In this document: piece after piece, positions 1-38,585 of the stretch | How the letters are laid out: every line of letters starts with the position of its first letter | Numbering within the stretch: position 1 is the stretch's first letter | Assembly: GCA_002726865.1 (NCBI GenBank) | Contig: PBSW01000035.1 | Span: forward strand, 1-38,585 | Direction: 5' to 3' | Length of the DNA stretch: 38,585 bases | Origin: Candidatus Bathyarchaeota archaeon | GTDB taxonomy: Archaea; Thermoproteota; Bathyarchaeia; TCS64 | The notes under the pieces: generated by a model | Told to the model about the DNA's origin: nothing | The model's input: the letters and a program-made list of their open reading frames with translations, nothing else | Databases searched by the model: none | Position numbers and translations under genes: made by a program

Positions 1-162
1 GGATGTACCCGTGGCTCCAGGTGGCACGTCAATATACGCCATCTTGAGATAATTATTGCCAGTGGTTTTGGGAGAAAAGAATACTCGCCTGAAGATTTGA
101 CCAAAATGCTCTTCTTTAAGACCATTGATTCGTTTGATTTTTGGTTTATTTTTCTGAACCAT
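1..162 (-). CDS. Cupin-like protein, N-terminal fragment (runs off the window)
   Basis: An open minus-strand frame starts at ATG 160-162 and continues without a stop to the window edge, giving 54 residues. The last visible residues read MAYIDVPPGATGTS, which resembles the strand and VPPG turn that open a cupin metal-binding barrel. The His/Glu metal motif would lie outside the window, so the family call rests on one short motif. It lies about 100 nt downstream of the frameshifted lactonase gene on the same strand and could be co-transcribed with it. It is partial only because of the window edge. Confidence 0.5.
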   Translation of the reverse strand, partial: MVQKNKPKIKRINGLKEEHFGQIFRRVFFSPKTTGNNYLKMAYIDVPPGATGTS

Positions 163-261
163 TTAGATCAACTTTGGGTCAGCCATCTTACATTAATAAA
201 ATACGTGCATGAATGGGTTCTTTCGGTGCGTATGTTATTCTAATAAGCTGAAAAACGAGAC

Positions 262-1322
262 TCAGGAGAACTGGAGCATACGCGCGGGGTTTTTCTCAAG
301 GATAACGCGAATTTGCTTATCTGATACATCTTTCATGCGCATGAGGGGAACAACAGTTGTCAAGATATGGTCATAGCCGGGACCACCATACTGACGTAGA
401 TCGGTCTTATTGAAAACATCGTGAGAGATGAGGATTTGCTCCAGATACCCTTGGTCGATGAGATACTTGATACAATCTATCCGTTTCCAATCAGAGAGCC
501 CATAAATTGTTTTATTGGGGAGCATAATTGGATTTTTGGTGTTACCGAAGCTATCGTACTCGATGAAGCACCCAGGTCGGCCAGCTCTGATGTGAGGTCA
601 AAGTCGTTTCCATGACGGTTCTCCACGTGGCTCATAACGGTATTGTTGATGTCACCGCCGTTATCGTTTAGCAACTCGATAATCTCGATGGGGGCAGCCT
701 GGCTATGCCCAGGGTGAATATTCACAGGTACTCCGGTCTTTTGTTGGGTCAGTGCAACTGCTCCCAGCACTTTGATTTCGGTTTCTTTTAGGGGATAAGA
801 GCACCCGATCTCTCCAAGTATCCCGGCTTTTATCCCTGTGCCCCCCACACCAACGGTAATATCGCGCACAATTTCCTCGACTATCTCGTCCTCTGTTTTG
901 CTATGAAGCTCTGATGGATGACTTTGTCCAATGTAATATCCGGCCCCCATTACGATGTTGACGTCGGTTGCTCGAGATATGCGTGCTAATCCCTTCGGGT
1001 TACGATGTAACCCTATATTCCCAACATCAACAACTGTTCCTCCGCCCCCTTTCTTGAAACGATCCAGCTCAATGATGGCCCGCTCTTCATTCAATAGTTT
1101 CAGATTATCAAGACACCTGTTTTGATTTCTCTTGATCCATTCGAGATTCTCGATAGAAACCCTTGCATGGCTGAGTAACTTCTGGCTAGCTATCTCCGGC
1201 TCAGTAAACAAGAAGCTAGCATCGCATAGTATATGCTCGTGCGTTAGGGCGATACCTGTATCCTCGGCGTCTATCGTGCCCAATACTGTCTGGATCTTTC
1301 TTGATGATTTCTGTCTTGACAT
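262..1322 (-). pseudogene. Phosphotriesterase-family (PTE/lactonase-like) metal hydrolase, frameshifted
   Basis: Two overlapping minus-strand frames encode consecutive parts of one phosphotriesterase-family amidohydrolase of about 350 residues. The first frame (from ATG 1322) shows the HxH metal pair (THEH, H28/H30), KAGILGEIG (K165 or E171 as bridging ligand), NIHPGH (H203) and SHVEN (H232). The reading then jumps frame near position 568. The correct continuation (FIEYDSFGN, then ISHDV with the catalytic Asp, and YGGPGYDHI) is read one base out of register to the stop at 262. One missing base after the LGA codons explains this. Known members hydrolyse lactones or phosphotriesters; the substrate here is unknown. 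If the shift is a sequencing error the gene would be intact, because every catalytic motif is present. A TATA-like box lies 26 nt upstream of the ATG. Confidence 0.8.
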
Positions 1323-1344
1323 ATTCTTACCTTGAAATTCTTGT

Positions 1345-1352
1345 GATAAAAA
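1345..1352 (-). promoter_or_regulatory. TATA box for the phosphotriesterase-family gene
   Basis: TTTTTATC on the minus strand is centred about 26 nt upstream of ATG 1322, the spacing expected for a leaderless archaeal transcript. Confidence 0.45.
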
Positions 1353-1475
1353 CTATTTGAAACAAGATCGGCTCTGTTTTTTTCGCGTAGCGCGTGTGCC
1401 TCGAGTCGGCCATCGATGGGGAAAGAATTTATGCACCATGTCTTCTGGCCTCCAAGGCATGTACGCAGGTGTTTC

Positions 1476-2729
1476 CTAGAACCGCTTTACAATTATCTCT
1501 CCGCCCTTAATGACCATGCCGATCCTATCTTCCACTTGAAGCATGGAGATGTCCCTAAGGGGATCACCATTGATAACGACAAAATCGGCCAGCTTGCCCG
1601 ACTCCAGGGTGCCTGTTGAGTCTTCCATCATCATGGCCTCGGATGACACCTTAGTTGCTGAGACTATGGCCTCCATAGGGGACAGCCCCCCCTCTACGAG
1701 CCTCTGGAGGTCCAGCGCGTTCATCCCCATGGCGCGACCGCCTAGGCTGTCTCCTCCGCTGAAATCGGTGCCTGAGGCGATCTTCACGCCATATTCGTGG
1801 GCGATGCGTAGAGACTCATTCTGCCAACTGTTGAAGAGTTTCTTTTCCTCGTCGATATGCCCTGCGAAATCCGGCCCCTCGATAACCACGGCTAGGGTCG
1901 GTGAGTATATCTTGTCTTCCTTTAGCATCAGCTTGGCACACTCCTCGTCAAACTCGCGGGCGTGTTCGAAGGTGTCCACTCCGGCCCTAAGGCCGGTCAT
2001 GATGGATTCTTTTCCTTGGCAGTGAGAGGCGACTGTAGAATAGGCCCTATGGGCCTCATCGCAGATGGCCTTAACCTCATCATATGAGAAGCTTGGCATA
2101 CACTTGGGGAATATCCGGCTCTCGCCCCATAGTCCGCTGGCTATCTTAATGAAGTCTGCGCCCTCCCTGAACCGTGTCCTCACCAGTCTGAGGCACTCTG
2201 GCACACCGTTAGGATGCTCTCTACCCAAGGCCTCTGCTTGTTCCACGGGCATAGGATCTCTTCCGACATGTCCGTAGGTGTTACTTATGCTCCCCCCTGC
2301 CGCCATAATCCTAGGGCCTGGGGTGGTCCCCTCTTCGATGGCCCTCTTTAGGCCTATGGCGATGTTGCTGCCGCAGTCTTTGGCTCCGGTGTATCCCATG
2401 TATAGCATGGCTTTGGCATCGTTAGCTGCCCTGAATGCTCTCCACAACTCTCCCATGCGCCCCCTTCCTGGATAGCCCATTCCCGAGCTCGCTGGTCTGC
2501 CTCCGCTAAAGTGGAGGTGGGCGTCAATGAGGCCCGGTATCATGGTTCTACCATCCAAGTTTAGGGTCTTCACGTTATTCGGAACCTCAACCTCCCCTCT
2601 TCCGCCTACCGCCGTTATTTTTGACTCGTTTACGAGCAGCGTGACGTTCTCGAGTGGATTTCCCCCATTTCCGTCTATCAGAGTAAAGTTTGAAAAAGCA
2701 ATTTCCCTGTTTTTCATGTCGCCCGACAA
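1476..2729 (-). CDS. Amidohydrolase family protein (imidazolonepropionase/prolidase-like)
   Basis: This 417-residue protein has the full metal-dependent amidohydrolase layout. There is an N-terminal beta-sandwich, then IPGLIDAHLHF with the HxH pair (H71/H73), FIKIASG with a Lys in the carboxylysine position, ASHCQG and FEHA supplying the next two His, ASGTDFS with the catalytic Asp, and a C-terminal GTLESGKLADFVV strand. The family hydrolyses C-N bonds in cyclic amides or dipeptides; the substrate cannot be read from sequence. The start may be ATG 2729 or the second Met (residue 5, 2717). It lies 153 nt upstream of the lactonase gene on the same strand, a gap holding the near-palindrome CGCGTAGCGCG at 1384-1394. 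It probably belongs to a scavenging or catabolic set with the neighbouring hydrolases. Confidence 0.88.
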   Translation of the reverse strand: MSGDMKNREIAFSNFTLIDGNGGNPLENVTLLVNESKITAVGGRGEVEVPNNVKTLNLDGRTMIPGLIDAHLHFSGGRPASSGMGYPGRGRMGELWRAFRAANDAKAMLYMGYTGAKDCGSNIAIGLKRAIEEGTTPGPRIMAAGGSISNTYGHVGRDPMPVEQAEALGREHPNGVPECLRLVRTRFREGADFIKIASGLWGESRIFPKCMPSFSYDEVKAICDEAHRAYSTVASHCQGKESIMTGLRAGVDTFEHAREFDEECAKLMLKEDKIYSPTLAVVIEGPDFAGHIDEEKKLFNSWQNESLRIAHEYGVKIASGTDFSGGDSLGGRAMGMNALDLQRLVEGGLSPMEAIVSATKVSSEAMMMEDSTGTLESGKLADFVVINGDPLRDISMLQVEDRIGMVIKGGEIIVKRF

Positions 2730-2859
2730 TACTTTTCGGCTTTGAGTTAATATGTAATATCACGCGTGGTCTTAACAACTGGAGGATCATTAACCGTTGT
2801 AGGGCCCCGTGGATAAAAAAAGGAGCCCATAATTCTGCGGACCCGTGCGCGATCGTGCC

Positions 2860-3357
2860 TTATTTTTTCTTCCTGATTATTACCTCGGTTCTTCCTTCAC
2901 GGGCAATTTTCCTGCCGACGGAGCGGAGTACGTCGAGGTCCTGGTTAATCTCACCGAAAATATAGCTGGGCAGAACACCGTATTCTGGTCCTGAAAAGAC
3001 AGATTTACCGTATGTTATGAAGAGCCCGGGGCTTATAGGGTGAAAGCTCAGCTCCCCCCGGCAACCATAGATATGGGGGTTCTCGCCGTAGTCTGGATAC
3101 ATAGGATCCGGCCAGAGCCCAGCCTTCCTAGTTGCCTGCCTCAGGCGGGAGCCGTGGACCTGGAGTCCACTTCCCGACCACTGCTGGTGGGAGATTGGCT
3201 CCTCTAGGGGTAGAACGTCCAACAGCATAGCGCAGGTTCTCGGCGCCTTGTTGTCGAGAAGATCCGCTACGAGGGTGATCCCGTTTATCTCCAGCTCGAG
3301 CTGTATCCCTGAGGGGTGTTCCTTTCTCTCGGGTATAGTATCTTTCAGATAATCCAT
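2860..3357 (-). CDS. DUF3830-family protein (cyclophilin-like fold)
   Basis: A 165-residue soluble protein with no signal peptide or membrane segment. The pattern of an N-terminal beta pair, NKAPRTCAMLLDVLPLEEP, HQQWSGSG, and a late SYIFGEI segment matches my memory of DUF3830 proteins, predicted to adopt a cyclophilin-like barrel. Members often sit beside aldolases, hydrolases and transporters in catabolic clusters, as here with an amidohydrolase upstream and an HpcH aldolase diverging. The biochemical function is not established. The predicted start is ATG 3357. The minus-strand spacing to the amidohydrolase (about 130 nt) is too long to prove an operon. Confidence 0.65.
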   Translation of the reverse strand: MDYLKDTIPERKEHPSGIQLELEINGITLVADLLDNKAPRTCAMLLDVLPLEEPISHQQWSGSGLQVHGSRLRQATRKAGLWPDPMYPDYGENPHIYGCRGELSFHPISPGLFITYGKSVFSGPEYGVLPSYIFGEINQDLDVLRSVGRKIAREGRTEVIIRKKK

Positions 3358-3568
3358 GTTTGCATCTCATCAAGATCTTCTTTAATGTAATATAGAACTA
3401 TTCTGTTTGGATTAGTTTATTTTTTTTATTTGATATTTATCATGTTAGGATGGACTCCGGATCTTGGAATGCATATCTTTCTGAGCTGGCTGGTAGCCTG
3501 GTTTTTTTTAAATCTTCAGCTCCTGTTTCCAAGGATACAAATACCGTAAAAACGTTGTTTGAGTCACA

Positions 3569-4324
3569 ATGAAAAATCTAGTCAAGGAAAAACTCCGAAG
3601 AGGAGGAAACGCCTTGGGGACCTTTGTGGAGCTCGGGCACCCAGACGTGACCGAGATCCTCAGCCACAGCGGGCTTGACTATTTGCTGATCGATGGGGAG
3701 CACAGTCCCATGGGATTTGAGACCATGGAGCGCATGATTCGGGCCATGATGGGTACTGACTGCACGCCAATCGTGCGGCCTCAATGGAACGACCCTGTCA
3801 TCATCAAGCGTATCTTAGATTTGGGGGCACACGGTATCGTCGTGCCTTGGGTGAACAACGAGGATGAGGCAAGGGCGGCGGTGAGCGCGGCGAGGTATCC
3901 CCCGGAGGGTATTAGGGGCTGGGGCCCGAGAACCGCTGCGAGATGGGATCCAGATTATAGGGAGACCGCCAACGAAGAAGTGCTCGTGGCCGTCCAGATT
4001 GAGACGGAGGAGGCTCTCAATAACTTTGATGCCATTATTGGAGTTGACGGGGTCGACGCCTGCTATATCGGTCCCTGGGATTTGAGTAACAATCTCGGGT
4101 TCAGCGTCCCTCCAGACTACGAAAATAAGGTGTTCACCGATGCCGTTGAGCAGGTGCTTAAAGTGGCCACTGATCACGGAAAGCCCGCCGGTATGTGGTG
4201 TAACCTTGACAGCGTAGTATGGGCTGTAAAGAAGGGTTTCAGGTTTAACACCGTCATCAACGCTGATCTGATGCTTGCGTATGGCGCTGCCGAAGCTGTG
4301 AAAAGAGGAAGGGAAGCAGGGTAA
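3569..4324 (+). CDS. HpcH/HpaI-family class II aldolase
   Basis: A 251-residue TIM-barrel aldolase of the 2,4-dihydroxyhept-2-ene-1,7-dioate aldolase type. Visible catalytic features are DGEHSP (base His45), VRPQWND (Arg70 for the carboxylate), QIETEEAL (metal Glu145) and IGPWDLS (metal Asp171). Known members cleave 2-keto-3-deoxy or 4-hydroxy-2-oxo acids into pyruvate and an aldehyde using Mg or Mn. The length is normal for the family. The start is ATG 3569, with the AT-rich ACAAATACC about 30 nt upstream as a possible promoter element. The divergent DUF3830 gene and the nearby lactonase and amidohydrolase point to sugar-acid or aromatic catabolism, but the pathway is not complete in this window. 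Confidence 0.88.
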   Translation: MKNLVKEKLRRGGNALGTFVELGHPDVTEILSHSGLDYLLIDGEHSPMGFETMERMIRAMMGTDCTPIVRPQWNDPVIIKRILDLGAHGIVVPWVNNEDEARAAVSAARYPPEGIRGWGPRTAARWDPDYRETANEEVLVAVQIETEEALNNFDAIIGVDGVDACYIGPWDLSNNLGFSVPPDYENKVFTDAVEQVLKVATDHGKPAGMWCNLDSVVWAVKKGFRFNTVINADLMLAYGAAEAVKRGREAG

Positions 4325-4677
4325 CCTCGGTCTCGGTAGTGGGGTTCCACCCCGTCGCCTGGCAGAAATTCACGTTTGGTCAATCCCTAGCTTAGTGAGG
4401 ATAGTTTGTGCACTCTATAACTTCGTCCACGCGCGAGCAATGACTTGACCCCTCCCTATTTTCTTTTAAAATAAACTTTAGTACCCTATTTTTTTTGTGC
4501 CCAGGTCTCAAAATAAGACCGCGAGGATGATCGTCATGATTTGTGCAAGCGGCTGCTTGACTTTCCTTGTTGCGTGTTGATACACATGGAAAAAAGATGA
4601 GTGAATACTCCATCGTTATCTCGCTTTCAGGTTACTCCGTGCTGAGAAACAGCATTTAAGGGTCCATATGCCCCTTT
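4325..4677 (+). other. Intergenic gap with T-tract, small hairpins and promoter of rnz
   Basis: No convincing coding frame. Visible items are a G4/C4 hairpin (about 4336-4352), a CGCGCG site (4430-4435), a TATA-like TTTTAAAATAAA (about 4464-4475), a T8 run (4489-4496) that could end the aldolase transcript, and two small hairpins downstream: GGTCT/AGACC (4504-4508/4516-4520) and CAAGC/GCTTG (4546-4550/4555-4559). A small RNA from 4490 to 4575 is possible but weakly supported. Confidence 0.4.
4655..4660 (+). promoter_or_regulatory. TATA-like box of RNase Z gene
   Basis: CATTTAAGG is centred about 21 nt before ATG 4678. It supports that ATG over the later Met (residue 9) and suggests a leaderless mRNA. 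Confidence 0.4.
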
Positions 4678-5625
4678 ATGAGCAACACGCCTCAAACGAT
4701 CATGTCCTCTGGAGTTGACCTGTTGAAGATAATATTCCTCGGAACTGGAGGCACAATGCCCACTCAGCGAAGAGGGGTATCCGCAATTGCGCTAAAGAGG
4801 AACCGGGAGCTTATCCTCTTTGACTGTGGCGAAGGAACCCAGCGTCGCATGTTAGAGGCAGGTCTTGGGTTCCGAAGACCAACTAAAGTCTTCATCAGCC
4901 ACCTCCATGGGGACCATGTTCTGGGCCTCCCTGGCTTACTCCAGTCCATGACCCTTCTCAACCGGGAGAAGCCACTAGAGGTCTATGGTCCAACGGGCCT
5001 AAAGAATTTTATTAGAGCCTTCAGCGAAACCCTAGGTGGTCCCGGATTTCCAGTTAAGTTATACGAGATCGTCTCTGAGGGGGTCGTCTACCAAGGATAC
5101 GAGTACTCTATGGCAGCAGTGGAGGCGGACCACGAACCTCCCAGCTGGTCCTATATCCTCAAGGAACACCCTAAGCCTGGGAGGTTCCATCCAGAAAAGG
5201 CAGAGGCTCTCGATGTGCCGAAAGGGACCCTATGGAAGCGGCTTCAGCAGGGGGAGGATGTGGTACTCGAGGATGGGAGATCCATAAAATCTTTGGAGAT
5301 TGTCGACCCGCCTAGATTGGGACTCAAGGTCACTTACAGCGGAGACACAAGGCCCAGTGAGAAGCTTGCGATGGCTGCCGAAGGATCTGATCTCCTCATC
5401 CACGAGGCCACTTTTGACGACACGCTAACAGAGAGGGCTGGGATATACAGGCACTCCACAGCCGCCCAGGCCGCAGAGATCGCTGTCAAAGCAAATGTGA
5501 AAAAGCTGATTCTCACCCATATCAGCTCCAGATACCCCGAACCTTTTCACCTCCTAGAGGCGGCGAAGGCGATATTCTCTGAGACAACAATCGCTGAGGA
5601 TCTCTATGAGATAGAGTTGTCTTGA
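4678..5625 (+). CDS. rnz: Ribonuclease Z (tRNA 3'-processing endonuclease)
   Basis: A 315-residue short-form RNase Z of the metallo-beta-lactamase superfamily. It removes the 3' trailer from pre-tRNAs before CCA addition. The N-terminus has IIFLGTGG and TQRRG, then FDCGEGTQ, the zinc motif SHLHGDH (H75, H77, D79, H80), LPGLLQS, a central HEPPSW region, TYSGDTRP with a metal Asp, and the distal LTHISSRY histidine. All metal ligands are present and the length is typical. It converges on the following TIM-barrel gene with only 5 nt between the stops. The start is supported by a TATA-like box. Confidence 0.95.
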   Translation: MSNTPQTIMSSGVDLLKIIFLGTGGTMPTQRRGVSAIALKRNRELILFDCGEGTQRRMLEAGLGFRRPTKVFISHLHGDHVLGLPGLLQSMTLLNREKPLEVYGPTGLKNFIRAFSETLGGPGFPVKLYEIVSEGVVYQGYEYSMAAVEADHEPPSWSYILKEHPKPGRFHPEKAEALDVPKGTLWKRLQQGEDVVLEDGRSIKSLEIVDPPRLGLKVTYSGDTRPSEKLAMAAEGSDLLIHEATFDDTLTERAGIYRHSTAAQAAEIAVKANVKKLILTHISSRYPEPFHLLEAAKAIFSETTIAEDLYEIELS

Positions 5626-5630
5626 TGCTA

Positions 5631-6404
5631 TCACTTCAAATCTTCAAGGAGCCGGATGCTCTCTGAAATGGCATTGTGGGACTCTATGGTGACCCAGCCG
5701 TCGAAGTGTGACTCTCTGAGGGCCTCCATAACCTTGCCCCAGTCGACGGTACCTTCGCCTATCCGGAGGTGGGTATCCCTATCTCCTTGGTTGTCGCTCG
5801 CGTGGACGTGGGCTATCCTGTCCCCGAATCTCCTGATGAACTCTAGCTCTTCGCCCCTGATATGAGCGTGGGCGATGTCGAGGACCATAGGCGGCTCAAA
5901 CCCAACTTGGTTGAAGAAGCGCCTGAAATCTTCCACTGACTTCATTAGGAAGGGGAAGGGCTCCGGGAGATTTTCTATCATGGCCCTTACCCCCAGGGTT
6001 TTGGCATATTCTACGAGGCGCCTAACTGATTCAATGTTGATACTCCAGGCCGTTCCCTTGGGGAGTGCCCATTCTAGAGCTGTAGTATTCCCAGGGTGAA
6101 AGATCCATCTGTCTGCTCCCAGATCCGAAGCATACTTGATGGAGGACTCTAGGCGTCCTAGGATGGTCTCCCGTACATACGGGTCATTCGCCCCTATATT
6201 GACATCCGTATAAGGAGAGTGAACCGCATATTCCAAGCCGTGGGCCTCTTTGATCTCTAGGAACGCCTCGACCCGGGAGCGGGACAGCGCGTGGGGCCCG
6301 GTGTCCATTAACTCGATGAACTTGGTTGGAGCCCTTAGGATAAGTGGCATTACCTCCTCTAGCGGCTTGTTTAGACAGAAAAGAGTGGATACAGCGATCT
6401 CCAT
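5631..6404 (-). CDS. Sugar phosphate isomerase/epimerase-like TIM-barrel protein
   Basis: A 257-residue protein of the xylose-isomerase-like / AP-endonuclease 2 TIM-barrel superfamily. Metal-site signatures are visible: the strand YAVHSPYTD, WIFHPGN (His), MIENLPEPF (Glu), MVLDIAHAH (Asp and His), IAHVHASDN (His-x-His) and a final VTIESHN (Glu). These fit a divalent-metal site typical of sugar isomerases or epimerases, though endonuclease IV shares the fold. The specific substrate is not predictable. It is convergent with rnz, and its 5' side faces the decayed fprA region, so its promoter must lie between 6405 and about 6480, where AAATAAAAG occurs on the minus strand. Confidence 0.82.
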   Translation of the reverse strand: MEIAVSTLFCLNKPLEEVMPLILRAPTKFIELMDTGPHALSRSRVEAFLEIKEAHGLEYAVHSPYTDVNIGANDPYVRETILGRLESSIKYASDLGADRWIFHPGNTTALEWALPKGTAWSINIESVRRLVEYAKTLGVRAMIENLPEPFPFLMKSVEDFRRFFNQVGFEPPMVLDIAHAHIRGEELEFIRRFGDRIAHVHASDNQGDRDTHLRIGEGTVDWGKVMEALRESHFDGWVTIESHNAISESIRLLEDLK

Positions 6405-6505
6405 GGATAACTTGTAGAGGTGATGGTTCCCTTTGAAGGTTAGCCTCTGTTGATCAGAATGGTTAACTCTTTTATTTCATCCTACTACCAAAATCGATTA
6501 GAGTC

Positions 6506-7440
6506 GTGACAACTTGATTGAGCTGAACCAAGGGGGCCTACTGAGTCGAGGCCATTGACTGGAATCCCCTCAATTTCCTCTGATATCTCACCTATCGGGG
6601 CTCCACATACAACTCGATCATCATCTTGGACGAGAAGACCACCCTCGTCGATATGGTGAAGAAAAAGTTCTTCTCAGATATGTTGGAATATTCAGTGAGA
6701 TCGTGGACCCTGCAAGATTAACTACCTAGTCTCCTACCACACGGAACCAGATCACACGGGATGCATCGTAAAGCTCCTTAGGTTCACAAAAAATGCAGAG
6801 ATCGTTGCCTGAGATTTGGGTGTGAAAAACCTTCGAAGATACCATAGGGATGATCTAGAGATATCACCTCTATAATGGACACATCCTTGATAAGCCGGGG
6901 CACAGGGGCCCTCAGGTTAACAGCGGTCCCCTGAGTCACTGGCCTGGCTCGATGGTCAACTGAATCCCTGAGAACAAGGTGCTTTTTTCCATCTATTCAC
7001 TTTAGCAACACATCTCCTCCTTAGAGAGGTTCTCTAACGAGGCTAAACCGAATGTACTGATGAACGAGACGCGCATTCATTACGTCCATATATTCATGTA
7101 TCTTTCAAATAGCGTTGGTAGGCCTCTTAAGACGTTAGGAGCCTTGGAGATCGATGTAATAGGTCCCAGCCATGGTATCCTTTGGATGAGTATTATCTGG
7201 AAAGTCATGGAGAACTACCTTGGATGCATCGCGGGGAGGCACTTCAAAAGGTGATCATCGTTTATGACACTATGTGGAATTGTACCCCCGCAATTGCTAG
7301 GGACACCTTGGTGAAGACTTGGTTGAAGGCGGCATTGAGGTCTATCTGCACACGATTGGAGTCTCCATAACGGCGACGCCCTCGGTGATATCCTTAAGGC
7401 AAAAGCGGTGCTAGTTGATTCCCCTTCATTACCATTAAGG
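6506..7440 (+). pseudogene. fprA: Decayed A-type flavoprotein (FprA, flavodiiron protein) gene
   Basis: Successive pieces in different plus-strand frames align in order with flavodiiron proteins. They are VEAIDWNPLNF (6545-6577), GSTYNS with LDEKTTLVDMVK (about 6598-6660), SYHTEPDHTGC with the diiron HxExDH motif (about 6729-6765), SHWPGSMV (family HWPDSM, about 6935-6958), PENKVLFS, QHISSLERFSNEA (7006-7044), then IGPSHGILW (7157-7185) and VIIVYDTMW (about 7250-7281) from the flavodoxin domain. It stops around AKAVLVDSPS (family GSPT) near 7430. Several in-frame TGA codons replace Trp or Gly positions and at least four frameshifts occur. The last 80-100 residues are not recognisable. Functional FprA reduces oxygen or NO to protect anaerobes; this copy cannot make a full protein. 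GTG 6506 is the likely ancestral start. Confidence 0.85.
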
Positions 7441-7468
7441 TCTTCTTTCTTGTCGCCTCATTTTTAAC

Positions 7469-7476
7469 TTTATAAA
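7469..7476 (+). promoter_or_regulatory. TATA box upstream of a structured non-coding segment
   Basis: TTTATAAA is an excellent archaeal TATA box. It predicts a start near 7498-7500, where no open reading frame begins but a hairpin-rich segment does. Confidence 0.5.
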
Positions 7477-7498
7477 GGGATTTAAACCCCAATCAAAG

Positions 7499-7670
7499 TT
7501 CGGAGCTTTCTTCTGCTCCTGAGTTTAGGAAGGGGGAGTGAGGAAAGACTTTGAATCTGACCGAGTCTGTGGGAATTGAGTTTTTCGAAGCGGACCTCTA
7601 ATGTAAGTTCAGGCCTAACGCTAGGTGCCTGCTGAAAGCTAAGGCGTTAGGCAGAACCCTCGCGGAAAAA
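7499..7670 (+). ncRNA. Candidate structured RNA of unknown type
   Basis: Between the fprA remnant and the convergent membrane-protein gene lies about 170 nt without a coding frame, directly behind a strong TATA box. It contains GGAGC/GCTCC (starting near 7503) and a perfect 9-bp stem GCCTAACGC/GCGTTAGGC (7613-7621/7644-7652) closing a 22-nt loop. GAGGAAAG (about 7542) and GCAGAACCC (about 7651) resemble the conserved CR-I and CR-V blocks of RNase P RNA, but the two strands cannot pair to form P4, so I do not call it RNase P. No T-tract terminator is visible. It may be a functional RNA or a relic like its neighbour. Confidence 0.3.
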
Positions 7671-7696
7671 AATACTTGTCACCTAACTTCTCGTCC

Positions 7697-8293
7697 CTAG
7701 ATCATGGGGAGAAGGAAGTTTACATAGAAGATCATCTGAAACCAGGTCAGAAAAGAACTCAACACCACTCCTGCGGCGATCTGCATCTTGTTGTGGGCTT
7801 TGAGCTCGAGTCTCGCCCAGGCCACTGGGATCAAGAGAAGCAATAGGGGGGCTATTCTGCTTCCGAGTTGGAATATCAAGGCCGTAAGAGGCCCCATGAC
7901 CCCGACCATATGGATGCTTATCTTCCACGAAAGGGTGATGAAGAGCATCACGATAGCGTTTCCAAAGTAGCATGCCATCAGGGCAGTGACCGCAAACGGG
8001 GCCTTAAACCAGAGGAGGCATATGACTCCCATGAGGTATGACGCCATGGCCCAAAGAAATGGCTCGGTCCTCGTGGACCTGTCCGAAGCGTAGATGTCCG
8101 GGATTGTTCCCTTCCTGACCAAATAATAGGTAGAGGAGAGAGGTAGCACAGCCCCGAATATGGTGGCTATCGCTATGATTAAGTTGGGGTTTTCGTGCCT
8201 CTGGGTAAGTATAAGGGGTACGAAGGTCAGCACGGCTAATAGGGGGGCGTTCATAGCTGCTGAGATAAAATTTGCAAGTTGTCTCTTATTCAA
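7697..8293 (-). CDS. Multi-pass membrane protein, possibly PAP2-phosphatase-like
   Basis: A 198-residue protein with about six hydrophobic segments: PLLAVLTFVPLIL, LIIAIATIFGAVLPL, FLWAMASYLMGVICLLWF, FAVTALMACYFGNAIVMLF, IAPLLLLLIPVAWA and a final VVLSSFLTWFQMIF. The motif LSWKISIHMVG resembles the central Ser-x-His signature of membrane PAP2 lipid phosphatases, and RSTRTEPFLW may be the Arg-rich segment before it, but the third motif is less clear. Function is therefore tentative. The start is TTG 8293, 22 nt behind a GATATATAC TATA box (8311-8319), which supports a leaderless transcript. It stands alone, convergent to the fprA relic. Confidence 0.6.
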   Translation of the reverse strand: MNKRQLANFISAAMNAPLLAVLTFVPLILTQRHENPNLIIAIATIFGAVLPLSSTYYLVRKGTIPDIYASDRSTRTEPFLWAMASYLMGVICLLWFKAPFAVTALMACYFGNAIVMLFITLSWKISIHMVGVMGPLTALIFQLGSRIAPLLLLLIPVAWARLELKAHNKMQIAAGVVLSSFLTWFQMIFYVNFLLPMI

Positions 8294-8472
8294 TAATATT
8301 TCACTTACCGTATATATCCAGCTAGGATTAATACCGGCTTTTAACCTTTACTTGTTGAGGGCAACAGCAGGTCAATACTTTTCCTCCCTCAACACTACAG
8401 ACCATTGTAAAAATGCAGTCTCCATCATCAATGATGGGTTTGCAGATTGGGCAAGGAGTGAACTATTTTCGC

Positions 8473-8844
8473 TCATTTCTTTTTCCCACGGTAGTCCTTG
8501 ATGGCCTCGTGGAGGGCGTCTGCAGCGAGGTTGCTACAGTGCATCTTTACAGGGGGGAGCCCCCCAAGCTCGTCTGCGACAGTCTGCTTGGTGATCTCCA
8601 TGGCTTTGTCTAATGTCTTTCCCTTAGCGAGTTCTGTGGTCATGCTAGTAGTGGCTATTGCTGCTCCGCATCCAAAGGTCCTGAACTTGATATCGTCAAT
8701 TTTATCATCTTTGACCTTGATGTAGATGGACATCATGTCACCGCAGACTGGATTTCCCACTGAGCCGACCCCGTCGGCGTCTTCAAGCTCCCCGACGTTC
8801 CGGGGGTTTCTAAAGTGGTCTAGAACCTTCTCGCCGTACATCAT
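8473..8844 (-). CDS. iscU: Iron-sulfur cluster scaffold protein IscU/NifU-N
   Basis: A 123-residue scaffold on which [2Fe-2S] clusters are assembled before transfer to client proteins. It starts MMYGEKVLDHFRNPRN, the typical N-terminus, and keeps three ligand Cys: NPVCGD (C34), FGCGAA (C59) and MHCSNLA (C103). The usual GCGSAIASSS loop is GCGAAIATTS. The length is normal. Its ATG overlaps the stop of iscS by 4 nt (ATGA), so the two are translationally coupled and transcribed iscS-iscU from the palindromic TATA at 10029-10036. In Archaeoglobus the homologous pair forms an (IscS-IscU)2 complex that holds a cluster between the subunits. Confidence 0.95.
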   Translation of the reverse strand: MMYGEKVLDHFRNPRNVGELEDADGVGSVGNPVCGDMMSIYIKVKDDKIDDIKFRTFGCGAAIATTSMTTELAKGKTLDKAMEITKQTVADELGGLPPVKMHCSNLAADALHEAIKDYRGKKK

Positions 8845-10007
8845 CTCAGCTCCTCGGGGGTGAGAGGCGACATCGCGCGCAATCTTCCTACAACCTCTGA
8901 CATCTGCTCTATTACGTAATTCACATGCGCTTTGTTATTTACCTTTCCCAGCGTATAGACGAGACTACCATGAGCCTCCTCGTGCTTCAGCCCTATAGCC
9001 CTGAGTACATGTGAGGGTTCTAGGGTCTTCGCAGTACAAGCTGATCCCGAGGAGACGTTGATACCGAGTTGGTCGAGGCTTAGGATGAGGGCCTCTCCCT
9101 CGATATAGCTGAATCTTATGTTCGCGTTGTTGGGTAGTCTCACGCTTGGGTGGCCATTTAGGTAGGACTCCGGGATGGTTTCGATCACTCCTCCGATCAG
9201 AGCATCGCGAAGACCGGAGAGGCGCTTTCCCTCGGCGCCCATCTCAGCAGAAGCAAAATCAGCTGCAGCTCCCATCCCCACGATTCCCGGGACATTCTCG
9301 GATCCAGATCTGATCCCATTCTCTTGACCCCCTCCGATTATCTGGGGCTTCACCCTCAGCCCCTTCTTAATATAAAGAGCTCCCACCCCTTTTGGTCCGT
9401 ATAATTCATTGGAGGATATGGTCATGAAATCCACGCTCTTCGTATTGACGGCTATCTGCCCGGCGGCAGCAGTAGCATCAGTATGAAACAATGCGCCATT
9501 CCTGTGAGCGATCTCCATCGCTTTCTCAATGGGCTGGATGGTTCCAATCTCTCCGTTGGCTGCCATGACTGAAACTAAAATAGTCTTGTCGTTCACTAGG
9601 CCTTCTAGTTCCCCGAGTTCAACGATTCCCTGATTGTTCACGGGAGCATATTTAACCTCAAAGCCCTCCTTGTAGAGCTCCTTCCCAACGTTAATGGATG
9701 AGATATGCTCTATGGCTGAAAGGACAATGCGGTTTCCTTTTTTCTTGTATCTCCGGGTTGCACCCCCAATCCCGAGGTTGTTGGCTTCGGTCGCGGAGGA
9801 TGTGAAGACGATCTCCGCTGCCTCAGCCCCGATGAGGGAGGCCACCTGTTGTCTAGCTCGGTTTACTGATTTGAGGGCATCGAAGCCCTTTCCGTGGAAG
9901 CTGGCTGGGTTCCCATAGGTTTCCATGAAGTATGGGGTCATTACCTCTAAGACTCTAGGATCAACTGGCTTCCCGGCTCCGTGATCCATGTAAACTTTCA
10001 TGGACAT
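8841..10007 (-). CDS. iscS: IscS-family cysteine desulfurase homologue lacking the PLP lysine
   Basis: A 388-residue aminotransferase class V protein of the IscS/NifS family. The mobile-loop Cys is present (SSGSACTAKTLEPSH, C324), as are TSSATEANN and the C-terminal SPLTPEELR tail. However the PLP-lysine motif, normally S-x-H-K-x-x-G-P-K-G, reads ISSNELYGPKG: His is N200 and the Schiff-base Lys is E201. The usual H-x-D-A-A-Q is HTDATAAAG, so the Gln is also lost. Archaeoglobus fulgidus IscS has the same SSN-acidic-YGPKG change (Asp199) and the whole protein looks like its orthologue. It may act as a cluster-holding partner of IscU rather than as a desulfurase. ATG 10007 lies 26 nt from the TATA box. 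Confidence 0.93.
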   Translation of the reverse strand: MSMKVYMDHGAGKPVDPRVLEVMTPYFMETYGNPASFHGKGFDALKSVNRARQQVASLIGAEAAEIVFTSSATEANNLGIGGATRRYKKKGNRIVLSAIEHISSINVGKELYKEGFEVKYAPVNNQGIVELGELEGLVNDKTILVSVMAANGEIGTIQPIEKAMEIAHRNGALFHTDATAAAGQIAVNTKSVDFMTISSNELYGPKGVGALYIKKGLRVKPQIIGGGQENGIRSGSENVPGIVGMGAAADFASAEMGAEGKRLSGLRDALIGGVIETIPESYLNGHPSVRLPNNANIRFSYIEGEALILSLDQLGINVSSGSACTAKTLEPSHVLRAIGLKHEEAHGSLVYTLGKVNNKAHVNYVIEQMSEVVGRLRAMSPLTPEELR

Positions 10008-10028
10008 CTCATTAGGATTGAGGTGGGC

Positions 10029-10036
10029 TTTTAAAA
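10029..10036. promoter_or_regulatory. Palindromic TATA box shared by iscS and the Nudix gene
   Basis: TTTTAAAA is its own reverse complement. It is centred 26 nt from the iscS ATG (leaderless, minus strand) and predicts a plus-strand start near 10058, ahead of the Nudix ATG 10081. Confidence 0.5.
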
Positions 10037-10080
10037 ACCTTCAGCATTTGATGCTTTATGGAAGACGGGAGCGAACAAAG

Positions 10081-10524
10081 ATGGCCAAAAATGGAAAACT
10101 AGGATGGATTGATTGGGAACTGTTCAAGCAGATTAGGGCGTCCATGCCCCTAGCCAGCGTCGATATCCTGGCGATCCACCAGGGGAGGCTGCTCCTTATG
10201 AGACGTGTAAATGATCCCGGGAGGGGTGTTTGGTTCATTCCGGGGGGAAGGATCAGATACGGGGAGACTCTGAATGATGCGGTGCTTAGGGAGCTCAGGG
10301 AAGAAACGAGCCTCATACCTGTTAGCATGGAGGTGAAGGGGAGCATGTGCCACTTCTGGAGCGATGCCCACTACGTTACAACTTTTTTCAGGATCGATGT
10401 ATCCGGAGACATTGTTTGTATGAATGATGAACACGACAAGTACCTATGGGTCTCCGTGCTCCCCGATGATACTCATCCTCTGGTTAGGGAGATGGTTGAG
10501 CGAGCGGGGATATTTGAGAAGTGA
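10081..10524 (+). CDS. Nudix hydrolase (GDP-mannose hydrolase-like)
   Basis: From ATG 10081 this is a 147-residue Nudix protein. The Nudix box is complete: GGRIRYGETLNDAV followed by LRELREET, giving G-x5-E-x7-R-E-x-x-E-E. The opening PLASVDILAIHQGRLLLMRR and WFIPGGRI, and the later HYVTTFFRI, resemble GDP-mannose mannosyl hydrolases more than MutT, but substrate assignment is tentative. The open frame extends upstream to ATG 10000, overlapping iscS. That start is unlikely because it lies upstream of the shared TATA box, whereas 10081 lies about 22 nt after the predicted transcription start (ATG 10051 is also in frame). The tRNA-Tyr gene follows on the opposite strand. Confidence 0.85.
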   Translation: MAKNGKLGWIDWELFKQIRASMPLASVDILAIHQGRLLLMRRVNDPGRGVWFIPGGRIRYGETLNDAVLRELREETSLIPVSMEVKGSMCHFWSDAHYVTTFFRIDVSGDIVCMNDEHDKYLWVSVLPDDTHPLVREMVERAGIFEK

Positions 10525-10536
10525 TGTAGAGAGCGG

Positions 10537-10650
10537 TCCCGCCCCCCGGAGTTGAACCGGGAACCCTCCGGTGTCTGCTCATGGCTTGATTACCATCGCC
10601 CCGCAGGGCGTTGACTACAGCCGGATGCTCTGCCATTGAGCTAGGGCGGG
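10537..10650 (-). tRNA. tRNA-Tyr (GTA) with intron
   Basis: Read on the minus strand, the gene begins CCCGCCC at 10650 and ends GGGCGGG plus discriminator A at 10537. The 7-bp acceptor stem is perfect. The D arm is GCTC/GAGC, the anticodon stem TCCGG/CCGGA with loop C-T-GTA-G-A, and the T arm CCCGG-TTCAACT-CCGGG. The anticodon GTA reads Tyr codons. A 42-nt intron (10573-10614) separates positions 37 and 38. The mature length is 72 nt. No CCA is encoded. Confidence 0.93.
10573..10614 (-). other. tRNA-Tyr intron (canonical 37/38 site)
   Basis: C32-U35 of the 5' exon can pair with GCAG near the intron 3' end, leaving the 3-nt bulge ACA, whose last A becomes position 38. This fits a (slightly relaxed) bulge-helix-bulge for the archaeal splicing endonuclease. 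The intron itself folds into CGCCC/GGGCG and ATGG/CCAT hairpins. Confidence 0.8.
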
Positions 10651-10739
10651 TTACGATTCCGATATCCGGCTCGGAACAAGAAAGATTCATTCCTCATAGA
10701 TTTAAGTCATTTTGTTAGGTTAATCTACCTAACAAGAGC

Positions 10740-12590
10740 CTATCTGGCCCCTCCCCTTCCGGGGAAGTACTCTTTCGCCCCCGGTAAGTAGAGAGCTCTG
10801 CTGTATTCCTCCATAAACTCCACGTCGACGAGGAGGTCAACGTAGACTGTTCTTTCAGCGATTTCTTTTGCCTCTCTCTTTTTCTCCATTGACATAAGCG
10901 TCGCGTAGGCCCCGGAGAGGCTCCCGTTACCGATGGGATGTACCCCTGCGTTAGGGAGCTCCGGGAAGATACCTAGCTTCATCGCGTTTCCGAGGTCGGT
11001 GTATGTGCCAAAGGCCCCAGCGATGTAGAGGTGACGTATGTCATAGATGCTGACCTTGAGCTTTTTCATGAGCACCGTGATGGCGCCGCAGGCCGCGGCC
11101 TTGGAGTCTATCACGTAGTCAAGGTCAGCCTGGGTGAGGACAATATCCTGACCTATAGTGGTCTTGTGTTCTGGGACGACGACGTATTCGAGTCCCCACT
11201 TACCCTCACGGACCAGATCTGTCTTGCCGATGATGAGCTTTCCCGCAAAGTCTAGGAGTCCCACACCGAAGAGCTCTGCAACAAGGTCTATGATCCCTGA
11301 GCCACAGATTCCTTTCACCCTTACGTTTCCGATGGTGGTATATTCCGCCTCGTAGGTCTTTGGATCAATAGTGACATGGTCTATGCCTCCTCTGGCACCT
11401 CGCATTCCGTGGCGGACACCTGTCCCCTCGAAAGCGGGGCCTGAGGCGCAGCTGCTGCTGAAGAGCCAGCTGTTATTCCCGAAGATGATCTCCCCGTTGG
11501 TGCCAAGGTCTACCATGAGGCTGAGCTCCTCACTCTTGTGCATCCCAGAGGCGAGGACGTCCCCTATTGCGTCACCTCCGAGAAATCTGCTAACGTTGGG
11601 GACGCAGTAGGCATATGCCTCAGGGTTGACGTTGAGACCAAGGTTTTTTGCCTTCCTGATTATAGGCTCTCTGGAGACCTCGACGTTAGCGATCTCGAGG
11701 TATTCAGGATTTATCCCTGCAAAAAGGTGGTTCATCACCGTGTTGCCCCCGGCACAGACGTCTGTAATATCGCTGGGGTCGACTCCAGTCTCTCTAGTGA
11801 CCTGGGCGATGACGTCGTTTATGGCACTCACTACGATCTTCTGGAGCTTGTTGAGCCCTTCCTTGGTGCGGGCGAAGGAGATCCGGGTTACAAGCTCCTC
11901 ACCGTATGTAATCTGGCGGTTCATCTCCGAAGCCCGAGCCATGATATTTCCCGTGTTGAGATCTACAAGAAACCCAACTACGGTGGTAGTGCCAATGTCA
12001 ACGGCGAGGCCGTAGTTGTAGGCCGTCCTTTCCCCGGGCTCTATGTCAATAATCTCCGGGAATCCATTGGTCTTGGAGACTGTGGCTGTGACGGGACCGT
12101 CCCCAATGACCTGTAGCTCTCCATAGACCTCCTCTCCCACCCGAGGCTGGACTCCCATGTAGCCCTGAAGCCTGATGGTTCTATGGGGAATCAGCAGGGA
12201 GTTATTAACGAAGGGCGATGCCGCGACAAGGTGCTTCCGGGAGCTGGGATCTGGTTCATCTAGGATTAGCTCGGCGCTGAGGAGTATCTGGGGTTTGTTT
12301 ATTCTGCTCTCCGTGGGTATAGTGAATACGCAGTTGCTGAGGAGGCGAGTGGTGCATGCAAGCTGGTAACCCTCTTCTAGCTCCTTATGACTCAGAAACT
12401 TCAGGGGGGCGTCGGAGAAGACCTTGATGTCTCCGCTCTCGTGGATAACTCGGCACTTTCCGCAGAACCCCTTGCCCCCACAGAGGCTCTCGATTCTTAC
12501 TCCGCCCTCCTGCATCACCGCGAGTAGGGTGTCTCCTCTCTTGGCGGTGAGCTCGATGTTAAGGGGATTGATGAGAACTTTGAAGGTCAC
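10740..12590 (-). CDS. ASKHA-domain / [2Fe-2S] corrinoid-activation protein (RACo/RamA-like)
   Basis: The protein has an N-terminal plant-type ferredoxin domain (SLCGGKGFCGKC plus a later LACTTR, four Cys ligands for a 2Fe-2S cluster), a linker, and a large C-terminal actin/Hsp70-like (ASKHA, DUF4445) domain. The latter shows AVDIGTTTVVGFL, AGGNTVMNHL, VDLGTNGEI, KGICGSGIIDL and YIAGAFGTY phosphate and nucleotide motifs. Known relatives reductively reactivate Co(II) corrinoid proteins with ATP in methyl-transfer pathways such as the acetyl-CoA pathway or O-/N-demethylation. No corrinoid protein or methyltransferase gene is adjacent. The open frame extends to GTG 12629, but GTG 12590 sits 27 nt behind a TATA box (12614-12621) and gives the usual TFKVLINP start. 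It lies directly downstream of mtnA on the same strand. Confidence 0.9.
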   Translation of the reverse strand: MTFKVLINPLNIELTAKRGDTLLAVMQEGGVRIESLCGGKGFCGKCRVIHESGDIKVFSDAPLKFLSHKELEEGYQLACTTRLLSNCVFTIPTESRINKPQILLSAELILDEPDPSSRKHLVAASPFVNNSLLIPHRTIRLQGYMGVQPRVGEEVYGELQVIGDGPVTATVSKTNGFPEIIDIEPGERTAYNYGLAVDIGTTTVVGFLVDLNTGNIMARASEMNRQITYGEELVTRISFARTKEGLNKLQKIVVSAINDVIAQVTRETGVDPSDITDVCAGGNTVMNHLFAGINPEYLEIANVEVSREPIIRKAKNLGLNVNPEAYAYCVPNVSRFLGGDAIGDVLASGMHKSEELSLMVDLGTNGEIIFGNNSWLFSSSCASGPAFEGTGVRHGMRGARGGIDHVTIDPKTYEAEYTTIGNVRVKGICGSGIIDLVAELFGVGLLDFAGKLIIGKTDLVREGKWGLEYVVVPEHKTTIGQDIVLTQADLDYVIDSKAAACGAITVLMKKLKVSIYDIRHLYIAGAFGTYTDLGNAMKLGIFPELPNAGVHPIGNGSLSGAYATLMSMEKKREAKEIAERTVYVDLLVDVEFMEEYSRALYLPGAKEYFPGRGGAR

Positions 12591-12613
12591 GGATATATTT
12601 TCACGATGGGGGT

Positions 12614-12621
12614 CATAAAAA
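12614..12621 (-). promoter_or_regulatory. TATA-like box of the corrinoid-activation gene
   Basis: TTTTTATG on the minus strand is centred about 27 nt upstream of GTG 12590. It lies inside the longer open frame, so it argues against the start at 12629. Confidence 0.4.
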
Positions 12622-12643
12622 CATTTCACGTTGGATCGTTGGT

Positions 12644-13729
12644 CTATCCATCGAAAGTTTTCTTTATGTTCTTTTCAAAGGGTGGGCGTATTATTCCCTT
12701 TTCAGTGATGAACCCGTTGACGTAGCGAGCCGGTGTTACATCAAAAGCGGGGTTCCTGACCTTGAAGTCTTCTCCCGCTATTACCACCCTGCAATCTTTA
12801 CCGGCTTCGTCTACTCCCCACATGCTCGTAATCTCCTCGGGTCCCCGCTCCTCTATCTCAATCTCATCCCCGCTCCGGGTATTGAAGTCGAAGGTCATCC
12901 GGGGGGCTGCGACATAGAACGGTATGCCGTTTTCACTAGCAACTACTGCCTTCTCATAGGTCCCGATCTTGTTAGCGACATCTCCGTTGGCGGCGATTCT
13001 GTCGGCCCCCGTGATGAGGAGGTCAACCTCACCCCGGAGCATAAAGTGACCCGCGGCATTGTCGACGATGAGGGCATAGGGGATTCCCTCCTGCTTCATT
13101 TCCCATGCTGTTAGCCTAGCCCCCTGGCACCGGGGTCGGGTCTCATCGACCCAGACGAAGATCCTCTTTCCACTAGCGTGGGCGTGGCGGATGGGACTCA
13201 GGGCGGTACCATAGTCGATGAATGCAAGGGCCCCTGCATTGCAATGAGTAAGTACCTTGTATCCCTCCTCTATGAGGGTGTTACCATGCTCCCCTATTCT
13301 TTTTGATGCTTCAAGATCCTCCTCAGCGATTCTGTCTGCTTCGGCTACAATAGCTTCAACTCTTTTGGGGATAGTGCAGATGGAACCAGCTGTGAGGCAC
13401 CTATCAATAGCAGCGAAGAGGTTCGCTGCTGTGGGCCGAGTGTTCCTTAGCATGTCTGCGGATTCATTTATGTATTCATTGAATTTTTTCGGGGCGAGGT
13501 CTTTTGCTTCTAACGCAGCCTGGGCCATACCATATCCTGCAGCTACTCCGATGGCTCCGGCTCCTCTAAGGATCATGATATTAATGGCCTCCGCTGTGTC
13601 CCTATGGTTTTTCAAGGTAAGTATCTTGAACCTGTGAGGGAGGGCCCTTTGGTCTATGAGTTTAACGTCTGAACCATCTCTCCAAATGGTATAGCTGCTC
13701 TTTTCTTCGCCGTTTACTGTGATTCTCAT
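12644..13729 (-). CDS. mtnA: S-methyl-5-thioribose-1-phosphate isomerase (MtnA/eIF2B-like)
   Basis: A 361-residue isomerase converting 5-methylthioribose-1-phosphate to the ribulose form in methionine or 5'-deoxynucleoside salvage. Signature segments are LRGAGAIGVAAGYG (54-67), TRPTAANLF, THCNAGALA with catalytic Cys163, VDETRPRCQGARLT and ITGADRIAANGDVANKIGTY with catalytic Asp243. The length is typical for MtnA. The related ribose-1,5-bisphosphate isomerase of the archaeal AMP pathway shares the fold but is shorter, and the DETRP-QGARLT block favours MtnA. The start is ATG 13729, with GGGAG about 10 nt upstream as a possible ribosome binding site. The gap upstream holds a CGCGCG site at 13785-13790. 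Confidence 0.9.
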   Translation of the reverse strand: MRITVNGEEKSSYTIWRDGSDVKLIDQRALPHRFKILTLKNHRDTAEAINIMILRGAGAIGVAAGYGMAQAALEAKDLAPKKFNEYINESADMLRNTRPTAANLFAAIDRCLTAGSICTIPKRVEAIVAEADRIAEEDLEASKRIGEHGNTLIEEGYKVLTHCNAGALAFIDYGTALSPIRHAHASGKRIFVWVDETRPRCQGARLTAWEMKQEGIPYALIVDNAAGHFMLRGEVDLLITGADRIAANGDVANKIGTYEKAVVASENGIPFYVAAPRMTFDFNTRSGDEIEIEERGPEEITSMWGVDEAGKDCRVVIAGEDFKVRNPAFDVTPARYVNGFITEKGIIRPPFEKNIKKTFDG

Positions 13730-13869
13730 GATTTGCTCTCCCTGATGTAAATCTCAGGTTCCAGTGGTAAAAAAGATTAGCTTACGCGCGAAAAAACAAA
13801 ATAATAAAATGTGATTAATGATTCAGCACATTTAACGGGGCCAACGGAAGGGGCTTTCGACATCGGAAG

Positions 13870-14589
13870 TTATTTGAGGACCTTCCCAGTTTTTCGGAAC
13901 CAGAGGTAGAGGTCCATCTCCCCAAGGGGCATTTCTATCCTCCTAGAGACCTCGGCGAGGATGCCCTCGTATTCTAGATATCTCCTTTTGGTGATGCTCT
14001 TCGGTCGCTCGTCAAGGATGCCGTGGTCTACCATATTGGAAAGTATATGGCGATCTATGATCGCTATATCTAGGTAACCGACGTTTCTAAGAAAGTGGCT
14101 GGACTCCTTCCAGCCAATGCCTTTGACGTTCTTCACGAGCCATTCCCGGGCGGCCTTAATATCTTCGAATCCCTGGATTGTCCCCTTAAGTGTGGGGGCC
14201 AACTTCCTGGCGTTGAATATGTACTCTGCTCGTTTCTCGGCGAACCTGTGTCCCTGAGTCTTCAGGACCTCCTTCACTTGGTCGAGGTCGCTGTTGAGGA
14301 GGGCATTGCGATCGCAGAGGGCGTTGACACAGAGCTGGCCCAGTCTGGCACTTGAGTAAGCTGTAAGAAGGCAGTATGCGAGTTCCTCAAACCATTTCTC
14401 GGTGCCCGTCTTCTTGACCTTGAGGAACTCAGCTATCCGGTTCTCAACAATGGTACGGAGCGCAGGGTCATCTCTGAGTTTGAGGACCTCACCGGTCATG
14501 GTCTTAACTCCTATTGACGGTGCTGTCATCACTTCTCTTACTCTGTGGGTTAGACGACAGGATTTAAAGATGGTTAAAGTTGTTCTCAT
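13870..14589 (-). CDS. ogg: N-glycosylase/DNA lyase, archaeal Ogg2-type (8-oxoguanine repair)
   Basis: A helix-hairpin-helix GPD glycosylase that excises 8-oxoguanine and nicks the abasic site. The core reads ELAYCLLTA, then KGIGWKESSHFLRNVGY with the HhH and Schiff-base Lys161, followed by AIIDRHIL with catalytic Asp179, and ends in a short C-terminal FRKTGKV. Archaeal Ogg2 proteins are about 207 residues; this frame is 239, so the true start may be Met21 or Met31 (14499). ATG 14589 is nonetheless 24 nt from an AATATTAAG box shared with the divergent GINS gene. Confidence 0.9.
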   Translation of the reverse strand: MRTTLTIFKSCRLTHRVREVMTAPSIGVKTMTGEVLKLRDDPALRTIVENRIAEFLKVKKTGTEKWFEELAYCLLTAYSSARLGQLCVNALCDRNALLNSDLDQVKEVLKTQGHRFAEKRAEYIFNARKLAPTLKGTIQGFEDIKAAREWLVKNVKGIGWKESSHFLRNVGYLDIAIIDRHILSNMVDHGILDERPKSITKRRYLEYEGILAEVSRRIEMPLGEMDLYLWFRKTGKVLK

Positions 14590-14644
14590 TCTGATGAAGA
14601 ATAGTTTCTTAATATTAGATCCTATACTATAGCTGGATAGTTCT

Positions 14645-15187
14645 ATGTTTTCGCTGAGCGATGCTTATTTTGATTTAGAGAATATGCAGGTGAGGGTCAT
14701 CACCACCCATAAGGTGCCGGTTGTGGAAACCTCTGGTATCTCTATCAAAGAGACTGAGGTGGGGCGGGAGCTCACCATTTCCCTCTGGGTCGCGATGATG
14801 CTTATTGATGCTGGTCTCGCTAGGTTCACGGAAGATGGTGTAACAGATGAAGAGTGGACTCAAATACACTATCGGGAGCGGTTCCAGCCTCTTGGGAAGC
14901 CTTCTCCTCTTCCTGATGACTTCTACTCCAAGGTTTATCTCACATTCATGAGGGAGATGAGGGTGATGTCTGGGGAATCAGCTAGCGCTGAAAAAATGGA
15001 TCGAATGAGAGGTCGTTTTCGGGATATTCTAGAAAGTCGAATTGCTAAGATCACCAGGATCGCATCGGCAGAGGTGACCGCCCCGACCCGAGGGCTCCAG
15101 CCCGAGGAGACCGCCCTGTATAAAGACCTGTTCGCCCGGATTTCGTCATGGAGAAGATCTATGAAAAAACTTGGAAACAAAGACTAG
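14645..15187 (+). CDS. gins23: GINS complex subunit, Gins23-like
   Basis: A 180-residue protein with a small N-terminal beta-rich B domain (about 1-60, VETSGISIKETEVGRELTI and SLWVAMMLIDAGLARF), followed by a helical A domain starting LPDDFYSKVYL and containing charged helices up to SSWRRSMKKLG. The B-A order is that of Psf2/Psf3/Gins23 rather than Gins51. GINS joins MCM and Cdc45/GAN (RecJ-like) in the replicative CMG helicase. In Sulfolobus gins23 also lies next to mcm, and here mcm follows on the same strand, though 474 AT-rich bases intervene. The gene ends in TAG followed at once by CGCGCG (15188-15193). Confidence 0.75.
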   Translation: MFSLSDAYFDLENMQVRVITTHKVPVVETSGISIKETEVGRELTISLWVAMMLIDAGLARFTEDGVTDEEWTQIHYRERFQPLGKPSPLPDDFYSKVYLTFMREMRVMSGESASAEKMDRMRGRFRDILESRIAKITRIASAEVTAPTRGLQPEETALYKDLFARISSWRRSMKKLGNKD

Positions 15188-15661
15188 CGCGCGCCCTGTC
15201 TCTGCCAGAACCGATGGGATTCCTTCTTAAAAATGCGTAAAGCTTCATAGGAATATTTTTTGATTGATAATTTTATTTGTAACATAATGTAGTATAACTT
15301 ATATTTTATTAGACATTTCTTTCTTGTTCTCTTTATCAACTCAAAGTTTTTTTTATCTTCTACTTCTTTCTCGTTAAATGAGGATAATTTGATGAATTTC
15401 TGATTTTATTATCTCCAGATTCTCTAAACTTTACACTAACTTGTATAATTTGATCTAATTGGAAAAATTTTTATTTTTCATGCCTAATAACAATTCCCAA
15501 AACTTGGATACCCTCCAATACATCAAATTACCTCGTGTTCACAGGTCATCTTTTCACTACTTATGAAATTACTGCTTCATATGTCAAGAAATTTCTAATG
15601 AGCGAATTAACCTGAAAAGAACGAAATTTTATTACATTCTGATCTTAATTCTACGTACTCC
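15188..15661 (+). other. AT-rich gap between GINS and mcm
   Basis: No coding frame of note. It holds the CGCGCG directly after the GINS stop, T-rich stretches (for example 15246-15251) that could terminate the GINS transcript, an ATGAA/TTCAT inverted repeat near 15563-15580, and a TATA-like TTTTATTA (15627-15634) about 31 nt before the mcm ATG. The long AT-rich tract may be regulatory. I see no repeated origin-recognition-box pattern. Confidence 0.4.
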
Positions 15662-17710
15662 ATGGCGAATCTGATCCAATCTGAGGAGTCCTTCACCCGT
15701 TTCATAGAGGGCTTCAGGGACGAGAGGGGCGAGGTAAAGTACGAGCAGACCCTCTCGGAGATGGCTGTAAAGGGTCTGAAATCTTTCACCGTAGACTTCA
15801 AGGACCTTTATTCCTTCGATCCAGACCTCGCCCGTACCACCTTGGATGCCCCTGGGGACCAACTCAAACAGTTCAGCATTGCCGCTTTCCAAAAGCTCCG
15901 CATCCGGGACCCCGCACACGCGGACTCGATCCGGGGGATAAATGTAAGATTCAGAGCTCTCCCCACAGAAACCGCCCTGCGCCGTATCGGAGCAGAGCAT
16001 ATCGGTCACCTAGTCATGGTCACAGGGATCATTGTTAGGGCCACCAGCATCCAGCCCTTCATCCTCAAGGCCGACTTCACCTGTGGCCAGTGCGGTGAGA
16101 TCCTCGGTATTGACCAGACCGACCAGTTTCTCAAGACTCCACGGGAGTGCACCACCTGTGGCAGTCGCAGGGGCTTCGAGCTAAATGCTAAGACGTCTGT
16201 CTTCATCGACTCTCAGCGCTTAGCGATCCAGGAGCGTCCCGAGGAGCTCCCTGCTGGGCAGCTCCCCCGCCAGGTTAATGTGGATGTAAAGGATGATATC
16301 GTAGACGTCGCCCGACCCGGGGATAGGGTAAGTATTACTGGTGTTCTCAACCTGATCCGGAAGCAGACCCGTGGGGGCGCTCTCAGGGTTTTCGATTTTA
16401 CCCTTGAGGCAAACAACGTGGACGTGAGCGGCCGAGAGATGGAGCTTCTAGAGCTCACCGAAGAGGATGAAGAGGAGATCCGAGAGATTGCCCAAGACCC
16501 ATGGGTTCATCGCCGACTCCTCCAAAGCATCGCTCCTAGCATCTTCGGCCTCGACGAGATCAAGGAGTCAATCCTGTACCTTCTCTTCAACGGAGTGTCC
16601 AAGAACCTCCCGGACGTTCGCATTAGGGGAGACATCAACGTTCTCCTAGTGGGGGACCCGGGTACCGGTAAGAGCCAGCTCCTCATGTATGCCTCAAAGG
16701 TTGCTCCCCGGGGGCTCATGACTACAGGTAGAGGGTCTACAGCTGCTGGGCTCACCGCAGCTGTAGTCAAGGAGGGAGGCACGGGGAGCTTCACCCTTGA
16801 GGCAGGCGCCCTCGTTCTGGGGGACAAGGGGATCGTTTGCATCGACGAGATGGATAAGATGAGAGACGAAGACCGGGGCGCGATCCATCCTGCTATGGAG
16901 CAGCAGGTAGTGAGCATCGCCAAGGGGGGCATTGTCGCGACCCTCAACGCTAGGACCAGCATTCTCGCTGCCGCGAACCCAACTCTGGGCAGGTACAACC
17001 CTTATCAGACCATCGCCCAGAACATCAGCCTCCCCGTCACCCTCCTGAGCCGCTTCGACCTAATCTTTATCCTTAGGGATATTCCTGAAAAGGATAGAGA
17101 CTCAAAGATGGCAGAGCACATCCTCAGGCTCCACCTCGCCGCAGGGTCCCCAGACACTGCTCACCTTAACACGGAACTCCTTAGGAAGTACATCAGCTAT
17201 GCAAGGCGCACCGACCCCGTTATCACCGAGGATGTAGTCCAAGCCTTTCAGGACTATTATGTCAAGATGAGGACCGCTAGTCTCCAAGGGGGCGAGGCCT
17301 CTGCAGTGAGCATCACTGCTCGCCAGCTTGAGTCCCTAGTTCGCCTCGCGGAGGCTAGGGCTAGGGTCCATCTAAGGGAGGAGGTCACCGTTGAGGATGC
17401 CGAGGCCGCTATATCTCTGATGCAGAGGAGCTTAGAGCAGGTTGGTATTGACGTAGAGACCGGAGAGCAGGACATTGACTTACTCTATACTGGAAAGCCC
17501 CGAAGCCTCCAGAATAAGCTCCAGTCAGTCCTTGGGGTTATAGGGGAAATGGACCGGATCGAGGGAATGGTCAGGGACGACGATCTCTATGAGGCCCTCA
17601 GCTCGGACCATGGAATTGGGAGGACAGAAGCGGCCAAGCTCATTGGGACCCTCATGAGGGACGGGACTATCTACTCTCCAAGGCCAGGGTATTATAAGAG
17701 AACAGTCTGA
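15662..17710 (+). CDS. mcm: Minichromosome maintenance helicase MCM
   Basis: A complete 682-residue replicative helicase. The N-terminal domain carries a zinc ribbon (C141, C144, C163, C166) in an OB fold. The AAA+ domain has Walker A GDPGTGKSQ (331-339), the pre-sensor TTGRGSTAAGLTA, Walker B CIDEMDKM, sensor AAANPTLGRYNP and the arginine finger LLSRFDLIF (R464). A winged-helix domain closes the protein (GIGRTEAAKLI). It unwinds DNA ahead of the fork as a hexamer with GINS. No inteins or interruptions are visible, unlike many archaeal MCM genes. The codons are GC-rich compared with the AT-rich leader. It converges with the SDR gene across an inverted repeat. Confidence 0.97.
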   Translation: MANLIQSEESFTRFIEGFRDERGEVKYEQTLSEMAVKGLKSFTVDFKDLYSFDPDLARTTLDAPGDQLKQFSIAAFQKLRIRDPAHADSIRGINVRFRALPTETALRRIGAEHIGHLVMVTGIIVRATSIQPFILKADFTCGQCGEILGIDQTDQFLKTPRECTTCGSRRGFELNAKTSVFIDSQRLAIQERPEELPAGQLPRQVNVDVKDDIVDVARPGDRVSITGVLNLIRKQTRGGALRVFDFTLEANNVDVSGREMELLELTEEDEEEIREIAQDPWVHRRLLQSIAPSIFGLDEIKESILYLLFNGVSKNLPDVRIRGDINVLLVGDPGTGKSQLLMYASKVAPRGLMTTGRGSTAAGLTAAVVKEGGTGSFTLEAGALVLGDKGIVCIDEMDKMRDEDRGAIHPAMEQQVVSIAKGGIVATLNARTSILAAANPTLGRYNPYQTIAQNISLPVTLLSRFDLIFILRDIPEKDRDSKMAEHILRLHLAAGSPDTAHLNTELLRKYISYARRTDPVITEDVVQAFQDYYVKMRTASLQGGEASAVSITARQLESLVRLAEARARVHLREEVTVEDAEAAISLMQRSLEQVGIDVETGEQDIDLLYTGKPRSLQNKLQSVLGVIGEMDRIEGMVRDDDLYEALSSDHGIGRTEAAKLIGTLMRDGTIYSPRPGYYKRTV

Positions 17711-17759
17711 TTCCCCCCCTTCCTTTTCATCCTGGGTTCAGGGTAACTTAAGGTCCGAT

Positions 17760-17816
17760 GCTTCGCAGAGTGAATAAAGAACTCCATTATATTGCTCTAA
17801 GTTCTGCCTGCGAAGC
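17760..17816. repeat. Inverted repeat between convergent mcm and SDR genes
   Basis: GCTTCGCAG (17760-17768) and CTGCGAAGC (17808-17816) are perfect 9-bp inverted copies. An inner pair, AGAACT/AGTTCT (17778-17783/17800-17805), extends the hairpin. It could be a two-way terminator or the ends of a tiny non-autonomous element. Confidence 0.6.
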
Positions 17817-17858
17817 GAGATATGAACGGAGTTATTCCATAACCAGAAACCTCTAAAA

Positions 17859-18794
17859 TCAACCGTGGGAGGTGGTGTCCCTATCAAAATACAGTATCTT
17901 CATTCCTGCATCCCCAATTGTATCTTTAAGCATGGTGTCGTAGTAAACTTTCTCAGGAAGTTCATACGATACGTAGACTGCTTTTGTAAGTTTACTCTTC
18001 CAGTTTGTGACCGTATTTTTTACACCATTTTCCCTCAAATAATCAGCGAGCTGTTTGGATCCAAACCTCTGCCCGGTTACACCCTTAGCGTCCTGTAAAG
18101 CTAGGAAACTCCAAGCTTCACTGAATGCCTCTACAATTGAGTCATCATCTGCGTACTTTTCTTTTATCTCATCCGGTAGTTTGCGCTCATCTTTCGACTT
18201 GAGTTTGCTTGGTCTTAGCTTCTTACCTTCGGGGGCAGATGGACTAAGGGAGTTGACGGCTATATTGTGCTGGTAGAACTCCATGGCAAGGCATTGGGTT
18301 AACCCCTCTAAACCATACTTTGATGGACAGTACGCAACCTCTGCGACGAATCCCTTGGTTGCGGAACCTGAGGATATATTGATGATACTCCCTTTACCCT
18401 GTTTTTTCATCATGGGTAAGAACAGCTTACTCAGGATGAACGGGGCACGCAAGTTTATCGAGATCGACCTATCCCATTCCCTGATAGTCGTGTCATCAAA
18501 TACCTTCCAGAGGTTATCCGCTGCACAGTTGACCAGGGTATCTAGTCTTCCGTATTGTTCTTTTATATAGTCTTTCAACTGGGTCATACCATCTAGTATT
18601 AGTAGATCTGTTGGGAAGATTGCACATTTTCCACCTTTTCCTTCAATGGTCTCTTTTAGGATCAGTAATTCATCCGTCGTGCGGGATGCGGCAACGACTT
18701 CAGCACCCTCCTTAGCATATGCGAGGGCCATATATTTTCCAAATCCCCGCCCAGCCCCAGTAACGAGAATCACCTTCCCCTTTAGACTGTTCAT
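17859..18794 (-). CDS. Short-chain dehydrogenase/reductase (SDR)
   Basis: A classical SDR. From Met at 18794 it begins NSLKGKVILVTGAGRGFGK (TGxxxGxG cofactor motif), with DTLVNCAADN (NAG-like motif), the Ser of INISSGSATKG, and YCPSK (Y-x3-K catalytic pair). The C-terminus is longer than usual, with a charged KLRPSKLKSKDERKLPDEIKEK insertion-like segment and about 90 extra residues, so specificity is unclear. Loss of the Asp that ends beta-2 (AASRT) suggests NADP. The open frame continues upstream to ATG 18890, but those 32 residues have no family counterpart. It is convergent with mcm. Confidence 0.85.
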   Translation of the reverse strand: MNSLKGKVILVTGAGRGFGKYMALAYAKEGAEVVAASRTTDELLILKETIEGKGGKCAIFPTDLLILDGMTQLKDYIKEQYGRLDTLVNCAADNLWKVFDDTTIREWDRSISINLRAPFILSKLFLPMMKKQGKGSIINISSGSATKGFVAEVAYCPSKYGLEGLTQCLAMEFYQHNIAVNSLSPSAPEGKKLRPSKLKSKDERKLPDEIKEKYADDDSIVEAFSEAWSFLALQDAKGVTGQRFGSKQLADYLRENGVKNTVTNWKSKLTKAVYVSYELPEKVYYDTMLKDTIGDAGMKILYFDRDTTSHG

Positions 18795-18961
18795 AAGTAA
18801 AAAATTCCATGCATGTCTATTATCCTTTTTGTGGAAACTCCTGCCCTTTTCATACATTGAGACATGGAAACTAGGAGAATATTTCCCCATTAGGGGGGCC
18901 CATTAGTTAATAGATCCTAATTTACGAGAACCTAGGCTGGAGAGTCTTGACTGAATCCGTT

Positions 18962-19147
18962 TTATAGGTTTTTGGTATCACTTACTACTTGACATATGAT
19001 ATGACAGGTTTTACCACAGGGTTTGTTGCCCAATAGTATCCCGTTACATAAACAGAGGATTTCTAGGCTGATTGGTGTGCCAGTCAGAAATATCAGGCTT
19101 TTTTCGTATTTTTTTGAGTGTGTATAGTAAGAGTAACTTGTGGACAT
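18962..19147 (-). CDS. Possible small Cys-rich protein (61 aa)
   Basis: A 61-residue frame from ATG 19147 has five Cys in its second half (CLCNGILLGNKPCGKTCHIIC), spaced C-x-C-x9-C-x3-C-x3-C, suggesting metal binding or redox. I recognise no family. Support for expression is a strong TATA box (TTATAAAA, minus strand, 19170-19177) centred 27 nt upstream of the ATG, exactly the leaderless geometry seen for real genes here. Length and AT-rich surroundings mean chance is possible. Confidence 0.35.
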   Translation of the reverse strand: MSTSYSYYTHSKKYEKSLIFLTGTPISLEILCLCNGILLGNKPCGKTCHIICQVVSDTKNL

Positions 19148-19169
19148 GATTTCAATACATCATTAATAT

Positions 19170-19177
19170 TTTTATAA
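19170..19177 (-). promoter_or_regulatory. TATA box upstream of the small Cys-rich frame
   Basis: CTTATAAAAATATT on the minus strand; centre 27 nt from ATG 19147. Confidence 0.45.
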
Positions 19178-19584
19178 GTATCGGGATATACCAGTTTACA
19201 TGAACTAAATTACTAAACATATCTCAGACCCACGCGTGGATTCGTAGAAAATGGTTGTACGATTTTTTCAATTTTTTCTCGTCAGTGGGCCATCTTTATA
19301 CATGTTGATGGCGATTTGAATGAAATGAATCGTCATTCATGATGGGACCGAGCAATACCTTCTCCATGATAATGTTATACTCATCAAGGATAATCGGATC
19401 AAATCCGTGGAAAAATAATATTCTGGGTCTATCGCGCGATGCAATTTTGACTTTCAGATTTCCAGTAGGACTTATACACAAATAACAAGAAATTCCTCAC
19501 GATGCAAAGGAATCAAATATTTCCTTTAAAGCACGAAGGACCCCTTACAATTCTTTTCTCTCTCTAAGGGACCTTCCGTTACAA
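19178..19584. other. AT-rich gap upstream of pheS
   Basis: No gene I can support. It holds CACGCGTGG (19231-19241 region, also present at 2761-2769), a CGCGCG (19433-19438) and a TTG-started 61-residue minus-strand frame (19296-19481) that I do not accept. Confidence 0.35.
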
Positions 19585-19592
19585 TTTTAAAG
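19585..19592 (+). promoter_or_regulatory. TATA box of pheS
   Basis: TTTTAAAG is centred about 26 nt before a predicted start near 19614, just ahead of TTG 19618 / GTG 19621. It is probably the promoter for pheS-pheT. Confidence 0.5.
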
Positions 19593-19617
19593 ATAAGCTC
19601 TAGCCTCTATTGGTGGA

Positions 19618-21156
19618 TTGGTGAGCCCTTTGAATCCTAAAGTTACGGCGGCGAGGCTTCACGAAAACGAGAGAAGGGTCCTCCTCGCTTTAGAGGGGAG
19701 AGGAAGCGCGACTACCCAGGAGCTAAGCGCTGAGACGGGGATCGCGAGAGATACTGTGGAGAAAGCGTCGGCATGGGCGGAGACAAAGGGAGTCGTCTCT
19801 TTTCGGGAGGAGGTCTTACGCAACTTTGACCTCACGGAAGAGGGGCAACTGTATATCGATGAGGGTCTGCCAGAGATGAGGCTGATCACTCTTGTAGCAA
19901 AAGGTAAGAACGAAATATCTGCATTAAAAAAGGAATTTTCACGATTAAATATCGCCTTAGTGTGGGTCAGAAGGAACGGTTGGGCCACAATCAAGGATGG
20001 TAAACTTAGTTTGACTCTAGAAGGTTCGAATAGCATTGGTTTACCTACTCTTGATGAGGGTATTCTGCACAACATTAGAAACAACTCAGTTACCCGAAAT
20101 CCATCGGCAATTTATAGTGAGAGATTAGATTTGTTGATTAGACGGAATTTAGTCGTTTCCATCGAGGACATGAAACGATGGGTTAAACTTACAGAATATG
20201 GGAAAACCCTTCTACCTACACTTAAAAAGATGAGAGAGACTCGTGTCATCACTCAGATTACGCCCAAGATCCTTCAGAACGAATCGTGGAAAGGAGCCAG
20301 TTTTCAAGAATATGACGTAACCCTCCCTGTGCCTATCATATACCCGGGGAAGCGCCATTTCATCAGCTCCATCATCGACTACATTCGTCGCTTTTGGGTT
20401 GAGCTCGGCTTCAAGGAGATGACCGGAGATTACCTTGAGCTGAGCTTTTGGAACTTTGATGCCCTCTACCAGCCCCAAGATCACCCAGCCAGGGATCTCG
20501 CAGACACGTTCTACCTAAAGACCCCCTATAAAGGGCGCCTCCCGAACAGTGATATAGTAGAGAATGTGAGGCGGACTCACGAGAACGGCTGGACCACGGG
20601 CTCCACGGGATGGATGTATAAGTGGGACCCAGAGGTCTCTACCAGGAACTGTCTCCGAACCCACACTACAAGCCTCAGCGTAAACCAGATCGCGAAGCTC
20701 GTCGCCGACGATCTCCCCGGGAAATTCTTCAGCGTTGGCAGGGTCTTCAGAAACGAGACTATAGACTGGAACCACCTCGCTGAGTTCTACCAGACGGACG
20801 GTATAGTCATTGGAGAAGGAGTCACATTCAGGAATATGCAGGGCTACCTCAAGGCCTACCTTGAGGGGCTTGGGCTGAAGAAGTTTAGGTTCAGGCCCGG
20901 CTTTTTCCCCTACACAGAGATGAGCATGGAAGCAGAGGTCTGGATTGAGGAGCGCAGCCAATGGATGGAACTCTTTGGTGCAGGGATGTTCCGCCCAGAG
21001 GTAGTGAAGCCCCTCCTCGGAGTCGATGTTCCCGTCCTCGCTTGGGGCCCCGGATTTGATAGGCTCATAATGCAAAGTTACGGTATCGACAGCATTCGGA
21101 AACTTTACGGCAATGACCTGGAGCTGCTTCGTAATGCCAGGCTCTGGATGGAGTAA
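19618..21156 (+). CDS. pheS: Phenylalanyl-tRNA synthetase alpha subunit
   Basis: A 512-residue archaeal-type PheS, the catalytic class II subunit that charges tRNA-Phe in an (alpha-beta)2 enzyme. The N-terminal third has winged-helix tRNA-binding repeats (ENERRVLLALEGRGSATTQELS). The class II core follows with RNCLRTHTTSLSVNQIA, SVGRVFRNETIDWNHLAEFYQTDG (motif 2), the KFRFRPGFFPYTEMSMEAEVW strand and WGPGFDRLIM (motif 3 Arg). The start is TTG 19618 or more likely GTG 19621, both behind a good TATA box. Codons between about 19920 and 20240 are much more AT-rich than the rest of the gene. pheT follows after 6 nt. Confidence 0.95.
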   Translation: MVSPLNPKVTAARLHENERRVLLALEGRGSATTQELSAETGIARDTVEKASAWAETKGVVSFREEVLRNFDLTEEGQLYIDEGLPEMRLITLVAKGKNEISALKKEFSRLNIALVWVRRNGWATIKDGKLSLTLEGSNSIGLPTLDEGILHNIRNNSVTRNPSAIYSERLDLLIRRNLVVSIEDMKRWVKLTEYGKTLLPTLKKMRETRVITQITPKILQNESWKGASFQEYDVTLPVPIIYPGKRHFISSIIDYIRRFWVELGFKEMTGDYLELSFWNFDALYQPQDHPARDLADTFYLKTPYKGRLPNSDIVENVRRTHENGWTTGSTGWMYKWDPEVSTRNCLRTHTTSLSVNQIAKLVADDLPGKFFSVGRVFRNETIDWNHLAEFYQTDGIVIGEGVTFRNMQGYLKAYLEGLGLKKFRFRPGFFPYTEMSMEAEVWIEERSQWMELFGAGMFRPEVVKPLLGVDVPVLAWGPGFDRLIMQSYGIDSIRKLYGNDLELLRNARLWME

Positions 21157-21162
21157 AAAAAG

Positions 21163-22824
21163 ATGCCTGTAATAACAGTCAATATGAAAGACCTCCAAGA
21201 GCTCCTAGGAAAGAAGGTCACTACCGTAGAGCTGAAGGATAGGCTCCCTATGATGGGAACTGGGTGGGATGGGGAGACCGATGAAGGGTTCAACCTTGAG
21301 GTATTTCCCAACAGGCCGGACCTCCTTTCCCTCGAGGGACTCGCTCGGGCCTACTCAACATTCACCGGTCTCAAGAGAGGACTTAAACGATATGCTGTAA
21401 CGGACTCTGGATACCGTGTCACAGTGGAAAATAAGGTGGAGGGCATCCGACCTTGGTTCGTCACCGCAGTGGTGAAGGACGTGGAGTTAAACGACTCTCT
21501 CCTAAGGAGCATCATCCAAATGCAGGAAAAGCTCCACATCACCCACGGCCGCAGGCGCAGGAAGGTCGCCATTGGCCTCCACAATATGGAGTCCGTCGAG
21601 TTCCCTATCACGTATACCACTAAACCTCCTGGCTTCAAATTCAGGCCTCTAGGAGAGAGGTTTGAGAAGGACCTCACCCAGATCCTCACTGAGATGCAAA
21701 AGGGCCTGGAGTACGCATGGATAGTGGATGGCTTTGAGGAGTATCCCATGATCTTAGACAAGAATGGGATGGTCCTTAGCATGCCTCCTATCATCAACGG
21801 GGAGTCCACCCGCCTCAGTGAGACGACCCGGGAGATCTTCGTCGACGTCACTGGCACCGATCTCAAGGCAATCACAGAGGTCCTCAACATTATCGTTACC
21901 ACCTTCGCAGACCGGGGAGCCACGGTCTACACCGTCGAGAACCATTATCCTGACGGAACTGTGCTTAAAACCCCGGATCTCAGGCCTAAGACCATGGCTC
22001 TGAATATTGATTACGTGAACGGCACCCTAGGTATGGAGTACACCCCGGAGGAGGTTACCGTTCTCCTCGCGGGAATGGGCCACGATGCCCAGACAGGGGA
22101 GACCATCACCGTGGAGTACCCCTGTTACAGAACTGATATTATGCATCCCATGGACCTCGTCGAGGACGTTGCCATCTCCTATGGATATGACAAGTTCGTC
22201 CCCGAGATCCCCGAGATCGCTACAGAGGCTGGGGAAGAACGACTGGAGGTCTTCAGCAGAGGGATCAGGAACTTCCTAGTCGGCTTCGGCTTCCAAGAGG
22301 TTGTCACCTTCATGATGACCAGCCCCGAGAAGCTCTTCCATCGCATGACCCTACCCGTAGAACCCATCGTGGAGACCTCGAACCCAAAGATGGAGGGATA
22401 CACTTGCATCAGGAATAGTCTTCTCCCCGGACTCATGGAGGTCCTCGCCTCTAACAAGCATCACTCCCACCCCCAGAATATCTATGAGGTCGACGACGCT
22501 GTCCTTCTAGACCCCTCCACGGAGACCGGAGCAAGGTCCGAGAAGAGGCTAGCCTTGGCGCTTTGCCATGCCCGGGCCAACTTCTCCGAGGTCAAAGCAG
22601 TCCTCAACAGCATCCTCAAGAATCTTGCTGTTGAGGCCGAGATCGAGGAGGGTGGTCTTGACTGCTTCATAGAGGGAAGGCGGTTCATCGCTACGGTAGA
22701 TGGGGAGCCTTTATGCTGGGCTGGTGAAGTGAAGCCTGAATCTATCGAGGCTTGGGATCTTGAAATCCCCGTAGCAGCCCTCGAGATGAACGTGGAAAAG
22801 CTTTTCAAGCTTACCATGGCCTGA
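21163..22824 (+). CDS. pheT: Phenylalanyl-tRNA synthetase beta subunit
   Basis: A 553-residue archaeal-type PheT, partner of PheS. Landmarks are EVFPNRPDLLSLEGLARA near the N-terminus, a B3/4 editing domain (RPWFVTAVV, RKVAIGLHNME, RETTREIFVDVTGTD-like segment), a B5 domain (EEVTVLLAGMGHDA, VEYPCYRTDIMHPMDLVEDVAI) and the catalytic-like core (FQEVVTFMMTS, EGYTCIRNSLLPGLMEVLASN, WAGEVKPE). The length is typical for archaea. It is 6 nt from pheS and shares its promoter. A hairpin overlaps its stop codon. Confidence 0.95.
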   Translation: MPVITVNMKDLQELLGKKVTTVELKDRLPMMGTGWDGETDEGFNLEVFPNRPDLLSLEGLARAYSTFTGLKRGLKRYAVTDSGYRVTVENKVEGIRPWFVTAVVKDVELNDSLLRSIIQMQEKLHITHGRRRRKVAIGLHNMESVEFPITYTTKPPGFKFRPLGERFEKDLTQILTEMQKGLEYAWIVDGFEEYPMILDKNGMVLSMPPIINGESTRLSETTREIFVDVTGTDLKAITEVLNIIVTTFADRGATVYTVENHYPDGTVLKTPDLRPKTMALNIDYVNGTLGMEYTPEEVTVLLAGMGHDAQTGETITVEYPCYRTDIMHPMDLVEDVAISYGYDKFVPEIPEIATEAGEERLEVFSRGIRNFLVGFGFQEVVTFMMTSPEKLFHRMTLPVEPIVETSNPKMEGYTCIRNSLLPGLMEVLASNKHHSHPQNIYEVDDAVLLDPSTETGARSEKRLALALCHARANFSEVKAVLNSILKNLAVEAEIEEGGLDCFIEGRRFIATVDGEPLCWAGEVKPESIEAWDLEIPVAALEMNVEKLFKLTMA

Positions 22825-22857
22825 GAATCTCTTCTTCTACCCTCCGGGTTCTCAGGC
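22819..22857 (+). terminator. Hairpin at the end of pheT
   Basis: GCCTGAGAA (22819-22827) and TTCTCAGGC (22849-22857) are perfect 9-bp inverted copies with a 21-nt loop, overlapping the pheT stop and followed by a short T4. It may end the pheST message or protect its 3' end. The EamA gene has its own TATA just after. Confidence 0.5.
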
Positions 22858-22862
22858 TGCAG

Positions 22863-22870
22863 TTTTATAT
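22863..22870 (+). promoter_or_regulatory. TATA box of the EamA transporter gene
   Basis: TTTTATAT is centred 33 nt before GTG 22900, predicting a leader of under 10 nt. Confidence 0.4.
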
Positions 22871-22899
22871 CCTCGCCGCCCACTCATCCATGATTCGCA

Positions 22900-23775
22900 G
22901 TGGAGGATAAGCCTGGCTTCCCCCCTAACGTTGCTCTTCTGGCTAGCATCATATCTGTCTCAACGGCATCGATCCTCATAAGAATGAGTGGTGCCCCCCC
23001 CCTCGCTATTGCTACCTACCGCCTCGTCTTCTCGACCTTCATCCTACTCCCCTTCTACGTCCGATCTGGGGGGTTCAATCGTCTGTTAGCATCCAGCTTC
23101 AGGGATCTTCTGTCTCTTGCTACGGTAGGTGTTGTCCTGGCCATCCACTTTGGCTCCTGGATCACGAGCCTCAGCCTAACCTCAGTGGCGAGCTCGGTGC
23201 TCTTTGTCCACGTTGATCCTATCTTCGTGGCGGTAGTATCTCACTTTTACCTCAAGGAGAGAATCGCGCGGGGGACTCTGGTAGGAATAACCCTGGCGTT
23301 TTTAGGCGCATCGACTATTGCCTTTAGCGACGCAGGTGTCAGTGATGTAAGCCTTCTAGGTGACTTTCTCGCGTTGATTGGGGCACTCATGCTGGGGTTC
23401 TACATTCTTGCTGGGAGGAGATTGCGCCAAAGCCTCAACTTGGTAAGCTATGTGACGCCTGTCTACGCCTTTTCTGCTGTAACTCTTGCCCTGGCGAGCC
23501 TAGCAGGCGGGACTAGCCTCTGGCCTTATCCCCAAAAAGAGCTCCTCCTGTTTCTCATGATTGCTCTCGTTCCCATGATTTTCGGTCATACCGTCTACAA
23601 CTGGACCCTGAAATGGCTCTCCGCCCCCCTGGTATCCATCAGCCTTCTGGGGGAGCCGGTGGGGGCCACGATCCTAGCCTATATTTTTTTCGATGAGGTC
23701 CCCTCGATTCTCGCTCTTTCCGGGGGGGCGCTTATACTTCTAGGAATCTGTCTATGTGTCCGCAGCGCGCGCTAA
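22900..23775 (+). CDS. EamA/DMT-family permease
   Basis: A 291-residue membrane protein with ten hydrophobic helices arranged as two EamA repeats (first about 10-135, second about 148-285). The segments IATYRLVFSTFILLPF, SWITSLSLTSVASSVLFVHVDPIF and the second-repeat APLVSISLLGEPVGATILAYIFFDEVPS are typical of drug/metabolite exporters. The cargo (amino acids, nucleotides or drugs) is unknown. The start is GTG 22900. The stop is followed by a T6 run (23781-23786), a likely terminator, and a T9 run at 23843-23851. The CGCGCG motif overlaps its last codons. Confidence 0.9.
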   Translation: MEDKPGFPPNVALLASIISVSTASILIRMSGAPPLAIATYRLVFSTFILLPFYVRSGGFNRLLASSFRDLLSLATVGVVLAIHFGSWITSLSLTSVASSVLFVHVDPIFVAVVSHFYLKERIARGTLVGITLAFLGASTIAFSDAGVSDVSLLGDFLALIGALMLGFYILAGRRLRQSLNLVSYVTPVYAFSAVTLALASLAGGTSLWPYPQKELLLFLMIALVPMIFGHTVYNWTLKWLSAPLVSISLLGEPVGATILAYIFFDEVPSILALSGGALILLGICLCVRSAR

Positions 23776-23990
23776 CTTGGTTTTTTCATACTGATACTAT
23801 AACAAATCAATTTCAGGAAATATAGTAATCGAAAATGCAGCATTTTTTTTTATGGAAGAATAACACTCAGGCGCGATGGAATAACGAATCCTTTGACATT
23901 ATCCCGCTATCTTTGAACCAGAAACGGCACTGCCTTTCATTTCTCTGCTATTAGTTTAAGTGGTTTAAGCCCGTCTCTCCCTTGAACTAG

Positions 23991-25709
23991 ATGAGCGCCA
24001 ACACCCAGGTCTCCAAGGTCCTCTACCAGATCGGGGAGGTCCTCATCATCAAGGACGACAAGTTCAGGAGTAAAGCCTTCAATACCGCCTCTCAGAGGAT
24101 CTCCGGCCTTACCGAAGACATAAGGAAGATCTATGATCGGGGAGAACTCCAGACGATCCAGGGGGTTGGAAAGGGCATCGCTGCTGTTATAGCAGAACTC
24201 CTTGATACTGGGGACTCCACGGTCCTGAATGAGCTCGAGGCGAGCATTCCCCCTGGGATTCGGGCGATGATGGCTCTTGAGGGGATAGGCCCCAAGAAGG
24301 CGGTGCTCCTCCAGAAGGCGCTGGGTACACTCTCCATCGAAGACCTTGAGAAAGCAGCGAAGGGGGGTAAAGTCCAAGTGATCAAGGGATTCGGGAAGAA
24401 GACCGAGGCCAACATCTTGGAGGCCATTGATGTGCTTAGGAGCCATCAAGGCAGGTTTCTGTTAGGGGCGGTGGTCCCCCTAATTGAGGAGATTAAGGCG
24501 TACCTGTTGGAATCGAACGCTGTCCTAGCTGTGGAGGTTGCCGGCTCAGCAAGGCGGAGGAGGGAGACGGTGGGTGACCTCGACATCCTCGTCTCCTCAT
24601 TGATGCCTAATGCAGTGTCCGAGAGGTTTATATCAATGTCACCTGTTACGCGGGTCGTATCTCACGGTTCCACGAGGAGCACCGTCTTTATGGAGGACTC
24701 ACTTCAAGTCGATCTGCGGGTGGTCCACCCGAGGTCTTATGGGGCTGCCCTGCAGTACTTTACGGGCTCCAAGGATCACAACATTAAGCTACGTAACATA
24801 GCCGTCAGGGCGGGGTACAAGCTCAACGAGTACGGCCTCTTCTATAGGGAGACCGACGAGGTCGTTATGGGCGATAACGAGAAAGGGATCTACCGAGCTC
24901 TGGAGATGGATTGGATTCCTCCGGAGCTCCGGGAGAATCGAGGGGAGATTGAGGCAGCGGTAAGGGACACGCTCCCCAACTTAGTCACAATGGACGACAT
25001 CAAAGGAGACTTCCATATTCACAGCACCTGGAGTGATGGCGCCGCTAACATCGAGGCCATGGCAGAAAAGGCACTGAGCCTGGGGCTCGAGTTCATGGCC
25101 ATCTGCGACCACACCAAGAGCCTCTCCATCGCGAACGGTCTCAATGAGGACCAGCTCAGGGAGCAGATGAAACAGATTGACCGAATCAACGAGGATCTAG
25201 ATGGTTTCACCATCCTAAAAGGGACAGAGTGCGATATTCTCCCAGACGGGCGTATGGACCTTCCAAACTCCCTCCTTAGGGACCTGGACTTTGTGGTGGG
25301 GAGCGTCCATAGTGCTTTCCGTCAGGACGCCGATACGATGACAAAAAGGATCCTCAAGGCGATCCACAATGAGAACGTTGACTGTATCGGTCACCCAACG
25401 GGGAGGCTCATTCAGAAGCGTCGCTCCTATGATGTGAACCTTGGGAGGGTCTTCGAGGCTGCAGCAGAGCAAGGGGTTATGATGGAGGTCAACTCATACC
25501 CCGAGAGGCTAGACCTCAATGACGTCAACTGCAAGGCGGCGAAGGAACAGGGCGTAAAAATGGTCATTGGAACCGACAGCCATTCGCCTAGCCAAATGGA
25601 GTTTATGTCTTTTGGAGTATCCGTGGCCCGGAGGGGATGGCTTGAGAAGGAGAACGTGGCGAATAGCTACTCTCTGGAAGAACTTGAGCCACTTTTATCA
25701 GGAAACTAG
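23991..25709 (+). CDS. polX: DNA polymerase X with C-terminal PHP domain
   Basis: A 572-residue family X polymerase for base-excision gap filling. Two helix-hairpin-helix regions (IQGVGKGIAAVIAEL about 56-70 and LEGIGPKKA about 96-104) lead into the nucleotidyltransferase site: AGSARRRRETVGDLDIL with D196/D198 and VDLRVV with D241. The PHP domain from about 340 has FHIHSTWSDG (H342, H344), CDHTKS, KGTECDI, VGSVHSAF, IGHPTGR and IGTDSHSP. All metal ligands are present, so 3'-5' exonuclease or AP-endonuclease activity, as in Bacillus and Thermus PolX, is expected. The stop TAG shares a CTAG palindrome with the stop of the convergent DedA-family gene. Confidence 0.95.
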   Translation: MSANTQVSKVLYQIGEVLIIKDDKFRSKAFNTASQRISGLTEDIRKIYDRGELQTIQGVGKGIAAVIAELLDTGDSTVLNELEASIPPGIRAMMALEGIGPKKAVLLQKALGTLSIEDLEKAAKGGKVQVIKGFGKKTEANILEAIDVLRSHQGRFLLGAVVPLIEEIKAYLLESNAVLAVEVAGSARRRRETVGDLDILVSSLMPNAVSERFISMSPVTRVVSHGSTRSTVFMEDSLQVDLRVVHPRSYGAALQYFTGSKDHNIKLRNIAVRAGYKLNEYGLFYRETDEVVMGDNEKGIYRALEMDWIPPELRENRGEIEAAVRDTLPNLVTMDDIKGDFHIHSTWSDGAANIEAMAEKALSLGLEFMAICDHTKSLSIANGLNEDQLREQMKQIDRINEDLDGFTILKGTECDILPDGRMDLPNSLLRDLDFVVGSVHSAFRQDADTMTKRILKAIHNENVDCIGHPTGRLIQKRRSYDVNLGRVFEAAAEQGVMMEVNSYPERLDLNDVNCKAAKEQGVKMVIGTDSHSPSQMEFMSFGVSVARRGWLEKENVANSYSLEELEPLLSGN

Positions 25710-26359
25710 AGGAAGAGCCTCTCAAACCAGCCAAAGATGAGGTCTCTGCTCTTTTTCCAGGTCACCAGGATAGAGAAAATGAGGGATCCCCCTACCATGA
25801 CAAATGAGGCCGTCATGCCTCCTACAGAACCAGTGAGACTTGTGAACACGATGCCTCCAATCACGGCCCCCAGGGAATACAAGGTCGTCTTCCCGATACA
25901 CTCTACTATAAAGAGCTTCGCGAATGGAAGCTTTCTCGACCCTGCAAGGAGCACAATAGGGGTGTCAGGCAGCGGAGTCACCGCCACCAGGAGGACCGCC
26001 CAGAGGCCGTACTTTTTGATCCATTTGCTCAACCGGCTGTCGTCCTCGAGATTCTCCTCGAAGCTTTCAGCGACTCCCCAGCCCAGGAAATATGTACTGA
26101 TCTCCCCAATGGCTGCCCCGATTCCGGCGCTGGCGCCGAGGACGAGCGGATTGTAAATTGAGGTGAGAGGGAGGAACATGGGGATAAACATATCTCGTGC
26201 CACCACCGTGAGATGGCTCATCATTGAGGCGATGAATATTCCACCGAGACCGAAATGGCCCAGGGTCTCAGGATTCACAGTCCAACGCCAGAGCAAGACC
26301 CCTGAGAGGATCGCGACAATGGCGACCGCCGTCAGACTTATTATAGCTTTTGGCTTCAT
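25706..26359 (-). CDS. DedA/VTT-family membrane protein
   Basis: A 217-residue integral membrane protein of the DedA/SNARE-associated (VTT) family. The central GASAGIGAAIGEISTYFLGWG and VAVTPLPDTPIVLLAGSRKLPFAKLFIVECIGK match the re-entrant loops of DedA proteins (family motifs G-x-x-x-G-x-x-x-x-Y and P-x-x-P). About five to six hydrophobic segments are present. Family members are lipid scramblases or flippases that recycle carrier lipids, which would fit the polysaccharide genes beginning 200 nt further on, though no operon link is visible. ATG 26359 has GAGGAG a few bases upstream, a clear ribosome binding site. Confidence 0.8.
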   Translation of the reverse strand: MKPKAIISLTAVAIVAILSGVLLWRWTVNPETLGHFGLGGIFIASMMSHLTVVARDMFIPMFLPLTSIYNPLVLGASAGIGAAIGEISTYFLGWGVAESFEENLEDDSRLSKWIKKYGLWAVLLVAVTPLPDTPIVLLAGSRKLPFAKLFIVECIGKTTLYSLGAVIGGIVFTSLTGSVGGMTASFVMVGGSLIFSILVTWKKSRDLIFGWFERLFL

Positions 26360-26570
26360 CTTCTCTCCTCGAAAGGATGTTTTTTACCTCGTTATATCAG
26401 AGGCGAGATTTCAGGTTATTGGTGGAGTAGGGGGTTATAGAATACCCCTCCTGGCTATCCTTAGGAGCTGAGACTCTGCCTTCGCGCGCGAGCCCTAATA
26501 ATTTGCGATAACCCAACGTTGATTGACAGAAATCAGTATTTTTATCATAATATTCAACTCAGACAGAGTC

Positions 26571-28085
26571 TTACGTTCTTGCTTGAGTTTTCTCGATAAT
26601 TGTTAGGAACAGATTGAAGAATGGCTGGAGAGGTCCAGTGGATGAAAGGATTCGTCGTAGATTTGTTACGTCAGATATTGTTAGCGTTTTGAATATCACA
26701 ATCATTGCCAGATAAATAAATGCGTAAGCTGCACCGCCTAGGAAAAGTTGGGGCCAGTCCTGGAGTTTCGTAATGGACAGAAGAAGATAGATTGGGGCGA
26801 ATGCGATGGCTGAGGAGAGATAGATCTTTGCGGAAGATCGCCAGTCTAAGGAGAAACCAAAGTTTCGGCGGATCCAGAATAAGATGTACAAGACTCCTGC
26901 AAGTGTAGCGGTTATCATTGTGATCAGGAGGCCGGTTACGCCCATCCAGGGGATGAGAATGAGGCTCAGGGGTAGCCCGACGATGAAGACCAGTATGCTG
27001 CTGATGAAGGGCGGCCTCGTTTTTCCCTGGCCGTTGAGGAGGTTGCCGTTTATCTGGTAGCCTAGTCCTATGAGTAGGAATGGGACGCATACCAGTTTGA
27101 GGTAGCTGGATGTATTCACATATGAGCTGCCGTAGACGATTTGGACGATGGAGTCGGATAAGAGAATAATAACTGAAGTTACGGGCACTGTGATTAATGC
27201 AGAGTATTTTACGGCGTTACGGTATACTGATGCTAGTTGCCCGTTGTCGCTTCGGGGTATTTTTGAGAATAGGGGAAATAGGACTGTGACGATGGGTATC
27301 GTGAAGAAGGCGATAAGTACGGGGAAATTCATTGCGGCCTGGTAGTTTCCTACGTCGGAGGGAGTCACGTTTAGGGCCATTAGGAAGTTGTAGATTTGCA
27401 TGATGGAGCCGTTGATGATGAGGGCGAGGAATAGGGGGGCTCCGTATGAGAGTAGTGTTTTTGATGCTTCGATGAAGTTGATTGATGATAAGGTCTCGGT
27501 TCCCTGTTTTAGGTAGGTGAATTGTATGATCGCGACTCCGACGATGCCGGTCACTAGTATGGCGGCGGTATGTCCTATGGCTGCTCCAAGGGCCCCATAT
27601 CCGAAATAAACGAGCAGGGGGGAGAGGGTGCTCTTTATGATGGATTGGATTATTACCATGAGGCTTACAAGTTTCATTCTTTCGTATCCGATGAAGATTG
27701 ATCTGGCGGTATTGAGGAGGGACATGGCGATGAGGTTTAGGGACGAGACCTGGATCAGTACTTGGATTTCGGGTTGATGGAAGACCTGATTGGCTAGATA
27801 TCCTGATGAGATGTAGATGAGGACTGTGAGGATTGCACTGGCTAGGATGTTGAGTGTGAGGCCTGCTTTGAGGAAAGAGTTTGCTTCCGAGGTTCTGCCT
27901 TCGGAGCGGTATTGTGCCAGATATTTGATGAGGGCGCCGTTGATGCCGAGGTCGATGAATAATTCTGCGATGGATATGGGGATCATTGCTATAGTAATCT
28001 GTCCATAGTTGGTGGATCCAAGAAATCTAGCTACGATGATTATGGATATGGCGGTGATTAGTGTGGATGAGATTTGACCGATCAT
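26571..28085 (-). CDS. Polysaccharide flippase (Wzx/MATE-like)
   Basis: A 504-residue protein with about 12-14 membrane helices in the polysaccharide-transporter (Wzx, RfbX) pattern. It has a first helix ending ARFLGSTNYGQIT, ELFIDLGINGALIKYLAQYRSEG, and the conserved PIVTVLFPLFSKI and LNGQGKTRPPF segments. It would flip lipid-linked oligosaccharide across the membrane, consistent with the sugar-nucleotide genes that follow. ATG 28085 cuts into the first helix. The same frame stays open for at least 45 codons upstream with plausible residues (EKITDYLQQSARGSLIL) but has no ATG, GTG or TTG. A frame starting ATG about 28183 (MQLIQEIRRESRNA) would join it by a one-base shift, so the 5' end may be frameshifted. 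Confidence 0.85.
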   Translation of the reverse strand: MIGQISSTLITAISIIIVARFLGSTNYGQITIAMIPISIAELFIDLGINGALIKYLAQYRSEGRTSEANSFLKAGLTLNILASAILTVLIYISSGYLANQVFHQPEIQVLIQVSSLNLIAMSLLNTARSIFIGYERMKLVSLMVIIQSIIKSTLSPLLVYFGYGALGAAIGHTAAILVTGIVGVAIIQFTYLKQGTETLSSINFIEASKTLLSYGAPLFLALIINGSIMQIYNFLMALNVTPSDVGNYQAAMNFPVLIAFFTIPIVTVLFPLFSKIPRSDNGQLASVYRNAVKYSALITVPVTSVIILLSDSIVQIVYGSSYVNTSSYLKLVCVPFLLIGLGYQINGNLLNGQGKTRPPFISSILVFIVGLPLSLILIPWMGVTGLLITMITATLAGVLYILFWIRRNFGFSLDWRSSAKIYLSSAIAFAPIYLLLSITKLQDWPQLFLGGAAYAFIYLAMIVIFKTLTISDVTNLRRILSSTGPLQPFFNLFLTIIEKTQART

Positions 28086-28644
28086 GAGGATGAGGCTGCC
28101 TCTGGCGGATTGCTGGAGGTAGTCGGTAATTTTTTCGGACAGGAAGCATTCCTCGATTCTCGGCGTATTTCCTGAATGAGTTGCATTGGGGGATATATGA
28201 GTGCCTCGAATGGTGAGGTTTGTTGTTTGAGGTTATGTTTGGAGCGCGCGGTAGGAGTTCAAGTCTTGGTCGATGGATTTAATCGGGAATGACAATTGTA
28301 TCGAAAAGGGGGGAAGAAGAGGGTCTCGACAAAAAGGGCGTTTTTGTGGCAGCCTTCCAGAAAGATCCACAGGTTCACCGCGACTATAATTATCGGTCTG
28401 CTGCTCTAAACCATACAGTCCCGGAATAGGCATCTTCTTCCGACGGGGGATCAGATCAGAAACCCCGTTACGAATGTAAGATTCTATTGAAGTTGTTATC
28501 AACAGGATAATATTATCATTAATTGTTGAAAAAGAAAACAGAAAATGTTCTGAGAAATAAATAGAGAAAATAAATATAGCGCATAAACGATTGTCACCTA
28601 ATAGAAAGATAATGAATATTACTATTCGGAGGATGTTGTAGTTG
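28086..28644. other. Intergenic region at the start of the polysaccharide island
   Basis: Holds the probable N-terminal coding extension of the flippase (to about 28185), a CGCGCG (28245-28250), the 12-bp perfect palindrome GATAATATTATC (28506-28517) and, before ugd, a GGAGG (28628-28632). A TTG-started 89-residue minus-strand frame (28233-28502) is not convincing. Confidence 0.4.
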
Positions 28645-29991
28645 ATGAATATTGCAGTTCTGGGGATGGGTTATGTGGGCCTGACTGCAGGCATGGCTTT
28701 CGCCAAACACGGCTTTAAGACTATTTGCACCACGACGACGCCTCTCAAGGCTGAGAATCTGAACAAGGGTGTTCCGCCCTTCTATGAGCCTGGTCTTGAA
28801 TTGCTTGTGAAGGAGATGGTGGATAAGGGGCTGTTGAGTGGGAGCATCGATAACGTGGATGCAGTGAGGCGGTCTGATGTGACCTTTATCTGCGTGGGCA
28901 CTCCTCCTCAGCCGGACGGTTCCGCGGATCTTTCAGCTATTGAGGCGGTGTCACGAGACATTGGAATGGCTCTCAGGAACAAGGATGTCTATCATGTGGT
29001 TGTTGCGAAGAGCACGATCCCGCCAGGCACTACAGACGACATTATTCTTCCAACAGTTGAGAAATACTCGGGGAAGAAAGTCGGCGTAGATTTCGGATTA
29101 TGTATGAACCCTGAATTCCTCCGACAGGGGGATGCTGTGCACGATAGTCTGAATCCCGATCGAATCGTCATAGGGGAATACGATATTAGGAGCGGAGATG
29201 TACTCGAAGAGATATATCGAGAATACGACTGCCCCAAGATGAAATGTGACATCAAGGCTGCGGAGCTGATCAAATACGCTGCCAACTCACTTCTGGCAAC
29301 CAAGATATCATTCGCCAACGAATTCTCCCGGATATGCGAAAAGTTCAACATCGACGTTTATGAAGTGATGAAAGGAGTTGGCTTGGACTTCAGGATTAGT
29401 CCAAAATTCCTTGATGCTGGATGTGGATTCGGAGGCTCTTGCTTTCCAAAAGACGTCAATGCAATAGTAGCGTTGGCGAGAAGCATTGAAGTTGAAACTC
29501 CGCTTCTGGACGCAGTTCTACTAACTAATGAAATGCAACCTTCACATTTTATTGAGATAATTGAGGGAGCAACAGGGAATCTTGCGGGGAAAGTTGTAGC
29601 CGTCCTTGGGTTAGCGTTTAAACCAAATACAGGAGATATTAGAGAGACAAGAGCCCTACCAATAATTCAGTTACTTTATGAAAAAGGAGCGAGAGTTAAA
29701 GCATATGACCCTAAAGCGATTGACAATTTTAAAAGAATAACAAATCTACCTATTGAGTATTATGAGCACTGGAAAGATGCACTAAAAGATTCAGATTTCG
29801 TTGTTATTCAGTCTGATTGGAACGAAATTAAAAATATTTCGCCACTTTACTTTAAAAACCTCATGAAAAAACCGATCATAATTGATGGTCGACGTACATA
29901 TGACCCAAACGTGATGATAGAACAAGGCATCGATTATTATGGTATAGGATGGAAAAATTTAAGTCCAACACGAGTTACGCAAAATAGTTAA
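28645..29991 (+). CDS. ugd: UDP-glucose 6-dehydrogenase family protein
   Basis: A 448-residue nucleotide-sugar dehydrogenase that oxidises UDP-glucose (or a related UDP-sugar) to the uronate. Visible are the Rossmann start MNIAVLGMGYVGL, FICVGTPPQPDG, STIPPGTT, NPEFLRQGDAV (E157), the Lys of ELIKYAANS (K210) and the catalytic Cys of GCGFGGSCFPKD (C266), plus the C-terminal LGLAFKPNTGDIRET. An oddity is that the second strand, normally ending in an Asp that binds the NAD ribose, reads ICTTTTPLK with no acidic residue. A TTG at 28642 is also possible; GGAGG at 28628 fits either. From about 29520 the base composition becomes strongly AT-rich. galU follows after 8 nt. Confidence 0.92.
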   Translation: MNIAVLGMGYVGLTAGMAFAKHGFKTICTTTTPLKAENLNKGVPPFYEPGLELLVKEMVDKGLLSGSIDNVDAVRRSDVTFICVGTPPQPDGSADLSAIEAVSRDIGMALRNKDVYHVVVAKSTIPPGTTDDIILPTVEKYSGKKVGVDFGLCMNPEFLRQGDAVHDSLNPDRIVIGEYDIRSGDVLEEIYREYDCPKMKCDIKAAELIKYAANSLLATKISFANEFSRICEKFNIDVYEVMKGVGLDFRISPKFLDAGCGFGGSCFPKDVNAIVALARSIEVETPLLDAVLLTNEMQPSHFIEIIEGATGNLAGKVVAVLGLAFKPNTGDIRETRALPIIQLLYEKGARVKAYDPKAIDNFKRITNLPIEYYEHWKDALKDSDFVVIQSDWNEIKNISPLYFKNLMKKPIIIDGRRTYDPNVMIEQGIDYYGIGWKNLSPTRVTQNS

Positions 29992-29999
29992 TTTGGAGA

Positions 30000-30881
30000 T
30001 TGAGTATCATAATAACTAAAGCAGTTATCCCAGCAGCTGGAAGGGGAACAAGACTACTACCAGCAACCAAAGAGACACCAAAGGAAATGCTCCCAATTTT
30101 TAGTGAAAACATACAAAGAGAACTGACAGTCAAACCCATCTTACAAGTGATTTTCGAACAGATGTACGATTTTGGAGTAAGAGAGTACTGCTTTATCGTT
30201 GGAAAAGGGAAAAGTAGTCTTATTGACCATTTTACAATAGACAAAACGGAATTAGCATATCTAAATGAGAAAGAAAAGCAATCCTTATTTCTTGAATTAT
30301 CTAATATCCAACATAAACTTACGTCTTCATCACTAGTATTCATTAATCAACCAGAACCACGAGGTTTTGGAGATGCAGTTCTGAAAGCTAGACCATACAT
30401 TACGGATACGTTTCTTGTTCAAGCAGGGGATACACTGATCTTGTCAAAAAATAATCAACATATGAATAGGCTCTGGAATGTCCATAAGAAATATGATAAT
30501 GCCGCAACAATAATGGTTCAAGAAGTTGATGATCCACGCCAATTTGGCATTGTGTTAGGAAATGAAGAAGAAAAAGGAGTAATTTCGGTTGATAAAGTGA
30601 TAGAAAAATCGGAATCTCCGCCCTCAAAGATCGCGATTACAGCGTTATATTTATTTTCACCCTCAATTTTTAACGCTCTAGAATTAACTTCAGAGGGGTC
30701 GGGAGGGGAAGTCCAACTCACTGATGGCATACAGAAAATGATAGATTCAGGGCTGAACGTCATGGCCGTCGAATTGAAAAAAAACGAATATTGGCTCGAT
30801 ATTGGTAACCCCGAATCCTATTGGAGTGCACTCAATCGATCACGAAACAATATACTAAATTCGAAAACAATTATTAAATAG
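30000..30881 (+). CDS. galU: UTP--glucose-1-phosphate uridylyltransferase
   Basis: A 293-residue nucleotidyltransferase making UDP-glucose, the substrate of the adjacent dehydrogenase. The N-terminus has VIPAAGRGTRLLPATKETPKEMLPI, the GalU signature. Later come EPRGFGDAVLKARPYI, LVQAGDTLI with a metal Asp (GDT instead of the more usual GDD), FGIVLG, VIEKSESPPSKIAITALYLF with Lys and GGEVQLTDGI. The length is typical. The start is probably TTG 30000; GGAG at 29995 is too close to be ideal and no in-frame ATG exists before residue 30, so the start is uncertain. It forms an operon with ugd and converges on the dehydratase operon. Confidence 0.92.
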   Translation: MSIIITKAVIPAAGRGTRLLPATKETPKEMLPIFSENIQRELTVKPILQVIFEQMYDFGVREYCFIVGKGKSSLIDHFTIDKTELAYLNEKEKQSLFLELSNIQHKLTSSSLVFINQPEPRGFGDAVLKARPYITDTFLVQAGDTLILSKNNQHMNRLWNVHKKYDNAATIMVQEVDDPRQFGIVLGNEEEKGVISVDKVIEKSESPPSKIAITALYLFSPSIFNALELTSEGSGGEVQLTDGIQKMIDSGLNVMAVELKKNEYWLDIGNPESYWSALNRSRNNILNSKTIIK

Positions 30882-30947
30882 AAGTGAATCACTTGGAAAG
30901 AAAATGATTGTTAATAGATACAAAAACAATTAAGATATACCTATTTT

Positions 30948-32138
30948 TTAGAATAGTTTCTTGAAAAATTGAATAATATAGTCTAAATCATCCTCGCTCA
31001 AATATTGATGACAACCAATATAGAATCCATTTTTACCGACGAATTCAGCATTGGGCAGTCTTCCACTATATTTTCGCTTTAGATGGTTATAGGATGGCTG
31101 ATGGGTCGGGATACAACTAAAAAGGGGCCTTGACTCTATCCCTTTTTTTTCTAAACGAGATAATAACTTGTTTCTTGAGATTTTTGAATCATTTAATAAT
31201 ACTAAGGGATAAGCCATGTAACTAATGTCCTTAGAAAACTTGGGCAGTTGAATAATATCAGAATATTTGGCTAGTCCATCATTCAACACTTTTACATTTT
31301 CTTGTCGCTTTTTTATTATTGAATCGATTCGTGACAACTGGGCTAAACCTATAGCGGCCATAAATTCGGTTGTTTTAAAATTATATCCAATATGGGAATG
31401 TGTAAAACGAGGATCGACATTATCAATACTGTTGTAGGGACATATCCCTTGGGATCGCGTACAAATTTGGCAATCACACAGTCTTCCATTTGCTTTTATC
31501 CGCCGAGCCAATTTCGCAAGTTCAACATCGCTTGTTGTTATGGCTCCCATCTCACCTACCTGAATATTATGAGCAATATAGAACGAGAATGCAGATACTT
31601 TTGATAATGCCCCACATTTTCTTCCGTTTGAAACAGTCCCATGGGCTTGAGCAGAATCTTCGAAGGCTATAAGATTATTTTTTTTACAAATATTATTAAG
31701 TTTTTCCATATCCGCAGGATATCCCATCAAATGAACGGGGAGAACCATAGAATAATCATTAATTTGTCTTGTATTTTCAAGATGTTCCGAAACAAGTTCA
31801 GGGTTAATTACAAATGTATCCGGATCTATATCCACGAAAATTGGATTAAATCCGGTTAATGCAATCGCGTTTACAGTAGCGGCGAAGGTTAAGGGACTGG
31901 TAATAATCTTCGTATTAACTTTAACGCCCTGTTGTTTTAATGATTCAAGCCCGAGTATAAGTGCGGAAGTTCCAGAATTTGTTAAAATTGTGTATTTAGT
32001 TTCAAGATATTTAGAAAAGTTATTTTCAAACTTCATAACTTTTTTAGATTCAGTTATTCGATTTGAATCTACTACTTGTTGAATGTACTTTTTCTCTTCA
32101 ATTCCGAATCTAAAATCACCTATGCTAATCCATTTCAA
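30948..32138 (-). CDS. DegT-family sugar 3-dehydratase (RfbH/E1- or ColD-like), His in place of PLP Lys
   Basis: A 396-residue DegT/DnrJ/EryC1/StrS fold protein. LTNSGTSALILGLESL, TSPLTFAATVNAI, VHLMGYPADM and FEDSAQAHGT are typical of the fold. At the Schiff-base Lys it reads FYIAHNIQVGEMG (H190), as in E1/RfbH (FYPAHHITMGEGG) and ColD, which use PMP to remove the C3 hydroxyl of a 4-keto-6-deoxy sugar nucleotide rather than transaminate. After it come C221, C223, C226 and C233 and then THSHIGYNFKTTEFMAAIGLAQL. RfbH/E1 has a similar Cys set for a [2Fe-2S] cluster and ends THLGYN-K-T. ColD lacks the cluster. No E3-type reductase gene is seen nearby. It is the last gene of the operon with two SDRs. 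Confidence 0.82.
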   Translation of the reverse strand: MKWISIGDFRFGIEEKKYIQQVVDSNRITESKKVMKFENNFSKYLETKYTILTNSGTSALILGLESLKQQGVKVNTKIITSPLTFAATVNAIALTGFNPIFVDIDPDTFVINPELVSEHLENTRQINDYSMVLPVHLMGYPADMEKLNNICKKNNLIAFEDSAQAHGTVSNGRKCGALSKVSAFSFYIAHNIQVGEMGAITTSDVELAKLARRIKANGRLCDCQICTRSQGICPYNSIDNVDPRFTHSHIGYNFKTTEFMAAIGLAQLSRIDSIIKKRQENVKVLNDGLAKYSDIIQLPKFSKDISYMAYPLVLLNDSKISRNKLLSRLEKKGIESRPLFSCIPTHQPSYNHLKRKYSGRLPNAEFVGKNGFYIGCHQYLSEDDLDYIIQFFKKLF

Positions 32139-32162
32139 CTCTTATCCCTCACTAAGAGAGTT

Positions 32163-33131
32163 TCAACTATTTATCACATTTTTATACCAAGATATTGTAT
32201 GGGTTAATCCCGATTCCAACGAATATTGATATTTCCAGTCTAAGATAGTTTTAGCCTTACTAATATCCGCAATTTTCCTGAGTTGCCCTTCAGGTTTGTC
32301 TTCATCAAATACTAAGTTCACGTCACTATTACACAACTTCCTAATAAGATAGGCTAAATCATATATTGAAATTTCTTCATCAGTACCAATATTTATTGGT
32401 TTAGCTACGGGATATTTCTCTATGAGTTCCATCATTGCCCTTACAACGTCTTTTACATAGACAAAGGATCTTGTCTGTTTCCCACTACCCCAAATTGTAA
32501 CGGTATTTTCAGATTCATTTATCTTTCGAATAATAGCAGGTATCACATGAGAAGTTTTAATATCAAAATTGTCTCGAGGACCGTAAATATTACTGGGCCG
32601 AATGATCGAAATTTTCATACCATAATCTTCAAAATATAATCTTGCTTGTAATTCTGCAACTCTTTTCGCCCAACCGTATCCAAAAACTGTCGGTTCAGGA
32701 TCATCGACAAATCCTTCTCTTTCGGAAGTTGGTATAGAGGCATCACGCCCATATACGCAAATAGAGCTGGTGCATTGATATCGTTCAACGTTTTCAAGCC
32801 TAGCAGCATCTAGCATATTAAAATTAATTTGAGAATTCAATCGGAACATATCCGCATGGTGAGAGATATTGTATTCAATGCCGGCCACAGTAGAAGCTAA
32901 GTGAAAGACAGCATCCATTCCCTGAATGGCATTTTTACAATGGCTAATATTAGACAAATCAGCTTGAATATAGTCAAGTTTATTCTTTTTTGTTAGTAAT
33001 CTAAGTGGAAAATCACTTCTTCCAACCACCTTAACTTCTGCACCTTTCGCCAATAATAGATCAACCAGATGGGACCCTACAAAACCACCTCCACCAGTAA
33101 CTAAGGTTTTTTTCTCATCCCAATTGATCAT
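32163..33131 (-). CDS. NAD-dependent epimerase/reductase (GDP-L-fucose synthase / GME-like SDR)
   Basis: A 322-residue extended SDR. TLVTGGGGFVGSHL is the Rossmann motif. The active site has QCTSSICVYGRD, matching the Ser-Ser-x-Cys-x-Tyr of GDP-mannose 3,5-epimerase and close to the Ser-x-Cys of GDP-fucose synthase, and YGWAK (Y152, K156). RPSNIYGPRDNF and GSGKQTRSFVYVKDVV follow. Such enzymes epimerise and/or reduce 4-keto sugar nucleotides; ColC, which finishes GDP-colitose, belongs here. It lies between the 4,6-dehydratase-like gene (12 nt away) and the 3-dehydratase-like gene (24 nt), so a final epimerase/reductase role in a deoxy-sugar pathway is likely. Exact reaction unproven. Confidence 0.83.
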   Translation of the reverse strand: MINWDEKKTLVTGGGGFVGSHLVDLLLAKGAEVKVVGRSDFPLRLLTKKNKLDYIQADLSNISHCKNAIQGMDAVFHLASTVAGIEYNISHHADMFRLNSQINFNMLDAARLENVERYQCTSSICVYGRDASIPTSEREGFVDDPEPTVFGYGWAKRVAELQARLYFEDYGMKISIIRPSNIYGPRDNFDIKTSHVIPAIIRKINESENTVTIWGSGKQTRSFVYVKDVVRAMMELIEKYPVAKPINIGTDEEISIYDLAYLIRKLCNSDVNLVFDEDKPEGQLRKIADISKAKTILDWKYQYSLESGLTHTISWYKNVINS

Positions 33132-33143
33132 TTACATCGCCCA

Positions 33144-34157
33144 TTACTGTCGATAAGGGGTATTCTTAGTATTCGACACCCAACCTTTAAACGGGTCTTT
33201 AAAGGCGACATCACTGTTTATTGCCCATTCTATTGTCTTGGATAATCCGGCATTTATTGAGATCTGAGGTTTCCAGTTTAGAAGATCAAAAGCTTTCTGA
33301 CTATCAGAAAATAATCTATTAACGTCAAACGGCCGATATCTACTCTTATCAATTTTTATCTCAATCCGTTTTCCCATAAGTTTTGCTATAAGTAGGCCTA
33401 AATCCTTGATAGTAATATCCATACCACTACCAATATTGATTGTTTCCCCTATCGCGTTCTTATTATCCAAAGCGAGAATAATGCCTCTTGCAGTGTCTGA
33501 GACATATGTAAAATCTCGTGAACTGTCAATGTTACCTAGTTGGAGATGTTTTAACCCATTTTTTAGTTGGAAAATAATCTCAGGTATGATATAGGGTTGA
33601 GTAATATTCGGTCCAAATGAGTTAAAAGGTCGAATGATAACGGCAGGTAAGCCTTGTTCTTTATGAAGAGTAAAAATTGCCCGATCGGCAGCTAATTTAC
33701 TTACGGCATAAGTTGAATGAGGACGTATTGGATGATTTTCATCCATGGGAACATACTTTGCGGTCCCATAAACTTCGCTCGTCGAAATGTATACAAATCG
33801 CTTTAAATCACCGGATGTTGCCGATTGGCATGCTAGATTTAGAGTCCCCAATGTGTTTACATTAAAAAATTCTTGAGGATGTTGATAACTATCAGGAATA
33901 AAAGGGAAGGCAGCTAAGTGAATTATGTATTCTTTATCCTTTACAACTGCGGACACCAATTGTTCGTCACAGATGTCCCCCTCAATAACCTCAACATTAT
34001 GATTTCTTACTAGATATTCCGGTTTACCCGATGAGAAATTATCTAATATCGTCACATTGCTCCCCATTTGACTTAATTGGTGGACAACTTCGGATCCGAT
34101 AAATCCGGCACCACCGGTTACTAATATCTTAGAATTCCTTAGGTCCAATCTTTTCAC
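33144..34157 (-). CDS. NAD-dependent epimerase/4,6-dehydratase-like SDR
   Basis: A 337-residue extended SDR with ILVTGGAGFIGSEV, VTILDNFSSG (Asp for NAD), IIHLAAFPFIPDS, YISTSEVYGTAKYVPMDE and YAVSK (Y150, K154). The catalytic triplet Thr126-Ser127-Glu128 is of the 4,6-dehydratase type (GMD has SSE, RmlB TDE), whereas 4-epimerases usually have S-S-A/T-x-YG. So it more likely makes a 4-keto-6-deoxy sugar nucleotide than simply epimerises. It starts with GTG 34157 and has a TTTAAAAAG box about 39 nt upstream. It is the first gene of the three-gene operon and faces a 453-nt divergent region. Confidence 0.8.
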   Translation of the reverse strand: MKRLDLRNSKILVTGGAGFIGSEVVHQLSQMGSNVTILDNFSSGKPEYLVRNHNVEVIEGDICDEQLVSAVVKDKEYIIHLAAFPFIPDSYQHPQEFFNVNTLGTLNLACQSATSGDLKRFVYISTSEVYGTAKYVPMDENHPIRPHSTYAVSKLAADRAIFTLHKEQGLPAVIIRPFNSFGPNITQPYIIPEIIFQLKNGLKHLQLGNIDSSRDFTYVSDTARGIILALDNKNAIGETINIGSGMDITIKDLGLLIAKLMGKRIEIKIDKSRYRPFDVNRLFSDSQKAFDLLNWKPQISINAGLSKTIEWAINSDVAFKDPFKGWVSNTKNTPYRQ

Positions 34158-34610
34158 CTTGACAATATTTGGATATCATTAAGGTATCTCGTCTTTTTAA
34201 ACGTGCTCAGAGTTAATAAATTCTGAAAAGGTAAAATATTTGTAACAATATATACAAATAGTTCCATTAAAAATAGTTCAAAGAATAGGACAGAATATCT
34301 TCAAAATAAAGAACCATTATAAAATACACCAGTTTGTAAAAGGGTGCTTAAAAATTCGAAAGTAGTATTACCATCATTCAATACATATAGCACGCGCGCG
34401 CTGAATAAAGTTCAACAAATAAATATTGCAGCAACATTGTTCCCTATTGATTTTTACACGCTAGACATACAAGACGTTAAAAGAATTAGATAAAATATAT
34501 TGTTTTTATTACATCACTGATGACGAATAATACTACTAGTTTAATTAACTTTAAAAAGATGGGCTATATTTGGGAAAACATATTTATCAGTTTATAATAT
34601 TGGTACTCCG
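34158..34610. other. Divergent AT-rich regulatory region
   Basis: Between the dehydratase operon (minus) and the methyltransferase (plus). No coding frame. It contains TTTAAAAAG (minus, about 34193-34200), ATATTTATC (34580-34588), about 27 nt before ATG 34611, and a conspicuous CGCGCGCG (34393-34400) in otherwise AT-rich DNA. Confidence 0.4.
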
Positions 34611-35381
34611 ATGAGCCAACTTAAAAAACATGAAAGAAGGCTATTTGATAATTTGGCTAACTTCCGTCCGAAAGCATATCAAGTCATGGGAATTAAAGAT
34701 ATCCAAAAAATGGGTTACATTACCCATATCTTATCACAATATATAGATGAAGGTAAATGTTATAATTTTTTAGAAGCTGGATGTGGTACTGGTAGATATG
34801 GAAAATTCTTGCTAGATGTTTTTCCAAAGTTAAAAGTAAAAGGATTGGACATTAGTCCGAAAATGGTGAAATTAGCAAACGTCGATGCCCCTCTACGATT
34901 CGAAGCTGAAATTGGGGATTTGGAAAATGTACACTTATTCGAAGAACAAACATTTGACATTATTGGGTGTTTTGGAATATTACACCATTTTCCGTCTCTT
35001 TTCACAGTTTTAGAAAATATGTCAAAATGGTTAAAACCAGATGGATATATAGTAATTAGTGAACCTAGTGGAAACAATTTTGTTAATAAATTTTCAAAAA
35101 TAATTTTACGCATTCTCACAGTATTATTAAAAAATGACTTTTTTATTAGACATTTTGTTGCTACACCAAACGAAACGAATCACCAGTTCAATACATATGC
35201 GAAAAATCTTTTGAAAACTGAATATAAAATAATACTATATGACTTTGTATATATTCGTTCTAACGTTAAAAAGAGAGTGTTAATAGAATACATAAAAGAT
35301 GTACTTTACAATTGGACATATAGATTCACACCTTTTCAGTATAAAGGTAATGAAATGATCATCTGTGCTCAGAAAAAATAA
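34611..35381 (+). CDS. Class I SAM-dependent methyltransferase
   Basis: A 256-residue Rossmann methyltransferase. Motif I is FLEAGCGTGRYG (53-64), then VKGLDISPKMVKLA, FEAEIGDLENV, IIGCFGILHHFPSLFTVLENMSKWLKPDGYIVISEP, all standard for UbiE/Methyltransf_11-like enzymes. The C-terminal part (INKFSKIILRILTVLLKN and beyond) is variable and would set substrate choice. The location in the sugar island suggests O- or C-methylation of a glycan or lipid carrier, but this is inference. The codon use is very AT-rich, like its neighbours. A TATA-like ATATTTATC is about 27 nt upstream of the ATG. Confidence 0.85.
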   Translation: MSQLKKHERRLFDNLANFRPKAYQVMGIKDIQKMGYITHILSQYIDEGKCYNFLEAGCGTGRYGKFLLDVFPKLKVKGLDISPKMVKLANVDAPLRFEAEIGDLENVHLFEEQTFDIIGCFGILHHFPSLFTVLENMSKWLKPDGYIVISEPSGNNFVNKFSKIILRILTVLLKNDFFIRHFVATPNETNHQFNTYAKNLLKTEYKIILYDFVYIRSNVKKRVLIEYIKDVLYNWTYRFTPFQYKGNEMIICAQKK

Positions 35382-35444
35382 AATCATGCGCACGAAACGT
35401 TTTCCATTTCAAAAATAACTCGGTTTTGGTCGCAATCGCCCGAG

Positions 35445-36944
35445 TCAAGCAGTATTCCACCATGTGCTGGGACCCTTTCTACTATTATTTACAGAGGTTG
35501 TAATAATTTTCAGTAGTTTTATTCCATATTTTAAATCTTCAAGTGATTTTATCTTTTGGACAAATCTATAAGGATATGACAGAAAACGATTATTCAAGAA
35601 TTTTTTATGGGCTAAATTTTGTAGTTGAATTAGCTCCTCACTATTAAAATACTGAGTACTACAACCTCCACCAAATTCAGTTGGATGATTTCCTTCTTCT
35701 GGACGATAATAACCCTCATTAATATAAATATCATACATTCGAGTGAAAGGAAGAGGAGTGGCAATATAAAATATGGCCCAATCAATCCCACTATTAATGG
35801 CATAGTCAATAGTGTCCTCGATTGATTGAAGAGGTTCATATGGAAAACCTATAATAAATGTAGATAAAGTGTATAACCCAATTTTATTACAATAATCTAT
35901 TATATCTAGTGCATGGTTTCTATCGTACCGTTTACCAATAAAGTTTAAAGTATTCTCATTTCCTGATTCAAGACCAAAAGTCAATCTATAACAACCACTT
36001 GTTTTCATACGTTGGATAAGAGGCTTATTCAATGTCCAAATAGCTACTCCATTTGGTGTTGTCCATTTAATATCGATTTCTCTTCGAATAATTTCGTCAC
36101 ATATTTTCTCCATTCTCGTTCTATCCAGAGTAACGTTATCATCTAAAAAATGAATCTCCCTAATTCCATATGATTTCTGTAAAAACTCAATTTCATCCAC
36201 AACTTTAGATGGAAGTCTAGGCCTCCATTTGTAACCCCATATTGAATGAATTGAACAAAAAACACAATCATATGGACACCCTCTACTGGTTATCATCGTT
36301 GTATACGGAAGTCTCATTGCATAGTTCACCCCTTTACGATTGGCTTCAAAATATTTTTCCATAGGAAGAAGGTGTCTAGCGGGAAAAGGTATTTCATCAA
36401 TGTCTTGAAAATATGGTCTTTTTTGGGTAAATATCACTTCATTTCGTTTTTTCATCCATACACCAGGAACATCTTGAAAAGATCCGTCGTTTTCAAATTC
36501 ATGAATTATTTCGAGAAATGTACGTTCACCTTCTCCTTGAACAACTAAATCAACATTATCATCGTCAAGTACTATGTGCGGTGCTGATGAAGGATGAGCA
36601 CCACCATGAACAACAAGAGTGTCGGGACAAGTTTGTTTTACAATTTTTGCTATTTCATGAGCATTATTAGAATATGAAGTAAACATCTGTGAAATGCCCA
36701 CAACATCTGGTTCATAACTGGAGATAAATCGTTCAATATCATCGTCACTTAAACCAAACCTTACAAAATCATTTTTAGTGATAGGATTTTCTATCCCTTC
36801 AGCTAATGCATCAAGAATGGAAACTTTGTAATTCTCTTGCTCTAAATATGCTGCAATATATGCGAGACCTAAAGGGGGATTGGGGCCAATCGTTTCATTT
36901 CTTGTTGTGGTAACAGGTGGGTTAATTAATAAAATACGGGTCAA
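35445..36944 (-). CDS. B12-binding-domain radical SAM protein
   Basis: A 499-residue protein with an N-terminal cobalamin-binding-like domain (ILLINPPVT, PPLGLAYIAAYLE, VVGISQMF, VVHGGAHPS, DLVVQGEGE) and a radical SAM core with RGCPYDCVFC (C223, C227, C230; C-x3-C-x2-C). Core motifs continue with IREIHFLDDNVTLD, WTTPNGVAIW and LTFGLESGNENTL. This architecture (class B) performs methylations or ring rearrangements on unactivated carbons. No substrate is evident. The island context suggests sugar or lipid modification. It starts at TTG 36944, and the TTTATTTT 27 nt upstream, the probable TATA box, is also the target duplication of the adjacent insertion sequence. Confidence 0.9.
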   Translation of the reverse strand: MTRILLINPPVTTTRNETIGPNPPLGLAYIAAYLEQENYKVSILDALAEGIENPITKNDFVRFGLSDDDIERFISSYEPDVVGISQMFTSYSNNAHEIAKIVKQTCPDTLVVHGGAHPSSAPHIVLDDDNVDLVVQGEGERTFLEIIHEFENDGSFQDVPGVWMKKRNEVIFTQKRPYFQDIDEIPFPARHLLPMEKYFEANRKGVNYAMRLPYTTMITSRGCPYDCVFCSIHSIWGYKWRPRLPSKVVDEIEFLQKSYGIREIHFLDDNVTLDRTRMEKICDEIIRREIDIKWTTPNGVAIWTLNKPLIQRMKTSGCYRLTFGLESGNENTLNFIGKRYDRNHALDIIDYCNKIGLYTLSTFIIGFPYEPLQSIEDTIDYAINSGIDWAIFYIATPLPFTRMYDIYINEGYYRPEEGNHPTEFGGGCSTQYFNSEELIQLQNLAHKKFLNNRFLSYPYRFVQKIKSLEDLKYGIKLLKIITTSVNNSRKGPSTWWNTA

Positions 36945-36967
36945 GACACGAATAATTATCCGTAATG

Positions 36968-36975
36968 AAAATAAA
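36968..36975 (+). repeat. Left target-site duplication (and TATA of the radical SAM gene)
   Basis: AAAATAAA abuts the left terminal repeat and recurs exactly at 37979-37986. On the minus strand it reads TTTATTTT, 27 nt upstream of the radical SAM start. Confidence 0.65.
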
Positions 36976-36989
36976 TGCTTTGTGGATTA
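36976..36989 (+). repeat. Left terminal inverted repeat of the IS
   Basis: TGCTTTGTGGATTA, matched 13 of 14 by the right end in inverted orientation. Confidence 0.8.
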
Positions 36990-37029
36990 TCCATAAGGTT
37001 TATTTCGCGTTTACGTTAATAGTACCTAC

Positions 37030-37908
37030 ATGCCCACAGACTGGAGAAAAACAGACGAACGCCTCATCAGACGCGGAGAACTCATACTGGAACTGAGCTT
37101 CGTAGAGAACTACCAGAACGAACTCGACGCCATGAACCACGGAAAAGAAGGACGCCCCTACAAGCTCACCCCCACCTACATCCAGTTCCTAACCGCCTTC
37201 CGAATCCTCTATGGAGTACCCTACCGCTAGCTAGAAGGATTCACCCGAGCCCTCCACAGGCTAGTGCCCCAGCTACCCCCAGGCGACTACTCGGGCCTCA
37301 GGAAACGCAGCCTCGACCTGAACCCCGACCCCTACATGGCGCTGAGAGAAAGCGACGAGCCCATCACCATCGCGGTGGACTCCACCGGCGTCAAGGTCCG
37401 CTTGGCCGGAGGCTGGGTGGAACGAAAGCACGGGAAGAAGAAGCGATATGTGAAGCTCCACTTCGCCGTCGACGTGGAGGCCAAGGAGGTGGTGGCGATG
37501 GAGGTATCCACCGACGATGTGCACGACGTCAAGGCCTTCCCTGGTCTGGTGAAAGAGGCCAATGAGAAGAGGCGGATCGCCTGCTGGCTGGGGGATGGTG
37601 CCTACGACTCGGGGGTGGTATTCGAGGAGCTGGAGGAGCGGGGGATAGAGGCGGTGATCAAGCCTCGGAGGAACAGCAGGCCGGATACGCGGTCTCCGGC
37701 GAGGGGGAGGGGGGTGCGGGAGTTTCAGGAGCTGGGGTATGAGGGTTGGGCGGTGGAGAAGGGTTACGGCAGGAGGTGGGCTGTGGAGACGGCGTTCTCG
37801 ACGTTTAAGCGGTTGTTTGGGGAGTACAGCCTAGCCAGGAGTATGGATTGCATCACCCGGGAGCTGGTGGCCAAGGTATCCCTCTACAATATGCTGGTGA
37901 ACATGTGA
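37030..37908 (+). pseudogene. IS5-family DDE transposase interrupted by an in-frame TAG
   Basis: Frame 37030-37908 encodes about 292 residues of an IS5-type transposase. The N-terminal part ends GVPYR at codon 66, then TAG (37228-37230), and continues LEGFTRAL in the same frame. The family motif here is PYRQLEGF, so TAG replaces a Gln codon (CAG to TAG). Downstream the DDE site is intact: IAVDSTGVKV (first Asp), WLGDGAYDS (second Asp) and AVETAFSTFKRLFGE (Glu in the Y/R-x-x-E region). TAG ends several ordinary genes in this window (GINS, polX, galU), so it is a real stop and the transposase is probably inactive unless read through. The second part alone lacks the N-terminal DNA-binding region. 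Confidence 0.85.
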
Positions 37909-37964
37909 GACGGAAGAAAAGAGAACGGAAACGCCGAAGAACCAAACCCCGGAACCAACCAAGT

Positions 37965-37978
37965 TAATCCACTAAGCA
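37965..37978 (-). repeat. Right terminal inverted repeat of the IS
   Basis: Reads TGCTTAGTGGATTA on the minus strand, 13 of 14 identical to the left end. Confidence 0.8.
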
Positions 37979-37986
37979 AAAATAAA
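37979..37986 (+). repeat. Right target-site duplication
   Basis: AAAATAAA, identical to 36968-36975. Confidence 0.65.
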
Positions 37987-38146
37987 AAGATTTGATAAGA
38001 GTCCTTTATTCAAGAACGTATAATGACAGGAAAACAGCTATTTGTTTGCGCAGACGTTTGATATAGTTTTTCCACCCTTGTTATTTACTAGAATTAACTG
38101 TGTGCATGTAACCTTGGTTAATTATTTCCGTGATGCATATGCACGA

Positions 38147-38166
38147 GTATCCAAATAGAGTTCTAT
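38147..38166 (+). repeat. AAATAGAGTTCT repeat, copy 1
   Basis: GTATCCAAATAGAGTTCTAT. It shares GTATC(C/T)AAATAGAGTTCT with copy 2 and AAATAGAGTTCTATG with copy 3. Confidence 0.6.
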
Positions 38167-38388
38167 GGAGTGATAATAACAACAACATAAAAAATGGCTT
38201 TTAGGACTTAAAAGACATCAAAGAAGGACATATATTATAAATATTCGTAACCAGTCAGTTTATTGCTTCACGTAATGAAAGATCCCATCCGTTCAATTAT
38301 TATTAGGATAGATTACAGGGTATTATAATAGCATTTTTCATTATGACTTTTTAACGTTTCCATACAAAGATAAAAAAAGGTTTATTGG

Positions 38389-38406
38389 GTATCTAAATAG
38401 AGTTCT
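38389..38406 (+). repeat. AAATAGAGTTCT repeat, copy 2
   Basis: GTATCTAAATAGAGTTCT, one mismatch to copy 1 over 18 bases. Confidence 0.6.
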
Positions 38407-38500
38407 TTACATTATTTCAGATTCTTTTTCACCAGATCATTTTAGTGGGAACGAAAAAGCTTATGTTGTACAAATATAATCTTAGGTTTATAAATTAAAC

Positions 38501-38514
38501 AAATAGAGTTCTAT
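38501..38514 (+). repeat. AAATAGAGTTCT repeat, copy 3
   Basis: AAATAGAGTTCTAT, identical to the core of copy 1. Spacing between copies is irregular (about 240 and 110 nt), so it is not a CRISPR array. Confidence 0.6.
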
Positions 38515-38585
38515 GTTCATAATAATTTAATATATATCATCTTTTAGTTAAATGATGTTCAATGATTTTGTTTATTGAATTATTA

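Follow-up and report, generated by a model that had tools for sequence, protein, structure and literature searches.

3,6-Dideoxyhexoses are sugars of bacterial O-antigens. Among the enzymes that remove the C3 hydroxyl, E1/RfbH (DdhC), the CDP-4-keto-6-deoxyglucose 3-dehydrase, combines PMP with a [2Fe-2S] cluster, whose ligands we take to be Cys193, Cys251, Cys253 and Cys261. ColD, the GDP-4-keto-6-deoxymannose 3-dehydrase, has no Fe-S cluster, and SpnQ, the NDP-4-keto-2,6-dideoxyglucose 3-dehydrase of an antibiotic pathway, again uses Fe-S and PMP. PMC8987622, which also describes their mechanism, presents these three as the well-characterised His-for-Lys members, all of them C3 dehydrases, and reports that SpnQ works with general ferredoxin or flavodoxin reductase pairs. 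A survey whose genomes included 303 from archaea found that Archaea lack most monosaccharides of the rare group, into which tyvelose, paratose and abequose fall, and cautioned that its profiles may have blind spots for archaea (PMC7725333).

The window analyzed here, a 38,585-nt stretch from a Candidatus Bathyarchaeota archaeon, carries three closely spaced minus-strand genes at 30948–34157, exactly as a previous sequence-only reading had described (Table 1). They are transcribed in the order SDR1, SDR2, DegT, with intergenic gaps of 12 and 24 bases, alongside genes for a Wzx-type flippase, a UDP-glucose dehydrogenase and a sugar nucleotidylyltransferase. We consider it probable, though well short of assured, that together these genes are a nucleotide-sugar cassette producing an NDP-3,6-dideoxyhexose, possibly a colitose-like one. 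The 3,6-dideoxyhexose pathway proposed earlier remains the reading that best fits the three genes, with the qualification that the DegT protein is an orthologue of neither E1/RfbH nor ColD and that SDR1 resembles LegB.

Table 1. Features of the cassette, in coordinates of the window.
Feature	Position	Strand	Remarks
SDR1, LegB-like 4,6-dehydratase-type SDR	33144..34157	-	337 aa, GTG start; proposed step 1
SDR2, GDP-fucose-synthase/ColC-like SDR	32163..33131	-	322 aa; proposed step 3
H-type DegT protein, proposed NDP-4-keto-6-deoxyhexose 3-dehydrase (PMP, Fe-S)	30948..32138	-	396 aa, TTG start; proposed step 2
His190 codon, replacing the PLP-binding Lys	31569..31571	-	computed from the reading frame (residue n begins at 32138-3(n-1)); E1 alignment
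Cys loop, codons 221-233 (CxCx2Cx6C)	31440..31478	-	computed from the frame; at the place of the E1 Fe-S loop

The DegT fold of the third protein was assigned with PF01041 (298 bits), and its AF2 model has a pLDDT of 92.6. Histidine in place of the Schiff-base lysine, the central claim of the earlier reading, was borne out: His190 occupies the aminotransferase Lys position, aligns with His220 of E1 and is invariant in all 120 aligned sequences (the window's own included; the best 120 of 4416 scored matches). We also observed four cysteines, C221, C223, C226 and C233 (CxCx2Cx6C), a feature absent from that reading and likewise invariant in 120/120. Conservation of His190 and the four cysteines across the whole alignment is therefore not due to chance. 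The four-Cys site is probably an Fe-S site.

By sequence, the nearest solved relative of the DegT protein is the E1 dehydrase (4e-57; about 29–31% identity), followed by perosamine synthase (3e-43) and ColD (4e-40). Foldseek with the AF2 model also placed E1 first (1.0e-35), with perosamine synthase almost level (3.4e-35), and the top NCBIfam model was RfbH (246.1 bits, under the equivalog cut-off of 423). The two proteins share the fold, the His for Lys and a Cys-x-Cys at the same loop position, but the third and fourth cysteines of the window DegT are spaced differently and the E1 ligand set is incomplete: equivalents of C251 and C253 are present, whereas that of C193 is Ala163. This position is Ala in 117/121 sequences and Ser in the other 4/121, while the Cys is kept in three RfbH references. 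ColD has the His for Lys in common with the window DegT, and its ColC/GDP-fucose-synthase-like partner gene in common with the cassette, but lacks the four conserved cysteines. The window DegT can be likened to SpnQ in its proposed Fe-S and PMP, and general reductase pairs would be needed here too; SpnQ differs in its 2-deoxy substrate and antibiotic pathway. In place of SpnQ, our comparison covered L057, an RfbH-annotated Streptomyces protein whose gene cluster includes a 2,3-dehydratase. No rfbF, rfbG or E3-type partner reached cut-off among the ORFs scanned.

Cysteine ligands unlike those of E1 would also suit an Fe-S enzyme with a different reaction, such as 4-epimerisation or 3,4-elimination on the way to branched-chain sugars, at which the thiamine-diphosphate enzyme genes in a related set on a Solidesulfovibrio plasmid hint. 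A bifunctional aminotransferase is a further form of this alternative, given that SpnQ can transaminate without a reductase, as PMC8987622 has it. We regard such functions as very unlikely, as the well-characterised His-for-Lys enzymes named above are C3 dehydrases.

The tree in which we placed the protein has 68 rows (43 of His type, 25 of Lys type) and drew on 20 of the 120 listed DegT relatives. L022–L025 were swapped for L061–L064 beforehand; fragments (L017, L051), a sequence with an intein-like insert (L043), two repeats of the L036 motif (L037, L039) and matches below 90 bits, such as the second DegT of L048, were left out; and L021 was counted as Lys-type without its motif being visible. 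A single His/Lys change suffices on this tree, with a separating branch of 93/78, so the window DegT did not cluster with Lys-type aminotransferases, the outcome named beforehand as fatal to the proposal, although an AU test did not formally reject the alternative to the His/Lys split (p 0.076). E1/RfbH forms a 100/100 clade, which joins ColD and L063 in a larger group at 100/99, and the window DegT sits outside that group, in the other His-type one (98/94). Judged by sequence, the window DegT is thus a member of a third clade with its own four-Cys motif, and not an E1/RfbH or ColD orthologue.

SDR1 contains STSEVYG (residues 125–131) and Y150xxxK154, and Ser127, Glu128, Tyr150 and Lys154 are invariant in 121/121 sequences (alignment of the best 120 of 7916 scored matches), which upholds the proposed 4,6-dehydratase-like Thr-Ser-Glu site. 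The pattern [ST]SExnYx3K, given as the 4,6-dehydratase fingerprint in Table 1 of PMC8987622, is found in GDP-mannose 4,6-dehydratase (Gmd) and in a LegB as well as in SDR1. SDR1 nevertheless falls below the cut-offs of both families, at 275.4 bits for LegB (TIGR04180; cut-off 475), its best NCBIfam model, and 85.5 for gmd (TIGR01472; cut-off 415); RmlB and GalE scored 178 and 168. With LegB as its best model, SDR1 could be a LegB-type UDP-/GDP-GlcNAc 4,6-dehydratase, the product then being a 2-acetamido-2,3,6-trideoxy hexose. It also shares 38–41% identity with three plasmid-encoded proteins that bear the name LegB, one of them adjoining LegC and neuC genes. We consider this quite improbable: besides the missed LegB cut-off, none of the 10 proteins scanned around the cassette reaches any hexosamine-pathway cut-off, and on the viral contig L034 a member of the four-Cys DegT clade has a true Gmd, an enzyme of GDP-mannose, as its partner, which is a further point in common with ColD. 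There, Gmd (442 bits, over the cut-off of 415) lies beside a four-Cys H-type DegT (51%) and a ColC-like SDR2 homologue (39%) that has the Cys and His; the genes overlap, and two GT10 fucosyltransferase-family genes are nearby.

SDR2 agrees with its earlier description as GDP-fucose-synthase/GME-like: its top PDB matches are GDP-L-fucose synthases (2.5e-41), with GDP-mannose 3,5-epimerase lower (7e-37). S122, C125, Y152, K156 and H195 are invariant in 121/121 sequences (best 120 of 2738 scored matches). The S-x-C, the YxxxK and the His of SHVIPA align with GDP-fucose synthase (Fcl), so that, by comparison with Fcl, the Cys/His epimerase pair of GDP-fucose synthase/ColC and its S, Y and K are all found; SDR2 reaches 188 bits of the 500 required by GDPFucSynFcl. 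By homology, Cys125/His195 would be the epimerase acid-base pair.

Judged by shared contig sizes, five further contigs carry the whole trio: 3852, 4286, 17054, 40699 and 58304 bear matches to all three genes, counted over the first 50 matches of each list by exact longest-contig size. The mean three-way overlap in 5000 jittered draws was 0.002, with no draw above 1. An SDR2-like gene adjoins the DegT gene in 5/6 four-Cys viral loci, of which L036, L037 and L039 share motif and score and may be one case; L035 ends directly after its DegT gene. ColD homologues of the same archaeal phylum likewise adjoin SDR1- and/or SDR2-like genes: in L061 (G086), an SDR1-like gene (60%), a ColD homologue (3e-80 to E. 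coli ColD) and an SDR2-like gene (37%) stand in a row.

Close SDR1 homologues adjoin Lys-type aminotransferases more often, in 3/5 loci, and in related archaea they serve these enzymes as well. In L071 and L072 both SDR1 and SDR2 homologues adjoin a Lys-type aminotransferase, the SDR2 Cys and His being retained, and C4 reduction and C4 amination cannot both follow there. Such loci, together with GDP-fucose synthase as the best PDB match of SDR2, fit an arrangement with no single linear pathway, in which the SDR1 product is split between C3-deoxygenation, by the H-type DegT and a reductase encoded elsewhere, and a fucose-like branch with SDR2 as its epimerase/reductase. The regular SDR2-like neighbour of four-Cys DegT genes and the five shared contig sizes argue against it, and we think it unlikely.

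The cassette lies in an AT-rich, probably acquired island, across which GC falls from about 0.51 to 0.31–0.38. An archaeal origin of the contig is indicated by an archaeal-type PheT, which scores 556 bits against a cut-off of 283, together with PheS, a GINS/Sld5 domain and an MCM that at 838 bits stays below the model cut-off of 940. The GC drop, and the nearest genome, G001, in which the window DegT was not found (best match 35%), could indicate a chimeric assembly, in which genes of bacterial or phage origin became attached to an archaeal contig. We give such a chimera very little credence, since genus DNA flanks the island on both sides: positions 23000–28128 match a contig of the nearest genome compared at 92% identity, and the DNA around the right-hand transposase is found again in G001–G003. 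Moreover, the 90% cluster of the DegT draws on 8 contigs, further contigs bear copies of SDR1 and SDR2 at 99%, and the near relatives include a MAG named for the archaeal order Hodarchaeales.

In the linear pathway that we favour, we infer the reactions, the cluster, the electron donor and the product as follows. SDR1 would oxidise C4 and remove water across C5/C6, yielding an NDP-4-keto-6-deoxyhexose. In the H-type DegT, PMP would stand in for Lys-bound PLP and join the C4 ketone in a Schiff base; with His190 abstracting the proton from C4' of PMP, the sugar would lose its C3 hydroxyl. C221, C223, C226 and C233, beside the active site, would hold an Fe-S cluster feeding electrons to reduce the 3,4-glycoseen, probably from ferredoxin, because the ORFs scanned included none named as an E3-like reductase. 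SDR2 would then invert C5 through Cys125/His195 and reduce C4 with NAD(P)H to give an L-3,6-dideoxyhexose. GDP-mannose as substrate would lead to GDP-colitose, a gluco-configured NDP-hexose to an ascarylose-like sugar, and the product would enter surface glycans.

The earlier remark that no archaeal route had been described agrees with the literature listings searched, but ColD-type sets are already present in public archaeal genomes (a Haladaptatus plasmid, G086 and G258). We tentatively suggest, at somewhat less than even confidence, a third class of PMP-dependent sugar 3-dehydrase, beside E1/RfbH/SpnQ and ColD, with its own CxCx2Cx6C Fe-S site and drawing its electrons from general ferredoxin, not from a reductase of its own. 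It would be common to archaea, some bacteria and prokaryote viruses and make colitose-like L-3,6-dideoxyhexoses, so that immunodominant sugars of O-antigens would also occur on archaeal surfaces. The His together with CxCx2Cx6C offers a sequence handle by which metagenomic "aminotransferases" that probably act as dehydrases could be re-annotated. If working, the gene set would extend 3,6-dideoxyhexose chemistry to archaea, and the window DegT would show a second way, in nature, of ligating an Fe-S site next to PMP.

The three minus-strand ORFs from which a 3,6-dideoxyhexose pathway had been proposed are present in the window (table), separated by 12 and 24 bases. The contig is archaeal, because it encodes an archaeal PheT scoring far over its cut-off, PheS, an MCM (838 bits, under the model cut-off of 940) and a GINS/Sld5 domain. 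G001, the nearest genome compared, has 78% of sampled words in common with the window.

Features of the cassette and its surroundings in the window
Feature	Position	Strand	Remark
UDP-glucose 6-dehydrogenase-like gene, then GalU-like nucleotidylyltransferase	28642-30881	+	convergent with cassette
AT-rich island	29000-38000		GC 0.31-0.38 vs about 0.51
DegT	30948-32138	-	ORF
SDR2	32163-33131	-	ORF
SDR1	33144-34157	-	ORF
SAM methyltransferase	34611-35381	+	same island
B12-binding radical SAM protein	35445-36944	-	best model P-methyltransferase family, 253 bits, below cut-off
DDE transposase	37264-37908	+	right-hand side of island

As the sequence-only reading had it, the DegT protein carries His for the Schiff-base Lys: in SFYIAHNIQVGEMG, His190 aligns with His220 of E1. 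By sequence, E1 dehydrase is the best solved relative (3bcx 4e-57, 3bb8 8e-56), ahead of the Lys-type perosamine synthases (3e-43) and ColD (4e-40). Among relatives, taken as the best 120 of 4416 matches, H190 and the loop cysteines C221, C223, C226 and C233 are invariant (120/120 aligned sequences, window included; 121/121 in a second alignment). Several relatives are automatically named CDP-6-deoxy-D-xylo-4-hexulose-3-dehydrase by JGI, and the named-organism members of these best 120 are MAGs of Hodarchaeales (an archaeal order), Mariniphaga and Candidatus Scalindua sediminis; the clade therefore covers archaea and bacteria. Three RfbH references (L054, L056, L057) keep the equivalent of E1 C193 and CxCx7C, whereas in the window clade that position is occupied by Ala or Ser (A 117, S 4 of 121) and the loop reads CxCx2Cx6C; for E1, the number His220 is that of a PDB title. 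Viral relatives L036-L039 combine the four-Cys loop with a Cys at the site of C193, and are possible intermediates between the two cysteine sets.

In a careful IQ-TREE analysis of 68 DegT rows (43 His-type, 25 Lys-type), one change of the His/Lys state suffices. Clustering with the Lys-dependent enzymes, which would contradict the proposed pathway, is opposed by the branch parting the two kinds (support 93/78); a tree constrained to place the window clade among the Lys-types is worse by 19.9 log-likelihood units (AU p 0.076), which speaks against that placement without formally rejecting it. One His-type group joins E1/RfbH, ColD and the compared locus L063 (100/99), and the other joins the window clade with viral and Solidesulfovibrio proteins (98/94). 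By this grouping the window DegT belongs to neither E1/RfbH nor ColD, but is a variant outside both. From its His-type site, the cysteines at E1's Fe-S loop and the chemistry of E1, ColD and SpnQ, as set out in PMC8987622, it is most simply a predicted Fe-S-assisted C3 dehydrase; we hold the C3 dehydrase activity itself with good confidence.

The best model for SDR1 is LegB (275 bits, cut-off 475), followed by RmlB and GalE. Its expected 4,6-dehydratase-like Thr-Ser-Glu site was found as [ST]SE...YxxxK, a fingerprint of GDP-mannose 4,6-dehydratase, GalE being without the acid (PMC8987622 Table 1). Since a protein named LegB also has this fingerprint, it supports dehydration by SDR1 and not a choice of nucleotide. 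SDR2 is nearest to GDP-fucose synthases, with Cys, His, Tyr and Lys kept in 121/121, in keeping with its earlier GDP-fucose-synthase/GME-like label.

SDR1 matches at E <= 1e-75 occur in 5/398 genomes of the phylum. Five loci have close homologues (57-60%), one of them, L075, added from a separate genome comparison outside that search; the neighbouring DegT is His-type in L061 and L062 and Lys-type in L071, L072 and L075. Of two more distant loci, L074 has a Lys-type gene nearby and L073 has no DegT neighbour of that type. Cys and His are conserved in the SDR2-like proteins of both L071 and L072, with Arg in place of Lys156 in L072. The SDRs are therefore common to both kinds of pathway, which counts against the three-gene reading, and the pointer to 3-deoxygenation is the His-type DegT.

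Linkage was inferred from the longest contigs of identical length among the first 50 rows of each hit list. Lengths of 3852, 4286, 17054, 40699 and 58304 are common to all three lists (jittered draws: mean 0.002 three-way matches, maximum 1); DegT additionally shares 6089 and 27028 with SDR2 and 19229 and 20621 with SDR1. We lean modestly towards the cassette being the whole three-step pathway.

Viral contigs hold 18 DegT loci, of which 14 are His-type, 3 are Lys-type and 1 is a fragment. The four-Cys loop is present in six, with an SDR2-like gene close by in 5/6, the sixth contig ending first; L036, L037 and L039, which are identical in motif and score, may count as a single case. The most telling is L034, where genes for Gmd (442 bits, above its cut-off), DegT (51% to that of the window) and an SDR2-like protein (39%) overlap in that order, downstream of two GT10 fucosyltransferase-family genes. 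Colitose is 3-deoxy-fucose. A colitosyltransferase, WbgN, also tolerates GDP-fucose (PMC12723683). CTP_transf_3 and NeuB-family genes (L034 10225-11752) adjoin this cassette, and the contig would thus encode several glycan building blocks. Separately, intein-like inserts occur in viral L043 (6447-8735; H-type DegT, after EDN) and L041 (4667-6754; Gmd-like).

DegT matches at E <= 1e-60 occur in 3/300 genomes of the phylum (G086, two; G258; G226); His is present in 4/4 of these proteins and the four-Cys loop in 0/4. Locus L061 reads SDR1-like (60%), ColD homologue (3e-80 to ColD), SDR2-like (37%); L062 pairs SDR1 with ColD, and L064 ColD with SDR2. A Haladaptatus pallidirubidus plasmid (L059 2016-5146) encodes Gmd (429 bits, above the cut-off), an SDR and, under the annotation aminotransferase, a ColD homologue. 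Gene sets of this general kind therefore do exist in archaea, although, in line with the earlier statement that no described archaeal route was known to its author, the literature searched yielded no description that we recognised. H. pallidirubidus is a cultured archaeon where a 3,6-dideoxy sugar could be sought. A Solidesulfovibrio plasmid (L055 2946-8851) combines a thiamine-dependent dehydrogenase pair, a GDP-fucose-synthase gene, an H-type DegT with CxCx2Cx8C, an SDR and a nucleotidyltransferase, perhaps for a branched-chain dideoxy sugar.

Gmd-like genes under the 415-bit cut-off lie on one of two G086 ColD contigs (395 bits, about 29 kb from ColD) and on the G258 ColD contig (381 bits, about 16 kb away; 355 bits, about 12 kb); in G001-G004 the top scores range from 22 to 55 bits. 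Among 28 scanned of the 69 listed window ORFs, none matched rfbF, gmd or an E3-like reductase at cut-off. GDP-colitose as the specific product is a tentative suggestion, which we think somewhat improbable.

From roughly 29 to 37 kb the GC content is 0.31-0.38, down from about 0.51. The matching G001 contig (92% identity leftward) stops at the island start, about 28.1 kb; DNA around the right-hand transposase is found again in G001, G002 and G003; and G001, which is 95% complete, lacks the window DegT gene (best match 35%). The radical SAM protein and SAM methyltransferase might decorate the sugar or lipid. Together, the GC drop, contig end, recurrent transposase DNA and DegT absence fit a variable, horizontally acquired surface-glycan island.
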